The translations under genes were made by a program, and so were the position numbers. A DNA stretch of 64,000 nucleotides from Brumimicrobium glaciale (GTDB taxonomy: Bacteria > Bacteroidota > Bacteroidia > Flavobacteriales_D > Crocinitomicaceae): the NCBI RefSeq assembly GCF_004152935.1, contig NZ_SETE01000005.1, positions 186,001-250,000 on the forward strand, read 5' to 3'. Shown here piece after piece: positions 1 through 64,000 of this stretch (position 1 is its first letter; the number at the start of each line of letters is the position of its first letter). Below the pieces are notes generated by a model. The model ran no database searches, was not told the DNA's origin, and saw only the letters and a list, made by a program, of their open reading frames with translations.

Positions 1-3000
1 TTCATAAATTCCAGATTTCTCAAACTCTGCATTATAGATAATTTCAAATCTTAAATCAGAACCATCTGCTGGAATCCATGTTAAAATTTGATTTCCTTTT
101 CCATCAATAAAAGGAATTCGTTTTTGCTCTCCTGATGGATTTGTTAAGAAAATACCAAAGTTAGTTGTATCAGCATCCTTATCCATAATTAAGAAAGGAT
201 TTTCATCTTTTAAGCTTATCACAACTTCAGATCGTGGGTTAACTATATCGCCATTCAAAATGTGCTGTCCATCAAAAGTTACATCTAGAATTGGATTAAT
301 ATCATCTTGTTTTAAACGAAAAGGAATCTGTAGCAAATTATTGAAATGCGCCAACTCAGGCTGATCCTTAAATTGATTGTTGATTCCTTTATTATAAGGA
401 TTCACTTCCATCCATAGCGTATTGTTTCCAGATAAACCTTGCGTTAAAAATTTAACTGTGTCTCTTAAAACTTGTCCCGGTCTTAAAGAATCTTGACGCA
501 CATAATCAATAGGATGTTTCACTTGATTTTTATCAGTAATCCAATAATTTACAAGTAAAGAATCCATAGATAAATCACTGATGTTTTTAACATCTATTGC
601 AAATGACATTTCAATTCCTTCTTGCAAAGAATCACCTTGATCGGGTAAAAATGCATAACCATTAGAACCATCAATCGCAGCTTCGGGCAAGGGTTGATAT
701 AATACGTGCCACCTGTCAATTTGAGCTGGAGTTAAAGTCGCTTGATCATAATAATTCGCTTGTAATTGCAAGTATGGATAATCACTTGCAGAAAGAATTG
801 AATTGAAATTGATAATCGAATCATTTGATGTAAAAACAGTATCTATTTGAATTTGAAACTGTTTGTTGTGGTCAAAACCTCTTATTACCAAACGAGTTGA
901 ATCATTTGTAGGCAATTCCATAGAATTTTGTTTCCAGTAAACAGTATTCCATTCTGCTGCTGGACCAATTAAAGTTGACGTCTCAAAACCACTACCAGCG
1001 GAACCTGTTAAAGCATTAGATAAATTGATAAATTCACCAGAGTTTTGAGCGTGCACAATTGCCGCAGAACTAGGATTCCCTTTTTCATAAATCAAAATAA
1101 ATGCACGTTCAGGTGAAGTTGGACTCATCCCAGTTGCTCCAGCATTCTGAAATGTAGCAAATAAACTCGGGTAAAGCGATTGCCATTGACTATAAAGCGC
1201 TCGCATGGTTGTATAAACAACAATATAATGCCCATCTGGCACTTCATTTTCAATCATGTTCTCGAAAGCCTGAAGTTGTGAAGCAGAGTTTTGTCTGAAA
1301 ATAAAGTAATTTTCTACACGGTTTCTACATCCAGATCCATTGTTCACATTTCCATATTGATGGTTAGCATTAACTCCATTATAAAAAGATCCCCAAGGAC
1401 TTTGAGTCGCTGGATCAACAACTCCAACATGAAATGAAGGTGTTGTAAAGCATAATCCATATTCTGCATCTTGCCCATTTACGCTCCACAAAGTTGTATT
1501 GAACGTATATTGAGAACTAGAATTGTCATGCACCTGAGCAGACAACTCAACAAATAGTGGCTCAAACTCTCGTTCTCTTGAACTTCTCTCATAAGAAACA
1601 CCGTTGAAATTTCCATTCTTAAATTGAAAGAAATGATCTTGCCCCCAACCCGATTTATTAGGAATATATTGAAATGAATGCTCTGTCCAATTCAAAATAC
1701 TTGAATCTATGGCCACTCTCCAAAAGTATGCAACACTGTCTTCTAAAACCAAAGGTGAAATTGCATTATTTGATGATCTTTTCCATTCATTTGGAAAGAC
1801 TTCTTTAACTCCTCCTAGCCCAGTTTTCACAGCATATTTACGGAAAGGACTATTAAACAAATCTGTGGTATCAATTTCAAAACGATAAGAATTGAATGTA
1901 GCAATTGGGTTAATTGTAGATGCTTTTAAAACCACGGAATCATTTGGAACTACAGCATAATTATAAGGTAAAACAGGCGCTATTCCATCAATATTTATAA
2001 AGTGATCAATCTTAATTTCATTATTATTAAACTCATCATATTGCTCTTGAATAAAAGAGGGTAAATCTGCTTGAATAGAAAACTGGTTTATTCCTGCACC
2101 AATATTTGCTTGCAAAGGCATTTTGAAAGTTATAGTATCTCTGTAATTCAATCCTGGCACAGCTAAATTATAAATCGAATCTATAGTTGAATTAGGGAAG
2201 TTTCTGGTTATTGTTAAACTAAATGTATCCACTATACTTCTTCCTAAATTTGTTAAAACAACATGAACCGCAATTGAATCTGTTGATAAATTGACTTGAG
2301 TTGGTGTAAAATAAACATCTTGAATTGTTAAATCAATTTCTGGCTTGGCGTGCCAATTTAGTTTTACCACTGGATCACCATGTAAAACCATCTGCATTGC
2401 CGTAACTTCAGTTAAAAATCCAGGGTTTACATTTTCCAGATTTCCAATGGTCGATTTGATTTGATTTCCTATCGATTCCCCATAGTTATCAGGACTCATT
2501 TGGCGATACAATTCAGCTGAATAAATATTCAAATAAGAAGCATAACCCAATTGAGAAGAAGATAAGAATCCTATTGCACCAAGATCTTCTATTAAAACAA
2601 AGGACTCTGCTGTAGAGTTATTACCTGGCATATAAATATCACCCGTGTAACAACCATTTCCTATCACCATTGGATACTTTCCAGCATTGTTCCAATTTGA
2701 AGGATCATCAATATTTTGGTCAAAACCATCAGCTGTGGCATGTCCAAAGAAAGTCATTAATGAAAGTCCGTTTTCAAGAAACTCGCTTACTTCTGAAGTT
2801 TGAACAGGATTAAATGGGTTAGAAGTTTCTTTAAAATAAGAAGTTACCTTTCCGCCATAATCAGGACCTTCAATGGAACTTTTCATGCCATTCAGATAAG
2901 ATTGTAGAAGCGCTTGTTCTTGTGCAGAACTCCCGCCACCAAAATGTAAAATTTGTTTCTGCCATTCCTTCAGCTCTTTATTATAAACAGCATTTTGGTT

Positions 3001-4713
3001 TTGTGCAGCATCATAAATTTTAACTTTCTGTAAATACATATTGAGCTCCTGATCATTATTGGCCGCAATTCTACCCGTTGGAATTTCAGGTTTAAAACTG
3101 GTTGAACCATTCCATTTCCCTGTAATACATAAATCGCTAGAAGGATAACCGTAACTTGGAACAAGATTTAAAGAATTAATATTAGCATTTTTTCTAGGCG
3201 CCCCACCAGATCCAGTATTGGGTTTACTCGCTTCTGAAATTCCCTTTCCTGCAATGAATAAGGCTTTTGGTTTGCTGTTCGACATATCATAAATATGATT
3301 TATCGCACGACGACTTCCCATAATATGTTTAGGAACTCCCCCACCATATTGCATCCACAAGTCATTCACCTCACACATTATAACGTTATAAGAACCGCCA
3401 TTTACTGTGTTACGATAAGCCGCATATTCACTCGCTGAAGCTTGCATCACTTTATTATACAATAATATATAAGCACCTTCGACAATCTTCTGACTATAAT
3501 CAGTGAAATCACCATTTCCGTTAACAGCTTTTAAAAATGATATCTGTTTAATCTCAGCATCTGATGAAATGATCAACTTTTGGTTTGAGCCATTTACAGA
3601 ATTAGGAATTAAAGCTTGCCATGTTCCTCCATTGTTAACCATTGGAATTTTACGTGAAATAAAACTTCCAAATACATAGGCTGTCGGATTACTTAAATTA
3701 TTGGCAGTAATATCTAATCGACTTTTTGCTTGAGATCCAGCACTAGGTATTTCCCAATCAATATAAGGATCATTGCTCGAAATCAAACGGGGATATTCGA
3801 TAGATAAATAACTTATGGACTGATAATCTGTTGCTGCTCCTTGATCACCTATAATCTTAAAATAGGCATTTGTTGTTCCATTTGAAAGTTCACTTGCAGC
3901 AAAACTTTGATCTACAACTGTCTGTCTGTAACCAGAAAAGACCTCATCATGTAAGACAATATTATTTGTACCCAACTCCCATCTTAGGTGATGATTTCCT
4001 GCGCCAATAAAACTTGCATTTGAATTGGCATTCGATTTTGCATGGAATTTAGCGTTTGGAGCGCCAGTACCCGTGTAAACCTGTGGAGTAGAAATTGGAA
4101 TAGTTAAACTAAAATTTGAAGCTCCGTTATGATTTGAACCGCCCCAACCTTCTCCAGGAGAATAATAGGAACTGTAGGAAGAGTAGGCAGAATATCCACC
4201 ATAATAACTAGAATTGTAATTAATAGCCGATTTATCTAGAACATAAGAAGCTGGAGAATAAACAGAGAAATTTACATCCGTTTCATTTATAAAACGTTTC
4301 GTTGGGCCTGTTGTCCATGACAAAAAGTAGTATAAAGTGTCGCTATAAAGTGAATAACCTGGATTACCAATATCAGTGGGCGAATCGTAAAGTGTTGAAT
4401 CTAGCCAACCGTCATTTTTCTGGGCATAAAACTCAATGTAATCTCCAACATTTATAGCGTTGTCACCATTGTCATTAATATGCAAAGGCAATTCTTTTTG
4501 TTTCCCAAAAACTTGGAGTTTATTTGCAGCAATAGTATTGATTGGCACTCCAGCATTGATAAGCGCTTGATAAGAAATTCTATAAATCCCATCTTCAGTA
4601 ACACCAAACTTGTAGTATTTCTGATTATAGTTTATCCATTCATTTCCGTAAGGTTGAGCCCAAACAACAGAAAATGTCATGAATACCGAAAGTAAGCTTA
4701 TAAGTATGCGCAT
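1..4713 (-). CDS. PorU2-like C25 (gingipain-family) peptidase, 3' end beyond window
   Basis: The frame stays open from an ATG at 4713 to the left edge, giving at least 1571 residues; the C-terminus is missing. The protein begins with a signal peptide (MRILISLLSVF...VWAQ). The N-terminal domain is rich in Tyr, Ser and Gly. A C25 catalytic core follows, with the His in FFGHATADGF (H658) and the Cys in VIGNGCYTGD (C688), the spacing expected for a gingipain His/Cys dyad. The rest is a long run of beta-rich, Ig-like segments. PorU is the type IX secretion sortase that removes C-terminal domains and attaches cargo to the cell surface; canonical PorU is about 1100-1300 residues, so this longer form fits the PorU2 annotation. 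It lies 30 bp after a PorV-like gene, the usual operon order. Family assignment is firm; the sortase role is inferred. Confidence 0.85.
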   Translation of the reverse strand, partial: MRILISLLSVFMTFSVVWAQPYGNEWINYNQKYYKFGVTEDGIYRISYQALINAGVPINTIAANKLQVFGKQKELPLHINDNGDNAINVGDYIEFYAQKNDGWLDSTLYDSPTDIGNPGYSLYSDTLYYFLSWTTGPTKRFINETDVNFSVYSPASYVLDKSAINYNSSYYGGYSAYSSYSSYYSPGEGWGGSNHNGASNFSLTIPISTPQVYTGTGAPNAKFHAKSNANSNASFIGAGNHHLRWELGTNNIVLHDEVFSGYRQTVVDQSFAASELSNGTTNAYFKIIGDQGAATDYQSISYLSIEYPRLISSNDPYIDWEIPSAGSQAKSRLDITANNLSNPTAYVFGSFISRKIPMVNNGGTWQALIPNSVNGSNQKLIISSDAEIKQISFLKAVNGNGDFTDYSQKIVEGAYILLYNKVMQASASEYAAYRNTVNGGSYNVIMCEVNDLWMQYGGGVPKHIMGSRRAINHIYDMSNSKPKALFIAGKGISEASKPNTGSGGAPRKNANINSLNLVPSYGYPSSDLCITGKWNGSTSFKPEIPTGRIAANNDQELNMYLQKVKIYDAAQNQNAVYNKELKEWQKQILHFGGGSSAQEQALLQSYLNGMKSSIEGPDYGGKVTSYFKETSNPFNPVQTSEVSEFLENGLSLMTFFGHATADGFDQNIDDPSNWNNAGKYPMVIGNGCYTGDIYMPGNNSTAESFVLIEDLGAIGFLSSSQLGYASYLNIYSAELYRQMSPDNYGESIGNQIKSTIGNLENVNPGFLTEVTAMQMVLHGDPVVKLNWHAKPEIDLTIQDVYFTPTQVNLSTDSIAVHVVLTNLGRSIVDTFSLTITRNFPNSTIDSIYNLAVPGLNYRDTITFKMPLQANIGAGINQFSIQADLPSFIQEQYDEFNNNEIKIDHFINIDGIAPVLPYNYAVVPNDSVVLKASTINPIATFNSYRFEIDTTDLFNSPFRKYAVKTGLGGVKEVFPNEWKRSSNNAISPLVLEDSVAYFWRVAIDSSILNWTEHSFQYIPNKSGWGQDHFFQFKNGNFNGVSYERSSREREFEPLFVELSAQVHDNSSSQYTFNTTLWSVNGQDAEYGLCFTTPSFHVGVVDPATQSPWGSFYNGVNANHQYGNVNNGSGCRNRVENYFIFRQNSASQLQAFENMIENEVPDGHYIVVYTTMRALYSQWQSLYPSLFATFQNAGATGMSPTSPERAFILIYEKGNPSSAAIVHAQNSGEFINLSNALTGSAGSGFETSTLIGPAAEWNTVYWKQNSMELPTNDSTRLVIRGFDHNKQFQIQIDTVFTSNDSIINFNSILSASDYPYLQLQANYYDQATLTPAQIDRWHVLYQPLPEAAIDGSNGYAFLPDQGDSLQEGIEMSFAIDVKNISDLSMDSLLVNYWITDKNQVKHPIDYVRQDSLRPGQVLRDTVKFLTQGLSGNNTLWMEVNPYNKGINNQFKDQPELAHFNNLLQIPFRLKQDDINPILDVTFDGQHILNGDIVNPRSEVVISLKDENPFLIMDKDADTTNFGIFLTNPSGEQKRIPFIDGKGNQILTWIPADGSDLRFEIIYNAEFEKSGIYE

Positions 4714-4743
4714 GGTGCGATTGAAAGAAGTTTAAAACTGAAT

Positions 4744-5829
4744 TTATTTAAACCCGAATTTAAGAGAAATTACATGAGAAAACAAGGCTTCTGACTGATT
4801 TCCAATGTTTGTGAAAGCATAATCCAGTGTAATTCCTTTAAATGTCACTCCTAAACCTATATTTGGCTGAAAAACCATCGACTCGCTATCGTCAAAGTTT
4901 TTTACGTATTGAAAGTTGTTTACTCCAGTTCTAACAGCAACAATATCCTTCCAACCGATCTCTAAACCCATAACAGGATCGATACTCACAACTCCTGACT
5001 TGATTAAAGTATTTCTTCTACCATCGGTAGTAATCGAAGCATTAATCTCTGGCGAAATAGAAATATCTTGCCAACCAATATCAAATTTTCTTTTTGCAGC
5101 TAAAATTAAACGCGGCAACGTTAATTCTAAACCATTTTCTGGAATTTCGTTCCCTGTTTCCAAGAAAACCTCTTCCATATCTGAATCTAAATTAAAAATC
5201 CAAGCATTAAAAGTAGAAGTTACATCCCTTGCCATAGCTCCGAAGAACCATTTATCGTTGATATTGTATTGCATTCCAGCATCAATTCCAAATCCCCAAC
5301 TTCTTGCAAAATCACCAGCACGACGATGCACAACTTTCACTGTTCCACCAAGGCTTAATCCTTCAATACCCGTTTTTCTACCGTATGAAAATAGAAAACC
5401 ATAGTCTGCCGCTGTAAAAAGCGTTATTCTATCGTAATCAATATTTCCTTCGTTATCAATTAGCTGCGTAGTATTTGGAATATCATCTACCCCGAAACGA
5501 ATAGCGGCAAAACCAACAGCGCTTCTATCGTCAATTTTATGCGCCAAACCGACATAATCGTATTTGGCAATACCAGCGAAATATTCTGAGTGCATTAAAC
5601 CAACATCAAATTTGTTTTTCACCCCCGTTAATCCGGCAGGATTCCAATAAACAGAAGTTACATCATCTACTCCAGCAACCATGGCATTTCCCATACCAAG
5701 TGAGCGAGCACCAACTCCAATCTGAAGGAATTCGTTAGAATATTTAGGAGCAATTGTTTCATCTTGGGCAAAAATTGAGCTCTGCAGAAGAAGAAAAGAT
5801 AGCGTTATAAACCAAATGTGTTTTTTCAT
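4744..5829 (-). CDS. PorV/PorQ-family outer membrane protein (PorV2-like)
   Basis: A 361-residue outer-membrane beta-barrel with a signal peptide (MKKHIWFITLSFLLLQSSIFAQ). It carries the conserved start of the family, with FLQIGVGARSLGMGNAMVA followed by VYWNPAGL, as in PorV, PorQ and other FadL-like proteins. PorV is the shuttle that hands type IX cargo from the translocon to the PorU sortase. Its position directly upstream of the PorU2-like gene, with a 30-bp gap on the same strand, indicates a PorV2-PorU2 operon. An in-frame TTG six bases upstream is possible, but the ATG at 5829 gives a normal signal peptide. Family is clear from sequence; pairing with PorU2 is inferred from context. Confidence 0.85.
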   Translation of the reverse strand: MKKHIWFITLSFLLLQSSIFAQDETIAPKYSNEFLQIGVGARSLGMGNAMVAGVDDVTSVYWNPAGLTGVKNKFDVGLMHSEYFAGIAKYDYVGLAHKIDDRSAVGFAAIRFGVDDIPNTTQLIDNEGNIDYDRITLFTAADYGFLFSYGRKTGIEGLSLGGTVKVVHRRAGDFARSWGFGIDAGMQYNINDKWFFGAMARDVTSTFNAWIFNLDSDMEEVFLETGNEIPENGLELTLPRLILAAKRKFDIGWQDISISPEINASITTDGRRNTLIKSGVVSIDPVMGLEIGWKDIVAVRTGVNNFQYVKNFDDSESMVFQPNIGLGVTFKGITLDYAFTNIGNQSEALFSHVISLKFGFK

Positions 5830-5867
5830 AGTCAATACAATAGCGCAAAATTGCGTAAAATATTGTG

Positions 5868-5875
5868 CAAATTTA
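5868..5875 (-). promoter_or_regulatory. Bacteroidota -7 promoter element for porV2-porU2
   Basis: The minus strand reads TAAATTTG, an exact match to the Bacteroidota housekeeping -7 consensus TAnnTTTG, about 40 bp before the porV2-like start codon. No good TTTG -33 element lies at the expected spacing, so confidence is limited. Confidence 0.4.
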
Positions 5876-6156
5876 TAACTTTTATTAACAGGGTGAAAAA
5901 ATAGGCAAAATGTATTGACTTAATTCGATTATCTAGTAATTGAAAAAGGTGGAGCACTCAATTAATGTAATACTAAAATATATTACAGAGGTAAGTATAA
6001 TTGGGCTACCAATATAGGTCGTTAATCCCTAATTTTAACGATGTGTTTTTTCAATAATACAGCCGATAATCGCATTGATTAATTTTATCTAGAGTTAAAC
6101 TTTAGCAAAAAGGAAGAAGGGATTCCTCAGTTGTTAAAATCTAAGATTTTCTCAAC

Positions 6157-6262
6157 TATCGGAATGACAGTTCGTAGAGAAGTCTTTGGGGTAAAATTTG
6201 CTCAAGCTTCGCTTGAGCAAATTTTACCCCACCCAAGCCAACGAAAACCTGTCATTCCGATA
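6157..6262. repeat. Nested intergenic inverted repeat
   Basis: Two nested perfect inverted repeats. The inner one has 19-bp arms (6188-6206 and 6212-6230, GGGGTAAAATTTGCTCAAG) around a 5-nt loop. The outer one has 14-bp arms (6157-6170 and 6249-6262, TATCGGAATGACAG). It sits in the 650-bp gene-free gap between porV2 and the next gene. An apparent ORF across it merely reads through the palindrome. Probably a dispersed palindromic element. I see nothing else in 5876-6478 apart from AT-rich sequence. Confidence 0.85.
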
Positions 6263-6478
6263 CATCGGCAAGCTCAGCACAAGTGGAGTGAAACGACGAG
6301 GTTCCGATGCCTATCGGAACTCTTTTTAAATAATTACGACTTAGCTTGGTAACCCAAAAATATAAATCAGCTAAAACTCCTAAGGTCGTCAAAATCATTT
6401 ATTTGTATTGATAGTTTAAAACCAAGCTTAAGTTTAGAAATATTGTATAGATTTGTGTTAACTAAATACTATAAACTC

Positions 6479-7168
6479 ATGAAATTAAGAAGCATTTTTG
6501 CGTCACTTGTTATCTTATCAATTGTTATATCATCTAATAAGACAACGGCACAAGCACCTACTCCATCGATTGAATCTCCTGAATCGATCACCACAGAACC
6601 TTCTTTTAAAAAAATTATACTACAGCCATATATTGGTGGTTCAAACATGAAAAAATGGGCTTACGATGCCAACAATTATGAGAATCAATCTTCGAAAGGT
6701 AGTTTACACTATGGAGTTTCAGGAGAGTTTATGGTAAACAATCGCATAGGAATCGGATTTGACGCAATTTTCACACCTTTTGAAAGAACTGAATACAATA
6801 GTTACTATGACCCTAACACAGGTGGGACAACCTCATTCTCTGATGAAACTGTTATCACTGAAAACAAACTTCGAATTTTACCGAAAATTTATATTCACTT
6901 TAATGTAGATGATCCTCAATGGGATTTGTATATATCAGGTGGAATAGGTGCAAACATTATGTTTACAGAACTTCGTGTAAATGGTGTGGAAAAAGATTAT
7001 GGCTCAATGGCATATAGTGGAGATTTTCCAGTCTTGAACCCATCCTTTCCTTTTGCAGGACGCTTTTCTTTTGGTACTCGTTACTATATCAATGATTTCT
7101 TAGGACTTAGCTTCGAATTTGGAGTTGGTGGACCACCATTCTCTTTAGGGATGAATTTCCGATTTTAA
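6479..7168 (+). CDS. Hypothetical outer-membrane beta-barrel protein
   Basis: A 229-residue protein with a signal peptide (MKLRSIFASLVILSIVIS...TTAQA), then a 30-residue Pro/Ser/Glu-rich linker and alternating beta-strands. It ends in the aromatic strand SLGMNFRF, the typical terminus of an eight-stranded barrel (OmpW/OmpA-like porin fold). The longer frame beginning with TTG at 6443 would put extra residues in front of the signal peptide, so the ATG at 6479 is preferred. It is followed by a strong terminator and appears monocistronic. No specific function can be assigned. Confidence 0.75.
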   Translation: MKLRSIFASLVILSIVISSNKTTAQAPTPSIESPESITTEPSFKKIILQPYIGGSNMKKWAYDANNYENQSSKGSLHYGVSGEFMVNNRIGIGFDAIFTPFERTEYNSYYDPNTGGTTSFSDETVITENKLRILPKIYIHFNVDDPQWDLYISGGIGANIMFTELRVNGVEKDYGSMAYSGDFPVLNPSFPFAGRFSFGTRYYINDFLGLSFEFGVGGPPFSLGMNFRF

Positions 7169-7237
7169 TAATTCAAACCTCCTTTACAGACTTAATACTA
7201 GATAGTTAATTTAAAATAGAAATAGAATTAATTTACT

Positions 7238-7283
7238 AAATGCCAATTAAAAGTTTTCATTTTAATTGGCATTTATTTTTATT
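7238..7283 (+). terminator. Rho-independent terminator after the barrel protein gene
   Basis: Perfect 15-bp inverted repeat (7238-7252 and 7260-7274, arms AAATGCCAATTAAAA) with a 7-nt loop followed by a T-rich run. It lies 70 bp after the stop codon of the preceding gene. Confidence 0.75.
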
Positions 7284-7354
7284 AGCAGTTCAAAAGTTTA
7301 ATATTTCTCTGAAAGTCAAACCCTCATTAAAACATTATTTGTTTCTTTGTCCAC

Positions 7355-8218
7355 ATGTTTACAGTAGCAAATATTATAACTGGCTTCAACTTATTGTGTG
7401 GAGTTTCAAGTATCATCTTTACATTTTCAGGAAGATTAGAATTGGCAGTACTGGCTATAATGGCTGGCGCTTTATTTGATTTCTTTGATGGATTCGTAGC
7501 ACGTTTATTAAAACAACCCAGCGAACTCGGAAAGCAACTAGATTCTTTAGCCGATTTGGTGACATTTGGTGTAGCTCCTGGATTAATTGTATTTGTTTTA
7601 CTTATCCTTTCAGGAGCTTGGGACATTATTTCAGCATCTGGCGGCGGACTCAATGAACTTTGGCTAGATGGCACAATGGGCTTTAGCGTTCAATTATGGA
7701 TTTCCGTTTTCATGAATGATTTAGTAGGTAACAACTCCCCTTTTCTTCCAACACATTTCTATGGCTGGTATAAAGTAATGCCATTTTTCGCGTTATTGAT
7801 TCCTTTCATGAGCATGTTTAGATTGGCAAAATTTAATTTAGATGAAAGACAAGCAACTGGATTTATTGGCTTACCCACTCCCGCAAACAGTTTGTTCTTT
7901 GCTTCCTTTGCGTTGATGCTTTGGGATGGTTTCGGACAAGAAAACTGGAAAACGGTTCTATCAATGACTCTAATTAAAGATCAATTGTTGCTTTCATTGG
8001 TGGTATTGTTCTCTATTCTATTGGTGACAGAAATTCCATTATTCGCATTAAAATTCACAACTTTCAAATGGAAAGGAAACGAAATTCGCTACTCGTTTTT
8101 ATTGACTTCACTGATCATCATCTTGTTCTTATGGGCTTGGGCAATTCCGATTATTGTGATTTTATATATTCTGCTTTCATTAATCAGCAATAAAGTAAAA
8201 AGAGTAACGATTTCATAA
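7355..8218 (+). CDS. pssA: CDP-diacylglycerol--serine O-phosphatidyltransferase
   Basis: A 287-residue multi-pass membrane enzyme that makes phosphatidylserine from CDP-diacylglycerol and serine, the precursor of phosphatidylethanolamine. The full CDP-alcohol phosphotransferase motif D(x)2DG(x)2AR(x)8G(x)3D(x)3D is present at about residues 44-69 (it starts DFFDGFVAR and ends QLDSLAD). The start opens with MFTVANIITGFNLLCG, equivalent to the first transmembrane segment of the family. An in-frame stop lies 27 bp upstream with no earlier ATG, so this start is secure. About eight hydrophobic segments follow. It stands alone between a terminator and a gap. Confidence 0.92.
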   Translation: MFTVANIITGFNLLCGVSSIIFTFSGRLELAVLAIMAGALFDFFDGFVARLLKQPSELGKQLDSLADLVTFGVAPGLIVFVLLILSGAWDIISASGGGLNELWLDGTMGFSVQLWISVFMNDLVGNNSPFLPTHFYGWYKVMPFFALLIPFMSMFRLAKFNLDERQATGFIGLPTPANSLFFASFALMLWDGFGQENWKTVLSMTLIKDQLLLSLVVLFSILLVTEIPLFALKFTTFKWKGNEIRYSFLLTSLIIILFLWAWAIPIIVILYILLSLISNKVKRVTIS

Positions 8219-8547
8219 TTATGAATAGAGGGATTTTGTATTCAAAGCAAAGAGCCTGTTGAATTAAATTGAACTACAAATTGAATATTATCAATTGTTA
8301 ATTGTCATCACAATATAGATGATTTTACTCTCACTTCGATAAATTTCGTATAAGATGTCCTTGCGTATTACAATGCACAAAGGCTGCGCTCATCGGCAAA
8401 ATCCAAGCTAACATTGGTCGCTCGCTATCTTGGGGATTTTAAGGGTGTAAGAATCTATTTGTAGAGCGAAAACTTTAGTAAAGTAGTCCCATGAATTACC
8501 AATGTTAAATTGAAATCCGCCTTTTATATCTATAAAATAATTGCAGC
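8219..8547. other. Gene-free interval
   Basis: About 330 bp between the convergent pssA and thioredoxin genes. It contains short stretches resembling other intergenic repeats (for example AATTGTTAATTGTC) but no ORF, RNA gene or strong hairpin that I can support. Confidence 0.5.
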
Positions 8548-8575
8548 AAAAAAAAGGACGCATTAAAATGCGTCC
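8548..8575 (-). terminator. Terminator of the thioredoxin-like gene
   Basis: On the minus strand a stem GGACGCAT/ATGCGTCC with a 4-nt loop is followed directly by eight T residues, 29 bp past the stop codon at 8604. Classic intrinsic terminator. Confidence 0.9.
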
Positions 8576-8603
8576 CTTAATATCAATTTATGATTGAATT
8601 CTT

Positions 8604-9098
8604 CTACTTAATCATTTTCTCAATTTCCACATGCAATCCAATTCCTCGTAACGCATTACCTTGCGCAACAATAATCCCATTCCCATCAATTAAAAATGAA
8701 TGTGGAATTGATCTAACATTGTATTTTTGGGTTACTTCTTTAGATTTATCCCAAACGTGACCGTCCCATTTTAATTTATCTTTAACTATGGCATCCTTCC
8801 ATGGTTGTTCTGCTCTGTCCAACGATACGCTTAAAACAACAAAACCTTTTCCATTGGCAAATTTTGAGTCTTTGTATTTTCCGTAGGCTTCCACAATATT
8901 CGGATTTTCTTTTCTACACGGTCCGCACCATGAAGCCCAAAAGTCAAGTAAGACAACTTTACCTTTATAATCATCCAAAGCCACCATTTCTCCTTCAGGA
9001 TTCAATAATGTAAATCCAATGGCACGCATTCCATTTTTAGGTTGTGCAAACATTAGGAACGGCAAAAAACCTACGAGGAGTAAAACTATATTCTTCAT
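8604..9098 (-). CDS. TlpA/ResA-like periplasmic thiol-disulfide oxidoreductase
   Basis: A 164-residue thioredoxin-fold protein with a signal peptide (MKNIVLLLVGFLPFLMFAQ). The redox active site is FWASWCGPCRKEN, and the cis-proline region reads VRSIPHSFLIDGNG. The GKVVLLDFWASWCGPC arrangement is typical of the AhpC-TSA/redoxin branch (TlpA, ResA), which reduces disulfides of exported proteins or cytochrome c apoproteins in the periplasm. It lies upstream of its own terminator and 39 bp downstream of murA on the same strand, so it may be co-transcribed with murA. The substrate is not evident. Confidence 0.85.
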   Translation of the reverse strand: MKNIVLLLVGFLPFLMFAQPKNGMRAIGFTLLNPEGEMVALDDYKGKVVLLDFWASWCGPCRKENPNIVEAYGKYKDSKFANGKGFVVLSVSLDRAEQPWKDAIVKDKLKWDGHVWDKSKEVTQKYNVRSIPHSFLIDGNGIIVAQGNALRGIGLHVEIEKMIK

Positions 9099-9137
9099 AT
9101 CAATATTTTAAATTTAATTTTTGGATTAAAGCAATAA

Positions 9138-10442
9138 TTATACCCTTCGGATATCTGCTCCTAAATTATTCAATCGAATATCGATGTCTTGATATCCTCT
9201 GTCGATTTGTTCAATGTTGTGAATTACACTTTTTCCTTCGGCAGATAAAGCAGCAATCAATAACGAAACTCCTGCTCTAATGTCTGGAGAAGTCATTTGA
9301 ATTCCACGCAATGCATTTTGTCTGTTCATTCCGATTACAGTTGCTCTGTGCGGATCACACAAGATAATTTGAGCACCCATGTCAATCAATTTATCCACAA
9401 AGAACAAACGTGATTCGAACATTCTTTGGTGAATTAAAACACTTCCTTTTGCTTGCGTTGCAACAACCAAAACGATACTCAAAAGATCTGGAGTAAATCC
9501 TGGCCAAGGTGCATCAGAAACAGTTAAAATTGAACCATCAATAAAAGTATCAATTTCATAAGACTCCTGTGCTGGAACGAAAATATCATCTCCACGGCGC
9601 TCTAGTTTTATACCTAATCTTTTGAAGATGGTTGGTATAATTCCAAGGTGCTCGTATCCGACATCTTTAATTGTAATTTCAGATTGAGTCATAGCCGCCA
9701 ATCCAATAAAACTTCCAATCTCAATCATATCAGGAAGAATTCTGTGGTAACAACCAGCCAATTCTTTTACTCCTTCAATGTGCAATAAATTACTTCCAAT
9801 TCCTGTGATGTTCGCTCCCATATTGTTGAGCATTTTACACAATTGTTGTAAATAAGGCTCACACGCTGCGTTGTATATTGTTGTTTTACCTTTTGCTAAA
9901 GAAGCGGCCATTACAATGTTTGCTGTTCCAGTAACAGAAGCTTCATCCATGTGAATGTAAACTCCTTCTAACTTTTTAGCCTCTACTGTATAGAAGTGTT
10001 CTTTAGAATCAAAATTGAAGTTAGCTCCTAATTTAATAAGACCTTCAAAATGCGTATCTAATCTTCTTCTTCCAATTTTATCTCCACCCGGTTTTGGCAT
10101 AAAAGCTTTACCAAAGCGCGATAATAATGGACCAATAATCATAACAGAACCTCTTAATCCACTTGCGCGTTCTTTAAAATCTTTTGACTTTAAATAATCA
10201 AGATTTAAATCTTTCGCTTGAAAAATATAAGTTCCTTTTTCAACTTTCTCAATCTTAACTCCCATTGCTTGGAGCAAACTGATTAGTTTATTGACATCAA
10301 TAATATCGGGAAGATTTGAAATAGTTACCTTTTCGGGAGTTAATAAAACTGCACAAAGAATTTGCAAAGCTTCGTTTTTTGCCCCTTGTGGAATAACTTC
10401 TCCTTTTAGTTTTTTACCTCCATGAATCTCGAATGATGCCAT
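9138..10442 (-). CDS. murA: UDP-N-acetylglucosamine 1-carboxyvinyltransferase
   Basis: A 434-residue enolpyruvyl transferase, the first committed step of peptidoglycan synthesis (phosphoenolpyruvate + UDP-GlcNAc). The substrate-binding K22-N23 pair is present in QGAKNEAL. In the active-site loop the sequence is KPGGDKIGRRR, so the catalytic Cys of E. coli (C115) is Asp here (D121). This substitution is known from naturally fosfomycin-insensitive MurA enzymes such as those of Mycobacterium and Chlamydia. The C-terminal half includes DAPWPGFTPDLLS. The gene follows DUF4290 with a 5-bp gap, a pairing common in Bacteroidota. Confidence 0.95.
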   Translation of the reverse strand: MASFEIHGGKKLKGEVIPQGAKNEALQILCAVLLTPEKVTISNLPDIIDVNKLISLLQAMGVKIEKVEKGTYIFQAKDLNLDYLKSKDFKERASGLRGSVMIIGPLLSRFGKAFMPKPGGDKIGRRRLDTHFEGLIKLGANFNFDSKEHFYTVEAKKLEGVYIHMDEASVTGTANIVMAASLAKGKTTIYNAACEPYLQQLCKMLNNMGANITGIGSNLLHIEGVKELAGCYHRILPDMIEIGSFIGLAAMTQSEITIKDVGYEHLGIIPTIFKRLGIKLERRGDDIFVPAQESYEIDTFIDGSILTVSDAPWPGFTPDLLSIVLVVATQAKGSVLIHQRMFESRLFFVDKLIDMGAQIILCDPHRATVIGMNRQNALRGIQMTSPDIRAGVSLLIAALSAEGKSVIHNIEQIDRGYQDIDIRLNNLGADIRRV

Positions 10443-10447
10443 AATAA

Positions 10448-11071
10448 TTATTTTCTACGTTTTTTTTGCTTATGCTTTTTTATTGGTTTCTTAGGCGCAA
10501 CTCCTACTTGCTTCAAAATTGTATTGGTAGGTTTTAACAAACTAATATCTGTCAATTTTAACTTCCCTCCAGACAACTCTTTCAAATGAGAAGTAATTGC
10601 ACTGTTTTCCACATTTTGCGTGTGAAAAGTAAGATAATTTTTCTTCAGTAAGTTAGCTAAAAGTTCCGTTAAGTATTCTTGTTCCTCAACATCTTCATTC
10701 TCTGAAGCTTCCTCTATCATTTTCTCAGCATAAAAACCAAAATGACCATACTTGCTTTTATTGCGAGGATAGTTCATGATTTTTGGACGCTCAGATAACG
10801 ATTCAGGTTCTGGAATTTCGTACGGAGAATCCACATCAATTTCAAAATTACTCATGATGTACATGTGCGTCCATAATTTATGAGTATAATCTTCAACATC
10901 TCTAAGATGCGGATTTAATTGCCCCATAACGTCAATAATGGCGCGTGCAGCAAGGTTACGTTCTTCTCTAGATTCAATTTTCTTTGCATAATTGATCATG
11001 TTCTGAACATTCCTTCCATATTCCTGAATATGTAATTGAGCCCGTTCAGTGTTATACGAAAGGGCATTCAT
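10448..11071 (-). CDS. DUF4290 domain protein
   Basis: A 207-residue, largely alpha-helical soluble protein beginning MNALSYNTERAQLHIQEYGR. This N-terminus and the IIDVMGQLNPHLRD segment mark the Bacteroidota-specific DUF4290 family. The end is very basic (KKPIKKHKQKKRRK), suggesting nucleic-acid or membrane contact. The frame can be extended to a TTG at 11086, but the ATG at 11071 is the likely start. It is five bases upstream of murA on the same strand and so probably shares its mRNA. Function unknown; the link to cell-wall synthesis is by context only. Confidence 0.85.
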   Translation of the reverse strand: MNALSYNTERAQLHIQEYGRNVQNMINYAKKIESREERNLAARAIIDVMGQLNPHLRDVEDYTHKLWTHMYIMSNFEIDVDSPYEIPEPESLSERPKIMNYPRNKSKYGHFGFYAEKMIEEASENEDVEEQEYLTELLANLLKKNYLTFHTQNVENSAITSHLKELSGGKLKLTDISLLKPTNTILKQVGVAPKKPIKKHKQKKRRK

Positions 11072-11131
11072 TGTGTATTCTTCCAAATGAATTTGTTTTA
11101 AATTAAGATAAAATCTTTAGTAGGTACTGGA

Positions 11132-11233
11132 TTATCCAAAAAACACTATTGCTAAAATAACTCCCATCAAAAAGATAGTATAAAGCGTTCCTAATGCAAC
11201 GGTAGAATCATCGAAATATTTTCTATTAGACAT
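11132..11233 (-). CDS. 33-residue single-pass membrane protein
   Basis: ATG at 11233 starts MSNRKYFDDSTVALG, followed by one hydrophobic helix (LYTIFLMGVILAIVFFG) reaching the C-terminus. Such short charged-N/hydrophobic-C proteins often act as small subunits or regulators of membrane complexes. The frame could extend upstream, but the added residues do not resemble a natural N-terminus. It lies 60 bp upstream of the DUF4290-murA pair on the same strand. No family recognised; its reality rests on the clean amphiphilic layout. Confidence 0.5.
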   Translation of the reverse strand: MSNRKYFDDSTVALGTLYTIFLMGVILAIVFFG

Positions 11234-11473
11234 AATATTATTGTTTTGTTGTAAAAATAGTAAATCTAATTTAAATTCTGTGATGAAAGTCGGACATGTT
11301 GGAGTTTTTTTAACGGAAACCAGTTTAGGCGTGAAAATCATGCGTTATCTATTCAATTAAAAAAACAGAATTCCCAACGCTAAAGCTGTGTGACAGAGAA
11401 AGCAAAGGTTGAGTCTTGATGATTTTTTTCTTCCGATGACGACTCTTCTTTGTTTTCATGTTTATACCCTTTA

Positions 11474-11499
11474 AAACGTCTTATCTGGATAAGACGTTT
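11474..11499 (-). terminator. Terminator of the lipoprotein gene
   Basis: Perfect 12-bp inverted repeat (11474-11485 and 11488-11499, AAACGTCTTATC) immediately after the stop of the lipoprotein gene at 11502. On the minus strand the stem ends in GTTT followed by AAAG rather than a long T run, so it may be a weak terminator. Confidence 0.55.
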
Positions 11500-11501
11500 A
11501 G

Positions 11502-11879
11502 TTAATCCGCTAAAAAAATAACATCAGGCTTCGGAGCAATGCTTTTACGAATCAACTTCGCTCCTTTTTTCCACAATTGCCATTCTTCAACAACACCTGT
11601 TTCAAGTTGAACGACTAAATTATAATACATTTCTGTTTCTAATTTCACCTCATAACTAGCTTCAATCTTTTGCTTTGGAGAAGTAATCCAGAGCTTTCCG
11701 TTATCAAGCAACAACTCATACTCAGCTGCTGGCACAGTAATCGGCGAACCATTCATACTTACTTCATAAGCCTCTTGCACTCCATGGTATGTCCCTAAAT
11801 ATTTTCTAGGAAATAAATTACTTGTACTACAAGAAAATAAGAACATAAAAAGGATTCCGAGAAGTAAGATTTTTTTCAT
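11502..11879 (-). CDS. Small putative lipoprotein
   Basis: A 125-residue protein with a lipoprotein signal peptide ending in the lipobox LFSC (Cys at residue 17). The mature part (YLGTYHGVQEAYEVSM, then several short beta-strands) resembles small lipocalin- or META-like beta-rich lipoproteins that are common in Bacteroidota. No precise family recognised. It is transcribed alone, with a hairpin after its stop. Confidence 0.7.
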   Translation of the reverse strand: MKKILLLGILFMFLFSCSTSNLFPRKYLGTYHGVQEAYEVSMNGSPITVPAAEYELLLDNGKLWITSPKQKIEASYEVKLETEMYYNLVVQLETGVVEEWQLWKKGAKLIRKSIAPKPDVIFLAD

Positions 11880-12202
11880 TTGAAGATTTTAGATTGCCAA
11901 GTTAAAAATTAAATCTTTAGTTACTTTAAATTGAAGTAGAAAAATGATTGAAGGATTCAAGGATTCAAAAAATAAAAAACTAAAAGATTGATGACTTATA
12001 GATTTTCAAATTAACAAATAAGCAAAAACACAAATTAAGTAATTAACGAATTTACAGATTTACAATTCAACGAATCAACAAAATAACAACCATAAAGCAA
12101 AGCTACTCAAAGAACTCTCATTCCATGTGGATAATTAAGTCTTAAGTGATAGTCCAATTCAATAAAAAAAGGACTATTTTTACCCTTTAAAATTCACAAA
12201 TC
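11880..12202. other. Gene-free interval between divergent lipoprotein and thyA genes
   Basis: About 320 bp, strongly A-rich, with loosely repeated AACAAATT/AACGAATT words. It must hold the promoters of the divergent lipoprotein gene and thyA. A possible -7 element (TATTTTTA, one mismatch from the consensus) lies about 30 bp before thyA. No ORF or hairpin of note. Confidence 0.45.
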
Positions 12203-12997
12203 ATGGAGCAATATCATCATCTTTTAAAGCACATACTTGATAACGGAACAGATCGAGGCGATAGAACAGGAACGGGAACAAGATCCGTTTTTGGTCACCA
12301 AATGCGTTTTGATTTAAGCAAAGGTTTTCCTGTTATTACAACGAAAAAACTGCATTTAAGATCGATTATCCATGAATTGCTTTGGTTTATTACTGGTGAT
12401 ACCAACATTAAATATTTAAAGGACAATAAAGTTTCTATTTGGGACGAATGGGCAGATGAAAACGGTGATTTAGGTCCTGTTTATGGTCACCAATGGCGTT
12501 CTTGGCCAGATGGAAAAGGGGGAACAATTGATCAGATTTCAAATTTGGTGGAGCAATTAAAAACCAATCCAAATTCGAGAAGACATATTGTAAGTGCTTG
12601 GAATGTGGCAGATGTTGAAAAGATGGCTTTACCTCCATGTCATTTATTGTTTCAATTTTATGTTGCCGATGGAAAATTAAGTTGTCAATTGTACCAGCGT
12701 TCAGCGGATACTTTCTTAGGAGTTCCATTCAATATTGCGAGTTATGCATTATTCACAATGATGATGGCACAAGTTTGTGATTTAGAACCAGGTGAATTCA
12801 TCCATACTTTTGGTGATACGCATTTGTATTCTAATCACTTCGAACAAGCAGAATTGCAACTTTCAAGAGAGATTTTACCTTTGCCAACAATGAAAATAAA
12901 TCCTGAGGTAAAAAGTATTTTCGATTTCAAATATGAAGATTTTGAATTGGTAGGTTATGAACCGCATCCACATATTAAAGCTAAAGTTGCAATCTAA
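12203..12997 (+). CDS. thyA: Thymidylate synthase
   Basis: A 264-residue enzyme, the same length as E. coli ThyA. It converts dUMP to dTMP using methylene-tetrahydrofolate. The catalytic cysteine is C146 in [12 protein letters not shown], and the conserved N-terminal [18 protein letters not shown] and the [17 protein letters not shown] dUMP-binding segment are intact. It is followed after 12 bp by folA, which regenerates the dihydrofolate this reaction produces, and then topB, so an operon is likely. Confidence 0.97.
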
Positions 12998-13009
12998 AAC
13001 TGTTCGATT

Positions 13010-13513
13010 ATGAAATGTACGCTGATTGTAGCCATGGGAAAACACCGAGAGATCGGGAAGGACAATGATTTATTGTGGAAATTACCGCGAGACATGAAGT
13101 TTTTTAAGGAAACTACTGAAGGTCACACTGTGGTAATGGGCAGAAAAAACTGGGAATCTATTCCAGAAAAATTTCGTCCACTTCCAAACCGTAAGAATAT
13201 CGTGATATCAAGAAATCCTGATTATAAAGCGGAAGGAGCAGTTCTTATTTCTGATTTAAAAGAAATATCGGAACATTACAATGCTGATTCAGATAAAAAA
13301 TGCTTTATCATTGGTGGAGCACAAATTTATAAATTGGCTTTAGAAGCTGATTTAATTGATGAAATGCTCATTACTCATGTGGATGAAACTTTTGAAGCTG
13401 ATACTTATTTTCCTTTTGTAGATTGGGAAGGTTGGGTAGAAGAAGATCTCATCGGATATGAAAAAGATGAAAAGAATCCACACGCGTTTATAGTAACAAA
13501 ATATACCCGTTAA
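13010..13513 (+). CDS. folA: Dihydrofolate reductase
   Basis: A 167-residue NADPH-dependent reductase that returns dihydrofolate to tetrahydrofolate, closing the cycle with ThyA. The family signature NDLLWKLPRDMKFF includes the catalytic acid D28, followed by VVMGRKNWESIP and the cofactor-binding FIIGGAQIYKLAL motif. The stop is followed 3 bp later by the topB start, so translation may be coupled. Confidence 0.96.
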   Translation: MKCTLIVAMGKHREIGKDNDLLWKLPRDMKFFKETTEGHTVVMGRKNWESIPEKFRPLPNRKNIVISRNPDYKAEGAVLISDLKEISEHYNADSDKKCFIIGGAQIYKLALEADLIDEMLITHVDETFEADTYFPFVDWEGWVEEDLIGYEKDEKNPHAFIVTKYTR

Positions 13514-13516
13514 ATC

Positions 13517-15646
13517 ATGAAAGTTTGCATTGCTGAGAAACCGAGTGTCGCAAAAGACATTGCTAATACAATTGGGGCAACCCAGCGTAAAGACGGTTAC
13601 TATGAAGGCAATGGATATCAAGTCACTTGGACTTATGGACATCTTTGCACATTAAAAGAACCTAGAGATTACGTTGAAGATTGGCGCTATTGGAATTTGA
13701 GACATTTGCCGATGGTTCCTTCAAAATTTGGAGTAAAAGTCATCGAAGACGATGGAATTCAACGTCAATTCCATATTGTAAAAAGATTATTATGTGCAGC
13801 TTCTGAAATCATAAATTGTGGGGATGCTGGACAAGAAGGAGAAGTAATTCAGCGATGGGTTTTTCTTAAATCGGGAACAAAAGCACCTGTCAAAAGATTA
13901 TGGATTAGTTCACTGACCGAAGAAGCAATTAAGGAGGGATTTGCCAATTTAAAAGATGGAAAACAATTCGATAACTTATATGCTGCTGGAAGTGCAAGAT
14001 CGATTGGTGACTGGCTTCTTGGAATAAATGCAACACGCTTATTTACCAAGAAATTCGCTTTACAAAGACAAGTGCTTTCTATTGGAAGAGTTCAAACTCC
14101 TACTCTAGCAATGATTGTTAATCGACACTTGGAAATTGAAAACTTTAAATCACAAGACTATTGGGAATTGCGAACTATTTATCGTGAAACCGAATTCAAC
14201 AGTGTATTAAGTAAGATAAAGAAGCAAGAAAAAGCCGAATATGCTTTGAGTAAAATCAAAGATGAGCCTTTTGAAATCACTTCATTTGAACAAAAAGAAG
14301 GAAAAGAAAAGCCACCAAGATTATTTGACTTGACAGCTTTACAAGTAGAAGCCAATAAAAAACAAGGTTATTCTGCGGATCAAACATTGAAGTTAATTCA
14401 AAGTTTATACGAGAAGAAATTGGTGACTTATCCGCGTGTTGATACTACGTATTTACCCGATGATGTCTATCCTAAGATTCCAGGGATTTTACAAAATTTG
14501 ACTTATTATTCTGAATTAACTGCGCCATTATTGCAGAAAAAACTTCCGAAAAGTAAACAAGTATTTGACAATAAAAAAGTGACGGATCACCATGCTATTA
14601 TTCCAACTGGAGTAAAAGTGAGTGGCGTTACTGCTGAAGAACAAAAAATTTACGATACGATAACACGCCGTTTTATTTCTGTTTTTTATCCGGACTGTAT
14701 CGTGAGTAACACAACAGTTTTGGGAGAAGTTTTAAAACTAGAATTCAAAGCAACTGGAAAACAGATTTTATCTCCAGGATGGCGAATGGTTTATCAAAAA
14801 GACGATTCAAAATCTAAAAATAAGGATGAAAACTTGATGCCTGTTTTTGTGAAAGGTGAAAAAGGTCCACACGAAGCAAGAATAGATCAAAAGCAAACTT
14901 CTCCGCCAAAACCATTCACAGAAGCGACTTTGTTGCGTGCAATGGAAACTGCCGGACGACAAGTTGACAATGAGGAAGCGCGTGAATTAATGAAAGACAA
15001 CGGAATTGGTCGACCTTCTACGCGAGCAAATATTATTGAAACACTTTTCAGAAGACGTTATATTGAACGTTCCAAGAAAAATATTCTCGCAACACATACA
15101 GGAATTGATTTAATTCAAGTCATTGATAACGAAACGTTGAAATCCCCAGAATTAACAGGAGATTGGGAACGTAAGTTACGATTAATTGAAAAAGGTGAAT
15201 ATGAACCTGCTCAATTCAAACAAGAGTTGATTGAAATGGTAGTGAATCTGACCAACGAAGTATTGTTCAATACAGGAGAGAAAGCCATTCGAATTTTGGA
15301 TGATACCAAAAAAGAAGAAAAAGAAGAGAAAAAAGACCAGCCGAAAAAACCTAGAGCCAAGACTGTAAAAGTTGAAATTACCGAACTAGCATGTCCGAGT
15401 TGTAAAAAAGAAGGATTTTTAGAAGGAAAAAAAGCTTTCGGCTGCGCACATTATAAAGAAGGTTGTAAATTTGTGATTCCATTTGAATTTATGGGGAAAA
15501 AGTTAAGCAACAAACAGTTGAATGACTTGATTACAAAAGGAAAAACAACTAAAATTAAAGGATTTAAAAAATTAGGAAGCGAAGAAGGAATTGATGGAAA
15601 ACTAGAATTAACCTCAGATTTCAACGTGACTTTAAATTTAGACTAA
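13517..15646 (+). CDS. topB: DNA topoisomerase III (type IA)
   Basis: A 709-residue type IA topoisomerase. The Toprim domain begins MKVCIAEKPSVAKDIA and holds the acidic metal site INCGDAGQEGE. In place of the usual DxD it reads D-A-G, a variant seen in topoisomerase III-like proteins. The active-site tyrosine is Y305 in TYPRVDTTYL, preceded by the IGRVQTPTL motif. A lysine-rich linker leads to a C-terminal zinc ribbon (CPSCKK...CAHYKEGC), and the tail again has the fold expected of a topoisomerase C-terminal repeat. It resolves recombination and replication intermediates. It sits 3 bp after folA. Confidence 0.92.
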   Translation: MKVCIAEKPSVAKDIANTIGATQRKDGYYEGNGYQVTWTYGHLCTLKEPRDYVEDWRYWNLRHLPMVPSKFGVKVIEDDGIQRQFHIVKRLLCAASEIINCGDAGQEGEVIQRWVFLKSGTKAPVKRLWISSLTEEAIKEGFANLKDGKQFDNLYAAGSARSIGDWLLGINATRLFTKKFALQRQVLSIGRVQTPTLAMIVNRHLEIENFKSQDYWELRTIYRETEFNSVLSKIKKQEKAEYALSKIKDEPFEITSFEQKEGKEKPPRLFDLTALQVEANKKQGYSADQTLKLIQSLYEKKLVTYPRVDTTYLPDDVYPKIPGILQNLTYYSELTAPLLQKKLPKSKQVFDNKKVTDHHAIIPTGVKVSGVTAEEQKIYDTITRRFISVFYPDCIVSNTTVLGEVLKLEFKATGKQILSPGWRMVYQKDDSKSKNKDENLMPVFVKGEKGPHEARIDQKQTSPPKPFTEATLLRAMETAGRQVDNEEARELMKDNGIGRPSTRANIIETLFRRRYIERSKKNILATHTGIDLIQVIDNETLKSPELTGDWERKLRLIEKGEYEPAQFKQELIEMVVNLTNEVLFNTGEKAIRILDDTKKEEKEEKKDQPKKPRAKTVKVEITELACPSCKKEGFLEGKKAFGCAHYKEGCKFVIPFEFMGKKLSNKQLNDLITKGKTTKIKGFKKLGSEEGIDGKLELTSDFNVTLNLD

Positions 15647-15650
15647 AAAG

Positions 15651-15742
15651 ACTTTAGATGTTAGAACTTTAGATGTTAGATGTTAGACATTAGACACTAG
15701 AGGTTAGATGTTAGACACTAGATGTTAGACTTTAGATGTTAT
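15651..15742. repeat. Degenerate short tandem repeat
   Basis: About eight imperfect head-to-tail copies of a 7-14 bp word (TTAGATGTTAGAC and variants such as TTAGACACTAGA) directly after topB. No coding potential. The short, variable unit suggests slippage-type expansion. Confidence 0.75.
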
Positions 15743-15840
15743 AGCCAGATTTACTAGTGCCGATGGTTTATCGGAGCATAGTTTTAACTAATTTTGAAAC
15801 CAATAAAATTCGATTAAAAGCAATTTAAACAATATTTAAA

Positions 15841-16509
15841 ATGATTAGAATAGCACTTTCCGTAATAACATTAGCCATATTAATTTTCTTTCATAATTCA
15901 ATTATTTCTTTTGGATTAAACATTCGTTTGTCTTTCACATTTTCGAAGATTCTGCCTTATATGTTAGAGTTTTTCGCTGTATGTTTAATTATTTTCAATG
16001 TTTACCGTCAGTATTTAATGGGAACATCACTTACCATTAGAAGATTAGTAAGTATTCTTATTCTCTTTGGTGGATCAGGAATCGCATTTGCTGTAAACCC
16101 AATTTACGAAGGAGATTTTAGTCACCAATACAGAGAAATCTCATTAGCCGGCGAAAATGCAGATACTTTTCAACATGGGCTCACAATGATTGCACTTCCG
16201 GGATGTCCTTTTTGCTTTGAGAAATTGGAAGAAATGAAAAGAGTAAAAGCAATTTATCCAACATTGCCAATGTATGTTTTGGTAATAAATGATGATGAAT
16301 TAGCAGCGGAAAGTTACAGAGAAGCAAGCGAAGGAATGATTGAAGTAGCGTTATTTCCAGAATCAACATTATTGAGAACGATAATTCAAGATGGATATCC
16401 GAATTTGATGTATAAGCCTGGTGAAAATGGCTCGCAGTTAATTAATTGGAGTAATAGTGGATTTGGAAGTGCTAGTTGGGATTATATACTTGAAGAGGAA
16501 GGGCTTTAA
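15841..16509 (+). CDS. Membrane-anchored thioredoxin-fold protein with CPFC motif
   Basis: A 222-residue protein with three predicted N-terminal transmembrane helices (about residues 1-25, 36-57 and 64-86). A domain outside or inside the membrane follows, starting near residue 100. It contains LPGCPFCFEKLEEM, a CxxC active site of the DsbA/glutaredoxin type, then MYVLVINDDE and a C-terminal YPNLMYKPGENG resembling the cis-Pro strand. A role in thiol-disulfide exchange at the membrane is likely; the partner is unknown. It has its own promoter region and is followed by an intergenic repeat. I do not recognise a named family. Confidence 0.65.
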   Translation: MIRIALSVITLAILIFFHNSIISFGLNIRLSFTFSKILPYMLEFFAVCLIIFNVYRQYLMGTSLTIRRLVSILILFGGSGIAFAVNPIYEGDFSHQYREISLAGENADTFQHGLTMIALPGCPFCFEKLEEMKRVKAIYPTLPMYVLVINDDELAAESYREASEGMIEVALFPESTLLRTIIQDGYPNLMYKPGENGSQLINWSNSGFGSASWDYILEEEGL

Positions 16510-16510
16510 G

Positions 16511-16700
16511 AAAGAAGAGAAGAATAACGCAGAGTTACGCAAAGGGGCGGAGTTTCGCAGAGAGCGCCTGCGGCACTTTTTTCATGAAAACATAGGATTG
16601 CATCCTATGTTGATATACACCACCCCGCTGGGGTTTTCTCTTACTTAGTGAAACCGCTTCTTCTTCTTCTCTGCGAAACTCTGCGTCATTCTTCCTCGTG
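16511..16700. repeat. Composite intergenic inverted repeat
   Basis: The ends are imperfect inverted copies of a CGCAGAG-rich sequence (16519-16545 against 16669-16695). The centre has a perfect 10-bp hairpin (16589-16598 and 16602-16611, AACATAGGAT). The right arm carries a TTC run next to TCTGCG, and the same combination recurs at 38254-38290. It separates the convergent thioredoxin-like and dinB genes and may act as a bidirectional stop. Confidence 0.7.
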
Positions 16701-16709
16701 GCACCGCCA

Positions 16710-17789
16710 CTACCATATAGTCAACTGCTGGCTCGCAATTTCAGAGTCTTCCGCCTCAAATCCACTTATCGAAACACCAATCAATCTCAAAGGCACACCT
16801 TCAACAATCGATTCATGTAAAATTTGATCTAATTTTTCACGGATTTCTACTTTGTCTGAAACGTAATTTGGTTCTGTGATGGAACGTGTTATCGTTTCGA
16901 ATTCGTAGTTTCTGATTTTTAAAGTCACTGAACGGCCTTTTCTACCATGACTTTCGTAGCGTGTCCACCATTTATCAAAAACTTGGGAGAATTTCTCGTT
17001 GATGTCGATTTCTCCAATTACGTCTTTAGAGAAGGTCATTTCTGCTCCAACGCTTTTTCTTACTCTCTCGGATTGAACTTCTCGGTGGTCTACTCCTCTT
17101 GCAATATCGTAAAGGAATCCTCCAGTTTTCCCGAATAATTGTTGTAATTCCCATTTGGAATAAGGTAACAAATCAACGCCTTTGAAAATGTCATTGGCTT
17201 TCATTTTTTCGGCAGTTACTTTTCCTACGCCAAAGAAATCTTCTATTGGAAGTTCTTCCATAAATGCGGCTCCTTGATCTGGAGTAATTACAAAAAGTCC
17301 ATCGGGTTTGTCTTGATCTGATGCAATCTTCGCTAAGAATTTATTGTAGGAAACTCCGGCAGATGCAATCAAATCCAATTCGTTGCGAATGTCGTTTTTG
17401 ATTTGCTGAGCAATTAAAGTAGCAGATCGCATTTCATATTTAGAATACGTTACATCTAAAAATGCTTCGTCCAATGAAAGTGGTTCTATTATTGGCGTGT
17501 ACCGACTAAATATCGCATTGATTTCCTTTGAAACCGCTTGATATTTCTCAAAAGTTGGTTTTACGAAAAGTAATGTTGGACATTTACGCAACGCCACACG
17601 TGAAGGCATAGCAGAACGAACACCAAATTTTCGAGCTTCGTAACTTGCTGCGGCAATCACTCCTCTTCCATCTGAACCACCAACTGCCAAAGGTTTTCCA
17701 CGCAATTCAGGATTATCGCGTTGTTCCACAGAAGCATAAAAAGCATCCATGTCAATATGAATTATTTTACGCGTTTCCTCCTTACTCAT
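16710..17789 (-). CDS. dinB: DNA polymerase IV (Y family)
   Basis: A 359-residue translesion polymerase. The Y-family core starts IIHIDMDAFYASVEQRD (catalytic Asp), and the second acidic motif is SLDEAFLD. The helix-hairpin-helix region (FGVGKVTAEKMK) and the little-finger domain follow. The ATG at 17789 overlaps the end of xseB by 8 bp; the longer frame would start with TTG at 17807. It is the last gene of an xseA-xseB-dinB operon, a grouping of repair enzymes. The C-terminus is short and lacks an obvious beta-clamp motif except for the terminal QQLTIW. Confidence 0.93.
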   Translation of the reverse strand: MSKEETRKIIHIDMDAFYASVEQRDNPELRGKPLAVGGSDGRGVIAAASYEARKFGVRSAMPSRVALRKCPTLLFVKPTFEKYQAVSKEINAIFSRYTPIIEPLSLDEAFLDVTYSKYEMRSATLIAQQIKNDIRNELDLIASAGVSYNKFLAKIASDQDKPDGLFVITPDQGAAFMEELPIEDFFGVGKVTAEKMKANDIFKGVDLLPYSKWELQQLFGKTGGFLYDIARGVDHREVQSERVRKSVGAEMTFSKDVIGEIDINEKFSQVFDKWWTRYESHGRKGRSVTLKIRNYEFETITRSITEPNYVSDKVEIREKLDQILHESIVEGVPLRLIGVSISGFEAEDSEIASQQLTIW

Positions 17790-17991
17790 TTTCCTCGTCT
17801 GGCGCAATTATGCGTTTGATATCCTCTTCGGTTTTGTCTAATTTCTTGCGACAAAAATCAACCAATTCTTTGGCTTCAATGACCGTTTCTGAAAGATTAT
17901 CGATTTTGATTTCTTTTAATTCTAATGCTCCCACGATTTCCTTCAATCTTTGAAGTGCCTCTTCGTAAGTGGTTTTATCAGTTATTTTCAT
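17782..17991 (-). CDS. xseB: Exodeoxyribonuclease VII small subunit
   Basis: A 69-residue helical protein with the family pattern TTYEEALQRLKEIVGALE. It forms the small subunit of exonuclease VII, which trims single-stranded DNA. It overlaps the end of xseA by 14 bp and the start of dinB by 8 bp, so the three genes are translationally linked. Confidence 0.92.
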   Translation of the reverse strand: MKITDKTTYEEALQRLKEIVGALELKEIKIDNLSETVIEAKELVDFCRKKLDKTEEDIKRIIAPDEENE

Positions 17992-19438
17992 GTTTTATAT
18001 CTTTTTTCGACACGACTTTACTCGTGATTAAATAATTTGAAGAAAGCGTTTTCATCTCGTCTCCTATTTTCACTGCTATGTTTTTGACATCTTGATCATC
18101 AATCGTTGAAATCGTATAACCTGATTCCAAAATTTTCAGTGGATTCAGTAAAGCCAATAATTCTTCTTGATTCCCAAAAACAATGCGTTCCCTGTCTATA
18201 ATTTGCTGACTCAATAATTGAACAGAAGACAAAACTTGATTTAAATTCACTTCTTTTTCTCGTTCTATTTTTTGTTGTGCGAAATCTGAAACCCTATCCA
18301 ACATTCTCTCCAATTGACTTCCCTCCTGCTGAACTAAACGTTGCAACTGAGAAGAAGTTCGGTGACTCAAAATCGCCAAAGCATCTTTTCCTTCATACAA
18401 CAAAGTTCTACTTTTCTGAACGATTTCGTATTCTTTTTCTTGGAAAGTACTGCGCCAATAATGAATCAATTCTCGACTATAATGTGAAAGATAATTGTTG
18501 TAATGTGTAAATTCTTCTTTGCTTTCACTCAACAATTGCAAGGACATTTGAATAGATTTATCATGCAATTCCCTCATGATTTCCTTGAAGGAACTGATCG
18601 CATAATGAATGTGTCGGGCAACAGCTGTCGGAGTAATAAAAGTCACCCGAGCCACTAAATCCGCCACAACCTCATCGTTTTCATGTCCAATTCCAGTTAA
18701 AACAGGCAATCTCGAATTACAAATTGCTTTAGAAATTTCATAATCATCGAAAAGCGCCAAATCCATTTTACTTCCTCCACCCCGTAAAATCACAATTACA
18801 TCAGCATCGTGAAGATTCGCATCTTTAATCGCAGCAACAATTTCTTTCACAGCCGCATCTCCTTGAACACGCACTGGAAATTCCTTAATTGTGAATTTAT
18901 CAAAATCATGATTCACTAATAATTCCTTTTGAAAATCAAGATAACCAGAAGTATTTGGAGAACCAATCAAAGCGATTCGTTTAATGATAGTTGGCAAACG
19001 TAATTGTTTCTGCAAATCAAAAATGGCCTCTTTTTTCAATCTCTTGATCACTTCTTGTCGCTTGCGTTCAATCTCTCCGTAAGAATAAGCGGGATCAATT
19101 CCTCGAATTTTCAATTTCAATCCGTAAATGGTATGAAACTCAATTTTGACGTTAATCAACACTTTATTCCCCGGTTGAAGAATTCCCAATACTTCATTCA
19201 ATCCAATCTCTTCAACAATCGTTCGATAAGTAGAAGCCCAAATCGTAGCAAAACTTCGCGCTGTAGTTGAGTCATTGATACTGTCCGCCAGCTCAATATA
19301 GAAATGCCCACTTTTCTGATTGATTTTTATCAATTCAGCAGTGATCCAAAAATCACGCTTGGAAAATGTCTCCCAAATGTGCTTTTCGAAGGACTGGTTT
19401 AGCTGCGTGAGCGAATATATTTTTCTTTGTTCGGACAT
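17978..19438 (-). CDS. xseA: Exodeoxyribonuclease VII large subunit
   Basis: A 486-residue catalytic subunit. The N-terminal OB-fold includes FWITAELIKINQKSGHFYIEL. The central nuclease domain carries the signature VILRGGGSKMDLALFDDY and then LPVLTGIGHENDEVVADLVA. The C-terminal half is a long coiled coil, as in the family. It is the first gene of the xseA-xseB-dinB operon. Start ATG at 19438; the upstream region contains no clear promoter. Confidence 0.95.
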   Translation of the reverse strand: MSEQRKIYSLTQLNQSFEKHIWETFSKRDFWITAELIKINQKSGHFYIELADSINDSTTARSFATIWASTYRTIVEEIGLNEVLGILQPGNKVLINVKIEFHTIYGLKLKIRGIDPAYSYGEIERKRQEVIKRLKKEAIFDLQKQLRLPTIIKRIALIGSPNTSGYLDFQKELLVNHDFDKFTIKEFPVRVQGDAAVKEIVAAIKDANLHDADVIVILRGGGSKMDLALFDDYEISKAICNSRLPVLTGIGHENDEVVADLVARVTFITPTAVARHIHYAISSFKEIMRELHDKSIQMSLQLLSESKEEFTHYNNYLSHYSRELIHYWRSTFQEKEYEIVQKSRTLLYEGKDALAILSHRTSSQLQRLVQQEGSQLERMLDRVSDFAQQKIEREKEVNLNQVLSSVQLLSQQIIDRERIVFGNQEELLALLNPLKILESGYTISTIDDQDVKNIAVKIGDEMKTLSSNYLITSKVVSKKDIKHENN

Positions 19439-19628
19439 GGAATATTAAAGGTAGTAAGAATAATTACGAATTTGGAATTACGAATTATTTAATTTCGGAA
19501 AAGGTGAAGATTTTGGCGGTTGGATGGTTAGGATATTGGCAGCTATGAAATTGAAAGATTTAGGTTTGTTGAGCAGATACATTATAAATGAAACACTACA
19601 TTCAAAGGGGCATAGATAAAAATTTCGT

Positions 19629-19640
19629 GTATTGCGATAT
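19629..19640. repeat. Direct repeat flanking hipBA module 1 (left copy)
   Basis: GTATTGCGATAT here is repeated exactly at 21307-21318 on the other side of the hipBA module; extended leftward the match is 15 of 16. It may be a remnant of an insertion boundary or a shared regulatory site. No transposase is seen between the copies. Confidence 0.45.
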
Positions 19641-19672
19641 TCGATACTAAATATACGAGAAAAATTAATTTT

Positions 19673-19726
19673 ACCATTATAATGGTTATTTCATTCAAAA
19701 AACCCTATATTCACCATTATAATACC
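19673..19726 (+). promoter_or_regulatory. Predicted HipB operators upstream of hipBA module 1
   Basis: A perfect 14-bp palindrome ACCATTATAATGGT (19673-19686) and a second near copy ACCATTATAATACC (19713-19726) lie 61 and 21 bp before the hipB start. HipB proteins autorepress through palindromic sites in this position. The sites are visible; binding by HipB is inferred. Confidence 0.6.
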
Positions 19727-19733
19727 AAATATA

Positions 19734-19997
19734 ATGTTTAAAACTACAACAATAAAAGAAGTGAAAATTAGGATTGGTGAAGCTTGTAAGTTGAATCGGA
19801 CGGCAAATGATTTAACACGGGAGGAACTCGCTAAAGCTTTGGAAGTCTCCAGCACAACCATTCAAAATATAGAAAACGGTAAAAATGCTACCTTAGACAA
19901 TGTGCTAAAAGTGGCCAATCATTTTGGATTGCTAGAAGACATCCTAAAAGGGATTAATGATAACATTGACAAACAAAATAACATTTCATTTTATTAG
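19734..19997 (+). CDS. hipB: HipB-like antitoxin, XRE-family regulator (module 1)
   Basis: An 87-residue protein with a helix-turn-helix of the XRE type (LTREELAKALEVSSTTIQNIENGK, about residues 27-50). It is the presumed DNA-binding antitoxin and autorepressor of the adjacent hipA. The ATG at 19734 follows paired palindromes. Its stop is 3 bp from the hipA start. Sequence differs widely from the second hipB copy at 27961-28314. Confidence 0.85.
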   Translation: MFKTTTIKEVKIRIGEACKLNRTANDLTREELAKALEVSSTTIQNIENGKNATLDNVLKVANHFGLLEDILKGINDNIDKQNNISFY

Positions 19998-20000
19998 AAT

Positions 20001-21254
20001 ATGGGAAGAGATAAAATCATAGAAGTTTGGGCTTTTGGCATCGAAATAGGCAAGTTGGGCTACGATTTAGACCAAAAAAAGTCTTATTTCCAATACAATC
20101 CTGAGTTTTTAGAATCTGGAAAATATTCTAATATGTTTCCCTTTGTTTTCAAATCAATAAAACCTGTGCAAGTATTTTCAGAATATCAACAGGAAACATT
20201 CCTAGGACTCCCTCCTATGATTGCTGATTCTCTACCTGACACTTTTGGAAATATTATATTTCAAGAATGGTTGAACGCCAAAGGGATTCAGAAGGTAACT
20301 CCGCTAGAACAATTAGCATACGTTGCAGATCGTGGAATGGGAGCATTGGAGTATAAGCCAGTCAAAATCCTCCCAAAAACCTCTAATCTAAATTTGGATG
20401 AAATCATTTCTGTGCTGGAAAAAGTCTTGAATTTAAAAGAAAATACCAAAGGTGATCAGCTGGATGAAATAGCCTTACTGAATGTCTTCAAAATTGGTAC
20501 TTCGGCTGGAGGTGTGCGACCGAAAATATTAATCTCTGAACATAAGGAAACAAAGGAAATAACTGCAGGAGATAAAGTATCTAGCAATGAATACGATCAC
20601 TATTTGGTGAAACTTCATTTAGATAATGAAGAAGGTTATAACAAAGAAAAAGTAGAGTACATCTATTATCAACTCGCCCAAGAAATCGGTATTGAAATGA
20701 TGCCTTCGAAATTAATTGATGATAAACACTTCGCCACCTTGCGTTATGACAGACAAAATGGAGAAAAGCAACATGTACTTACGGTTACAGGATTAACCGG
20801 TTGGGATTTTAAAAGTCAACCCGAAAACTCATCTTATGAAAATGTTTTTAAAGTGGCAACGGCATTAAAAGTACCACACAAAGATTTACAGCAATTATTT
20901 AAAAGAATGGTGTTCAACCTCGTTTTTAAAAATGTGGACGACCATTTAAAAAACCATAGTTTTATTTACGATAAAGAAAATAACGCTTGGAATTTAAGTC
21001 CAGCTTATGACTTAACTTATGCGTTAAATCCTTTGCTAAATTTCAAGACTACATCCCGCGCATTGTCAATCAATAGTAAAAGAACTGACATCACAAAGCA
21101 AGATATTCTTGCGATTGCAGAAGAATTTTCGATTAAGAATCCTAATGGTATTATAAAAGAAGTTCAAGAATTAACTTCTAGATGGACGGAGCTTGCCGTA
21201 GAGCAGAATATTCCTGAGCTTGTGGTGAAAAGGATTGGTGAGGATATTGGTTAA
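20001..21254 (+). CDS. hipA: HipA-family serine/threonine kinase toxin (module 1)
   Basis: A 417-residue HipA-type kinase; characterised members phosphorylate aminoacyl-tRNA synthetases and stall growth. The phosphate-loop region reads GTSAGGVRPKILI. The catalytic and metal motif is NVDDHLKNHSFIY (D313, D314, H315), followed by LSPAYDLTYAL. The N-terminal subdomain includes LPDTFGN, typical of the family. Cotranscribed with hipB (3-bp gap). All active-site motifs are intact, so it should be functional. Confidence 0.9.
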   Translation: MGRDKIIEVWAFGIEIGKLGYDLDQKKSYFQYNPEFLESGKYSNMFPFVFKSIKPVQVFSEYQQETFLGLPPMIADSLPDTFGNIIFQEWLNAKGIQKVTPLEQLAYVADRGMGALEYKPVKILPKTSNLNLDEIISVLEKVLNLKENTKGDQLDEIALLNVFKIGTSAGGVRPKILISEHKETKEITAGDKVSSNEYDHYLVKLHLDNEEGYNKEKVEYIYYQLAQEIGIEMMPSKLIDDKHFATLRYDRQNGEKQHVLTVTGLTGWDFKSQPENSSYENVFKVATALKVPHKDLQQLFKRMVFNLVFKNVDDHLKNHSFIYDKENNAWNLSPAYDLTYALNPLLNFKTTSRALSINSKRTDITKQDILAIAEEFSIKNPNGIIKEVQELTSRWTELAVEQNIPELVVKRIGEDIG

Positions 21255-21306
21255 ATTATACCTTGAAAAAGGTTCCTAAACGTGCTTTTCCAGACTAATA
21301 TATCGC

Positions 21307-21318
21307 GTATTGCGATAT
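21307..21318. repeat. Direct repeat flanking hipBA module 1 (right copy)
   Basis: Second copy of GTATTGCGATAT, 52 bp after the hipA stop. See the left copy at 19629-19640. Confidence 0.45.
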
Positions 21319-21482
21319 GCAATATTAATTGAGCAAAAGGATGTGTTTTTCTTTCTACAGATATCGATTATTAATACTGCCAGACAATAACAAATTAAAA
21401 TCCTTCCATTTCTTTTAGACTTGATTCATTTATATTTTGTATCTTCATTTGTAAATTTAACTTAAATCCTAAAATCACCACC

Positions 21483-22058
21483 ATGAAAAATGACAACATT
21501 GGAAAATACCTAAACGACTTCGAATCACTTATTGACACTCCATATATGAGTTTGGATAAGATTGAATGGTGGCTATTAAAATATGCTGATTTCCATTCTG
21601 AGATCACAACTTATTATAGAGACAACAATATAAGTTATTCGCCTAATTCAGACCTAGAAGCCCATCCTCTTTACCCTATCATCATTAATCTTCATTCATT
21701 TTTAGATTTCTATCATTCGCTAAATGAAATTTCTGAATACGTCCGTAGAGAGTCTTATTTCATGGAAGAAATAAAAGAATACCACCGCTTAAAAGATGTA
21801 CAACATGAATCGAAAGAATGGCTGATCAAAAACTTAAAATTTGGACTTGGACCTTATCCCCAATTTATTGCAGATGCTAATGCCTTTGGAAACGAAGAGA
21901 TGATTGTCATCAATGAGCAACCTGATGTAATTTTTTATTTGCTTAGGGATGACTTTAGTTTTACACTAGAGTTTATTGAAATTTTTGAAGAATTGTTTTT
22001 TGAAAAGGGGTTGTTGCCAGAGGAGTTGGAGGGTTTTTGGGAGAGGGTTGGGAAGTGA
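21483..22058 (+). CDS. Hypothetical protein in the defence-like island
   Basis: A 191-residue soluble, acidic, mostly helical protein starting MKNDNIGKYLNDFESLIDTP. Aromatic-rich helices and a C-terminal LLPEELEGFWERVGK. No signal peptide, membrane segment or catalytic motif that I recognise. It lies between hipA module 1 and the convergent helicase gene, whose stop is 2 bp away, and has its own AT-rich promoter region. I cannot name a function; position in the island is the only hint. Confidence 0.65.
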   Translation: MKNDNIGKYLNDFESLIDTPYMSLDKIEWWLLKYADFHSEITTYYRDNNISYSPNSDLEAHPLYPIIINLHSFLDFYHSLNEISEYVRRESYFMEEIKEYHRLKDVQHESKEWLIKNLKFGLGPYPQFIADANAFGNEEMIVINEQPDVIFYLLRDDFSFTLEFIEIFEELFFEKGLLPEELEGFWERVGK

Positions 22059-22060
22059 GA

Positions 22061-25000
22061 TTACCCAACCGACAATTTCGCACTCTCCTTCCACAAATAA
22101 TGAGGAATAGCTTCATCTAACTCCCATTTTATTGACATTGGTTTTGCTCCTTCGTGAGATACATATTGGGCAGGTCCGATGAATACATATCCTTGAGTGA
22201 AGCCTTCTGCATTTTTCTTACTTTCTCGAACAAATAACATAATCTTCTTTTCATTTTTCTCCTGTAAAATATAAGATTGACCTTTAGGGCTTTCAGGAGA
22301 AGCACTGTTTTGTGATTGCCAATGAAATAAGGTTTCACTAATGGCATAATCGTCATACATTGTTGTTGGAGAAAAATCTTCTTCTGATTTCTTTAGGTTG
22401 ACAAAAAGTGCTTCAACGTTTTTATCTTTGTTTTGCGCTACTCCTTCCCTATTTGAACTCTTCTTGTCAATCGTGCTTAATCCTAAAGCAACTAAGATTT
22501 GATCCCTGGTATAGCGCGAATGAATCTTTAAAGGAAATCTATCTTCCATTGATACACAAGGTAGTTCTTCGAAACCAATTTGATCTACTTTTATTGTAAT
22601 GTAAGAATGTATTTCGCTTACAAAAGCTTTGTTACTTCCTATTTCCTTCAATCCTTTTTCCAAAGTTAAGTCAGCCACTGGACCTTGATAAAAATCATAA
22701 TAGAGCATTAGTGCCATTAAACTATTCTCTCGACTATTCAATACTTTTCGCACCTCAAAATCAACATCAATAAGCGCCAAAATAAACTTAAAATAACTTA
22801 TTGATTCAGTGACAATCCATTTCTTTCCAAGCATTGCTTTGTACTGGTCGAAATTCGTATTCTCGAAATGCTCACCTAACGCTTCACTTTTTAAAGAATG
22901 AAATGTATGATTTTTATAAATATCCTTCAACTTTAAATTGAAGATGTACAAGAAGTTCTCGAGTGTTAATGGAAGTTCGGTATGACTACTAAAAGTTTGT
23001 AATAGATGAATCAATTTAGACTTCCCCATATTCGTTGCTTGTCGAATATTGTCTAGAATATGTTTTTTCGCTTGTTTTTCCAGAACAATAGCACTTCCTA
23101 AAGGTAAGTTTGGAAAATCTTTTTCTATCTCGTGTTGAACCGTTGTTTCAGTTTTACCAATTAACGCTCTAAACTTATTTTCAAAATCATATTCTTTTCT
23201 TGCGTGACCAACAAAGTCCAGAACCGTCAATACATCTTTCCCGTCCTTAAGTCGTAATCCGCGTCCTAATTGTTGGAGAAAAATGGTTAAACTTTCTGTG
23301 GGTCTCAAGAATAAAACTGTATCTATTTCTGGAATATCAACACCTTCATTAAAAATATCAACAACGAACAAATAATTGATCTCTTTTGATTTAAAGCGAT
23401 GTAAAACATCAATCCTATCCTTTGAATTTTCAGAAGTTAAACATTCTGCTGATAAACCTACTTCTGAGAATTTACTCTTCATAAAAGTAGCATGCTTAAT
23501 GCTCGCACAAAAACCGATTGCACTCACATTCCGATAATCTTTCGTATAACTAATCAGGTTTTTGAGAATATCATTTACCCTTATGTCATTCGCGGTCAAA
23601 ATATTCGTCAATTCTTCAACATCATACCTTCCATTATTCCATTTGATTCTTGAATAATCAATAGCATCAGAAAGTCCAAAATATTGAAATGGACAAAGCA
23701 GTTTATTATTTAACGCATCCGGCAAACGAATTTCAGCAGCTGTACGGTAATTGAAATCTTGCAAAATATTTTCCCCATCCATACGCTCGGGAGTTGCCGT
23801 AAGTCCGAGCAAGATTTTAGGCTGATAATAATCTATAACTTTTTGATAGGTTCTTGCAGAAGCATGGTGAACCTCATCCATTACTATGTAATCGTAATAT
23901 TCCGGATCAGTAAATGTTTCTGCTTGCGCTGCTAAGGTTTGAATAGTTGCAAAAACAGCATTCTTCGCTGTTGGCTCATATCCATCGCCAAACAACTCTC
24001 CAAAATTCTGATCTTTTAGTACATTTCGAAAGGTATGAAGCGATTGTCTTAGAATTTCAATCCTATGCGCTATAAACAGAAACTTCGACTGTGGATTTTC
24101 TTGCTTGTAATTCTTATAGTCAAAAGCCGAAATCATCGTTTTTCCTGTTCCAGTAGCTGCAACAACTAAGTTTTTAAATGATCCGTGAACTGTTCGTTCG
24201 ACTTTTAGTTTTTCAAGAATTTCAGACTGATAATGATATGGTTTTAGGTCAAAAAAATTAACAATCTCTTGGGTAGATTTACCAAATTTATTTTGTTGTA
24301 ATGTTTTGTCTAAATCTTCTAATTTACTCGAATCATAAAGTTCAAATTCAGAATTATTCCAATAGCTATCAAAGGTCTTTTGAAACTTATCAATTATATG
24401 CGGAATCTCTTTTGTCGTCACTTTAACATTCCATTCCAACCCATCAGTAAGTGCAGAACGAGAAAAGTTAGATGAACCTATATACCCTGTATGAAAACCT
24501 GTATTTCTATTAAACAAATAAGCTTTAGCGTGAAGGCGCTCGTTAGAATTGTTATATGAAATTTTGATTTGGGTATTTGGCAATTGAAATAATTCTTCAA
24601 TTGCTTTCGCGTCTGTCGCTCCCATATAAGTCGTCGTGATCACCCTGAGTTTCCCTCCCTTTTGCGTGAATTCTCTAAAAGCTTCCCTTAAAATTACAAT
24701 GGCTTTCCATTTTATAAAAGAAACTAATAAATCAACTCTATCAGAAGACAGAATTTCTTTCTTTAACTCAGTATCCAAGGACAATCCTTCATTTCCTCCA
24801 ACAAACAAAGCGCTTTGAACCAGACGGGTTTCGGGCATTATTTCACTCAATCTTAAATCTAAAGATTGATAATCAGAATTTATTTGATCTAAAACCCCTT
24901 CCAAAATACGACCGCTAGAAGCTACAAGGTCTTCATTGAAATCATACCCTTCAATTTGGTCAGAAAGATGTGTTAAAAGTTGATTAGTTATTTGAATTTG

Positions 25001-25213
25001 CTGCTTAACAACTGATCCGTGTTCTCCTTTAATGCTTTTGATTGCATTCAAGGCATTTTGAAAGGCTTTCTGTAAGTGAAGCGATAGAAAGTGAACGGCC
25101 TCTGCTTTATCGAGTGGTTTTTTATCTGCAACAAAAAACTGTTCCCTATCTAAACCTTCTAACTTTTGCTTTAGAGTCTCTGTTATTAAGCTTTCATAAA
25201 CACCGATTTTCAT
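22061..25213 (-). CDS. HKD nuclease-SF2 helicase-DUF3427 fusion protein
   Basis: A 1050-residue multidomain protein. Residues about 150-270 form a phospholipase-D-like HKD nuclease (H228-A-K230, then GYIGSSNFSRSALT); the usual Asp of HxKx4D is Asn here (N235). Residues about 330-690 are a superfamily 2 helicase: Walker A ATGTGKT (K358), DEVH box (D446-H449), motif III GLTATPER and motif VI QLGRGLR (about 648-654). The rest is the DUF3427 region. The true start is the ATG at 25213 (MKIGVYESLITE), which overlaps the Nudix stop as ATGA, showing translational coupling. Such COG3886/COG1061 fusions occur in defence islands. No HsdM or HsdS is present, so this is not a type I restriction subunit. 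Confidence 0.85.
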   Translation of the reverse strand: MKIGVYESLITETLKQKLEGLDREQFFVADKKPLDKAEAVHFLSLHLQKAFQNALNAIKSIKGEHGSVVKQQIQITNQLLTHLSDQIEGYDFNEDLVASSGRILEGVLDQINSDYQSLDLRLSEIMPETRLVQSALFVGGNEGLSLDTELKKEILSSDRVDLLVSFIKWKAIVILREAFREFTQKGGKLRVITTTYMGATDAKAIEELFQLPNTQIKISYNNSNERLHAKAYLFNRNTGFHTGYIGSSNFSRSALTDGLEWNVKVTTKEIPHIIDKFQKTFDSYWNNSEFELYDSSKLEDLDKTLQQNKFGKSTQEIVNFFDLKPYHYQSEILEKLKVERTVHGSFKNLVVAATGTGKTMISAFDYKNYKQENPQSKFLFIAHRIEILRQSLHTFRNVLKDQNFGELFGDGYEPTAKNAVFATIQTLAAQAETFTDPEYYDYIVMDEVHHASARTYQKVIDYYQPKILLGLTATPERMDGENILQDFNYRTAAEIRLPDALNNKLLCPFQYFGLSDAIDYSRIKWNNGRYDVEELTNILTANDIRVNDILKNLISYTKDYRNVSAIGFCASIKHATFMKSKFSEVGLSAECLTSENSKDRIDVLHRFKSKEINYLFVVDIFNEGVDIPEIDTVLFLRPTESLTIFLQQLGRGLRLKDGKDVLTVLDFVGHARKEYDFENKFRALIGKTETTVQHEIEKDFPNLPLGSAIVLEKQAKKHILDNIRQATNMGKSKLIHLLQTFSSHTELPLTLENFLYIFNLKLKDIYKNHTFHSLKSEALGEHFENTNFDQYKAMLGKKWIVTESISYFKFILALIDVDFEVRKVLNSRENSLMALMLYYDFYQGPVADLTLEKGLKEIGSNKAFVSEIHSYITIKVDQIGFEELPCVSMEDRFPLKIHSRYTRDQILVALGLSTIDKKSSNREGVAQNKDKNVEALFVNLKKSEEDFSPTTMYDDYAISETLFHWQSQNSASPESPKGQSYILQEKNEKKIMLFVRESKKNAEGFTQGYVFIGPAQYVSHEGAKPMSIKWELDEAIPHYLWKESAKLSVG

Positions 25214-25590
25214 ATCTCTCCTATTTCTTCTAGAATTGGAATATCTGCTGCAGCCCAATCATAAGTATGTAAATTCTCTTTCTTTTCCCATCGTATTTCC
25301 TTGTGCTCCGTTTTTAAAAACGCTGTAGATTTCACCTCACAAAGAAAAGGATATAATGTAATCGAAAAATTTGGATAATGATGTTCAAATGAAGTCAACG
25401 CTTCATTAACTTCAACCTTCATTTTCAACTCTTCATAAATCTCACGTTCTAATGCCTCTTCTTTATTCTCACCTTCCTCAATCTTACCACCTGGAAATTC
25501 CCATTTCAGAGGTAAACTCATTGTTTCGCTACGTTGAGCAATCAGGATTTTATCTTCGAATTGAATTATAGCACACACCACTTTTATCAT
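25210..25590 (-). CDS. Nudix (MutT-like) nucleoside triphosphate pyrophosphohydrolase
   Basis: A 126-residue Nudix hydrolase. The Nudix box runs from about residue 39: GKIEEGENKEEALE then REIYEELKM, matching Gx5Ex7REUxEExGU except that the last Gly is Leu. The opening VVCAIIQFEDKILIAQR and the WEFPGGK strand are those of MutT/CTP pyrophosphohydrolase enzymes, which hydrolyse damaged or modified nucleotides. Its stop codon overlaps the start of the helicase (ATGA), so the two proteins are probably made together and may work together. Confidence 0.85.
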   Translation of the reverse strand: MIKVVCAIIQFEDKILIAQRSETMSLPLKWEFPGGKIEEGENKEEALEREIYEELKMKVEVNEALTSFEHHYPNFSITLYPFLCEVKSTAFLKTEHKEIRWEKKENLHTYDWAAADIPILEEIGEI

Positions 25591-25621
25591 TTTACTAACT
25601 TAGTTAAAATATTATGAACAA

Positions 25622-26590
25622 TCACCCCAAAAAACACTCCCTCCGATGCCATCCAAAATTCTCTTGCAAAGGATAAAAACACTTCTTAACCGGCAACAAA
25701 ATCTTTTTTCCATCAAACTGCTTCAACGAGTAAACCGAATCAACTTCAGTAATGTTCGGAGAAATACGCACCAAATAATCTTCATCAATGGTGATTAATC
25801 CACGATCGTAAGCTCGGTGAATAGTTGGAGTTAGACTAAAACCATTTCCTGCAGTGTCATCTTGAGAAATTGAAAACGGGGTAATGTGACAAGCGTCAAC
25901 CAACTGAGCGTTGATTGTCGATTCTATTCTTAATCCTGAGATTGCACAGGTGTAATTGTAAATCTTTGGAATTTCACGTTTAAAAATCCCACTTCTCACA
26001 TAAATTTCTTCTTCAAAGTCACTGACTTGCATTTTAATTCTTAATTCTGCTATTCTTTCAGCGTATGTGATGCGGTCATTATTTAAAACTTGAGTCGTAA
26101 GCTCATTTACAAAATCATTTTCAGCATTTGTCAACCTGTCTTTTGTGTCGGCAAAATAATGATTCAGCAATTCTGACTTGATTACTTCACGAGAAATTGG
26201 GTTTAAAAGAAATGAAAATAGAACTTTATCCATTTCGGCGCATGAAATAGCTTCTCTTAAACCAATAAAAGTTGAAATAATTCTTGGAATAAATGAACCA
26301 TGTTTAGAATGTAGTTTCCAAAATCCATCCGATTTCAATCGAAAAAATGGCATTGCAAAATTCTGCAAATGATCCGTTACAACAATTTTAGACCAAATAC
26401 TTTTGAATGAAAGCACCAACTCTGGTGTCACAGAAATACGGTTGGAAATAATATCTCCGTTCTCGACTCCTTCAATTATCGCCAACAACAAAACAACCTT
26501 ATGCGGAGCATCTCCTCTTTCCTTATTCCTATCCCTCCTCAATTTTTTAAGTTGAAACAGATACTTTGCTAATTGATCTTCGTTTTCCAA
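25622..26590 (-). CDS. HNH endonuclease with candidate modified-DNA reader domain
   Basis: A 322-residue protein. Residues about 27-110 (HKVVLLLAIIEGVENGD then PFFRLKSDGFWKL) resemble the sulfur-binding domain of ScoMcrA-type restriction enzymes. The C-terminal HNH nuclease reads CAISGLR (C215), ACHITPF (H235), NGFSLTPTIHRAYDRGL (N249, H258), the HNH_2 pattern. It may cut foreign DNA carrying a modification such as phosphorothioate; that part is inference. The frame contains no early ATG: the codon before GAA-AAC-GAA is TTG at 26590, with a stop five codons upstream, so it starts at TTG or is misread by me. It lies 31 bp upstream of the Nudix-helicase pair on the same strand. Confidence 0.75.
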   Translation of the reverse strand: MENEDQLAKYLFQLKKLRRDRNKERGDAPHKVVLLLAIIEGVENGDIISNRISVTPELVLSFKSIWSKIVVTDHLQNFAMPFFRLKSDGFWKLHSKHGSFIPRIISTFIGLREAISCAEMDKVLFSFLLNPISREVIKSELLNHYFADTKDRLTNAENDFVNELTTQVLNNDRITYAERIAELRIKMQVSDFEEEIYVRSGIFKREIPKIYNYTCAISGLRIESTINAQLVDACHITPFSISQDDTAGNGFSLTPTIHRAYDRGLITIDEDYLVRISPNITEVDSVYSLKQFDGKKILLPVKKCFYPLQENFGWHRRECFLG

Positions 26591-26662
26591 ATGATTATAA
26601 ATTTAAGCTGTACTAATAAATCTTTGAACTTGTGAATGTACTTAATTTTCTATTTCAACCAC

Positions 26663-27967
26663 CTACAACCCCATCCCTAAATGCGCTCCACCAATCACCT
26701 TCCTCAACCCTTTTTCAACCTTACCCTTCTCAGCATAAACCTCCCAATTGCCCACCACCTCACTAATCTTCTGAATTATCGCCTCACCTTTTTTAATACT
26801 ATTTGCTTTTGCAATGGTCATTAAATCAGCTTTGGAAATATCCTTGTGCTTTCCATTAATGCTCAAAGTGTGCTGGCTCACCCAAATATTTGATGGATCA
26901 TAAGAATAACAAAGGTCATAAGCAGGTGCTAACTCCCAAGATTCACCTTGTTTTAATCGAAAAGAGAAATTTTTGGTGTGGTCGTCGTAATTAGTTGCTA
27001 AAACATTAAAAACCATTCTTCTAAACATTTCTTCTGCTTGCGGATAGGTTAAACGTAAAACACGCATAGTTTGAAATAATTGTTCGTAAGAATATCCATA
27101 TAAATTATTGTAATCGTAATGCTGCAAACCGCACCAAGTTTGGATATGATATTTTGTATTCCCCTCTCGATCAAATCTTTTGGTCATAAAGTGTGCTCTG
27201 CCATTTTCTTCTAGTAGGCGACTTTCCATCATGTCAATTCCACAATCTTTTGCCATTAAATAATAGGCATATTCTACTCTTCCCCATCCGTGACTTTCTC
27301 CAAATTGAGCATCGCTTACACCATCTAATTTTAGCAACCAATGCTCAAAACCTTCAGGGACGTTAGTTTGACCAGATTTTACTTCACCAGTTTTTTCATT
27401 ATAAGCAATTATAGCTTTAGGACGTGCACCACCAGCAGAAGTTCCAACTTTTAATACATCGGTTAATGCTTTTCGTTCGTCTTCGTTTAGATTCGTTTTT
27501 AATTCTGTCTTTTTGGCGAGCATTTGATGTGCAGCACTCACTAAACTACTAATTTCAATGTTGGAAGAAGATTGTTTTGAGATTTTTGATGGTTCAAATT
27601 CAAGTGCTCCCATCGATCTTGTTCCAATAAAACACAATTGTTCAACAGGATTCATGCTATCTGCCGGTCGACCATTTTTTACCAACCAAGCATTGATCAA
27701 TTGATTTCCATACCTATCCGGCAAGGCATCTGCTAAAAGTCCTGGCAATCCTTTGAAAGTATCAACATTGTCATTCTTCCCTTTGCGTAACTCTGGAAAA
27801 GTAAAAATTCGAGAACCTTCAGAAATAGACATTTTTATAGGTGAAATATCCCAACCTTTTTTAAGAAATGCTGCACTGAATTCAAAACTTGCCAATTGCG
27901 TTTTATTGTTCCATCGAACAGCGCCTACGAGCGTTCCCCAAAGTTTTATTTCAGCGACATCTACCAT
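26663..27967 (-). CDS. hipA: HipA-family serine/threonine kinase toxin (module 2)
   Basis: A 434-residue HipA-type kinase. It shares the phosphate-loop GTSAGGARPKAI, the catalytic motif NYDDHTKNFSF (D328, D329, H330) and LAPAYDLCYSY with module 1, but is otherwise clearly different, so the two are old paralogues rather than a recent duplication. The ATG at 27967 overlaps the end of the upstream hipB by 7 bp. Same strand as the HNH and Nudix-helicase genes, 72 bp upstream of the HNH gene. Confidence 0.9.
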   Translation of the reverse strand: MVDVAEIKLWGTLVGAVRWNNKTQLASFEFSAAFLKKGWDISPIKMSISEGSRIFTFPELRKGKNDNVDTFKGLPGLLADALPDRYGNQLINAWLVKNGRPADSMNPVEQLCFIGTRSMGALEFEPSKISKQSSSNIEISSLVSAAHQMLAKKTELKTNLNEDERKALTDVLKVGTSAGGARPKAIIAYNEKTGEVKSGQTNVPEGFEHWLLKLDGVSDAQFGESHGWGRVEYAYYLMAKDCGIDMMESRLLEENGRAHFMTKRFDREGNTKYHIQTWCGLQHYDYNNLYGYSYEQLFQTMRVLRLTYPQAEEMFRRMVFNVLATNYDDHTKNFSFRLKQGESWELAPAYDLCYSYDPSNIWVSQHTLSINGKHKDISKADLMTIAKANSIKKGEAIIQKISEVVGNWEVYAEKGKVEKGLRKVIGGAHLGMGL

Positions 27968-28314
27968 TCTAAATCTTCCTTAGGTTCATTTACAACATTA
28001 GTATTCCCGCTTGCCCTTTCACGTTCTTTTCGTTTTAACTTCGCATAGGCCAGCGGACTAATCTCATCTTCTATTTCGAAAGCATCAAAAACATGCAGAG
28101 CATTTAACGACCTTAATAATTGAATTAAACTCGTTAAATTTATGGCTTCTCCATTTTCAATTTGGCTAATCGTCCAACTGTTCAAACCAGCGTCTTCAGC
28201 CAACTGTTTCTGTGTTTTATTCAACCCTAAGCGAGTCTTTTTTATAAAATGCCCAATTTTCGAGATTATTGCAGCATCTGCCATCTGAAACCAATCAATA
28301 TTAGTTTTTCCCAT
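27961..28314 (-). CDS. hipB: HipB-like antitoxin, XRE-family regulator (module 2)
   Basis: A 117-residue protein with an XRE helix-turn-helix at about residues 31-60 (LNKTQKQLAEDAGLNSWTIS then QIENGEAINL). The tail is rich in Lys, Arg and Glu. It overlaps hipA by 7 bp and is the first gene of the operon. Inverted repeats lie upstream. Presumed antitoxin and autorepressor. Confidence 0.85.
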   Translation of the reverse strand: MGKTNIDWFQMADAAIISKIGHFIKKTRLGLNKTQKQLAEDAGLNSWTISQIENGEAINLTSLIQLLRSLNALHVFDAFEIEDEISPLAYAKLKRKERERASGNTNVVNEPKEDLEW

Positions 28315-28393
28315 TGTTATAGTTGTTTAAACACATTAATACCAGTATTTACCAACAAATATACGAAAATATTATTAGACAAAAAATAAAAAT

Positions 28394-28452
28394 ATATTGG
28401 CTTTAACCAATATTAAATAAGTTTTATGGAATTAAAATTGGTTTTTACCAAT
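28394..28452 (-). promoter_or_regulatory. Predicted operators upstream of hipBA module 2
   Basis: Two inverted repeats of the same TTGG/CCAA type: ATATTGG-6 nt-CCAATAT (28394-28413) and ATTGGT-4 nt-ACCAAT (28437-28452), 80-140 bp before the hipB start. The paired arrangement matches HipB-type autoregulation; the sequence differs from the module 1 operator, as expected for a different DNA-binding protein. Confidence 0.5.
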
Positions 28453-28478
28453 ATAAAAAGATGATGTTTTATCTTTTC

Positions 28479-28980
28479 CCTCCTTAATCGCTTGCGATTA
28501 AGCATAAGAGTGGTACGGACGGTTTGTAAACCGTCCGCTCAAAGCTAGTTGAAGTTTCAGAATTTGAGGAGAAAGGAAATCGCTTTTTAAAAAACGAGAG
28601 ATTTGGCTTCGCTTTATTGAGTTTTTGCTTTTAGGAATGAGCGTTAGAGGATGGTTTACAAACCATCCGTACCATGCTCAGGGAAATTTAATATATGAAA
28701 TTTAGGGGAAAAGGAAATCAATTAATCAAAAATGAGAATCATTCTTTGCCTCCTTAATCGCTTGCGAATAAGCATAAGAGTGGTACGGACGGTTTGTAAA
28801 CCGTCCGCTCCATGCTAGTTGAAATTTTTTAAATTTAAGGAGAAAGGAAAACGCTTTTAAAAAGAGAGATTTGGCTTCGCTTTATTGAGGTTTTGCTTTT
28901 AGGAATGAGCATTAGAGGATGGTTTACAAACCATCCGTACCATGTTCGTGAAATTTCATATCTGAAATTTAGGGGAAAAG
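28479..28980. repeat. Tandem duplication of a palindromic intergenic element
   Basis: Two similar units of about 235 bp, 28479-28714 and 28749-28980, offset by 270 bp. Each begins CCTCCTTAATCGCTTGCGA, contains GGACGGTTTGTAAACCGTCC, then a GAGATTTGGCTTCGCTTTATTGAG stretch, and ends with GGATGGTTTACAAACCATCC. The first and last blocks are inverted copies of each other, so each unit is itself a long imperfect inverted repeat. No ORF. It fills the 700-bp gap between hipB module 2 and sbcC; the rest of that gap holds the operators. Confidence 0.85.
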
Positions 28981-29016
28981 CGTCTCCTCTCCCTGCGCTT
29001 CAGCGCAATCGCTCAC

Positions 29017-32000
29017 TCACCCTGCGAAGTTCACTTCGCTCACTCCGTTGCTTCTTTTCTCAATCATAATTTGCGTCGGAATCCGCTCCTTCAAATTCTC
29101 CACGTGCGAAATAATTCCAATCATCTTGCCTTGTGATTGCAGCGTTTCTAAAGTAGAAATCACTGTTTCCAAGGTGTTTTTATCTAGTGTTCCGAAGCCT
29201 TCATCAATAAACAGTGAATCAATCTTTACGTTTTTACTCGCCAAATCTGACAATCCGAGTGCTAACGCTAGACTTATGATGAATTTTTCACCACCGCTGG
29301 ATGTGTCGACTAATCTTGCTTGATCGGTCTGATAGTGGTCGATGAGATTAAAATTGAGTTCTTCTTTTGGCTTGTAGTCCTCTTCCATTTTTAAGGAATA
29401 ACGCTTGTTCAATTTGTACAAATGCACATTGGCCAAATCCAATAAATGTTTTAGGGTTAGGCGTTGGACGTAGACATTGAAGGCGTCTTTGGAATTTCCG
29501 ATGATCTTAAACAATTCCCTCCAGACGTTACAAATTGCTTCTTGTGCTTCAATCTGTTTATACACTTCTTGGTTTCTGTCCTTAATTTCTTGGTCTTTTC
29601 TAAACGCTTCTTTTACTTCTCCTTTTTCCGCTGAAAAACCATCTCTTTTGACTTTCAATTCTTCGAAAAGTGTCTTGCTTTGCTCTTCTGTGGTTTCGAA
29701 ATTCTTCGTTTCATTTTGCTTTTCAATGGCTTTGAGATTTGTTTCTTTTAGTGTTTTTAATCTCAACTGTTTTTCCTTTATTCGCTCTTTGTTTTGGGTA
29801 TATTTCAGTTTATCTTCTCGACTCAACAAGGCTTTTTCGATGGTTTCTTTGGATTCGAATTCACTTTCTGAAATTTGCATATCTAATGCTGATTTCAGTG
29901 AATCGTGCTCTGTTTTTAGAACGGATTGCTCTTTCTTGTTCTCCAGTTTTATCGCTTCTTTCTCTCGTTGAAGATCTAACTGCTTTTGTAATTCTTTTTT
30001 ACTTAAATCTAGTTTGTCAAATAATCCCTTCCGAAGAACCTGCAGACTATTGCGCTTATTTTCTACTGAAATTTCAAGTGGTAAAATGGCAATTCTGTCT
30101 GTTTTGAGCTGATTTGACTTCGTTTCACTTTCAGAAATGGATTTCTTGTATTCCGTTTGTGATTTTACCGAAGTTTCAGTTCGCTTTTCAATGTCAATTA
30201 AACTGTTTTTAAACACCCTTAAATCACTCTTTAATTTATCTAAATTCTTTTGGGTTAAATTGAATTGCTGAATAGCTTTTTCAATTTCTTGAATGAATGA
30301 ATTTGTGTTTTCAATGGATGGTAATTCATAATTAAAACGAGCGATTTTAGATTTTAAATCGCTTTCTAAATCGACACATATCTTTGTCAATGATTCAACA
30401 GATTTCTGCTTTGACTCAATTTCAGATTGAACATTCTTGATCTTCTCTCCAAGTGTGGCATCTTTGGTTTTTAATGCTTCGATGGATTGATTTTGAGATT
30501 TAAAAGATTCAGATAATTTATCTTTATTTAATTGTAATTTCTGAGCAGTTTTAATCTTCTCTCCTAATGAATTTAACTGATTTGAAGATTGATTAATTTC
30601 GATTTCAATCTTTGATAAATTAGTCAATTCAACTTCTATTCCCAACTCTTTAGATTTGAATAAAATTGATTTTAAATCATCATTGATTGAATTGATTTGC
30701 TTGGTTAGATTTTCAATATCAGTAGAAATCTTGACTTCTTTTTTATCTAATTCAGATTTTGAATCGATTAATGATTTTAATTTATCTTGTCTATTTTTTA
30801 ATTCTAATTCTGATTGAGAAATCCCTGCAGCCTCTACTTTTTCTGTAAAAGGATGTTCTTTGGAACCACATAATCCACAAGGTTGACCATCAACTAAATT
30901 TTGTCTGTCTGCTTCATATTTGGCTATGCTTTTTTCTAAATCCAGAATCTTTTGAGCATCCCCAACAGCAGTTTCTTGTTCTGTTAATTGCTTTTGAATG
31001 TCAGCAATCTGCTTTTTCACATTTACCAATTCGGAAGAAAAAGTTTCGTTTTCCGTCTTTAAAACAAGCAACGTTTTTTCATCTTTAGCGTATTCTTCTG
31101 AATAGTTTTTCAGCTGTTTCCATTGCGCATTAATTTCAGAAAACCTCTTTTCTTCCGCCAGTAAATCAGTTAAACTTTCCTTCGCTAATTGCGTATTTAT
31201 ATCATTGATTGCTTTCTCAATCTTCTCAATTTCTGAATTTTTAGTTTGAAGAATGTCCTTATTGGAATTGAGTTCAGTAATAGATTTTTCAACTTCTTTC
31301 TTTCTCTGTTGAATGCCAGAAATATTTTCATTCAGCGTTTCTTTATTTCCTTTTAAGCTCGTTAATGCTGATGTCCAATTGGAAATTTCTTGACTTACTT
31401 CCGCTAAGAATTTGTTTTGCGTCACAAAGTCTTCGTCAATCTTTATCTTCTTTTCTGTTGCTTCGGAAAGTTTAGAAAATTCATTTTTCTCATCACTCAA
31501 CAATTTTAACGAAGTTTGAACCTCATCGAGGAGTTTTTTAGATTTCTGTTGATTATCAGCTTCATTCTTTAATTGCCCATCCAATTTCGTGACCAAATCA
31601 AATTTTGGTTGCCAAGCTTCATAGTTTTTATCCGCTAATTCTAATTCCTCATTTTGGGTCTTAGTCAATGCTGTTAATCGCTCAATTTCTGGTTTTAATT
31701 GAGACAATTGTTCTTCTAAAAGCTTGAGTTGATTTGTTTTTTCAAGACTAGTTTTTTCATTTCTATTGAAATTTTGAATGAGCTCTTTGAATGGTTCAGC
31801 TTTTTCATTTAAATCCAATAATTCGAATTCAGCTTTATGATTTTCGAACTCAAGATTTACTGCACTAGAATCCAATTCTAATTTTTCAGTTTCAGCAGCT
31901 AATTCTTTCGATTTCAAATACCAATTCACAATCGTTTGAATGGAATTCATCTCTTTTTCAGCGGCTAAAATCTGAACATCGAGTTCCTTATCTTTTGTCG

Positions 32001-32673
32001 TTAATTGAATTTTTGCTTCTTCAGAAAGGACATCATCTGAATTTATTTTCGATTGAATATCGCGTAAGGCATTTTCTTCCTTGGCTTTTCTATCCAAAAT
32101 AGCTTGACCAATTTTCTTATAAATCTCTTCGCCAGTAATTTGTTCAAGCAATCTACCTTTTTCTGGACCTTTTGCCGTTAGGAAAGAAGCAAATTCTCCT
32201 TGGGCGAGCATTACAGAACGCAAAAACTGATCATAATCCAATTGCGTAACACGAATCACATCTTCACTTACCGCTCTTTTTTGAGAAGATAAAATAGTGT
32301 CAGAAGTGAGATTTTTCAAACTCACCTCCTCTTGTGGATTAGCAAGTAATTTACCCGTTTTTGAAGCCAATCGCATTCCCCAATATGCTTCGTATGTAAC
32401 ATTTTCATTTTCGAAAGTCACCCGACTAAACGCATCCGTTGCGCCATGACTCACAACATCCAACAAAGTTCCCTTTGAATTATTGAATCGCGGAACACTG
32501 TGGTACAAAGCAATGGTAATGGCATCCAAAATCGTCGTTTTCCCAGCTCCTGTTGAACCGGTTATCGCATACAATCCAACATCTCTAAACATCTCATTTT
32601 CAAAATCAATAACTATTGGCGTATCCGACTTCAATGAGTTTAAATTCTGTAATTCTATTTTTAATATTTTCAT
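29017..32673 (-). CDS. sbcC: Exonuclease SbcC (SMC-like ATPase)
   Basis: A 1218-residue Rad50/SbcC protein. N-terminal Walker A GSTGAGKT at residues 39-46; long central coiled coils; a zinc hook CGLC near residue 598; and a C-terminal ABC signature and Walker B (SSGGEKFIISLALALGLSDLA then FIDEGFGTLD). With SbcD it forms the Mre11-Rad50-type nuclease that opens DNA hairpins and cruciforms and cleans blocked ends. It starts 13 bp after the sbcD stop. The surrounding intergenic DNA is unusually rich in long palindromes. Confidence 0.95.
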   Translation of the reverse strand: MKILKIELQNLNSLKSDTPIVIDFENEMFRDVGLYAITGSTGAGKTTILDAITIALYHSVPRFNNSKGTLLDVVSHGATDAFSRVTFENENVTYEAYWGMRLASKTGKLLANPQEEVSLKNLTSDTILSSQKRAVSEDVIRVTQLDYDQFLRSVMLAQGEFASFLTAKGPEKGRLLEQITGEEIYKKIGQAILDRKAKEENALRDIQSKINSDDVLSEEAKIQLTTKDKELDVQILAAEKEMNSIQTIVNWYLKSKELAAETEKLELDSSAVNLEFENHKAEFELLDLNEKAEPFKELIQNFNRNEKTSLEKTNQLKLLEEQLSQLKPEIERLTALTKTQNEELELADKNYEAWQPKFDLVTKLDGQLKNEADNQQKSKKLLDEVQTSLKLLSDEKNEFSKLSEATEKKIKIDEDFVTQNKFLAEVSQEISNWTSALTSLKGNKETLNENISGIQQRKKEVEKSITELNSNKDILQTKNSEIEKIEKAINDINTQLAKESLTDLLAEEKRFSEINAQWKQLKNYSEEYAKDEKTLLVLKTENETFSSELVNVKKQIADIQKQLTEQETAVGDAQKILDLEKSIAKYEADRQNLVDGQPCGLCGSKEHPFTEKVEAAGISQSELELKNRQDKLKSLIDSKSELDKKEVKISTDIENLTKQINSINDDLKSILFKSKELGIEVELTNLSKIEIEINQSSNQLNSLGEKIKTAQKLQLNKDKLSESFKSQNQSIEALKTKDATLGEKIKNVQSEIESKQKSVESLTKICVDLESDLKSKIARFNYELPSIENTNSFIQEIEKAIQQFNLTQKNLDKLKSDLRVFKNSLIDIEKRTETSVKSQTEYKKSISESETKSNQLKTDRIAILPLEISVENKRNSLQVLRKGLFDKLDLSKKELQKQLDLQREKEAIKLENKKEQSVLKTEHDSLKSALDMQISESEFESKETIEKALLSREDKLKYTQNKERIKEKQLRLKTLKETNLKAIEKQNETKNFETTEEQSKTLFEELKVKRDGFSAEKGEVKEAFRKDQEIKDRNQEVYKQIEAQEAICNVWRELFKIIGNSKDAFNVYVQRLTLKHLLDLANVHLYKLNKRYSLKMEEDYKPKEELNFNLIDHYQTDQARLVDTSSGGEKFIISLALALGLSDLASKNVKIDSLFIDEGFGTLDKNTLETVISTLETLQSQGKMIGIISHVENLKERIPTQIMIEKRSNGVSEVNFAG

Positions 32674-32685
32674 TTCAATCGGGAC

Positions 32686-33888
32686 TTATTGATTTTTAAC
32701 GGACTGTAAGATTTCATTGAACGCATCTTCAATGGCTGGATTTTCTTCTAAATCATAACCAATTTCCTTGCATTTCAGCTTAAAAACTTCGGTAGGCAAA
32801 AGTTCTTTTATCGATTTTGTTTCTTCCAACAATTCTTCAATTCCTCGCAAACGCCTTTGATTTTTCAGCGCTGTTTTAAGAATTTCGAACGGAAAAGGTT
32901 CTGCAGCTTTCTTCAATTCATCTGTGTTGATATTGTGCTCTTGCGTCAAGGCAATTTCCACCCATGGAATCAATCCATATTCATTAGAAATCAGATCAGG
33001 GAACTTTTCAATACATTCTTGAACTGTTCCCTCGATTTTATAGAAATTTCTAAAACGTGGAACCAAAACATCATTTATCGCAGAAATCTCGTTGTTTTCA
33101 ATCGTCAGAATAATAATTTTCTTGTCGTATTTTATTTCACTAAAACTGAGAATATTTGGCGAACCAGAATACCTCACTTTTTCATTTCCACCAATGATTT
33201 GTGGCCTGTGCAAATGTCCCAAAGCGATATAATCAAAATACGTTGGGAAATCTCCAGCTCCAATATGTCCTAAACTTCCCACATAAATATTCTGTTCACT
33301 CTCAGACACTGAACCACCAGTAGCGAATAAATGTCCCATCGCGATAACAGGCGCTTTTGTCGAATTGATCAACTCACATTGGGCTGCAGATTCTTCGTAA
33401 TGATAAATTAAAGCCTGTTTGTATTTATCGGTCAAATCTTCAAAAGATTCACCTGCAACCGCTTTTCGAATGTCACCATCACGTAAATAAGGAACAGCTC
33501 CGACAATTACTTTTTCGTCATTGATATCAATTTCAAAAACCTCATCTTCGATATTTTCCGTTGCTTTTCCCACCACTTTTATATTCAGCGCATTCAGCAA
33601 ATGTCGCGGCGCATTCAATGTCCCTGGCGAATCGTGATTTCCCCCAGTAATGATAATCGACTGACAAGAAGTATTTTTCAACTTCATCAAAAAATTATAA
33701 TACATCTCCAAACTTTGATTTGAAGGCGCGTTGGTATCAAATATATCACCCGATATCAGCAAAACATCAATTTTTTCTTCGGCAATGTAATTTTCAATCC
33801 ACGTCAGAAAAAGTGTTTGTTCTTCAAATTGAGATTGTTCGTGAAGTCGGTGTCCGAGGTGCCAATCGGCGGTGTGAAGTATTTTCAT
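32686..33888 (-). CDS. sbcD: Exonuclease SbcD (Mre11-like nuclease)
   Basis: A 400-residue metallophosphoesterase. All phosphoesterase motifs are visible: HTADWHLGHR, SGDIFDTNAPS, ITGGNHDSPG and IALGHLHRPQ. It is the nuclease partner of SbcC, encoded 13 bp upstream of it in the same operon, the usual order. ATG at 33888. Confidence 0.96.
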   Translation of the reverse strand: MKILHTADWHLGHRLHEQSQFEEQTLFLTWIENYIAEEKIDVLLISGDIFDTNAPSNQSLEMYYNFLMKLKNTSCQSIIITGGNHDSPGTLNAPRHLLNALNIKVVGKATENIEDEVFEIDINDEKVIVGAVPYLRDGDIRKAVAGESFEDLTDKYKQALIYHYEESAAQCELINSTKAPVIAMGHLFATGGSVSESEQNIYVGSLGHIGAGDFPTYFDYIALGHLHRPQIIGGNEKVRYSGSPNILSFSEIKYDKKIIILTIENNEISAINDVLVPRFRNFYKIEGTVQECIEKFPDLISNEYGLIPWVEIALTQEHNINTDELKKAAEPFPFEILKTALKNQRRLRGIEELLEETKSIKELLPTEVFKLKCKEIGYDLEENPAIEDAFNEILQSVKNQ

Positions 33889-34216
33889 TTGAGGATAATT
33901 GAATTTGAGTTAAGGCGAAAAATCAGCTTTATTAATCGAGTTTTAAATATAAGAAAATTGAATTGATTGTGATGATTTGGGTGCTTATGTAATGGAGCGC
34001 TGTAATGGCACGCGGATGACGCAGATCTACGAACACGGATGCTCACGGATTTTAAATAATTTTATAAAAGAAAAGAACGTTTACTCCCTTTGGTCATGAG
34101 ATCGCTTCGTTAAGTTTACAAATCGTCCCTACGTTGTACCTCCGATTAAATGTTTGTCCTTTGAATTTTTGAATTCGTAATTCATAATTCGTAATTCCAT
34201 CATTACTTCTCCATCA
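33889..34216. other. Gene-free interval with repeat fragments
   Basis: About 330 bp. It contains a GATGACGCAGATCTACGAACACGGATG segment and a TACAAATCGTCCCTACGTTGTACCTCCG segment, the latter related to words near 35040 and 52565, plus AATTCGTAATTCATAATTCG direct repeats. No ORF. The sbcD promoter should lie near 33900-33950. Confidence 0.5.
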
Positions 34217-34648
34217 TTATTTCCTAACCCAATACTGCGTCCTAAAAAACCAACCCACATATCCACGAACGGCAAGTTTATCGTCATTGATTAACCAAAA
34301 AGTGGCATCATATAATTTCCCGTTGTTAGGGTCTAAAAGAGCATCGTCAGCTTTCCAATCGTTTCCAGACTTTTTTAGTCCGGTAATTATTTCCATCCCA
34401 ATCACATGTTTATCTTTTCGATAATCTGTACAGAGATAACAAAGCGCATCTTTTAATGGGACATCTAAATTGTGTAATTCGATGATTTTACCGTATAATT
34501 TACCGTTTTTAATATAGATTTTTACTTCTGATTTTAATTCTCCCGAATCGTCATCATAAGTTTCCCACACACCTTCAATACTTTGAGAGAAGGTAAAAAA
34601 ACTCATCATACTCAGACATAAAATCAAAAGGAAATTCATCGTTTTCAT
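34217..34648 (-). CDS. DUF2147 family secreted protein, paralogue 1
   Basis: A 143-residue exported protein with a signal peptide (MKTMNFLLILCLSMMSFFTFSQ). The mature part has the DUF2147 pattern: IEGVWETYDDDSG at the start, CYLCTDYRKDK with a CxxC pair, LDPNNGKLYDATFW and RGYVGWFFRTQYW at the end. DUF2147 proteins form a small beta-barrel of unknown function in the cell envelope. First of four tandem copies, all on the same strand. Confidence 0.85.
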   Translation of the reverse strand: MKTMNFLLILCLSMMSFFTFSQSIEGVWETYDDDSGELKSEVKIYIKNGKLYGKIIELHNLDVPLKDALCYLCTDYRKDKHVIGMEIITGLKKSGNDWKADDALLDPNNGKLYDATFWLINDDKLAVRGYVGWFFRTQYWVRK

Positions 34649-34724
34649 ATTGTAAAAGTACTTTTAATAGATACATTAATATCGTATTTAATTGACTTTT
34701 ATTTCAATAAACGATGATTTTTTT

Positions 34725-35095
34725 TCGAATGATTCGGATGTTTTACAAAACGTTTCTGCATAATCTCTTCGATTGATGTTGTTCTGAAAATCATTGAATT
34801 TTACAATTTATCGAATTGTTTTTTCGTATGATTCGGACGTTTTCAAAACGTTTCTGCATCATCTCTTCGATTGATATTGTTCTGAAAATCGTTGAATTTT
34901 TGAATTTCTCGAATTGTTTTTTTCGAATGATTCGGATGTTTTCAAAACGTTTCTGCATTATCTCTTCGATTGATGTTGTTCTGAAAATCATTGAATTTTT
35001 GAATTTCTCGAATTGTTTTTTCGAATGATGAGGACGTTTTCAAAACGTCCCTACATCATCTCTTCGATTGATGGAATTTTAAAAATCCTTGAATT
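34725..35095. repeat. 99-bp tandem repeat, about 3.7 copies
   Basis: Units start at 34725, 34824, 34923 and 35021 (periods 99, 99 and 98). Each begins TCGAATGATTCGGA, contains the small palindrome GTTTTCAAAACGT, then CTCTTCGATTGATGTTGTTCTG, and ends in AATTG. The last copy diverges at its end. Open frames on both strands across it are products of the repeat. The segment lies between DUF2147 paralogues 1 and 2, and part of its word also appears in the gap after paralogue 3. Confidence 0.92.
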
Positions 35096-35117
35096 TTCAT
35101 TTTTCATTTTTCATTTT

Positions 35118-35549
35118 TCATTTTTTTTTCCAATACTGCGTTCTAAAAAACCAACCAATATATCCTCTAACTGCTAATTTATTATCATTTATCAGCCAAA
35201 CTTCACCGTCATAGGTCTTTCCGTTTTCAGGATCTAGTAAAGCGCCATCGCCCTCCCACTCACTACCCGACTGTTTTAATCCAGACATAACCAACATTCC
35301 TACAATCGGTTTGTCTTTTCTATAATCCGTACAATATTGGCAAGTTGCAACTACATTAAGGTCTTCTACAACGTGCAGTTTAATAACTTTTCCGTAGAGT
35401 TTTCCGTCTTTTTTATAAATCTTTACATCAGATTTTAATTCACCTGTTTCATCATCATAAGTTTGCCAAACTCCTTCTATGGATTGAGAAAAGCCTATAA
35501 AACTTGTTATGCTCAAAAGGAATATTAAAAAGTATTTTATCGTTTTCAT
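35118..35549 (-). CDS. DUF2147 family secreted protein, paralogue 2
   Basis: A 143-residue protein with a signal peptide (MKTIKYFLIFLLSITSFIGFSQ) almost identical to that of paralogue 3. It has IEGVWQTYDDETG, CQYCTDYRKDKP and RGYIGWFFRTQYW. The CxxC pair is conserved. It is closest to paralogues 1 and 3. Probable function as for the others, unknown. Confidence 0.85.
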   Translation of the reverse strand: MKTIKYFLIFLLSITSFIGFSQSIEGVWQTYDDETGELKSDVKIYKKDGKLYGKVIKLHVVEDLNVVATCQYCTDYRKDKPIVGMLVMSGLKQSGSEWEGDGALLDPENGKTYDGEVWLINDNKLAVRGYIGWFFRTQYWKKK

Positions 35550-35673
35550 ATCACAAAGTTATTTATTTTAGATAATAATTTTTGAATTTAATTGACTTAT
35601 GCTCTAATAAAAAAGGCTAATATTTTAATGATCTCTCCACAAACGTTGAAACCTTGAATTTTTGAATTCGTAA

Positions 35674-36108
35674 TTAACTCTTTCTCTTCCAATATTTCGT
35701 TTCATACAACCAACCCAAATAACCTCTGACAGCCAATTTATTTTCATTTTCCAACCAAACTAAACCGTCGTATTCTTTTCCATTATTGGGGTCAAGCAAA
35801 ACTGCATCCCCTTCCCATTCATCATCCGATTGAACAAGACCATTCATAAAAACCATTCCAACAATAGGTTGATTTTTGCGATAATCTGTGCACTTTAAAC
35901 ATTTTGCATTTTTTTCAGCTTCCGACATGTTGTAAAACTTTATGATTTTCGCATAGAGTTTTCCGTCTTTTGTGTAGACTTTCACATCTGATTTTATTTT
36001 GTCAGTTCCCTCATAATAAGTTTCCCAAATCCCTTCAACGGATTGAGAAAAGCCTATAAAACTAGTTATGCTCAAAAGAAATATTAAAAAGTATTTTATT
36101 GTATTCAT
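35674..36108 (-). CDS. DUF2147 family secreted protein, paralogue 3
   Basis: A 144-residue protein. Signal peptide MNTIKYFLIFLLSITSFIGFSQ, differing from paralogue 2 at one residue, indicating recent duplication. Motifs CLKCTDYRKNQP, LDPNNGKEYDGLVW and RGYLGWLYETKYW. Mature sequence has diverged more than the signal peptide. Confidence 0.85.
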   Translation of the reverse strand: MNTIKYFLIFLLSITSFIGFSQSVEGIWETYYEGTDKIKSDVKVYTKDGKLYAKIIKFYNMSEAEKNAKCLKCTDYRKNQPIVGMVFMNGLVQSDDEWEGDAVLLDPNNGKEYDGLVWLENENKLAVRGYLGWLYETKYWKRKS

Positions 36109-36229
36109 ATTACATAGTTGTTTATATTATTTTTCAAATGGCCAAGGACGTTTTACAAAATGTCGCTACATTATATCTTCGATTCCCGGTTATTTTTGAA
36201 TTCGTAATTCGTAATTAACAAATTCGTAA

Positions 36230-36652
36230 TTATTTTTTTCTTTTCCAGTATTCTGTTTGGTAAAACCATCCCAAATACCCCCTTACACCAAGTTCATCAT
36301 CATCGGTTAACCATATTTTCACGTCATATACCTCCCCTTTATTAGGATCAAGAATTAATTTATCACCCGTCCATTCATTTCCTGACTTTTTAAGACCTGA
36401 AATAAATACCATTCCTATTATAGGTTGATTTTTTCTGTAATCTGTACACTTAACACATCTCGCATCGCTTTTAGCTACAGCGGCCTTATGCAACTTAATG
36501 AGCTTTCCATAAAGTTTCCCGTCTTTGATATAGATTTCAACTTCGGATTTAATCTCACCTGCACTGTTATAAGTATTCCATACCCCTTCAATACTTTGAG
36601 AAATACTGAAAAAGCTAAGCACACAAATGCAAATCGCTAAAATATATTTCAT
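36230..36652 (-). CDS. DUF2147 family secreted protein, paralogue 4
   Basis: A 140-residue protein with a signal peptide (MKYILAICICVLSFFSISQ), IEGVWNTYNSAGE, CVKCTDYRKNQP, LDPNKGEVYDVKIW and RGYLGWFYQTEYW. The most upstream copy of the four-gene array; the region before it, divergent from rarA, probably carries the first promoter. Each paralogue is separated by 120-470 bp of repeat-containing DNA, so each may have its own promoter. Confidence 0.85.
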   Translation of the reverse strand: MKYILAICICVLSFFSISQSIEGVWNTYNSAGEIKSEVEIYIKDGKLYGKLIKLHKAAVAKSDARCVKCTDYRKNQPIIGMVFISGLKKSGNEWTGDKLILDPNKGEVYDVKIWLTDDDELGVRGYLGWFYQTEYWKRKK

Positions 36653-36811
36653 TCTATTCTTCTTTTAATTAAAAATAATAAAACATTCAAAAATAAGGTA
36701 TTTCACAGATTATATTTTTACTTATTTAACATATAAATCAAACGATTTAAACTGGTCAACAAGGTTTCTAATGATAAAAGCTTTACTCATCAAAATATCG
36801 ACCAAATTCCC

Positions 36812-36819
36812 TATTTTTG
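36812..36819 (+). promoter_or_regulatory. -7 promoter element for rarA
   Basis: TATTTTTG matches TAnnTTTG exactly and ends 17 bp before the rarA start codon. No clear -33 element. Confidence 0.45.
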
Positions 36820-36835
36820 CATAAAAATAGCAATT

Positions 36836-38119
36836 ATGTTACACGCTCCAACAACTCCATTAGCAGAAAGAATGCGTCCGAAAAACTTGGATGAATATGT
36901 GGGTCAAGAACATTTGCTAAAAAAAGGGGCGAGTTTGAGAAAATCGCTTGATGCTGGAGTTTTGCCTTCTTTAATTTTATGGGGACCTCCAGGTGTTGGA
37001 AAAACAACTTTGGCAACCTTATTGGCTAACCAATTGAAACGCCCTTTTTATACTTTGTCTGCGATTTCTTCTGGAGTGAAAGATGTTCGTGAGGTAATTA
37101 AGAAAGCCGAAAATCAAGGAATGTTTGATCGTGCTGGATCGATTTTATTTATTGATGAGATTCACCGATTTTCAAAGGCACAGCAAGATTCACTTTTAGG
37201 AGCTGTAGAAAAAGGTGTAGTGACTTTAATTGGAGCTACAACTGAAAATCCATCTTTTGAGGTAATTTCAGCTTTACTTTCTCGTTGTCAAGTCTATACT
37301 TTAGAATCTTTGGAGAAAGACAAATTGGAATTGTTACTTAAAAATGCATTGAAACGCGATGAATATTTATCGAAGCTAGATGTTACTTTAAAAGAAACTA
37401 ATGCACTGATTAGAATTTCTGGTGGAGACGCCAGAAAACTACTAACATTACTCGAAATTGTTGTCAGTACTTTTCCGCAAGATTCGAAAATTGAAATTAC
37501 GGATGATGAAGTTTTTTCAATTGCACAACAGAATATCGCACGTTATGACAAAGACGGAGAGCAACATTATGACATTATTTCTGCATTTATAAAATCGATT
37601 CGGGGAAGTGATCCAAATGCCGCTGTTTATTGGTTAGCAAGAATGATTGAAGGTGGTGAAGATGCAAAATTCATTGCGCGTCGTTTAATTATTTCTGCGA
37701 GTGAAGATATTGGTTTAGCGAATCCAACTGCTTTAATTATGGCCAACAATACTTTCCAAGCGATCAACACCATTGGATTCCCAGAAGCGAGAATAATATT
37801 AGCACAATGCACAATTTATTTAGCGACTTCTCCAAAAGGAAATGGTTCTTACATGGCGATAAATCAAGCTCAAGAGTTGGTGAAAGCCACTGGAAATCTA
37901 CCTGTTCCATTGTCATTAAGAAATGCACCAACAAAATTAATGAAGGAATTAGATTACGGAAAAGGCTACAAATATTCTCATGATCATCCTGGAAATTTCG
38001 TAGTTCAAGAATTCATGCCAGATGAAGTGAAAGGAGCTTCGTTTTTTAAAGGTGGAAGCAGTAAAAGAGAACAGGAAATTGAAGAAGGAATTAAGAAAAT
38101 GTGGGGAGGGAAATATTAA
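36836..38119 (+). CDS. rarA: Replication-associated recombination protein A (AAA ATPase)
   Basis: A 427-residue MgsA/RarA/WRNIP1-family ATPase acting at stalled replication forks. N-terminal LAERMRPKNLDEYVGQEHLL, Walker A GPPGVGKTT (residues 50-58), Walker B FIDEIHRF (about 106-112), sensor GATTENPSFEV, and the C-terminal tetramerisation region with the DYGKGYKYSHDHPGNF motif. Length is that of the family. It is transcribed divergently from the DUF2147 array. Confidence 0.95.
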   Translation: MLHAPTTPLAERMRPKNLDEYVGQEHLLKKGASLRKSLDAGVLPSLILWGPPGVGKTTLATLLANQLKRPFYTLSAISSGVKDVREVIKKAENQGMFDRAGSILFIDEIHRFSKAQQDSLLGAVEKGVVTLIGATTENPSFEVISALLSRCQVYTLESLEKDKLELLLKNALKRDEYLSKLDVTLKETNALIRISGGDARKLLTLLEIVVSTFPQDSKIEITDDEVFSIAQQNIARYDKDGEQHYDIISAFIKSIRGSDPNAAVYWLARMIEGGEDAKFIARRLIISASEDIGLANPTALIMANNTFQAINTIGFPEARIILAQCTIYLATSPKGNGSYMAINQAQELVKATGNLPVPLSLRNAPTKLMKELDYGKGYKYSHDHPGNFVVQEFMPDEVKGASFFKGGSSKREQEIEEGIKKMWGGKY

Positions 38120-38253
38120 TTTTTTAATGGTTAATTGTCAATGATTAATTGTTAACGACAAAAAACACCTTTCTGTGATCTCTACTTCGGCAGACGCTGC
38201 ACAAGTTTGAAAACCCTCTGTATGCTCTGTGTTAACTCTATATGCCACAGGTA

Positions 38254-38283
38254 TTCTTCTTCTTCTTCTTCTTCTTCTTCTTC
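38254..38283. repeat. (TTC)10 microsatellite
   Basis: Ten uninterrupted TTC trinucleotides between the convergent rarA and nnr genes, next to TCTGCGACCTCCGCG. The same TTC-TCTGCG junction, with a shorter run, occurs at about 16659-16680. Noncoding. Confidence 0.9.
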
Positions 38284-38320
38284 TCTGCGACCTCCGCGAA
38301 AACCTCTCCGCACTTTGCGG

Positions 38321-39835
38321 TTAAATCTTCAAAAGCATTTTAAACCCTTCTCCTATCTCCTCCAAAAGACTCTCAGCATTCATACCATATTCACTGTGCT
38401 TCTCAGCTGCAAATTCTCCAGCTAATCCATGCAAAACGACTCCAAGTTGGGTTGTTTCATCTGAAGATAATCCTTGTGCTAAAAGTCCGGTGAGAATTCC
38501 AGTCAATACATCTCCACTTCCTCCTGTTGCCATTCCTGGAGTTCCATTTAAACTGAAAGAACATTTTCCTTGTGGAGAACAAATAATCGTTCTGGCATCT
38601 TTTAATACGACATAAACTTTATGTTCTTTGCAGAATTCAACAAGTTTATTCAATCGGTCTAAGCTATTTTCTGTTACTCCAGCTAAACGCTCAAACTCTT
38701 TGATATGCGGAGTTAGAATACTATTTTCTGGAATATCATTTAACATCTCTCGGTTTTCCGAAATACAATTTAGCGCATCTGCATCAATGACAATTGGCTG
38801 AGTAACTTCTTTTAAGAAATACTTTAAAAACTGAACTGTTGCTGGCGACTTCCCTATTCCTGGACCAATTCCGTAAGTATGCTTTTCATTGATTTCTATC
38901 TTTCCTTCGAGGCAGTCAGTTCCATAATTATCATCACACATGGCAACTGGAGCACTCATTTGCATAACATTTAATCCAATCAAAGGAATTGTAGAAGTGA
39001 CCAATCCAACTCCAGAAAAACTTGCCGCTTTGGATGATAAAACAGCTGCACCTATCTTTCCTCGACTTCCTGCAATGATGTTGGCGTGTCCGTAGGTTCC
39101 TTTATGTGAAAAGGTCTTTCTCTTCTTTAAAAATCCACCAACTTTCGAAGGAGTGATATAACTATAATTACTTTCTAATTTTGAAGCGAATGATTTATCT
39201 AATCGAATATCTAAAACAATTACTTTTCCTACGGAATTGCCTCCTTCTGGAAAGAAAAATGAAAGTTTGGGAACATGAAAAGTTAAGGTGAAATCTGCTT
39301 GAATTATTTGATCTTCTTTTGCGTTTAATTCATCACAATATAATCCAGAAGGTAAATCTATAGCGATTACTTTTTTAGTGCGGCTGCTATTAATTTGTTT
39401 TATAATTACAGCAGCTAACCCTTCAGCTGGTCGACTCAATCCAAATCCAAAAATAGCGTCAATAACTATTTTTCCATTGAACTTTATCGATTCTAATTCA
39501 TTTTCAGATTGAATAGAGCGAATTTTACATTCAGTTTTTTGAAGTTTTGTTAAATTCAACTCATAATCTGGCGAATTCTTATCCGTAAAATTGAGTAAGA
39601 TACATTCAACATCACAGTTGTTTTCTGAAAGTAATTGCGCGATAACTAATCCATCTCCACCATTATTTCCTGGACCGCAAACGATAGAAAATGAATGATT
39701 AAGTCCAAGGTTTTTATTGATCCAATTGAAACATTTACTAGCTGCCCGCTGCATTAAATCAGCACTTGAAATATTCTGACGTTCTGTAGAGAAAGCGTCA
39801 AGTTTCTTGAGTTGTTGAGCAGTTAGTATTTTCAT
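38321..39835 (-). CDS. nnr: Bifunctional NAD(P)H-hydrate epimerase/dehydratase
   Basis: A 504-residue two-domain repair enzyme for hydrated NAD(P)H. The N-terminal YjeF-like epimerase domain (about residues 1-215) has VCGPGNNGGDGLVIAQLL and VIDAIFGFGLSRP. The C-terminal dehydratase (about 225-504) has GIGPGIGKSPAT, ILTPHIKEFERL and the nucleotide-binding GTPGMATGGSGDVLTGILTG. Domain order and length are those of the bacterial fusion. It starts 4 bp after the stop of the upstream lipoprotein gene, so they form an operon. Confidence 0.95.
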   Translation of the reverse strand: MKILTAQQLKKLDAFSTERQNISSADLMQRAASKCFNWINKNLGLNHSFSIVCGPGNNGGDGLVIAQLLSENNCDVECILLNFTDKNSPDYELNLTKLQKTECKIRSIQSENELESIKFNGKIVIDAIFGFGLSRPAEGLAAVIIKQINSSRTKKVIAIDLPSGLYCDELNAKEDQIIQADFTLTFHVPKLSFFFPEGGNSVGKVIVLDIRLDKSFASKLESNYSYITPSKVGGFLKKRKTFSHKGTYGHANIIAGSRGKIGAAVLSSKAASFSGVGLVTSTIPLIGLNVMQMSAPVAMCDDNYGTDCLEGKIEINEKHTYGIGPGIGKSPATVQFLKYFLKEVTQPIVIDADALNCISENREMLNDIPENSILTPHIKEFERLAGVTENSLDRLNKLVEFCKEHKVYVVLKDARTIICSPQGKCSFSLNGTPGMATGGSGDVLTGILTGLLAQGLSSDETTQLGVVLHGLAGEFAAEKHSEYGMNAESLLEEIGEGFKMLLKI

Positions 39836-39839
39836 AAGA

Positions 39840-40247
39840 TCAATGTATACTTTCTAAAATCAATTTATTTGGCCCTTCAGGATGAATAACATTCAACACT
39901 AATCTGTCACTTGTAATTTCTTCGATAAGCAAAATATCTGTTCCTCGACTGTAAATAAAACGCTCTTCATATCTGTAATCGATAAATGTCAAAGTATCTC
40001 CTGAAATTGAGAAAAGTCTTTCATGCATCGGCACCACAACTTGACCTTGAGAATCGATATTAAAAACTTGATTATCCTCTGAAAACTTCAATCCATTTTG
40101 GAATCTATCAAAAGATTTTTCACTTTCAATTAATCTCCAATTTCCATCATTCAAAATATCCTCAACGTCTTTGTCACGAGATGAATCGGTTCCTTCTTTG
40201 CATGAAACAAAAAACAATCCTACTATAATCAAAGTCAAAAATTTCAT
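39840..40247 (-). CDS. Hypothetical lipoprotein upstream of nnr
   Basis: A 135-residue lipoprotein: MKFLTLIIVGLFFVSC is a clear lipoprotein signal with Cys at residue 16. The longer frame to 40289 adds residues before the signal and is less likely. The mature domain has alternating strands such as WRLIESEKSFDRF, VVPMHERLFSISGDTLTFIDYRY and LVLNVIHPEG, typical of lipocalin-like small lipoproteins. It precedes nnr by 4 bp; the meaning of the pairing is unclear. Confidence 0.7.
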   Translation of the reverse strand: MKFLTLIIVGLFFVSCKEGTDSSRDKDVEDILNDGNWRLIESEKSFDRFQNGLKFSEDNQVFNIDSQGQVVVPMHERLFSISGDTLTFIDYRYEERFIYSRGTDILLIEEITSDRLVLNVIHPEGPNKLILESIH

Positions 40248-40652
40248 TCCAATAATTTTTAAATCAATAATAAAAACACGTAAAACCAAAGATAGGCAAA
40301 AAGAAAGTATTGGAGCGTTCTAAATGAGCTGAGAGGTGTTACAGAATAGTTATCGGTCTGCTATTCATCATAAATCTTGATTTCTTAGCAATAAACATTT
40401 GGAAACTTTAATCGAATAGAAGAATAGACTTTGAAAAAGCGCTTTAAAGAAATTATCTGACTTATAGAAAGATTTTGGCTCTATATGAAATACTGTGGGT
40501 AATCAATTTTAATCCTTCTAAAAATTAATAGTTCTACTACGAATTCAACCGTTACCTAAACGAGTTGTATTTTAAAGTATTTATCAAAATTATCATTTCA
40601 TTTTTATAAGCAAGCATATGGTGACCTGTATTTCAATTGGTTAGTCCGACAG

Positions 40653-40836
40653 TTGGCGGACGGCATATTAATAGCCAAGGACGTAAGTCCTTGGTTTAAA
40701 AAAAATAGATATAATACAAAACCCAACAAAACCGACCTAATTGCATGCAATTAGGTCGATTTTGTTGGGTTTTGTTTCGGTTTGTATCGTTTGGCGGATG
40801 GACTTACGTCCATCCCTATTAATATGCCGTCCCTCT
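40653..40836. repeat. Large nested palindromic intergenic element
   Basis: A 60-bp palindrome with 30-bp arms and no loop (40716-40745 and 40746-40775, a single mismatch). Outside it, ACGGCATATTAATAG (40660-40674) is repeated inverted at 40816-40830, and the GGACGTAAGTCC-type palindromes lie next to each arm. The whole element is about 185 bp and can form one long cruciform. It sits in an 830-bp gap (40248-41076) without genes; the remaining sequence there shows nothing I can support. Confidence 0.9.
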
Positions 40837-41076
40837 GGGACTTAGAACAATAAACACTTAAATAACAGGGATTTATAAAATTAAGCGAAAAGTATTTTAA
40901 TAGAAAGTTTCCATTTAAATAAAAGTAGAACCAAATTAACAATCGTTTAGCTTCAATTAAAACCATAGATTTTAAATCTACCCACACAAAATCATATAGA
41001 ACCAAGATTTTACCCAAAACTCACTCAGTATAAATTCACTAAATTAATTAATTGTATTTTTATACTCATTAAATCA

Positions 41077-41706
41077 ATGCAAAAAGACCTCAATTTTTGG
41101 GAGGAACAAATGGATTTGTTGGCCCAGCAGGATTACGTTATCATCGATCAGTTTTTTAATTCTGAACGTCTAAAATCAGCACATCATTTTTTCGAACAAA
41201 AGCAGGAAGAAGGTGAATTCCAAAAATCTGCTATTGGAGCTGCTGGAACATCTAAAGTTATAAATGAAATTCGTGGTGACTATACGTATTGGCTCGAACG
41301 CGAAAGAGACACTGAACTAGCTGCAATCTTTGAAGCTTTAGATGACGTAAAAACTATTTTCAACCGATTACTTTATTTAAGTCTAGCCGATTATGAGTTT
41401 CATTTGGCGCATTATCCTCCAGGTTCATTTTATAAAAAACACCTCGACCAATTTGAAGGTCGAAAAAATCGAATGATTTCAGTAATTGTTTATCTCAACA
41501 AAGGTTGGAAAGATGGTGATGGTGGAGAATTAAGAATCCATCCTGAAGGTGAAGATGCTATTGATATTACACCGTTAGAAAATCGTTGTGTGATGTTTCG
41601 AAGTGATACTTTATTTCATGAAGTGCTGACTTCAAATACTTCAAGGAAAAGTATTACGGGTTGGATGTTGTATCAGCCAGCGGTATTGCCTTTTTTGGCG
41701 TTGTAA
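41077..41706 (+). CDS. 2-oxoglutarate/Fe(II)-dependent oxygenase
   Basis: A 209-residue protein with the double-stranded beta-helix of prolyl 4-hydroxylase-type oxygenases. The metal-binding facial triad is H122-x-D124 (FYKKHLDQFEGRK) and H181 (DTLFHEVL), and the 2-oxoglutarate-binding Arg is R190 (TSRKSITGWM). The ISVIVYLNKGWKDGDGGELRIH block is characteristic of this branch. The substrate is unknown; related bacterial proteins hydroxylate ribosomal or elongation-factor prolines. Monocistronic. Confidence 0.85.
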   Translation: MQKDLNFWEEQMDLLAQQDYVIIDQFFNSERLKSAHHFFEQKQEEGEFQKSAIGAAGTSKVINEIRGDYTYWLERERDTELAAIFEALDDVKTIFNRLLYLSLADYEFHLAHYPPGSFYKKHLDQFEGRKNRMISVIVYLNKGWKDGDGGELRIHPEGEDAIDITPLENRCVMFRSDTLFHEVLTSNTSRKSITGWMLYQPAVLPFLAL

Positions 41707-41885
41707 CACAGTATTGAGTATTGAGTAATAAGTAGAGAGTCTTGACTAAAACAAAAAAGTGATAACGAAGCTATTGCTCATTACCACCTTTTATTAAAAT
41801 CTATTTTTATGTTCAGAGAGAATAATTTTGAGTACATGCCTCAAAACTCCCTACTCTATACTCCTTACTCAATGTTTAAAAATAG

Positions 41886-41912
41886 TTGCGCAGCAGTTTA
41901 ACTGCTGCGCAA
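41886..41912. terminator. Bidirectional terminator between the oxygenase gene and ychF
   Basis: Perfect 11-bp stem (41886-41896 and 41902-41912, TTGCGCAGCAG) with a 5-nt loop, flanked by T-rich runs on both strands. It lies between convergent genes, 14 bp past the ychF stop. The oxygenase side also holds a degenerate inverted repeat of GAGTA words (about 41707-41870). Confidence 0.85.
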
Positions 41913-41925
41913 TTATTTTTAAAAC

Positions 41926-43023
41926 TTAAACATTAAAACGGAAGTGCATAATATCACCATCCTTAACGATATATTCTTTTCCTTCTACTCCGAATTTTCC
42001 TGCTTCTTTACAAGCTGCTTCAGAACCGTATTTTACGAAATCTTCATACTTCATAACTTCGGCACGGATAAATCCTTTTTCGAAATCCGAGTGAATAACT
42101 CCGGCTGCTTGAGGTGCTGTTGAACCTTTTAAAACTGTCCAAGCGCGAACCTCTTTTACTCCAGCTGTGAAATAAGTATCCAATGCTAATAATTTATAAG
42201 CTGAACGAATCAAACGTGCTACTCCAGACTCAGTCAAACCAAGCTCTTCCATAAACATTTGACGTTCTTCGAAAGTTTCTAATTCAGTAATATCTGCTTC
42301 AATTTGAGCTCCAATTACCAAAACTTCAGCTTCTTCGTCTTTTACTGCTTCTTTTACCATGTCAACGAATTTATTTCCGTCTTTTACAGAACCTTCGTCA
42401 ACATTACATAAATACAAAACAGGCTTAACAGTAATCAAATGCAATTCATTCACATGTGGCCATTCGTTTTCTTCGAATTCCATTGCACGAACAGATTCTC
42501 CTGATTCTAAATGTTTCTTGATGCGTTCTGCTAAATCGTAAGCTCTCTTCGCTTCTTTATCACCATTCTTCGCTGCTCTCGCCAAACCATTCAACTTTTT
42601 GTCAATGGTTTCTAAATCTTTTAATTGCAATTCATAATCGATAACTTCTTTATCCCTAATAGGATCAACAGAACCATCAACGTGAATAATATTATCGTCT
42701 TCGAAACAACGCAATACGTGAATAATTGCATCCGTTTCACGAATATTTGCCAAGAACTGATTTCCTAAACCTTCTCCTTTGGAAGCTCCTTTTACTAATC
42801 CTGCGATGTCCACAATCTCCATAGTCGTTGGTACAACGCGCTCAGGTTTTACAAGTTCTTCTAACTTTTCTAGACGCGGGTCTGGAACAGAAATAGTTCC
42901 TACGTTAGGTTCGATTGTACAAAATGGATAGTTTGCCGATTGCGCTTTCGCATTCGATAAACAGTTAAACAATGTAGATTTCCCAACATTAGGTAATCCA
43001 ACAATTCCACACTTTAATGCCAT
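41926..43023 (-). CDS. ychF: Redox-regulated ATPase YchF (OLA1 family)
   Basis: A 365-residue P-loop protein: ALKCGIVGLPNVGKSTLFNCL is the G1 box, followed by ANYPFCTIEPNVG and the G3 region DIAGLVKGASKGEGLGNQFL. The C-terminal TGS domain ends FVKYGSEAACKEAGKFGVEG. Members prefer ATP to GTP and bind the ribosome; they influence oxidative-stress responses. Standard length and complete. Confidence 0.95.
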   Translation of the reverse strand: MALKCGIVGLPNVGKSTLFNCLSNAKAQSANYPFCTIEPNVGTISVPDPRLEKLEELVKPERVVPTTMEIVDIAGLVKGASKGEGLGNQFLANIRETDAIIHVLRCFEDDNIIHVDGSVDPIRDKEVIDYELQLKDLETIDKKLNGLARAAKNGDKEAKRAYDLAERIKKHLESGESVRAMEFEENEWPHVNELHLITVKPVLYLCNVDEGSVKDGNKFVDMVKEAVKDEEAEVLVIGAQIEADITELETFEERQMFMEELGLTESGVARLIRSAYKLLALDTYFTAGVKEVRAWTVLKGSTAPQAAGVIHSDFEKGFIRAEVMKYEDFVKYGSEAACKEAGKFGVEGKEYIVKDGDIMHFRFNV

Positions 43024-43040
43024 TTGAAAATATTTTGATG

Positions 43041-43048
43041 CAAAGATA
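43041..43048 (-). promoter_or_regulatory. -7 promoter element for ychF
   Basis: The minus strand reads TATCTTTG, an exact TAnnTTTG match, 18 bp before the ychF start codon. No clear -33 element. Confidence 0.45.
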
Positions 43049-43162
43049 ATGCTTGCGATTGATAAAAGAGTGAAAAGGTGTTGGAATTTGAAATTAGTAT
43101 ATCGGAGAAATAAACCTATTGATATAAAAGCAGCTAACTTAGGTATTATTAACCCGGATGCA

Positions 43163-43327
43163 TTACTCTGCAGCTTTTTCAGAATTCAAATGAACAAAAG
43201 GCTTTTTACCGAGTAGTTTATTGATTTTTTTGTGTCTTTTGTCAAACAACCATTCTTCTAGTGAAGCTTTTGTTTCCTTCTCTAACAATTTGTCAATTCT
43301 ATTTTCTAAACCTTTTAAATCCAACAT
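43163..43327 (-). CDS. Possible 54-residue hypothetical protein
   Basis: An ATG at 43327 opens a frame of 54 residues starting MLDLKGLENRIDKLLEKE, with many Lys, Glu and Leu, and containing SLEEWLFDKRHKK. A stop lies ten codons upstream. The composition resembles a small helical protein, and the reverse strand in this interval has no alternative. It occupies most of the gap between ychF and a lipoprotein gene. Too short to assign; reported as possible. Confidence 0.4.
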   Translation of the reverse strand: MLDLKGLENRIDKLLEKETKASLEEWLFDKRHKKINKLLGKKPFVHLNSEKAAE

Positions 43328-43396
43328 TGCTTCAACGATTAAATCTTGTTTAATTTACAGCTAATCTCATAATTTGAGACAAAGACACTATGAATT

Positions 43397-43744
43397 TTAC
43401 TCAACTGTAGTAATATAAATTTGAGGATAGCTTGCCCCCATGGTTGTACACAGCATTCCTTCTTCATTTTCGGGCGCCCTAAATTCAATATAAACTGTCA
43501 TTCCATCAATTTTGAATTCGTCAGGCAAATTAAGTTCATAATATCTATTGCTAGCTGAATTCACTGGAAGCCCTGAAACATTATTATTGAATTTAATTAC
43601 ATACGCATCTCCACAATCCAATCCTATTCCCATTACGGTTGCATTGTGAGGATTTTTATTTGGTTCGTTGATTTCGTTTTCTTTCTTTTTACATGAGAAA
43701 GAAATGAAAATAAGTCCGAGAAAGATTAAAAATATATTTTTCAT
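43397..43744 (-). CDS. Small putative lipoprotein
   Basis: A 115-residue protein with a lipoprotein signal MKNIFLIFLGLIFISFSC and a charged KKKENEINEPNKNP linker. The rest contains short beta-strands (YVIKFNNNV, YELNLPDEFKI, MTVYIEFRAP) and two Cys. Similar short extracellular lipoproteins are frequent in Bacteroidota. No family recognised. Confidence 0.65.
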   Translation of the reverse strand: MKNIFLIFLGLIFISFSCKKKENEINEPNKNPHNATVMGIGLDCGDAYVIKFNNNVSGLPVNSASNRYYELNLPDEFKIDGMTVYIEFRAPENEEGMLCTTMGASYPQIYITTVE

Positions 43745-43916
43745 GAGTTGTGTTTTTTAATGTGTTTACCAAAAAACCATCAATTAGCAGTTTAGTCGTT
43801 GAAAGACCACTATTGAACATGCCTTTAAAACGACCTAACTATCAGATAATTAATCGAATATACAAATATGTATTTTAAATACATATGAAATTGAAAGTTT
43901 TACGGTAAAGATTCTG

Positions 43917-44405
43917 TTATATTTTTTGCTCATTATGTCTTTCCAATAAAACATTCAATAGTTTTATAGAATAATATCTGTCATGTTTAAGAAAGGCTTT
44001 AAAAACAGGTTTTAATTCTTTGATTAATCCTTTATCCTTAGCTGTTGACAAAATTCCTAATGTTACACCACATGTTACACCAAAGTTTTCGGCAATTTTT
44101 CTTGCTTTTTTGTCATCAATGAGCAGAAAGTCTGCGTTCAATTCTCTGTATAAAATTACCGATTCGGATTCTCCATAATCCATCACGAAAGTAAGTTCGT
44201 TGAATCCTTTGATATTAACTATCCTAGATTTAAAAAACAATTCAATTCTTTTGTAAAACTCTGTGCTGGTATCCAAAGTTATTTCTTCCCAAACTGCTTT
44301 AGGTATTTTTACTTCATCAAAAATATGGTTTAAAAGTTCTAACTTATCAATGATTGCTAATGAAAAGATTGGCCCAGCATCGGCGATAACAAGTCCGTTT
44401 TTCAT
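43917..44405 (-). CDS. DUF3368 PIN-domain toxin
   Basis: A 162-residue PIN-fold protein of the DUF3368 type, likely an RNase toxin. The acidic active-site residues appear in VIADAGPIFSLA (D9) and in LIDDKKARKIAEN. It lies immediately downstream of an UPF0175 protein; the two overlap as TAATG, so they are translationally coupled. UPF0175-DUF3368 pairs are a recognised VapBC-like toxin-antitoxin type. Confidence 0.8.
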   Translation of the reverse strand: MKNGLVIADAGPIFSLAIIDKLELLNHIFDEVKIPKAVWEEITLDTSTEFYKRIELFFKSRIVNIKGFNELTFVMDYGESESVILYRELNADFLLIDDKKARKIAENFGVTCGVTLGILSTAKDKGLIKELKPVFKAFLKHDRYYSIKLLNVLLERHNEQKI

Positions 44406-44665
44406 TATTTCAATTTTTCAATATCACTTAAAACATCTTCTTTGTTTAAGTTTGAAATTGAAATTTTGTTTATAGAAAGTTCTTTTTCAAATTCAAGTCG
44501 CGTCAATCCTGAGAGTTGAGAAGCCTTGCCGATTGTCAACTTTTCCAATTTGTAAAGCTGAATTGCAAGTGCAAGTTTAATTCGCTTTTTCAAATCATTT
44601 TCTGACTCATTTAGAGCTAAAAGAATATCATTTGGAAAATCTATAGATATGGTTTGAGTACCCAT
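44405..44665 (-). CDS. UPF0175 family antitoxin
   Basis: An 86-residue protein: MGTQTISIDFPNDILLAL is a short beta-strand typical of the ribbon-helix-helix/UPF0175 antitoxins, followed by LTIGKASQLSGLTRLEFEKEL, the helix-turn-helix-like part. A longer frame begins at 44737 (110 residues), but ATG at 44665 gives the normal family length. Its stop shares bases with the DUF3368 start. Confidence 0.75.
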   Translation of the reverse strand: MGTQTISIDFPNDILLALNESENDLKKRIKLALAIQLYKLEKLTIGKASQLSGLTRLEFEKELSINKISISNLNKEDVLSDIEKLK

Positions 44666-44869
44666 TTTTATTCGCTTTAACTCAAATTTAGTGCTTTTTT
44701 TGATCAAGTTCAATTTAACTGCCTTATTCTTTTGCATAAATCTTAGCGTTCTCTCTATACGTTATTGTTAAAATTTACACTTCCCCAGCGAAAGATTACA
44801 GGTATGAAGGTCAAAGAAATAAATCTGTTTTGCTAGGACTTTATAAATCGCCTGCCATGTAAAGGAGTC

Positions 44870-45231
44870 GTTATTGGTTTTACTTTGCACATTCTACCTA
44901 AAGGTTTTAATAGAATAAGACATTTTGGAATATTGAGTAGTAGTTGAAAAAAGATTAGACTTTCCGAACTAAGAGATGTTATGGCTTAGAAGTAGTGGAG
45001 TCGAAATAGAAGCAGCACAAGTCGTGATAAATATGCGGTTTTTATGAAAATGAACTTTAATCGGCCAAAGCCAATGTGAAATGTGCACACATTTTTAATG
45101 CTTTTAACCACTAGATGAATCTTTCAAAACACGGTGTTAAATCGTTTGCCCATAAGGAAAGCCAGATCTCACGATTGAAATGCGGGACAGGCTGTCAATA
45201 TTGTATTCAGCGGGCTCCATTGAGATTGTAG
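44870..45231 (+). pseudogene. IS91-family transposase relic
   Basis: From 44870 the plus strand can be read VIGFTLHILPKGFNRIRHFG, then ILSSS, a TGA at 44945, KKIRLSELRDVMA and a TAG at 44987. This closely resembles the IS91/ISCR Y2 transposase core (consensus LLHVLPKGFVRIRHYGFL...R). Further on, near 45181, CGTGCQYCIQRAP in a different frame looks like the C-terminal CxxC/RAPP end of the same protein. Stops and frameshifts show it is dead. It fills most of the 540-bp gap between the toxin-antitoxin genes and the WG-repeat gene. Only a database comparison could fix the family precisely. Confidence 0.55.
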
Positions 45232-45279
45232 AAATGATGGACTATCGGGATGTCGGATACTTAGTTATTGTAAGTAGTT

Positions 45280-46146
45280 TTATATTTCATTTCCCTTTTT
45301 GTCAATATAGAATTTACGGCCATTAATTTTAACTCGTGCCTTACCAAATTCAAAAGAGGCAGCCTCGTCAAATTTAAATCCAATAATAGTCTCACCAATT
45401 TTGTTTAGAAAACCAAATTTTCTATTTAGTCTAGCCAGACAAAGTCCTTCAGAAAAGCTTTCGGCAAACTCATATTTCAATGGTATTATTTCGTTTCCTT
45501 TTTCATCAACAAAACCATAATAGTCAGTCTTCTTTCCTATCAAATATACTGAGGCTAGGCCTTCCGAAAAATCATATGCCATATCATACTTGTATTCTAT
45601 GATTAGGTTTCCTTGTCTGTCCATATAGCCGTGTTTCCATTCAGAATTCTCAACCGGATTCAAGTCCTTATCTAAGTTCAAAGTTGTCAATTCAGTTTCT
45701 GTGGATTTATTGTGATTGTTAAGGAGTTCAATTTGATTTTGGGGTATCATTTTCAAATACTTCCTCTCTAGAAAGTCTAATATTTTTTCAATTGAATTTA
45801 AGTCCCCACCATAATTGTTCTCGTTAATAAGAAATGCAAATTCATCTTTACCATCGACTTTAAGAGCTAAAATGTTCGCATCAAAAAAACCGTGTCTAAA
45901 CAAATAGCTTTCATCCTTTCTTTCAATGAGTAAAGAGTTGTTTCCTAAATATTCCCATTTTCCTTTTTCAACTTTGCCGTTTTTAGAAATTAACAATTCA
46001 AAATTGCTTCTGAAGATGTATACTAACTTTGAATTACTTAACTCATCAAGAACAACCCAATGTTGATTTGTTAACAGAGTTAGATTATCAAGTTTTTCAC
46101 TGTATCTTTTTATTTTGGGAATTATGCCTGCTAAGTATGTTTTCAT
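45280..46146 (-). CDS. WG-repeat protein
   Basis: A 288-residue protein whose C-terminal half (about residues 170-288) consists of WG-type repeats (YGFVDEKGNEIIPLKYEFAE, FGFLNKIGETIIGFKFDEA). The N-terminal part includes YLAGIIPKIKRYSEKLDN and LVYIFRSNFELLISKNG without a recognised domain. WG repeats form beta-meanders and are common in Bacteroidota; function is unknown. No signal peptide is evident, so it is probably cytoplasmic. Confidence 0.75.
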   Translation of the reverse strand: MKTYLAGIIPKIKRYSEKLDNLTLLTNQHWVVLDELSNSKLVYIFRSNFELLISKNGKVEKGKWEYLGNNSLLIERKDESYLFRHGFFDANILALKVDGKDEFAFLINENNYGGDLNSIEKILDFLERKYLKMIPQNQIELLNNHNKSTETELTTLNLDKDLNPVENSEWKHGYMDRQGNLIIEYKYDMAYDFSEGLASVYLIGKKTDYYGFVDEKGNEIIPLKYEFAESFSEGLCLARLNRKFGFLNKIGETIIGFKFDEAASFEFGKARVKINGRKFYIDKKGNEI

Positions 46147-46370
46147 ATGTAATATAAATTTATTGAAAGCGCAATTTCATGTCTCAAATTAAGGCCTATA
46201 GCTTAAGGATTTGCAGCAGCGTATAACTTAAATATTTTATCGAAGATATAAACTTTTAGATTTACAACAATGTAAAAATAGAAGGTATTTACAGGCTGAC
46301 CAAAGGGCTGTGTTACCTACTGTACTTTCTGTTTGTGCATTAAATTTAATAAACACTTCAAATCCCCTTA

Positions 46371-47219
46371 TTACCAGTTAAACTCGAAACCTCCAAGGGT
46401 AATACCAAAAAATAGAATAAATGAATTTTGATTAAAATTAATCGGATTACTTTCAATTATTGAATTGCTTGTACTAGCGTCTGTATAGTATGATGAACCA
46501 TTCGCTTTTAAATATACAAATTCAGTTTTTATTTGAAAAAATGCGCTACTTCGTTTCTTAGGTTTATCACTAAATTTAAAATAACCACGAATGGCGGTGC
46601 CAACTTTAAACCCCATTGAACTTGAAATTTCATATTCATATTTTCTTTTGAATGAAATGTTATTTGCCTTATCGAAAAAGTTAACCTCAACAGAAGGAAA
46701 ATCAGCTTCAATAGTATATAGATAATCAGCATAAGGAATAATTACTGCTTTTTTAAATGGAAAGAAACCTATTAAACCGATTTTAAGCAATCTAAAATTA
46801 TAACCAGTTTTAAACGGAGAATAACCAGTTTCAGAATTGTTTTTAGCAAATGAAATATCATAATTAGACAAATTGTTTTGAAATTCATTTCTAATTTTTG
46901 ATTCATTCATAGTTCCACCAACGAAATCAAAACCTGTTTCAAAACCTAGTTTATCTTTGAAAATACCTTGAAAATCAATTTGAAAACCGGTGAATAGATT
47001 ACTTGTAGTGGAAATAAGAGATTTAGAAGGATCCGGTAAAGGTCCATTCGTTTTGGTATCCCACATACCTACCCCAAATTGGAAGATATTTAATCCTAGT
47101 CTAAAATTTGATGTTACAGAATTCTGTGCAATGAAAAAACTTTCCTTATTTTCACTTTTTTGACCATATGTGAAAATTGATATTGACAAAAAAAAGATTA
47201 TAAATATATTTTCTCTCAT
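46371..47219 (-). CDS. Hypothetical outer-membrane protein
   Basis: A 282-residue exported protein with a signal peptide (MRENIFIIFFLSISIFTYGQ) and alternating hydrophobic strands ending FILFFGITLGGFEFNW, consistent with an outer-membrane beta-barrel. No family recognised. It is in the accessory region, transcribed with the strand of its neighbours but with 224 bp of AT-rich DNA after it. Confidence 0.65.
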   Translation of the reverse strand: MRENIFIIFFLSISIFTYGQKSENKESFFIAQNSVTSNFRLGLNIFQFGVGMWDTKTNGPLPDPSKSLISTTSNLFTGFQIDFQGIFKDKLGFETGFDFVGGTMNESKIRNEFQNNLSNYDISFAKNNSETGYSPFKTGYNFRLLKIGLIGFFPFKKAVIIPYADYLYTIEADFPSVEVNFFDKANNISFKRKYEYEISSSMGFKVGTAIRGYFKFSDKPKKRSSAFFQIKTEFVYLKANGSSYYTDASTSNSIIESNPINFNQNSFILFFGITLGGFEFNW

Positions 47220-47350
47220 GTTATTAAGCGGATACTATAATGGCAGATAACGTTTAGTATAAGGAACGTAGGCCAGTTGATAAATACTATCGTTTCGGTT
47301 TAACACTTAGCTAAATATAAATATTTTGCTTTTAACTTTTTATCTGTAAA

Positions 47351-47371
47351 CGCTAAATTTTATATTTAGCG
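47351..47371. repeat. Intergenic hairpin
   Basis: CGCTAAAT (47351-47358) and ATTTAGCG (47364-47371) form an 8-bp stem with a 5-nt loop, in the 229-bp gap after the ATPase gene. It could be part of a cassette-type recombination site or a weak terminator. Confidence 0.4.
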
Positions 47372-47433
47372 GACTTTGTAAATAAGCCCAGGCTTTCGGT
47401 TAAGCCATAAATGCCCTATGTTTTTTAAACACT

Positions 47434-47443
47434 GTTAGGCAAA
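47434..47443. repeat. Inverted boundary repeat of the ATPase module, copy 1
   Basis: GTTAGGCAAA lies 5 bp beyond the stop codon of the ATPase gene; its inverse TTTGCCTAAC is at 49902-49911, 12 bp before the first gene of the pair. In the coding orientation this reads G-TTAGGC, genes, GCCTAAC, which is the arrangement of integron attC outer boxes (GTTRRRY/RYYYAAC). Mobility is not shown. Confidence 0.5.
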
Positions 47444-47448
47444 GTTTG

Positions 47449-49212
47449 CTATCCTGCCATATATTCAATAACAGCATTCTTCACTAATTCAATTCGAACA
47501 TTTTGAATGTATTTCATTCTAATATCATCTTTTTCAGCATCATAAAGTTCTCCAACATTATGGAATTTCACACTTAATCTATCGGTAATTCTTTTTGATA
47601 GTTTGATGTTGTCAATATTATGAGACCTTAGTATTTTATATAAAGATATTATTTCTTCTTTTTGAATTTTACTTCCACATTTAGGACAAAATTTGAAAGT
47701 ATCTTCTACTGTTTTGAAATCACAAGAAGTATTTAAACAATTATATTCATCAAAAGCATTGACGCTACTTAGTAGTTCTTTTATGACAGTTGATGATTCT
47801 GTATATGCTTGGTTATTTTCAATAGCTACTGAAGTACTATTTAATTCATTTATTCCTTTTAAGATTAAATCAGTGAATATCAGACTCGGATTGATTGTAA
47901 TATAGTAGCCATATTTATTATGTCCTAAACTCTTTTTACTATGGTCTGTACTTGTAATGTTTGAATAGTCTAAAACCGAAAAAAGTTTTTCTAAACTATC
48001 ATATGCTTTTGTGGATATATAGAATCCAATTGATAGTTTTCTCTTATTCGTTCTTTGTTTATCATTCCACAGCCTTAAATTAGGTATTAATGTTTCTTTC
48101 ATTAAAACTTCTGCTTCTGATATATGCTGAGAATATTTTATTAATCTTTGTTTTAAGGTATCAAACTCTTTCCATTTTGTATTGAAAACAGTTCTGATTG
48201 AGTTAATTAGAATTTGATTGCTGATTTTTGATTGAAAAGCTTTACTGTTTTCTAATTCATCAATAATATGGAATGCAAACCTGGGGTTACCATTACTACA
48301 AATGCAGATAGTGTCAATTATATCTTTATTTACATTAAGTTTTTCCCAATACTTGGGGTTAAATTCCTGAATTCGTTTCTTTAAAATTTGCTTGATAAAG
48401 TCTACATCATTACTATTTAAAGGTTTCCAATTAATTCGAATCTCTTTTGCATCTTGACCTCTTTCGAAATATTTACCATAATTTGTAATACCTGGATATA
48501 CAGCTGCTTTACAAGCTATTTTTGGGTCTCTTAAAGATTTGAAAAATGTAAAGAATTTTTCTTGTTGTGTGTGCGAAAAAACGTGAGCAGCCTCATCAAA
48601 AAGAAATACAATTCTACTTAAGCTAAAATCATTAACGAGTTTTAAAAGAAAATCTTTAAAACTTTGAGGGTTGTCTAATATATTAGCTAATTCAGTTGAA
48701 GGGACACATTTTTTCAATTCATCACTATCTTTTATATCTGCTTTCTCAAGAGTCTTGATATATTCATTTAGTAGTTCTGAATATTTAGTACTGTTATCAC
48801 TTATAGTTAATCCAAAAATATCTGAAAGTCTACTATTAAGTTTGTTTATGCATCCAGGTTTAATTTTCAGAAGCATTTTTAAAGTCTCATCTAGGATTTT
48901 GCCCATTGTCCATTGAAGGAATGGGTCTATAGAATTATCAAGAATAACGATTCTTTCCAATCTAATAGATTCTTCAAAACTAATCCAAACAGGTAGTACA
49001 CTGTTTTTTCCAAAATCTTTAATTGACCTTAACATTGCAGTTTTCATTAGCATAGTCTTACCAACACCTCTGCTGCCTTCAAGTAAATATTGTTCTGAAT
49101 CTAATAATCTGTTTATTTTATCATCATTTCTTTCAATAAAATAATCGAGAATTAGTTTTTCATCCAAACTCTCCGTTCTATCTAATAAATAATCGCCTAG
49201 AGAATTTTTCAT
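47449..49212 (-). CDS. P-loop ATPase with C-terminal zinc ribbon
   Basis: A 587-residue STAND/ORC-like ATPase. Walker A is GSRGVGKT (residues 46-53) and Walker B is IVFLFDEA (201-208). A four-Cys zinc ribbon follows near the end (CLNTSC...CPKCG, residues 492-512), then a helical tail resembling a helix-hairpin-helix. The start overlaps the upstream partner's stop as ATGA, so the two are translated together. I do not recognise a named system. The ATPase plus unknown helical partner is a layout often seen in phage defence. Function is not established. Confidence 0.7.
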   Translation of the reverse strand: MKNSLGDYLLDRTESLDEKLILDYFIERNDDKINRLLDSEQYLLEGSRGVGKTMLMKTAMLRSIKDFGKNSVLPVWISFEESIRLERIVILDNSIDPFLQWTMGKILDETLKMLLKIKPGCINKLNSRLSDIFGLTISDNSTKYSELLNEYIKTLEKADIKDSDELKKCVPSTELANILDNPQSFKDFLLKLVNDFSLSRIVFLFDEAAHVFSHTQQEKFFTFFKSLRDPKIACKAAVYPGITNYGKYFERGQDAKEIRINWKPLNSNDVDFIKQILKKRIQEFNPKYWEKLNVNKDIIDTICICSNGNPRFAFHIIDELENSKAFQSKISNQILINSIRTVFNTKWKEFDTLKQRLIKYSQHISEAEVLMKETLIPNLRLWNDKQRTNKRKLSIGFYISTKAYDSLEKLFSVLDYSNITSTDHSKKSLGHNKYGYYITINPSLIFTDLILKGINELNSTSVAIENNQAYTESSTVIKELLSSVNAFDEYNCLNTSCDFKTVEDTFKFCPKCGSKIQKEEIISLYKILRSHNIDNIKLSKRITDRLSVKFHNVGELYDAEKDDIRMKYIQNVRIELVKNAVIEYMAG

Positions 49213-49889
49213 AATTTTAATAATTTTAGTCTTTTCGATATTTTAATAATTTCTTTTTCATTAAAATCATTATGTCTTACTATATACATATTTGATATAA
49301 CGGATGTAATATTTAAAAAATGAGTTTCAAATTTTTTAAAACTTATTTTGTCGTATTTAATTGATAAATCCTTTTTTAACAGAGTTTTATGTCTGCCGTG
49401 CACGACATCACACAAAGCAGAGTATTCCATTTTTAAAAAACCACTTATAGAATCTGGTTTATACTCTAACTTTTGAATATCATCATAGAATGTATTGATA
49501 TATTTACTTGTAAAAAACATATAATCATTAATCAATGCACTTACATATTTATCGGCTTTTATATTCTCATTTATAGATAATTTTAATTCTATTTGATGGT
49601 CGTAATAAAAAAAGGAATGACAAACCAATTCAAGTATATTTCTTAAGCCTGTTAATCCTAATTTACTATATCCTGAAATAGCACTATGTATTACAGCTAT
49701 TAATTCTGTAATGATTTCATTCCAATAAAAATCTGTGGTTTTATCATTTTTAGAAATGCGTTCTGATATTTCAATTACAGCATTAAGTCCTTCCAAAATA
49801 TCAGTCAAATCATTATCTTCAATTGTTTCTGTTTGAATTTGATTTGACGCTTTAATTAGTTGTTCTATGGTATTTTTAGTAAATGACAT
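49209..49889 (-). CDS. Helical partner of the ATPase
   Basis: A 226-residue, mostly alpha-helical soluble protein. ATG at 49889 (MSFTKNTIEQLIKASNQIQT) is preferred; a longer frame to 49949 would cross the GCCTAAC boundary repeat. A CDVVHGRHKTLL segment near residue 170 resembles a YxxxCxxVHG-type motif found in several uncharacterised helical families. The ATPase overlaps its stop by 4 bp. No catalytic motif recognised. Confidence 0.65.
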   Translation of the reverse strand: MSFTKNTIEQLIKASNQIQTETIEDNDLTDILEGLNAVIEISERISKNDKTTDFYWNEIITELIAVIHSAISGYSKLGLTGLRNILELVCHSFFYYDHQIELKLSINENIKADKYVSALINDYMFFTSKYINTFYDDIQKLEYKPDSISGFLKMEYSALCDVVHGRHKTLLKKDLSIKYDKISFKKFETHFLNITSVISNMYIVRHNDFNEKEIIKISKRLKLLKL

Positions 49890-49901
49890 TTTTTTTGTAA
49901 T

Positions 49902-49911
49902 TTTGCCTAAC
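49902..49911. repeat. Inverted boundary repeat of the ATPase module, copy 2
   Basis: TTTGCCTAAC, the inverse of the copy at 47434-47443. It is followed by CAATTCGATATACGTATTGCG. See the other copy. Confidence 0.5.
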
Positions 49912-50085
49912 AATTCGATATACGTATTGCGTATATTTATACTGTACATTTCTACCCAAATTTAACATTTTTTTTAACATCCCTACACTTTTAAGAACCT
50001 TATTTCAAAGGCAATAGACCTTCAATAAATATTTACAACCATTTGTAAGCACATAAAAACAACCAAAACCCCAAAAAAAACCAAC

Positions 50086-50117
50086 AAAAAAAAGCGGCTC
50101 CCCGAAAGAAACCGCCC
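50086..50117 (-). terminator. Terminator of clpX
   Basis: On the minus strand a GCGGTTTC-TTTC-GGGGAGCCGC stem (some G-U pairs) is followed by eight T residues, 29 bp after the clpX stop. Confidence 0.8.
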
Positions 50118-50145
50118 TAATAATATAATTACCCTACCCTAAAAC

Positions 50146-51387
50146 CTAAGCCGCCTTCATCTTAGCCATCTTAGAACTAGAAAACTGCTTTTTAGCATAC
50201 TCCAAAGTAACTCTATACTCCTTAGCTGGATTTTTACTTCCTGGAATTTCATACATCGCTTCTGTAAGAATTGCTTCACAGATAGAACGTAATCCACGTG
50301 CACCTAAACCAAATTCTTCTGCTTTATCCACTATAAAGTCAAGAACTTCGCTATCAAACTTCAAATCTATTCCGTCCATCTCAAACAATTTTACGTATTG
50401 TTTGAACAATGAATTTTTAGGCTCTGTAAGAATTCTACGCAATGCTGTTTTATCAAGCGGTTCTAAGTAAGTCAATACTGGGAAACGACCAATTAACTCA
50501 GGAATTAAACCGTAAGATTTTAAATCTGTTGGATTAACAAATTCCAATAAGTTGTCTTTATCAATACGTTCTTCTTCAACGTTAGCAAAACCAATTGTTT
50601 GACGATTTACACGTCTAGCAATCAATTTCTCAATTCCGTCGAAAGCACCACCACAAATAAACAAAATGTTTTTCGTGTTGACTTTCACCATTTTTTGCTC
50701 TGGGTGTTTTCTTCCTCCTTGTGGCGGAACATTCACCTCTGCTCCTTCAAGCAATTTAAGCAAAGCTTGCTGAACACCTTCTCCAGAAACGTCACGTGTG
50801 ATTGATGGATTATCACTTTTACGCGCAATTTTATCAATCTCATCAATGAAAATAATTCCACGTTCTGCCGATTGCACATTGTAATCTGCAGCTTGCAATA
50901 AACGCGATAAAATACTTTCAACGTCTTCTCCTACATAACCTGCTTCCGTTAAAACAGTAGCATCAGCGATACAGAAAGGAACGTTTAACATTTTAGCAAT
51001 AGTCTTCGCCAAAAGTGTTTTCCCTGTTCCTGTTCTTCCAACCATCACAACATTCGACTTATCAATTTCGATATCATCATCTCCAACCTTTTGGTTCAAA
51101 CGTTTGTAATGATTATAAACAGCAACAGACAACGTCTTTTTAGCAGACAATTGACCAATAACGTATTCGTCTAATTTCGCTTTAATTTCTGTTGGCTTAT
51201 AAACTGTCAAAGGTGCATTATCTCCACCTTCAATTTCTAATCCTCCGCTTGGGATTTCTTCTTTCACTATTGTTTGCGCTTGGATTATACAGTGGTCACA
51301 AATGTGTCCAGATATTCCAGCAATCAATAATCTCACCTGACTCTTTGGTCGGCCACAGAAAGAACAAGTTGTTTCTTTTTTACTCAT
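50146..51387 (-). CDS. clpX: ATP-dependent Clp protease ATP-binding subunit ClpX
   Basis: A 413-residue unfoldase. The N-terminal zinc-binding domain has four Cys (C8, C11, C30, C33). The AAA+ domain has Walker [15 protein letters not shown], Walker [13 protein letters not shown], pore loop GYVGED and the ClpP-docking IGF loop (QTIGFANVE). It recognises substrates and feeds them to ClpP. It lies 113 bp downstream of clpP on the same strand. Confidence 0.97.
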
Positions 51388-51500
51388 ATATTATGACAAA
51401 AAAGGCCAATATCGCTATCGACCTTTTGGTTTATTTTACAAAAATAAGTAATTCTTATAGGCTTCCCAAAAAGGAACACAAAAACTACTTCGTTTTAATT

Positions 51501-52169
51501 CTATTTGTTTTTTCGAAGTAACACTTCATCCACCATTCCGTACTCCTTCGCTTCCGTTGAAGTCATCCAGTAATCACGGTCAGAATCATCTTGAACTTTG
51601 TCAAATGGTTTTCCTGTGTGGTGTGAAATAATGTCATACAATTCTTTTTTCAACTTGATGATTTCACGCGCTGTAATCTCGATATCAGAAGCCTGACCCT
51701 GCGCACCACCTAATGGTTGGTGAATCATTACACGTGAATGTTTCAATGCTGTACGTTTTCCTTCTGCACCTGCACACAATAAAACTGCTCCCATTGAAGC
51801 TGCCAATCCTGTACAAATCGTTGCTACGTCTGGACTGATGTATTGCATTGTGTCATAAATTCCTAATCCTGCATAAACACTTCCTCCTGGAGAGTTTAAG
51901 TAAATTTGGATATCTTTCTTAGGATCTACAGACTCTAAGAACAACAATTGAGCGTTAATGATATTCGCTACCTGATCGTCGATTCCTGTTCCTAAAAATA
52001 TAATACGGTCCATCATCAAACGAGAAAACACATCCATTTGTGACATATTCAATTGACGTTCTTCAATAATGTAAGGTGTCATCGAAGATTCAATATATTG
52101 TCCAACATGCATACTGCTGATGCCTAAATGTTTTGTTGCGTATTTTTTAAACTCCTCTTTATTATACAT
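51501..52169 (-). CDS. clpP: ATP-dependent Clp protease proteolytic subunit
   Basis: A 222-residue serine protease. ATG at 52169 gives [17 protein letters not shown]; a longer frame exists but adds nothing recognisable. The catalytic residues are S125 ([11 protein letters not shown]) and H150 ([10 protein letters not shown]), with the acid near DRDYWM (D199 likely). The N-terminal extension before the mature region is longer than in E. coli. It precedes clpX; no trigger factor gene is adjacent. Confidence 0.96.
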
Positions 52170-52490
52170 AGTTATCTCTTTTTTCGTATTCGTAATTATC
52201 GTTAAAGATACAATTCCCAATTAAAATTGTTCAACAAATAATTACGAATTGATATTAATGATTGAAAATTCTTAATTCTTCTTTTGGTTATCAAATACCA
52301 TGCTTTATCTCAACGTCGGTCAAAATTGGATTGAATTCCGTCAAATTTTGAGAATACCGGTATGTTTTTGATAATTCAACGTCATTATGGCAGATGATAA
52401 AAATTAATTACGAATTGTTCAATTACGAATTACGAAAACCTCAACGAGGTTAATTACGAATTGAATAAATTCAAAACCCCTTCGATTGTT

Positions 52491-52546
52491 GCCTTCGACA
52501 GGCTCAGTCAACGGATAACTCTTCGGTGACTGAGCTTGTCGAAGGC
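52491..52546. repeat. Intergenic hairpin of the CTTCGACAAGCTCAGTCA type
   Basis: Arms of 20 bp (52491-52510 and 52527-52546) pair with one mismatch around a 16-nt loop. This CTTCGAC-GCTCAGTCA word is a widespread intergenic repeat in Bacteroidota. The gap 52170-52681 (512 bp) otherwise holds direct repeats of AATTACGAATTG, a CAAAACGCCCCTACGTTATGCCTCCG word related to that at about 34110, and a clpP promoter region; I find no gene in it. Confidence 0.85.
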
Positions 52547-52681
52547 GACGAAATCAGTTTGCAAAACGCCCCTACGTTATGCCTCCGATTAATATTTCCC
52601 CCTGGGAAATCATCAACTTTTATAATTAATCACGAATTTTTCATTTTTCATTTAATTTCATTTAATTACATTTGTCTAACT

Positions 52682-53782
52682 ATGGAATTAAAGGTAAAAG
52701 ACATCACATCGCTCTTGGAGGGAATTGCTCCTTTGGGAAGTCAAGAAAGCTATGATAATTCGGGATTAATTGTGGGAAATCACGAGTTGAAAGTCACAGA
52801 GGTGTTGCTTTCTTTGGATTGCATTGAAGAGACAGTTGAGGAAGCCATTAAAATTGGCGCAAATCTGATCATTGCGCATCATCCCATTGTTTTTGGTGGA
52901 CTCAAGCAGTTGAATGGAAAGAATTATGTTGAACGAACAGTAATAAAGGCCATCAAAAACGACATTGCTATTTATGCTATTCACACGAATTTAGATAACT
53001 ATAAATTTGGAGTGAATTATGAAATTGCAAAACGCCTTGGAATATCAAATCCTAAAATCTTAGCTCCAAAGAAAAACGTTTTAAAGAAATTAGTTTTCTT
53101 TTGTCCAGAGAATGATTCTGCTAAAGTTACACAAGCAATTTTTGAAGCTGGCGGAGGAAATATTGGCGAATATTCAGAATGTAGTTTTGAAAGTTCAGGA
53201 AGCGGATATTTTTTACCTGGAGAAAATTCGAAACCTTCAAGCGGTGAAATTGGAACTAGGGAAAAAGCCAATGAAAAACGCATCGAAGTTTTAATTCCAA
53301 TTTATAAAGAAAGTCAAATCATTAAAGCAATGAAAACGGCACATCCTTATGAAGAAGTGGCGCATGACCTCTACCCTATTTCCAATGTGAATCAAGATGA
53401 AGGTTCAGGAATGATTGGAGATTTGGATAAACCAATGGAAGTTGGAGCATTCTTGAGTCATTTGAAGTCTGCTTTTAATTGCGGAATTATTCGACATACT
53501 GAATTAATAAAGAAAGAAATTAAGACCGTTGCATTTTGTGGTGGAGCTGGAAGTTTTTTGTTGAACAAAGCAAAAAGTCAACAAGCTGATATTTATATTA
53601 CAGGAGATTTCAAGTATCATGAGTTTTTTGATGCTGAAAAATCGATAATCATTGCTGATATTGGACATTTTGAGAGCGAACAATATACTCCAAACTTAAT
53701 TCTTGCACTATTGCAGAAAAATTTTATTAACTTTGCCTTCCATTTGAGTAAGGTGAATACAAATCCTATTAATTATTTTTAG
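52682..53782 (+). CDS. Nif3-like dinuclear metal centre protein
   Basis: A 366-residue protein of the Nif3/YbgI (DUF34) family. ATG at 52682 (MELKVKDITSLLEGIAPLG). Metal ligands are seen in NLIIAHHPIVFGG and in the C-terminal GDFKYHEFFDAEK and DIGHFESEQ. Between the two halves lies the extra dimerisation domain found in bacterial long forms. The family has no agreed biochemical role. It is followed after 5 bp by a zinc-ribbon protein, a pairing common in Bacteroidota and other bacteria. Confidence 0.92.
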   Translation: MELKVKDITSLLEGIAPLGSQESYDNSGLIVGNHELKVTEVLLSLDCIEETVEEAIKIGANLIIAHHPIVFGGLKQLNGKNYVERTVIKAIKNDIAIYAIHTNLDNYKFGVNYEIAKRLGISNPKILAPKKNVLKKLVFFCPENDSAKVTQAIFEAGGGNIGEYSECSFESSGSGYFLPGENSKPSSGEIGTREKANEKRIEVLIPIYKESQIIKAMKTAHPYEEVAHDLYPISNVNQDEGSGMIGDLDKPMEVGAFLSHLKSAFNCGIIRHTELIKKEIKTVAFCGGAGSFLLNKAKSQQADIYITGDFKYHEFFDAEKSIIIADIGHFESEQYTPNLILALLQKNFINFAFHLSKVNTNPINYF

Positions 53783-53787
53783 CATAT

Positions 53788-54549
53788 ATGGCAACAAAAG
53801 CAAAAGCTAAGTCAAGCACAACTGTCGCTGAGCGCTTAGAAGCATTAGCGAATTTACAGCAAATTGATTCAGAAATCGATCGTCTATTAACAATTCGTGG
53901 TGAGCTTCCTTTAGAGGTTGAAGATCTTGAAGCGGACATCGAAGGTCTTGAAAAAAGAGTTGAGAAATTAACTGGTGAATTAAAAGATATAGAAACTGAT
54001 ATTACCGATCGTAAGAACGAGCAAAAAGATGCTCAAACTGCGATTCTACAATATAAAGAGAAACAAAACAACGTTCGTAATAACCGTGAATTTGAGTCTT
54101 TAAGTAAGGAAATTGAGTACCAAGAATTGGAAATTCAGTTGCACGAAAAAAGAGCCAAAGAAGCGAAAGCGAAAATTGAGCACAAAAAAGAGGTGATCAA
54201 CGAAGTTCAAGAAAAATTAACTGGTCGTAAGACTGATTTGAAAGTTAAAAAAGCTGAATTAGAAAACATCATCGCTGAAACTGAGAAAGACGAGGAAAAA
54301 CTCAAGAAAAAATCAGAAAAAGCAATGAAAATGCTGGATGACCACTTGAAAACGGCATACGAAAGATTACGTACAAGTGCGAAAAACGGTTTAGCTGTTG
54401 TTCCTGTTGATCGTGATTCTTGTGGAGGTTGTTTCAACAGAATCCCGCCACAACGTCAATTGGACATCGTTCAAAAGAAAAAGATTATTATCTGTGAGCA
54501 CTGTGGAAGAATTTTAGTTCCAGGTGAAGAAGAAGTTGTAGAAGATTAA
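53788..54549 (+). CDS. C4 zinc-ribbon coiled-coil protein
   Basis: A 253-residue protein with a long coiled coil (about residues 20-190, many Glu and Lys) and a C-terminal four-Cys zinc ribbon (SCGGCFNRIPP and ICEHCGRIL). This is the zf-RING_7 type protein that commonly follows a Nif3-family gene. Its role is unknown, perhaps a nucleic-acid-binding or scaffold protein. Start ATG at 53788, 5 bp after the upstream stop. Confidence 0.9.
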   Translation: MATKAKAKSSTTVAERLEALANLQQIDSEIDRLLTIRGELPLEVEDLEADIEGLEKRVEKLTGELKDIETDITDRKNEQKDAQTAILQYKEKQNNVRNNREFESLSKEIEYQELEIQLHEKRAKEAKAKIEHKKEVINEVQEKLTGRKTDLKVKKAELENIIAETEKDEEKLKKKSEKAMKMLDDHLKTAYERLRTSAKNGLAVVPVDRDSCGGCFNRIPPQRQLDIVQKKKIIICEHCGRILVPGEEEVVED

Positions 54550-54570
54550 TCTCTTTTACTATATTATTGA

Positions 54571-54603
54571 AAGTCCTAGCAGAAATGTTAGGACTTTTTT
54601 TTT
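54571..54603 (+). terminator. Terminator of the Nif3-zinc ribbon operon
   Basis: Stem AAGTCCTA/TAGGACTT (54571-54578 and 54589-54596) with a 10-nt loop followed by nine T residues, 22 bp after the stop codon. Confidence 0.9.
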
Positions 54604-54679
54604 GTTGGGGATTGTTTTATGCTAAACAAGTTTAGAATACTGGAAGAAATCCAATTAACTTAATTGAGTAAATAAACAG

Positions 54680-54900
54680 CGTTCCCACGAGATAAAACCT
54701 CGAGGGAACACTTTGCAAAAGGGTTAAAATCAAAAAAGAGGGTTAAAATCAAAAAAGAGGGTTAAAATCAAAAAAGAGGGTTAAAATCAAAAAAGAGGGT
54801 TGGGATTAATGGCGCTCCGCGCCATTAATCCCAACCCTCTTTTTTGAACTCAAATCCTAAAAAAAAGTTGCCGCGAGATTTTATCTCGTGGTACTTTTTT
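54680..54900. repeat. Composite repeat: 19-bp tandem array plus 57-bp hairpin
   Basis: Four exact copies of the 19-bp unit GGGTTAAAATCAAAAAAGA (54721-54796) run straight into a perfect hairpin with 27-bp arms (54789-54815 and 54819-54845) and a 3-nt loop. The tail of the last unit is the base of the stem. Outside this, CACGAGATAAAACCTCG (about 54686-54703) is repeated inverted, with changes, at about 54871-54890. Noncoding. The gap 54550-55152 also contains an AT-rich stretch without a gene. Confidence 0.92.
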
Positions 54901-55152
54901 TTTATTTATCGGTCTAGTTCCACATCGACAGGCCACAAAAAAAACTACTTCTCACTAAAAGTCGAGCGTAATTTGAAATGCAGTATAGACATAAAAAATA
55001 TTGACTTGATTTTGCTTTTAATTAACTCGTGGAAATTAGCTAGCTATTGTTTTATAATATTCCATATCCCTACAATTTAATGTGACCCATTATTAAGATG
55101 ACAGCTTAAAAGGTGACACAATCGAAAATAGAATTATCAGAAAAAACGCTAA

Positions 55153-55419
55153 TTATTTTAGATAGAATTGAATCATTTTCAAGGACTTTTCAATATAGTT
55201 AGAATCACAATAGTCAATCAAGTCATGACTTCTGTCTCCATAAAACTCAACATAATCTCCATTAACTTCAAAAGTAAATTGTTTTCCAGTTTTTGAAGTC
55301 AAATAGGAAAGATAATCCCCCATTTCGTCTTCTTCCACCTTAAAAGACAAATCGCTATTGATAATAAAGTTTTCAATAGCCTTCAATAATTCAATTTGCT
55401 TTTTTGAACCTTGTATCAT
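55153..55419 (-). CDS. Small hypothetical protein
   Basis: An 88-residue acidic protein starting MIQGSKKQIELLKAIENFI. It has a beta-rich centre (DYLSYLTSKTGKQFTFEVNG) and no signal peptide. No family recognised. It is isolated between gene-free stretches. Confidence 0.5.
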   Translation of the reverse strand: MIQGSKKQIELLKAIENFIINSDLSFKVEEDEMGDYLSYLTSKTGKQFTFEVNGDYVEFYGDRSHDLIDYCDSNYIEKSLKMIQFYLK

Positions 55420-55648
55420 ATTTTAAAACTAAACTAATTTCTATTTATCGTAAAAATTACTCTATAACGATTATTAATCCGATTTTAAAATTCTGAAAAA
55501 TTGAATAGAATATAAAAAACCAGCATTTAGGTCAATTTTACATTGATTAAAACACCATTACGAATGCATAAGCTCCTTCCTTAACAATAACCTCTTATAG
55601 TTAAGCTATCACGCATAAAGCCTAAAGCATACAGCCTAATGCCGCTAC

Positions 55649-56218
55649 CTACCCTTCCTTCCTTTTCAAATTCAAATATTTCTCAATACGCTTCGTCAAA
55701 ATCTGAAACATCATTTTTGAATCTTTCTCCTCTAATTTTCTACCAAAAGAAATACGTTTTTGAAAAAATTCAAACTGTATTCTGTTCGAACCTCGAACCC
55801 ATAATGAGTCATCATAAACTTTTTGAAAAGAATTTTCTTTCATTGCAATCAATGAAAATTTCGTGATGTTTTCTATAAAATATTGTTTCGTATTTCCATA
55901 AGAACCAATTGATCTTTTTATACGTAAAACGTTTTTATCAAGTTTTATATACTCTCTTCCAAAAAAGAGATACAGCATTGTACGCAAAACCCGAATAGCA
56001 AAATAAAGCCAGAAAATCATGAATATAAATAACGCAAGCTTCTCTTGATCGTTATAATCTTTAAACATTTGAGAAGTTACATAACCACCAATAAGCAGCC
56101 ACAGAAAAAACCAAGTTATTAAGAGTCCTTTTTTGCGTCCCAGTTTAGGAGGATATATTACAAAACTAATACTGTCCTTTTTGTCTAAAAAGCTAATGCG
56201 TTCGCCGATCCATTTCAT
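55649..56218 (-). CDS. Hypothetical membrane protein with PH-like C-terminal domain
   Basis: A 189-residue protein with two transmembrane segments (about residues 30-50 and 60-86), followed by a strand-rich domain (YIKLDKNVLRIKRSIGSYG and KYFIENITKFSLIAMKEN-like strands) reminiscent of bacterial PH/YcxB-type membrane-associated domains. Function unknown. Confidence 0.65.
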   Translation of the reverse strand: MKWIGERISFLDKKDSISFVIYPPKLGRKKGLLITWFFLWLLIGGYVTSQMFKDYNDQEKLALFIFMIFWLYFAIRVLRTMLYLFFGREYIKLDKNVLRIKRSIGSYGNTKQYFIENITKFSLIAMKENSFQKVYDDSLWVRGSNRIQFEFFQKRISFGRKLEEKDSKMMFQILTKRIEKYLNLKRKEG

Positions 56219-56419
56219 ATGTTAACAAAGATAAATATCCTTTTGAAATTAAACCGTATCAAATTGATAAACAATTATAAAAATTAAAATGTAACACCAC
56301 AGCGTAGGCAATTTGAATAAAAAAATAGATTTATTTCATGTATCCATAAAATATCTATTGAAATATGGATTTCATTTACTACCTTAATACCAATCTATAA
56401 ACACTAAAAATTATTAACT

Positions 56420-56665
56420 ATGAACTGGAGTATTGAAAATAATAAAATAGAAAGAGACTTCATATTCGAAGATTTCAAACAAGCATTGGAATTTGTAAAT
56501 ATGGTGGGTGGAGTAGCGGAAGATATGGACCATCATCCAACGATTTTAATGCACAGTTATAAGAAAGTAAATATCAAACTCACCACAAGCGAAGAAGGCA
56601 ATATAGTTACTGAACTTGATCATAAAATGGCGAAAAAGATAGATGAGGGCTTAAAAACATTATAG
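56420..56665 (+). CDS. Pterin-4a-carbinolamine dehydratase
   Basis: An 81-residue enzyme: EDMDHHPTILMHSYKKVNIKLTT holds the active-site His pair of the family, and the C-terminal LDHKMAKKIDEGL closes the fold. It recycles 4a-hydroxytetrahydrobiopterin or acts in a related pterin step. It precedes purE by 36 bp but with its own stop and probably its own promoter; whether they are cotranscribed is uncertain. Confidence 0.9.
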   Translation: MNWSIENNKIERDFIFEDFKQALEFVNMVGGVAEDMDHHPTILMHSYKKVNIKLTTSEEGNIVTELDHKMAKKIDEGLKTL

Positions 56666-56701
56666 TTTCACAAAATATTTATCTTTACAGAAAAACAAAA
56701 T

Positions 56702-57184
56702 ATGGCCAAGGTTGGAATTATAATGGGGAGTAAATCAGATTTACCAATTATGCAAGAAGCTGCAGATATCCTCGATTATTTAGGAGTATCCTACGAGATG
56801 GATATTGTTTCTGCACACAGAACACCTGAAAAGATGTTTGATTACGGCAGAAACGCACATAAAAGAGGAATCAAAACAATTATTGCAGGTGCAGGAGGTG
56901 CAGCTCACTTACCAGGAATGACCGCCTCACTTACTCCTCTTCCAGTGATTGGAGTTCCAATAAAATCACGAAATTCAATTGATGGATGGGATTCAATTTT
57001 ATCTATCCTTCAAATGCCAGGTGGAATTCCAGTAGCAACAGTGGCATTAGATGGCGCTAAGAACGCTGGAATCCTTGCTGCAAAGATTGTAGCAGTTGGA
57101 GAACCTGAACTAATGGAGAGATTAGTAGAATATATCGATGAACTGAAAGAAGCTGTTCTAAAGACTGCGGAAGAATTGAAATAG
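56702..57184 (+). CDS. purE: N5-carboxyaminoimidazole ribonucleotide mutase
   Basis: A 160-residue class I PurE of purine synthesis. The signature runs [14 protein letters not shown] and [15 protein letters not shown], with the substrate loop [14 protein letters not shown] and [25 protein letters not shown]. The purK partner is not in the window. A terminator follows immediately. Confidence 0.96.
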
Positions 57185-57208
57185 AATAATTCACATATAA
57201 TATGAATG

Positions 57209-57241
57209 AAAGGAGAAACTAAATGGTTTCTCCTTTTTTTT
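57209..57241 (+). terminator. Terminator of purE
   Basis: Perfect 11-bp stem (57209-57219 and 57226-57236, AAAGGAGAAAC) with a 6-nt loop and a following T run, 25 bp after the purE stop. Confidence 0.92.
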
Positions 57242-57262
57242 GTTTGATGAACGGATGATTTT

Positions 57263-57300
57263 TTTTTGCAAAGACGCACGGCCGTGCGTATCTGCAAAAA
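57263..57300. repeat. Intergenic palindrome with ACGCACGGCCGTGCGT core
   Basis: A 16-bp perfect palindrome (57274-57289) nested in TTTTTGCA (57263-57270) and TGCAAAAA (57293-57300) arms. It lies between the convergent purE and nqrF terminators. Confidence 0.85.
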
Positions 57301-57349
57301 GAAACCATTCATTTCCACGTAATAAAACACGAAAATTCACACCATAAAA

Positions 57350-57375
57350 AAAAGCGTTTCTTTCGAAACGCTTTT
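57350..57375 (-). terminator. Terminator of the nqr operon
   Basis: Perfect 11-bp stem (57350-57360 and 57365-57375, AAAAGCGTTTC) with a 4-nt loop; on the minus strand it is followed by a T run, 25 bp after the nqrF stop. Confidence 0.92.
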
Positions 57376-57399
57376 AAATAAAATTTATATAAATTCAGA

Positions 57400-58698
57400 T
57401 TAACCTCCGAAATCATCAAATGATACATTCTCAGGTGGAACACCCCACTGATCACACATATTCAAAACCGCTTGATTCATCATTGGTGGGCCACAGAAAT
57501 AAAATTCGATATCTTCTGGTTCATCATGTTTTGTCAAATATTGATCGATAACTACTTGGTGAACGAATCCTACGAATCCATCACCTTCTTCATCATTCAT
57601 ATCTTTCTTCACTTTCCAGTTGTCTTCCTCTAAAGGCTCAGACAATACCATATAGAATTTAAAGTTAGGGAATTCCCTTTCTAATTCACGGAAGTGTTCA
57701 ATATAGAACAATTCAGCTTTAGATCGACCTCCATACCAGTACGTAACTTTACGGTCAGTTCTCATTGTTTTGAATAACTCATACAAGTGAGAACGCATTG
57801 GCGCCATTCCAGCTCCACCTCCGATGTACAACATTTCTGCATCAGATTCCTCGTTGATGAAAAATTCACCATAAGGACCTGAGATAATTGCTGGATCACC
57901 TTGTTTAAGGTTGAAGATATAAGAAGAAGCAATTCCAGGATTAACTTTCATCCATCCACCCGCTTTACGGTCAAATGGTGGAGTTGCAATACGTACATTC
58001 AACATGATTTTTCTTCCTTCAGCAGGATAAGAAGCCATCGAATAAGCACGAACTGTATCCTCATTGTTCTTCATTTGAAGAGGCCAAAGTTTAAATTTGT
58101 CCCAATCTGGCTTAAACTTATCAGGTTGACCTGGGTGGTCTTCCGGATGAGCTGTAACGTCCATTGTTTTGAAATCAACAACACAATTAGGAATACGGAT
58201 TTGGATATATCCACCCGCTTTGTAATCCATGTCTTCTGGAATCTCAACAATAAACTCCTTAATAAAAGTGGCAACGTTGTAGTTTGAAACTACTTTCGCC
58301 TCCCATTCTTTAATTCCAAGAACCTCTTCAGGAACTTCGATTTGCATATTCTCTTTTACCTTAACTTGACAGCTTAGACGAAAGTTTTCTTTGATCTCTT
58401 TTCTAGAGAAATGAGGTTCTTCAGTTGGTAGAATACTTCCACCTCCTTCATGCACTTGACAAATACACTGAATACAAGTTCCACCTCCACCACACGCTGA
58501 TGGTAAAAAGATTTGATTATTACTTAATGTACTTAAAAGTGTATCACCACCATTAACCTCTAATTCCTTCTCTCCGTTTATAGTAATTATTATTTTTCCT
58601 GCTGGAGATAATTTTGCTTTTACAAAAAGCAACATTGAAACCAACAATAAAATTACTGCTAAGAAGAATACTACTGTAATTAAAATTGATAAACCCAT
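57400..58698 (-). CDS. nqrF: Na+-translocating NADH:quinone reductase subunit F
   Basis: A 432-residue subunit that accepts electrons from NADH. N-terminal transmembrane helix, then a [2Fe-2S] ferredoxin domain (SACGGGGTCIQCIC with further Cys in RLSCQVKV), an FAD domain (RAYSMASYP) and an NADH-binding domain (GGGAGMAPMRSHLYEL). It is the last gene of the operon and overlaps nqrE by one base (TAATG). Confidence 0.96.
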   Translation of the reverse strand: MGLSILITVVFFLAVILLLVSMLLFVKAKLSPAGKIIITINGEKELEVNGGDTLLSTLSNNQIFLPSACGGGGTCIQCICQVHEGGGSILPTEEPHFSRKEIKENFRLSCQVKVKENMQIEVPEEVLGIKEWEAKVVSNYNVATFIKEFIVEIPEDMDYKAGGYIQIRIPNCVVDFKTMDVTAHPEDHPGQPDKFKPDWDKFKLWPLQMKNNEDTVRAYSMASYPAEGRKIMLNVRIATPPFDRKAGGWMKVNPGIASSYIFNLKQGDPAIISGPYGEFFINEESDAEMLYIGGGAGMAPMRSHLYELFKTMRTDRKVTYWYGGRSKAELFYIEHFRELEREFPNFKFYMVLSEPLEEDNWKVKKDMNDEEGDGFVGFVHQVVIDQYLTKHDEPEDIEFYFCGPPMMNQAVLNMCDQWGVPPENVSFDDFGG

Positions 58699-59420
58699 TA
58701 CTGTTCTAGTTTTTCGTTAATAACTTGAGAGGTTTCAATAGCACCTCCACTGATAGTATTTGTTGTACTCTCTTTTTCTTTCTTTTTTCCGTACTCAACT
58801 CCCATGAAACTCATGAAAGCGATTCCCATTAATCCAGTTACGATAAAAGTAATACCTAAACCTCTTAATGCTGGTGGAACGTTTGAATAGCGAATCTTCT
58901 CTCGAATTGCCGCCAAAGAAACGATAGCGATAAACCAACCAATTCCCGAACCTAATGCAAATGATGTTGCATCTAAAATCGTGGAATATTGACGGTCTTG
59001 CATAAATAATGCACCCCCAAGAATTGAACAGTTTACAGCGATCAATGGTAAGAAAATTCCCAAAGCTCCATAAAGAGCTGGTGCAAACTTCTCAACCAAC
59101 ATTTCAACTAACTGAACAATCGAAGCCACTACTGCAATAAACATAATGAAAGACAAGAAGCCTAAATCAATAGTATTTGCCCCACTAATTCCATACTCAG
59201 GATTTAACCAGTACAAAGCTCCTTCTTTCAATACATAATTCTCTAATAAATAGTTCATCGGTACAGTAACAACCAATACGAAGATGACTGCTAAACCAAG
59301 ACCTACTCCTGTTTTCACTGTTTTAGAAACAGCTAAATAAGAACACATCCCCAGGAAATAGGCGAAAATCATGTTTTCGGTGAAAATCGCCTTTACGAAT
59401 ATATCTAATGTACTTTCCAT
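58698..59420 (-). CDS. nqrE: Na+-translocating NADH:quinone reductase subunit E
   Basis: A 240-residue membrane subunit with six transmembrane helices and the conserved Cys pair (MCSYLAVS and AVNCSILGGALF) that binds a buried iron site together with NqrD. It ends with a charged tail (KKEKESTTNT) longer than the usual 200 residues of the family. Overlaps nqrF start. Confidence 0.95.
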   Translation of the reverse strand: MESTLDIFVKAIFTENMIFAYFLGMCSYLAVSKTVKTGVGLGLAVIFVLVVTVPMNYLLENYVLKEGALYWLNPEYGISGANTIDLGFLSFIMFIAVVASIVQLVEMLVEKFAPALYGALGIFLPLIAVNCSILGGALFMQDRQYSTILDATSFALGSGIGWFIAIVSLAAIREKIRYSNVPPALRGLGITFIVTGLMGIAFMSFMGVEYGKKKEKESTTNTISGGAIETSQVINEKLEQ

Positions 59421-59441
59421 AATTAAAAATCTTAACTCTTA

Positions 59442-60131
59442 TTAATTTTCTTCGACAAGTTCCTTGTTCATTGAACGCTGAATCCAGATGATAACTCCTA
59501 CAACGATCAACGCCATTGGAGGTAAAATCATCATGTTATTGTTCACATATCCTAAAGCATACAATCCACTTTCTTCACCTGGTAAGTTATTTCCAAATAT
59601 GGAAGCTCCCCAGATTTTTCCAGAACCTAATACTTCACGCACTAATGCAACAACAATAAGAATCCACGCATATCCGATAGAGTTCCCAACAGCATCTAAT
59701 ATAGAAGGCCAAGGTTTGTTTGCCATAGCAAACGCCTCAAATCGTCCCATAATAATACAGTTGGTAATAATCAATCCAACGAATACGGAAAGTTTTTCAG
59801 ATACATCTGGTACATAAGCTTGCAGCATCTCATTTACGATAATAACAAGAGAAGCAACAATTACCAATTGTACAATAATACGTACACGAGATGGGATCAA
59901 GTTTCTCAATAAAGAAACGATTAAGTTTCCAAAAATCATTACGAATACTACCGAAATAGACATCCAGAATGCTTGTTCAACTTGAACTGTAATAGCCAAA
60001 GCAGAACAAATACCTAATACTTGAATAGTAATCGGGTTATTATCCGCTAAAGGATCTGTAATTAAACGCTTGTTCTTTTTTGAGAACAACGGCTCTTTTG
60101 GCGCTTTTAATTTATCTTCAGTCTGACTCAT
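59442..60131 (-). CDS. nqrD: Na+-translocating NADH:quinone reductase subunit D
   Basis: A 229-residue membrane subunit, homologous to NqrE. The ATG at 60131 (MSQTEDKLKAPKEPL) is used; an upstream in-frame start at 60182 would overlap nqrC. The Cys residues (LGICSALAITVQVEQAFWMS and ITNCIIMGRFEAFA) are conserved. It carries a longer N-terminal extension than E. coli-type relatives. Confidence 0.95.
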   Translation of the reverse strand: MSQTEDKLKAPKEPLFSKKNKRLITDPLADNNPITIQVLGICSALAITVQVEQAFWMSISVVFVMIFGNLIVSLLRNLIPSRVRIIVQLVIVASLVIIVNEMLQAYVPDVSEKLSVFVGLIITNCIIMGRFEAFAMANKPWPSILDAVGNSIGYAWILIVVALVREVLGSGKIWGASIFGNNLPGEESGLYALGYVNNNMMILPPMALIVVGVIIWIQRSMNKELVEEN

Positions 60132-60135
60132 AGCA

Positions 60136-60855
60136 CTATTTATTTTTACTGAAATATTTATAATACACTTCCATGGTCTCATTTACCATTTTCTCAACAC
60201 CTTTCGATGTAATTGTCCCTCCTGTAATTCCGTCCACCTTTTGGTCTTCGAATCCAGAACCATTCTGAACAACTTTGATTGGAGTAAAACTACCATTGTT
60301 AGCGATTTTCTCACCATTGTAACGATTTTCAAAGAAGCTTTGAGAAATCTCAGCACCTAATCCAGGTGTTTCACCTTTGTGATCAAAAGAAGTACCTACG
60401 ATAGTTTCATAATCATCAGCCAAAGCAATGAATCCCCAAATTGGTCCCCAAAGTCCTTTTCCAACAACTGGTAAAACAAAAAGTTTCTCTCCATCTTTTT
60501 CCGCTTCGAAAATTGGATAAAGTCTGTCGTTTACTTGTACCGTTTTATCTCTGTTTTGCTTTTGAACATCTAAACTAAATGCTTGTTTTTCTTCTGGTAA
60601 ATTTTCTTGTAATGTTCCATCATGAGAAATTACATAGCTGTCTAAAATAAATTGATCATATTTCTCACTACCATCCTTACGTGTTGACTCAACACCTAAA
60701 GCAGAAAGAATGTTCATCTTTTTCTTTACTTCAACATTTGCTTTTTTCAAAGGTCCTAATCCTATAGAAAGGGATGAAAGGATCACTCCTACAACTATAA
60801 CCAATATAATTGAGAAAGCAAAAGTATAACCGTTTCCGTCTTTATTAACTTTCAT
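60136..60855 (-). CDS. nqrC: Na+-translocating NADH:quinone reductase subunit C
   Basis: A 239-residue subunit with one N-terminal transmembrane helix (FAFSIILVIVVGVILSSLSI) and a periplasmic domain holding the covalent FMN site (GITGGTITSKGVEKM, the flavin-linked Thr in the TxTS motif). Stop lies 4 bp before nqrD. Confidence 0.95.
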   Translation of the reverse strand: MKVNKDGNGYTFAFSIILVIVVGVILSSLSIGLGPLKKANVEVKKKMNILSALGVESTRKDGSEKYDQFILDSYVISHDGTLQENLPEEKQAFSLDVQKQNRDKTVQVNDRLYPIFEAEKDGEKLFVLPVVGKGLWGPIWGFIALADDYETIVGTSFDHKGETPGLGAEISQSFFENRYNGEKIANNGSFTPIKVVQNGSGFEDQKVDGITGGTITSKGVEKMVNETMEVYYKYFSKNK

Positions 60856-60857
60856 AT

Positions 60858-62135
60858 CTAAGCTGTTTTAAATCGTTTTTTACGTCTAGTAATATTTGCT
60901 TGCACAACATAATGGTCAATTAATGGAGCCATAATATTCATAAACAAAATTGCCAACATCACTCCCTCAGGATAAGCTGGATTCAGAACACGAATTAAAA
61001 TCGCTAATCCACCTCCTAAGAAACCATACCATAATTTACCGTATTGGGTTTGAGAAGCTGTAACTGGATCTGTTGCCATAAAAACCGCACCAAATGCAAA
61101 ACCACCAATTATTAAGTGATAGTATGCTGGCATGTCCATGTATGCGTTAGCTCCAATTAAGTTCATCAATAAAGCAAAAGCAAATCCTCCTGCGAAGAAA
61201 GAAAGTATGATTCTCCATGAAGCAACTCCTGTGTACAATAATAATCCAGCTCCTAATAAAATAGCGATAACTGAAGTTTCACCAACAGAACCTGGAATCA
61301 TTCCAATAATAGCATGTAATGGATCGTAAGCTCCTTCAAATTTCTGAAGCAAATCAGCACTTGACATGCTGGCTGACAGTGCTTCCCCGGCGACCATGGG
61401 CGAATCTCCAACAAAGGAAGCCATATCACCTAAAGCAGTAGCACCCGAAGCTCCATCTGGAAGAACACCTCCATTTTGAGCAATTACATCTGATGTACCA
61501 GATTTCCACACTTTATCTCCTGACATTGCTGTAGGATAAGCAAAGAATAAGAAGGCACGGGCTGTAAGCGCAATGTTTACAATGTTCATTCCTGTTCCTC
61601 CAAAAACTTCTTTACCAATCACAACTGCAAAAGCTGTTGCAACACCTACCATCCACAATGGAACGTCAGCTGGCATAATTAATGGAATCAACATTCCTGA
61701 TACTAAGAATCCCTCATGAAGACCGTGTCCTCGGACAAAACCAAAGACAAATTCTATGGCTAGACCCACTCCATAAGAGACAATAATAATAGGTAAAACT
61801 TGCAGAACTCCGTACAATACTTTATCACCAAATCCTGTCAAATAGTCGCTGTATGCTCCATATTGCTCAGGGTTAAGGTAAGATTGTAATTCGTAATGCC
61901 AGTGTCCAGTATTGTATATACCAAACAATAATGCCGGAACCATAGCGATAACAACCATAAACATGGTACGCTTTAAATCGACTCCGTCACGGATATGTGA
62001 ACCTTGTTCTGTTACGTGTTTTGGCGTAAACAAAAAAGTTGAGAGTGTTTCATAAAGCGGGTACATTTTCTCCCACTTTCCACCCTTCTCAAACTTTGGG
62101 TCAAGATTTTGAATGACTTTTTTTAATGCTTTCAA
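60858..62135 (-). CDS. nqrB: Na+-translocating NADH:quinone reductase subunit B
   Basis: A 425-residue membrane subunit with about ten helices. The covalent FMN site is the Thr in DGASGATALGD, in a large loop. It also holds the riboflavin/quinone-binding core and the FGGTGMNIVNIALTARAFLFFA region. Follows nqrA by 27 bp. Confidence 0.96.
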   Translation of the reverse strand: MKALKKVIQNLDPKFEKGGKWEKMYPLYETLSTFLFTPKHVTEQGSHIRDGVDLKRTMFMVVIAMVPALLFGIYNTGHWHYELQSYLNPEQYGAYSDYLTGFGDKVLYGVLQVLPIIIVSYGVGLAIEFVFGFVRGHGLHEGFLVSGMLIPLIMPADVPLWMVGVATAFAVVIGKEVFGGTGMNIVNIALTARAFLFFAYPTAMSGDKVWKSGTSDVIAQNGGVLPDGASGATALGDMASFVGDSPMVAGEALSASMSSADLLQKFEGAYDPLHAIIGMIPGSVGETSVIAILLGAGLLLYTGVASWRIILSFFAGGFAFALLMNLIGANAYMDMPAYYHLIIGGFAFGAVFMATDPVTASQTQYGKLWYGFLGGGLAILIRVLNPAYPEGVMLAILFMNIMAPLIDHYVVQANITRRKKRFKTA

Positions 62136-62162
62136 TTTCCTAAAATTTATAAATTTAACATC

Positions 62163-63530
62163 TTACATGCATTCTTCTTCGATTACATCTAAACCTTCAC
62201 GGATCTTTTCCTGAATAGCTATTTTAGATGTACAAACATATTCACACAATGCGAAGTCCTCTGGTGCGATTTCATAAATCCCCAGTTGCTCCATTGCATC
62301 AATATCGTTTACCATAATTGCTTTGATCAACTGCATAGGTAAAATATCAAAAGGCAATACCTTTTCCATTTCTCCTGTTACAACAAAACCACGTTGTTCA
62401 CCATTTAAATTGGTGTCTAAACGACGTTTTTTGTTTGGCGTTAACCAAGTTGGAAACAATCTGTGACTAGAATACTTATCGAAACCTGGTGCAAGCCATC
62501 CTTCTGTTAAGAAGAATTTATGTTCATTTCCTTCTGGAAGAACAGTAATATGAGCATCATAGAATCCTAAGAAACCATCTTTCTCAACTGCTTTACCTGT
62601 TAAAGCGTTACCACTAACAACACGAACATTGTCATTTGTTAAACTACCATCTATAATAGTGTCTAATCGAGCACCAATGATAGTTTTATAATATTTCCTT
62701 GCACTTGCTTCTACTTCAGATCCTGTTAAAGCAACTATTCGAGAAGCGTCAAACTGACCTTCTGCGAAAAACTTACCGATAGTAACAACATCTTGAGGAT
62801 TTAAGGTAAATACAAATTCTCCCTTATCGATTGGATCGAAATGGTGAATTTGTGTCCCTACATTTCCTGCTGGATGTTTACCAGAAATCTTATTGATTTC
62901 AACGTTCTTAGCATTCTGAAAACATTCATCCGAAGCACCTTTACCGTTTAAAGTAATGTTCACTTTACCATCAGTCAATTTCGCTAAAGCATTTAAACCA
63001 TGCTGGAAAAATTGATCCTGACCGTGCAGAATAAAATCGTAATCTGGAGCTAATGGAGCTGAATCAAATGCAGAAATGAAAATTGATTTCGGAGTTACTG
63101 AAGGATCAGCAATCTTATCCAATGGTCGTTGTTTCACAAATGGCCACAATCCGTTTGCCAACATCGTTGACTTCACCTCTTCTCGACTAATCGATGAAGG
63201 ATCTACTGGATTTACCTGAACTGCTTCATCTGTTGCGGCAACCGAAATCCGTATCTCTAAAATACGTCTTTTTTCGCCTCTCAATATTTCAGAGATTGTT
63301 CCCGTTACCGGAGACACAAACTTTACATCCTTGTTATATTTATCGTAAAACACGACTTCACCGCGCTTTACCTTCTCCCCCTCTTTTAATATGACTTTCG
63401 GGATTAATCCGTGAAAATCAGAAGGTTTTAATGCGACCATGGTAGGCTGTTTAGCCTCTACTTTTACCTGGTCGGCTTCACCGAGCAACTTGATATCAAG
63501 TCCTTTCTTAAGTCTAACCGCCTTTGACAT
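62163..63530 (-). CDS. nqrA: Na+-translocating NADH:quinone reductase subunit A
   Basis: A 455-residue peripheral cytoplasmic subunit, the first gene of the operon. The N-terminal KAVRLKKGLDIKLLGEADQ and FHGLIPKVILKEGEKVKRGE segments and the Rnf/Nqr-like C-terminal region with MEKVLPFDILPMQLIKAI are characteristic. It contacts the NqrB subunit and takes part in quinone binding. Confidence 0.95.
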   Translation of the reverse strand: MSKAVRLKKGLDIKLLGEADQVKVEAKQPTMVALKPSDFHGLIPKVILKEGEKVKRGEVVFYDKYNKDVKFVSPVTGTISEILRGEKRRILEIRISVAATDEAVQVNPVDPSSISREEVKSTMLANGLWPFVKQRPLDKIADPSVTPKSIFISAFDSAPLAPDYDFILHGQDQFFQHGLNALAKLTDGKVNITLNGKGASDECFQNAKNVEINKISGKHPAGNVGTQIHHFDPIDKGEFVFTLNPQDVVTIGKFFAEGQFDASRIVALTGSEVEASARKYYKTIIGARLDTIIDGSLTNDNVRVVSGNALTGKAVEKDGFLGFYDAHITVLPEGNEHKFFLTEGWLAPGFDKYSSHRLFPTWLTPNKKRRLDTNLNGEQRGFVVTGEMEKVLPFDILPMQLIKAIMVNDIDAMEQLGIYEIAPEDFALCEYVCTSKIAIQEKIREGLDVIEEECM

Positions 63531-63557
63531 GTTTATATAGACATTTTATTTAGTGCA

Positions 63558-63565
63558 CAAAAATA
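63558..63565 (-). promoter_or_regulatory. -7 promoter element for the nqr operon
   Basis: The minus strand reads TATTTTTG, an exact match to TAnnTTTG, 27 bp before the nqrA start. No clear -33 element. A divergent promoter for apaG should lie in the same 227-bp gap. Confidence 0.45.
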
Positions 63566-63757
63566 TAAATTTGTTCGAATTTAGGGGTAGTAAAAGTTGC
63601 ATTAGAATGACCAATTATCAATTTAGAATCATTCTAAATAACAAATCATAAGCTATAGCCTCCATTCATAATATAATTTTTGTACATTTCAATCGTTTAA
63701 CTATATTTATAAAATTAATTCTAAAAATTAAATAATGTTTTACAATAAACTTGAAAC

Positions 63758-64000
63758 ATGAATGTTGCTATAACAAAAGGAATAAAGATTACGGTTACTG
63801 CTTTGTTTCGCTCTGACCTAACGCAACTGGAAAAAAACCTATTTTTCTTCAACTACTCTATTAAAATTGAAAATCTGAGTCACAACAGAGTTCAACTTAT
63901 TTCTAGGTACTGGAGAATAGTTGATTCCTTAGCACCCACTAGAATAATAGAAGGCAAAGGAGTTATTGGTGAACAACCAACATTAGAACCAGGCGAATCA
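63758..64000 (+). CDS. apaG: ApaG protein, 3' end beyond window
   Basis: ATG at 63758 opens a frame that runs off the right edge (81 residues seen). The sequence FFFNYSIKIENLSHNRVQLI followed by SRYWRIVD and GKGVIGEQPTLEPGES is the ApaG/DUF525 immunoglobulin-like fold, implicated in divalent cation efflux and with an unclear biochemical role. It is divergent from nqrA. Truncated only by the window. Confidence 0.88.
   Translation, partial: MNVAITKGIKITVTALFRSDLTQLEKNLFFFNYSIKIENLSHNRVQLISRYWRIVDSLAPTRIIEGKGVIGEQPTLEPGES

Follow-up and report, generated by a model that had tools for sequence, protein, structure and literature searches.

What does a Nudix hydrolase do in an operon with a nuclease? 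The question is raised by a locus of Brumimicrobium glaciale within the 64,000-nucleotide stretch of contig NZ_SETE01000005.1 analysed here (the window), where the genes for an HNH protein, a Nudix hydrolase and a large nuclease-helicase (HEL) all lie on the minus strand, as a re-check of the open reading frames showed (Table 1). Type IV, i.e. modification-dependent, restriction enzymes are regarded as nucleases that work alone, a partner being unnecessary since their hosts are simply without the mark. Judging from its genes, we consider it probable that this locus is a type IV restriction operon with an additional nucleotide-pool arm.

Table 1. Features of the locus in window coordinates
Feature	Position	Strand	Details and basis
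HEL, SauUSI-like type IV restriction enzyme	22061..25213	-	1050 aa, start ATG 25213; PADLOC and PDB 7clg matches
PLD-type nuclease domain of HEL	24359..24745	-	PF13091; RLHAKAY at 226, GSSN at 246
SF2 ATPase/translocase of HEL	23249..24247	-	ResIII and Helicase_C; GTGKT 355, DEVHH 446, QQLGRGLR 647
DUF3427, SRA-like target recognition domain, predicted modified-cytosine reader	22088..22672	-	PF11907, AlphaFold and Foldseek
ATGA stop/start overlap, Nudix/HEL	25210..25213	-	sequence
Nudix hydrolase, 3GWY/NudG-type, predicted 5-methyl/5-hydroxymethyl-dCTP pyrophosphohydrolase	25210..25590	-	126 aa; NUDIX_4, PDC-S07 and PDB matches
Nudix box GX5EX7REUXEE	25420..25488	-	residues 35-57; sequence motif
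Nudix Asp116, equivalent of NudG Asp118 / MutT Asn119	25243..25245	-	alignment column
SBD-HNH type IV-like restriction endonuclease	25622..26590	-	322 aa; HNH_2, NF045808; start TTG 26590 uncertain
Sulfur-binding-domain-like reader of HNH protein	26141..26590	-	phmmer and Foldseek vs 8h0l
HNH nuclease domain	25784..25948	-	PF13391

The nuclease genes

An earlier note on this DNA had described a Nudix and a helicase gene sharing an ATGA, with an HNH gene 31 bp upstream on the same strand. The 31-bp gap between the HNH and Nudix genes was verified, and the overlap is present given the start at ATG 25213 instead of TTG 25258, where the helicase frame had been listed to begin. Likewise, Pfam agrees that PLDc_2, ResIII/Helicase_C and DUF3427 domains are joined in one chain.

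By homology, HEL is a relative of SauUSI, an ATP-dependent type IV enzyme that cuts DNA containing 5-methylcytosine (5mC) or 5-hydroxymethylcytosine (5hmC). This homology is established by its matches to the PADLOC model mREase_IV (PDLC03659; E = 4e-226), in the search that the note had called for, and to SauUSI itself (PDB 7clg; residues 154-735, E = 1.1e-86). The N-terminal PLD domain carries the HxK and GSxN motifs, with H228, K230 and N249 unchanged across 12 aligned sequences including that of the window, and the SF2 ATPase core is present. For residues 760-1050, an AlphaFold model (pLDDT 91.6) retrieves SauUSI as the top Foldseek match (E = 7.6e-7), followed by SUVH6, AbaSI, MspJI, UHRF1 and TagI (E = 0.0025-0.14); as modelled, DUF3427 is a domain that folds like the SRA reader of SauUSI. 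The pocket for the modified base is recognizable too, as four of its six positions are kept or conservatively replaced, including the equivalents of D858, W868 and F841, while SauUSI Y831 and M829 are changed. HEL therefore represents neither a new type of PLD-helicase defence, a candidate rejected on the PADLOC, 7clg and Foldseek matches, nor does its DUF3427 represent a domain of no recognized kind, which was rejected for its SRA-like fold. It probably cuts foreign DNA with methylated or hydroxymethylated cytosine.

This identification corrects the earlier conclusion that the gene layout is that of no known restriction-modification system. Among 20 window proteins scanned with Pfam there is no methyltransferase, and thus no cognate one of the kind seen in types I-III restriction-modification; its absence is expected, because the nuclease or nucleases are of the type IV kind. 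The genome as a whole has no match to PF00145 (C5-cytosine methyltransferase), the only methyltransferase family searched genome-wide. Across genomes, this family was found in 13/36 with HEL (35 of the 41, plus that of B. glaciale) and in 27/45 without it (hand-picked from 255), a weak avoidance of C5-methyltransferases in HEL-bearing genomes (p = 0.045, uncorrected for kinship).

The HNH protein is probably a second type IV enzyme, of the phosphorothioate type, because it combines an SBD fold with an HNH domain (HNH_2, PF13391), in keeping with its earlier description as reader-like. Residues 14-150 match 8h0l in phmmer (E = 8.9e-10), and Foldseek matches the fold to the same SBD structure (TM-score 0.81-0.86 of target, E = 5e-9). 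Against NCBIfam NF045808 (PT-DNA REase), the protein scores 106 bits, below the cut-off of 180, and its relatives at loci L113 and L117 score 371. H235, N249 and H258 of the HNH domain are unchanged in 10 aligned sequences including that of the window. In the sulfur pocket, for which the accessible text of PMC7461809 describes HK/HR and YP motifs, H30-K31 and P81 are invariant and Met stands, by eye, where the Tyr-Pro motif has Tyr. SBD-HNH genes are the second commonest neighbour family of HEL (11/120 loci), in shuffled order: HNH-Nudix-HEL in the window, Nudix-HEL-HNH in Salegentibacter/Christiangramia (L068-L070) and HNH-HEL-Nudix in Paenibacillaceae (L113, L117). Other, distant genomes do have the three-gene set, but its order is not fixed, and a fixed three-gene operon was rejected.

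The Nudix hydrolase and its genomic linkage

The Nudix protein matches NUDIX_4 (1.1e-19), the PADLOC model PDC-S07 (1.5e-50) and, among PDB entries, 3gwy (7.1e-28) and 5x1x (1.1e-27). Its Nudix box contains the catalytic REUXEE; where the strict motif ends in Gly it has Lys, and that Gly is likewise missing in 3GWY and 5x1x. Asp116 occupies a position which we take to serve base recognition: here the window protein has the Asp of NudG, not the Asn of MutT, as do 65/65 linked or fused Nudixes, although the same Asp in 24/33 unlinked copies means that it is not specific to linked ones. The best match, 3GWY from B. fragilis, acts on 5-Me-dCTP (4.8e6 M-1 s-1) and 5-hydroxymethyl-dCTP (4.4e6 M-1 s-1), cleaving chiefly the alpha-beta bond, and pyrimidine NTPs are the substrates of the nearest characterized relatives, 3GWY and NudG, according to the part of PMC5158307 available to us. 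The guess that the Nudix enzyme concerns modified nucleotides thus gains a predicted substrate.

In a tree of the family, 3GWY falls within a clade of 23 rows (SH-aLRT 90), of which 10 are linked to HEL, 10 to McrA-like genes, and two have a contig end or a disrupted McrA gene next to them. The window protein lies in the same midpoint half, in another sub-clade (few columns). E. coli NudG, the SRA-linked, SLFN-fused and L280 Nudixes, and 8/10 downstream-linked ones fall into the half holding the MutT group, on long branches with weak forks. Close kin of 3GWY occurred in 1/61 of the family of G010 that was searched. Many orphan Nudix kin of Bacteroidota sit, partly by eye, among seemingly housekeeping genes.

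The linkage itself is established by comparison across genomes. In a sample of 296 genomes, 41 carry a SauUSI-like gene, and at least 19 of these have the Nudix gene next to it (coordinates compared by hand), against about 0.03 genomes expected by chance (random placement, two copies; 0.0008 per genome). The operon proposed in the note is supported. Five of the 41 (G015, G040, G048, G110, G179) match the HEL profile at 233-409 bits, are off the tree and have no Nudix on the fetched stretch around HEL. Once HEL frames that scored below 500 bits or were shorter than 800 aa had been left out, together with near-copies (>90% identical), the Nudix was the commonest HEL neighbour family (42/120 loci). 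After 12 loci with too little flank were dropped, it was linked at 43/108, a count that includes L116, where it is fused to an acetyltransferase and which was added by hand after the script had scored none, and that treats L096 and L120, with 1.4-2.2 kb between the genes, as unlinked. In 27/42 upstream-linked junctions, the stop codon of the Nudix gene is part of an ATGA. In the SauUSI-proper clade, linkage is found in 10/10 members, or 7/7 of those found by HEL search alone; in two S. aureus records, the Nudix gene lies 1 bp upstream of SauUSI, whose frame is interrupted in one and encodes the full-length 7clg protein in the other. The Nudix is not essential to HEL, because it is missing at 65/108 usable loci, including 13/13 of a gammaproteobacterial clade and G281, whose HEL is 68% identical to that of the window. 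Of the gammaproteobacterial HEL genomes, 9/9 searched have a wider-family Nudix elsewhere; these are of the MutT type, and the missing partner has therefore not simply been relocated.

The linkage extends to other nucleases. Kin of the same Nudix family overlap or abut an EcoKMcrA-like gene in 13/15 viral-contig loci (12/13 close relatives), and one overlaps an SRA-HNH gene (TagI, 7.7e-67), a single case among six SAD_SRA genomes (1/6). At the McrA-like locus L282, there is no Nudix, but a homologue of the dCTP pyrophosphatase DCTPP1 adjoins instead (6sqw, E = 1.1e-12). EcoKMcrA and TagI are both 5mC-dependent nucleases. A scan of the viral contigs for SRA-HNH yielded no relatives; within the sampled class to which G300 belongs, searches for SAD_SRA and for McrA-like genes (0/185 genomes each) matched no positive control and hence carry no weight.

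A proposed nucleotide-pool arm and its alternatives

As for substrates and the role in vivo, we infer the following. HEL would read 5mC or 5hmC in foreign DNA via its SRA-like C-terminus, use ATP and cut with a dimeric PLD nuclease in the manner of SauUSI, while the co-translated Nudix would hydrolyze free 5-methyl-dCTP and 5-hydroxymethyl-dCTP to the monophosphate. A phage with modified cytosine would be hit twice, in its finished DNA and in the precursors of that DNA, before polymerization or glucosylation shields the base, and leftover modified dCTP would be kept from entering host DNA and making it a target. We lean slightly towards precursor destruction as the more important of these two consequences. 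The SBD-HNH enzyme may add the same sort of check for phosphorothioate DNA.

In a wider form, for which we see an even chance, 5-modified-dCTP pyrophosphatases (NudG-type Nudixes, sometimes DCTPP1/MazG-like enzymes) would be dedicated partners of varied cytosine-modification-dependent nucleases (SauUSI, EcoKMcrA, SRA-HNH). Such a general arm of type IV restriction would destroy phage precursors and prevent the mark that the nuclease attacks from getting into host DNA, and would thus be the mirror-image counterpart of an ordinary restriction-modification methyltransferase. This pairing would explain how a type IV host stays unmarked, close off escape by glucosylation after polymerization, give the orphan NudG-type activity a role and supply a partner for SauUSI, which is well studied as a barrier that limits the uptake of DNA by S. 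aureus.

It is possible, if rather doubtful, that the Nudix is idle against phage and purely self-protective, a pool-level antidote against self-cutting that keeps host DNA free of the 5-methyl- and 5-hydroxymethyl-dCTP left by the degradation of foreign DNA or by aborted infections. Protective genes often come first in an operon, and the Nudix precedes HEL in 33/43 linked loci, though in Bacillota it is often second. The own genome's lack of a PF00145 match fits this reading, as does the restriction achieved by SauUSI alone, as given in the available part of PMC3874153; against it stand the loci without the Nudix, among them a whole HEL-keeping clade, and the fact that a host kinase for 5-methyl-dCTP is not evident, the kinases named in the part of PMC10742078 at hand being those of phages.

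We find it unlikely that Nudix, HEL and HNH merely cluster in defence islands without joint function. HipA (7/120) and a Fic-like cluster (5/120, named by eye) do recur near HEL, and for the HNH gene, whose position and strand vary between loci, hitchhiking is quite possible; the Nudix, however, outnumbers the next neighbour family about fourfold, runs in the same direction as HEL, often overlaps it, and also occurs beside other cytosine-modification-dependent nucleases. Still less probable, and rejected here, is that it is a MutT-like (8-oxo-dGTP) house-cleaning enzyme placed there by chance: some records do annotate it as MutT-like, and PDC-S07 matches 177/296 genomes, many by frame length probably MutY C-termini, but the MutT-type Asn occurs in 0/65 linked or fused Nudixes, its nine unlinked carriers, those of gammaproteobacterial HEL genomes, fall with MutT in the tree, and the tight linkage is seen in Bacteroidota, in Bacillota and on viral contigs, with nucleases of several types. 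That the Nudix has a role in signalling or abortive defence, controlling the nuclease through a signal that it breaks down or produces (ADP-ribose, Ap4A or NAD-derived), is highly improbable, since, although NAD-linked conflict systems include Nudix domains (PMC7159879, in the part available), its closest characterized relatives act on pyrimidine NTPs and no NAD or cyclic-nucleotide gene occurs among the neighbours scanned with Pfam.

Comparison with known systems

The HNH protein shares SBD fold, HK motif and HNH domain with the phosphorothioate-dependent endonucleases EcoWI and SprMcrA (8h0l reader), from which it differs by Met-Pro instead of Tyr-Pro and its score under the PT-DNA cut-off. 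The PADLOC label PDC-S07 denotes a phage-defence candidate without a mechanism, presumably a single-gene one. With 3GWY (Q5LBB1; 42% identity) and E. coli NudG (Orf135), the window Nudix has the Nudix box and the Asp at the NudG-118 column in common; NudG, however, sits between ynjF and ynjH without an adjoining nuclease. SauUSI, like HEL, unites PLD nuclease, SF2 ATPase and SRA-like reader in a single chain and has a Nudix gene directly upstream; the two share 27% identity over aligned columns and belong to separate clades, HEL being longer at the N-terminus (1050 vs 953 aa) and its operon being preceded by the SBD-HNH gene. The same adjacency appears in Streptococcus, where the Fig. 9 legend of Bell et al. 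(2020; PMC7641849) shows SauUSI homologues with adjacent MutT genes, without giving a function; the available text of that article nowhere mentions dCTP, nudix or nucleotide pool, and the literature searched describes no role for the Nudix beside SauUSI. A match to a characterized system thus exists for the nuclease, whose type is already characterized in S. aureus, and not for its partner.

The operon and its SauUSI-like nuclease

PADLOC classes HEL, the 1050-residue protein that joins a PLD nuclease, an SF2 ATPase and DUF3427, as a methyl-directed type IV restriction enzyme (4e-226), and its closest match among solved structures is SauUSI (7clg; 1.1e-86, residues 154-735). With a model of its C-terminal part, which Pfam assigns to DUF3427 (27 aligned sequences; pLDDT 91.6), Foldseek returns SauUSI on top (7.6e-7), followed by SUVH6, AbaSI, MspJI, UHRF1 and TagI at E-values of 0.0025-0.14. 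The accessible text on SauUSI describes an SRA fold in its TRD (PMC7913695) and a single polypeptide that cleaves 5mC- and 5hmC-containing DNA using ATP or dATP (PMC3874153). In the HEL alignment, the SauUSI pocket residues Asp858, Trp868 and Phe841 are conserved, Ile842 is replaced by Val, and Tyr831 and Met829 are not conserved. HEL is a nuclease of an already known kind.

The stop codon of the Nudix gene and the HEL start share an ATGA, and the HNH gene ends 31 bp ahead of the Nudix gene. HipB-HipA-like pairs flank the operon on either side, and an SbcC/SbcD-like pair lies upstream. The 191-aa protein convergent with HEL found zero matches in Pfam, PADLOC and NCBIfam.

Features of the window and of related loci
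Feature	Position	Strand	Remarks
HNH gene	25622-26590	-	
Nudix gene	25210-25590	-	
HEL	22061-25213	-	start ATG 25213
HipB-HipA-like pair	19734-21254	+	
HipB-HipA-like pair	26663-28314	-	
191-aa protein	21483-22058	+	convergent with HEL, 2-bp gap
DUF2147 genes	34217-36652	-	four in tandem, 140-144 aa, adjoining the SbcCD-like pair
587-aa protein	47449-49212	-	ORC-CDC6-like match; surrounding stretch low in GC (27-29%)
Second operon remnant, same genome, outside the window	G000:C3:547557-552832 (L043:458-5733)		JetC-like (DUF3584), weakly JetD-like gene, intact Nudix, HEL frame
Nudix-GNAT acetyltransferase fusion	L116:8122-8958		immediately after HEL
Nudix-helicase fusion (genome G130)	L039:3125-5497		PDC-S07 Nudix and Schlafen-group-3 helicase (PDC-S41) in a single chain
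Viral-contig gene row	L183:6496-9214		HNH nuclease, MazG-like enzyme, Nudix, McrA-like nuclease

Residues 14-150 of the HNH protein resemble the sulfur-binding domain (SBD) 8h0l by sequence (8.9e-10), and its model (overall pLDDT 77.6, pTM 0.59) matches 8h0l with a TM-score of 0.81-0.86 of the target, its HNH part resembling VcaM4I and TagI. At 106 bits, the protein scores below the curated NCBI cut-off of 180 for phosphorothioate-DNA recognition, and HEL-adjoining relatives from Paenibacillaceae score above it (371 bits); judging from sequence and model, it is likely phosphorothioate-dependent. This SBD-HNH family occurs in 19 of 296 sampled genomes, in four of them within a few kb of HEL (the source genome G000, G080, G163 and G026); in one more, G273, some 12 kb separate the two. 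Such proximity far exceeds that of random placement, a model that ignores the clustering of defence islands, and the HNH gene probably accompanies HEL and Nudix as one more member of a defence island.

Linkage of Nudix genes to HEL and other nucleases

Within the window's phylum, HEL is found in 41 of 296 genomes (E at most 1e-50), and by hand comparison of coordinates among the PDC-S07 matches listed, a Nudix of this PADLOC defence-candidate profile adjoins it in at least 19. When all ORFs within 1.3 kb were clustered for 120 non-redundant HEL loci, Nudix was a neighbour at 42, SBD-HNH at 11, HipA at 7 and a family judged Fic-like by eye at 5; one further 11-locus cluster is an antisense ORF overlying Nudix. 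Most loci were collected by similarity to HEL, L222 and L284 having first been reached via the Nudix or its pair. Overall, a Nudix stands at 43 of 108 HEL loci with enough flank, upstream in 33 and downstream in 10, a count that takes in L116, added by hand.

On the HEL tree, the SauUSI-proper clade carries an upstream Nudix in 10/10 members, including 7/7 of those found by HEL search alone. The window's wider clade is mixed, the gammaproteobacterial clade has a Nudix beside 0/13, and five weaker or partial HEL matches from the 296-genome sample, off the tree, have none on the fetched stretches. In two Staphylococcus aureus records, a single base pair separates the end of the Nudix from the SauUSI frame that follows; this frame is identical to 7clg at 953/953 residues in L284 and interrupted in L221, whose Nudix matches the 5x1x sequence in a comparison by eye.

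In the second operon remnant of the source genome, the HEL frame is reduced to 86 codons, its first and one C-terminal stretch remaining. The Nudix there (47% identity) groups with a HEL-linked Nudix of Arenibacter; it has survived longer than its nuclease.

Similar Nudix genes accompany other nucleases. Among 15 viral-contig loci with an McrA-like protein, the Nudix overlaps or abuts the McrA-like gene in 13, of which 12 are closely related (one with a broken McrA frame), leaving about two independent cases. The closest PDB match of the McrA-like protein is EcoKMcrA (6ghc; 4.3e-17, HNH part), and its N-terminal part matches SAD_SRA only below the profile cut-off. At L282, which has no Nudix, a 109-aa neighbour resembles dCTP pyrophosphatase 1 (1.1e-12), its best match being a chain titled just 'pyrophosphatase' (1.8e-20); at the McrA-like locus L281, neither a Nudix nor a dCTP-pyrophosphatase-like neighbour was found. 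A Limosilactobacillus plasmid combines a Nudix and a broken SauUSI-like gene with a MazG-like enzyme that belongs to the same family. In Pedobacter, a Nudix overlaps an SRA-HNH gene (SAD_SRA 1.2e-40; TagI 7.7e-67), a linkage seen in one of the six SRA-bearing genomes of the sample.

Two further arrangements were observed. The Nudix-helicase fusion at L039 is independent and adjoins another helicase gene. In the L183 row, the HNH nuclease resembles VcaM4I in its HNH part, and both nucleases are likely modification-dependent, alongside two nucleotide pyrophosphatases.

A possible role at the nucleotide pool

The MutT Asn119 column holds Asp in all 65 linked or fused Nudixes, and 24 Asp and 9 Asn in unlinked ones; the NudG equivalent is Asp118, a residue of base recognition. 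The window Nudix matches 3GWY first in the PDB (7.1e-28) and 5x1x second. For 3GWY (Q5LBB1, Bacteroides fragilis), the accessible text of PMC5158307 gives kcat/Km values of 4.8e6 (5-Me-dCTP), 4.4e6 (5-hydroxymethyl-dCTP) and 6.7e6 M-1 s-1 (5-Me-CTP), with cleavage chiefly at the alpha-beta bond, and for Escherichia coli NudG 1.3e6 M-1 s-1 with 5-methyl-dCTP.

The base modification on the nucleotides cut by 3GWY and NudG is the mark in DNA to which the partner nucleases respond. This match is the main argument for a function at the level of the pool: it recurs with nucleases of different kinds, and in one case a non-homologous dCTPase takes the place of the Nudix. A phage with modified cytosine may be starved or unmasked, and the mark may be kept out of host DNA.

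On the Nudix tree, 3GWY falls inside a 23-row clade (SH-aLRT 90) with 10 HEL-linked, 10 McrA-like-linked and two McrA-type rows (truncated where the contig ends or carrying a broken McrA); the window Nudix belongs to a different sub-clade of the same large group. The MutT copies, the starred group, lie in the opposite midpoint half, together with E. coli NudG, the SRA-linked, SLFN-fused and L280 Nudixes and 8 of the 10 downstream-linked ones. Because the deep forks are weak at 122 columns, the tree neither proves nor denies a single origin. As NudG falls outside the 3GWY group, and several linked Nudixes do so too, our confidence is slightly lowered, and we regard it as fairly probable that the Nudix acts as the nucleotide-pool arm of a modified-cytosine restriction operon.

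The source genome has no match to the C5-cytosine methyltransferase family PF00145, which 10 of 14 control genomes match. PF00145 occurs in 13/36 HEL-bearing versus 27/45 HEL-free genomes (p 0.045, the HEL-free set being hand-picked), weakly suggesting that HEL genomes tend to lack such enzymes.

Relation to known systems

A search of the accessible literature on SauUSI, McrA or type IV restriction with Nudix or MutT, which largely excludes subscription papers, yielded one account of the pairing: the legend to Fig. 9 of Bell et al. 2020 (PMC7641849) mentions Streptococcus SauUSI homologs with adjoining MutT homologs. The available portions of PMC7159879, PMC9146914, PMC10952713, PMC11990801, PMC13192584 and PMC5512222 give none. 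The available text of a 2025 review proposes monitoring of the 5hmdCTP pool as a possible sensor (PMC12707154). The coupling of Nudix enzymes to these nucleases is real, widespread and essentially unexplained, and the mechanism proposed here for it is specific and testable.
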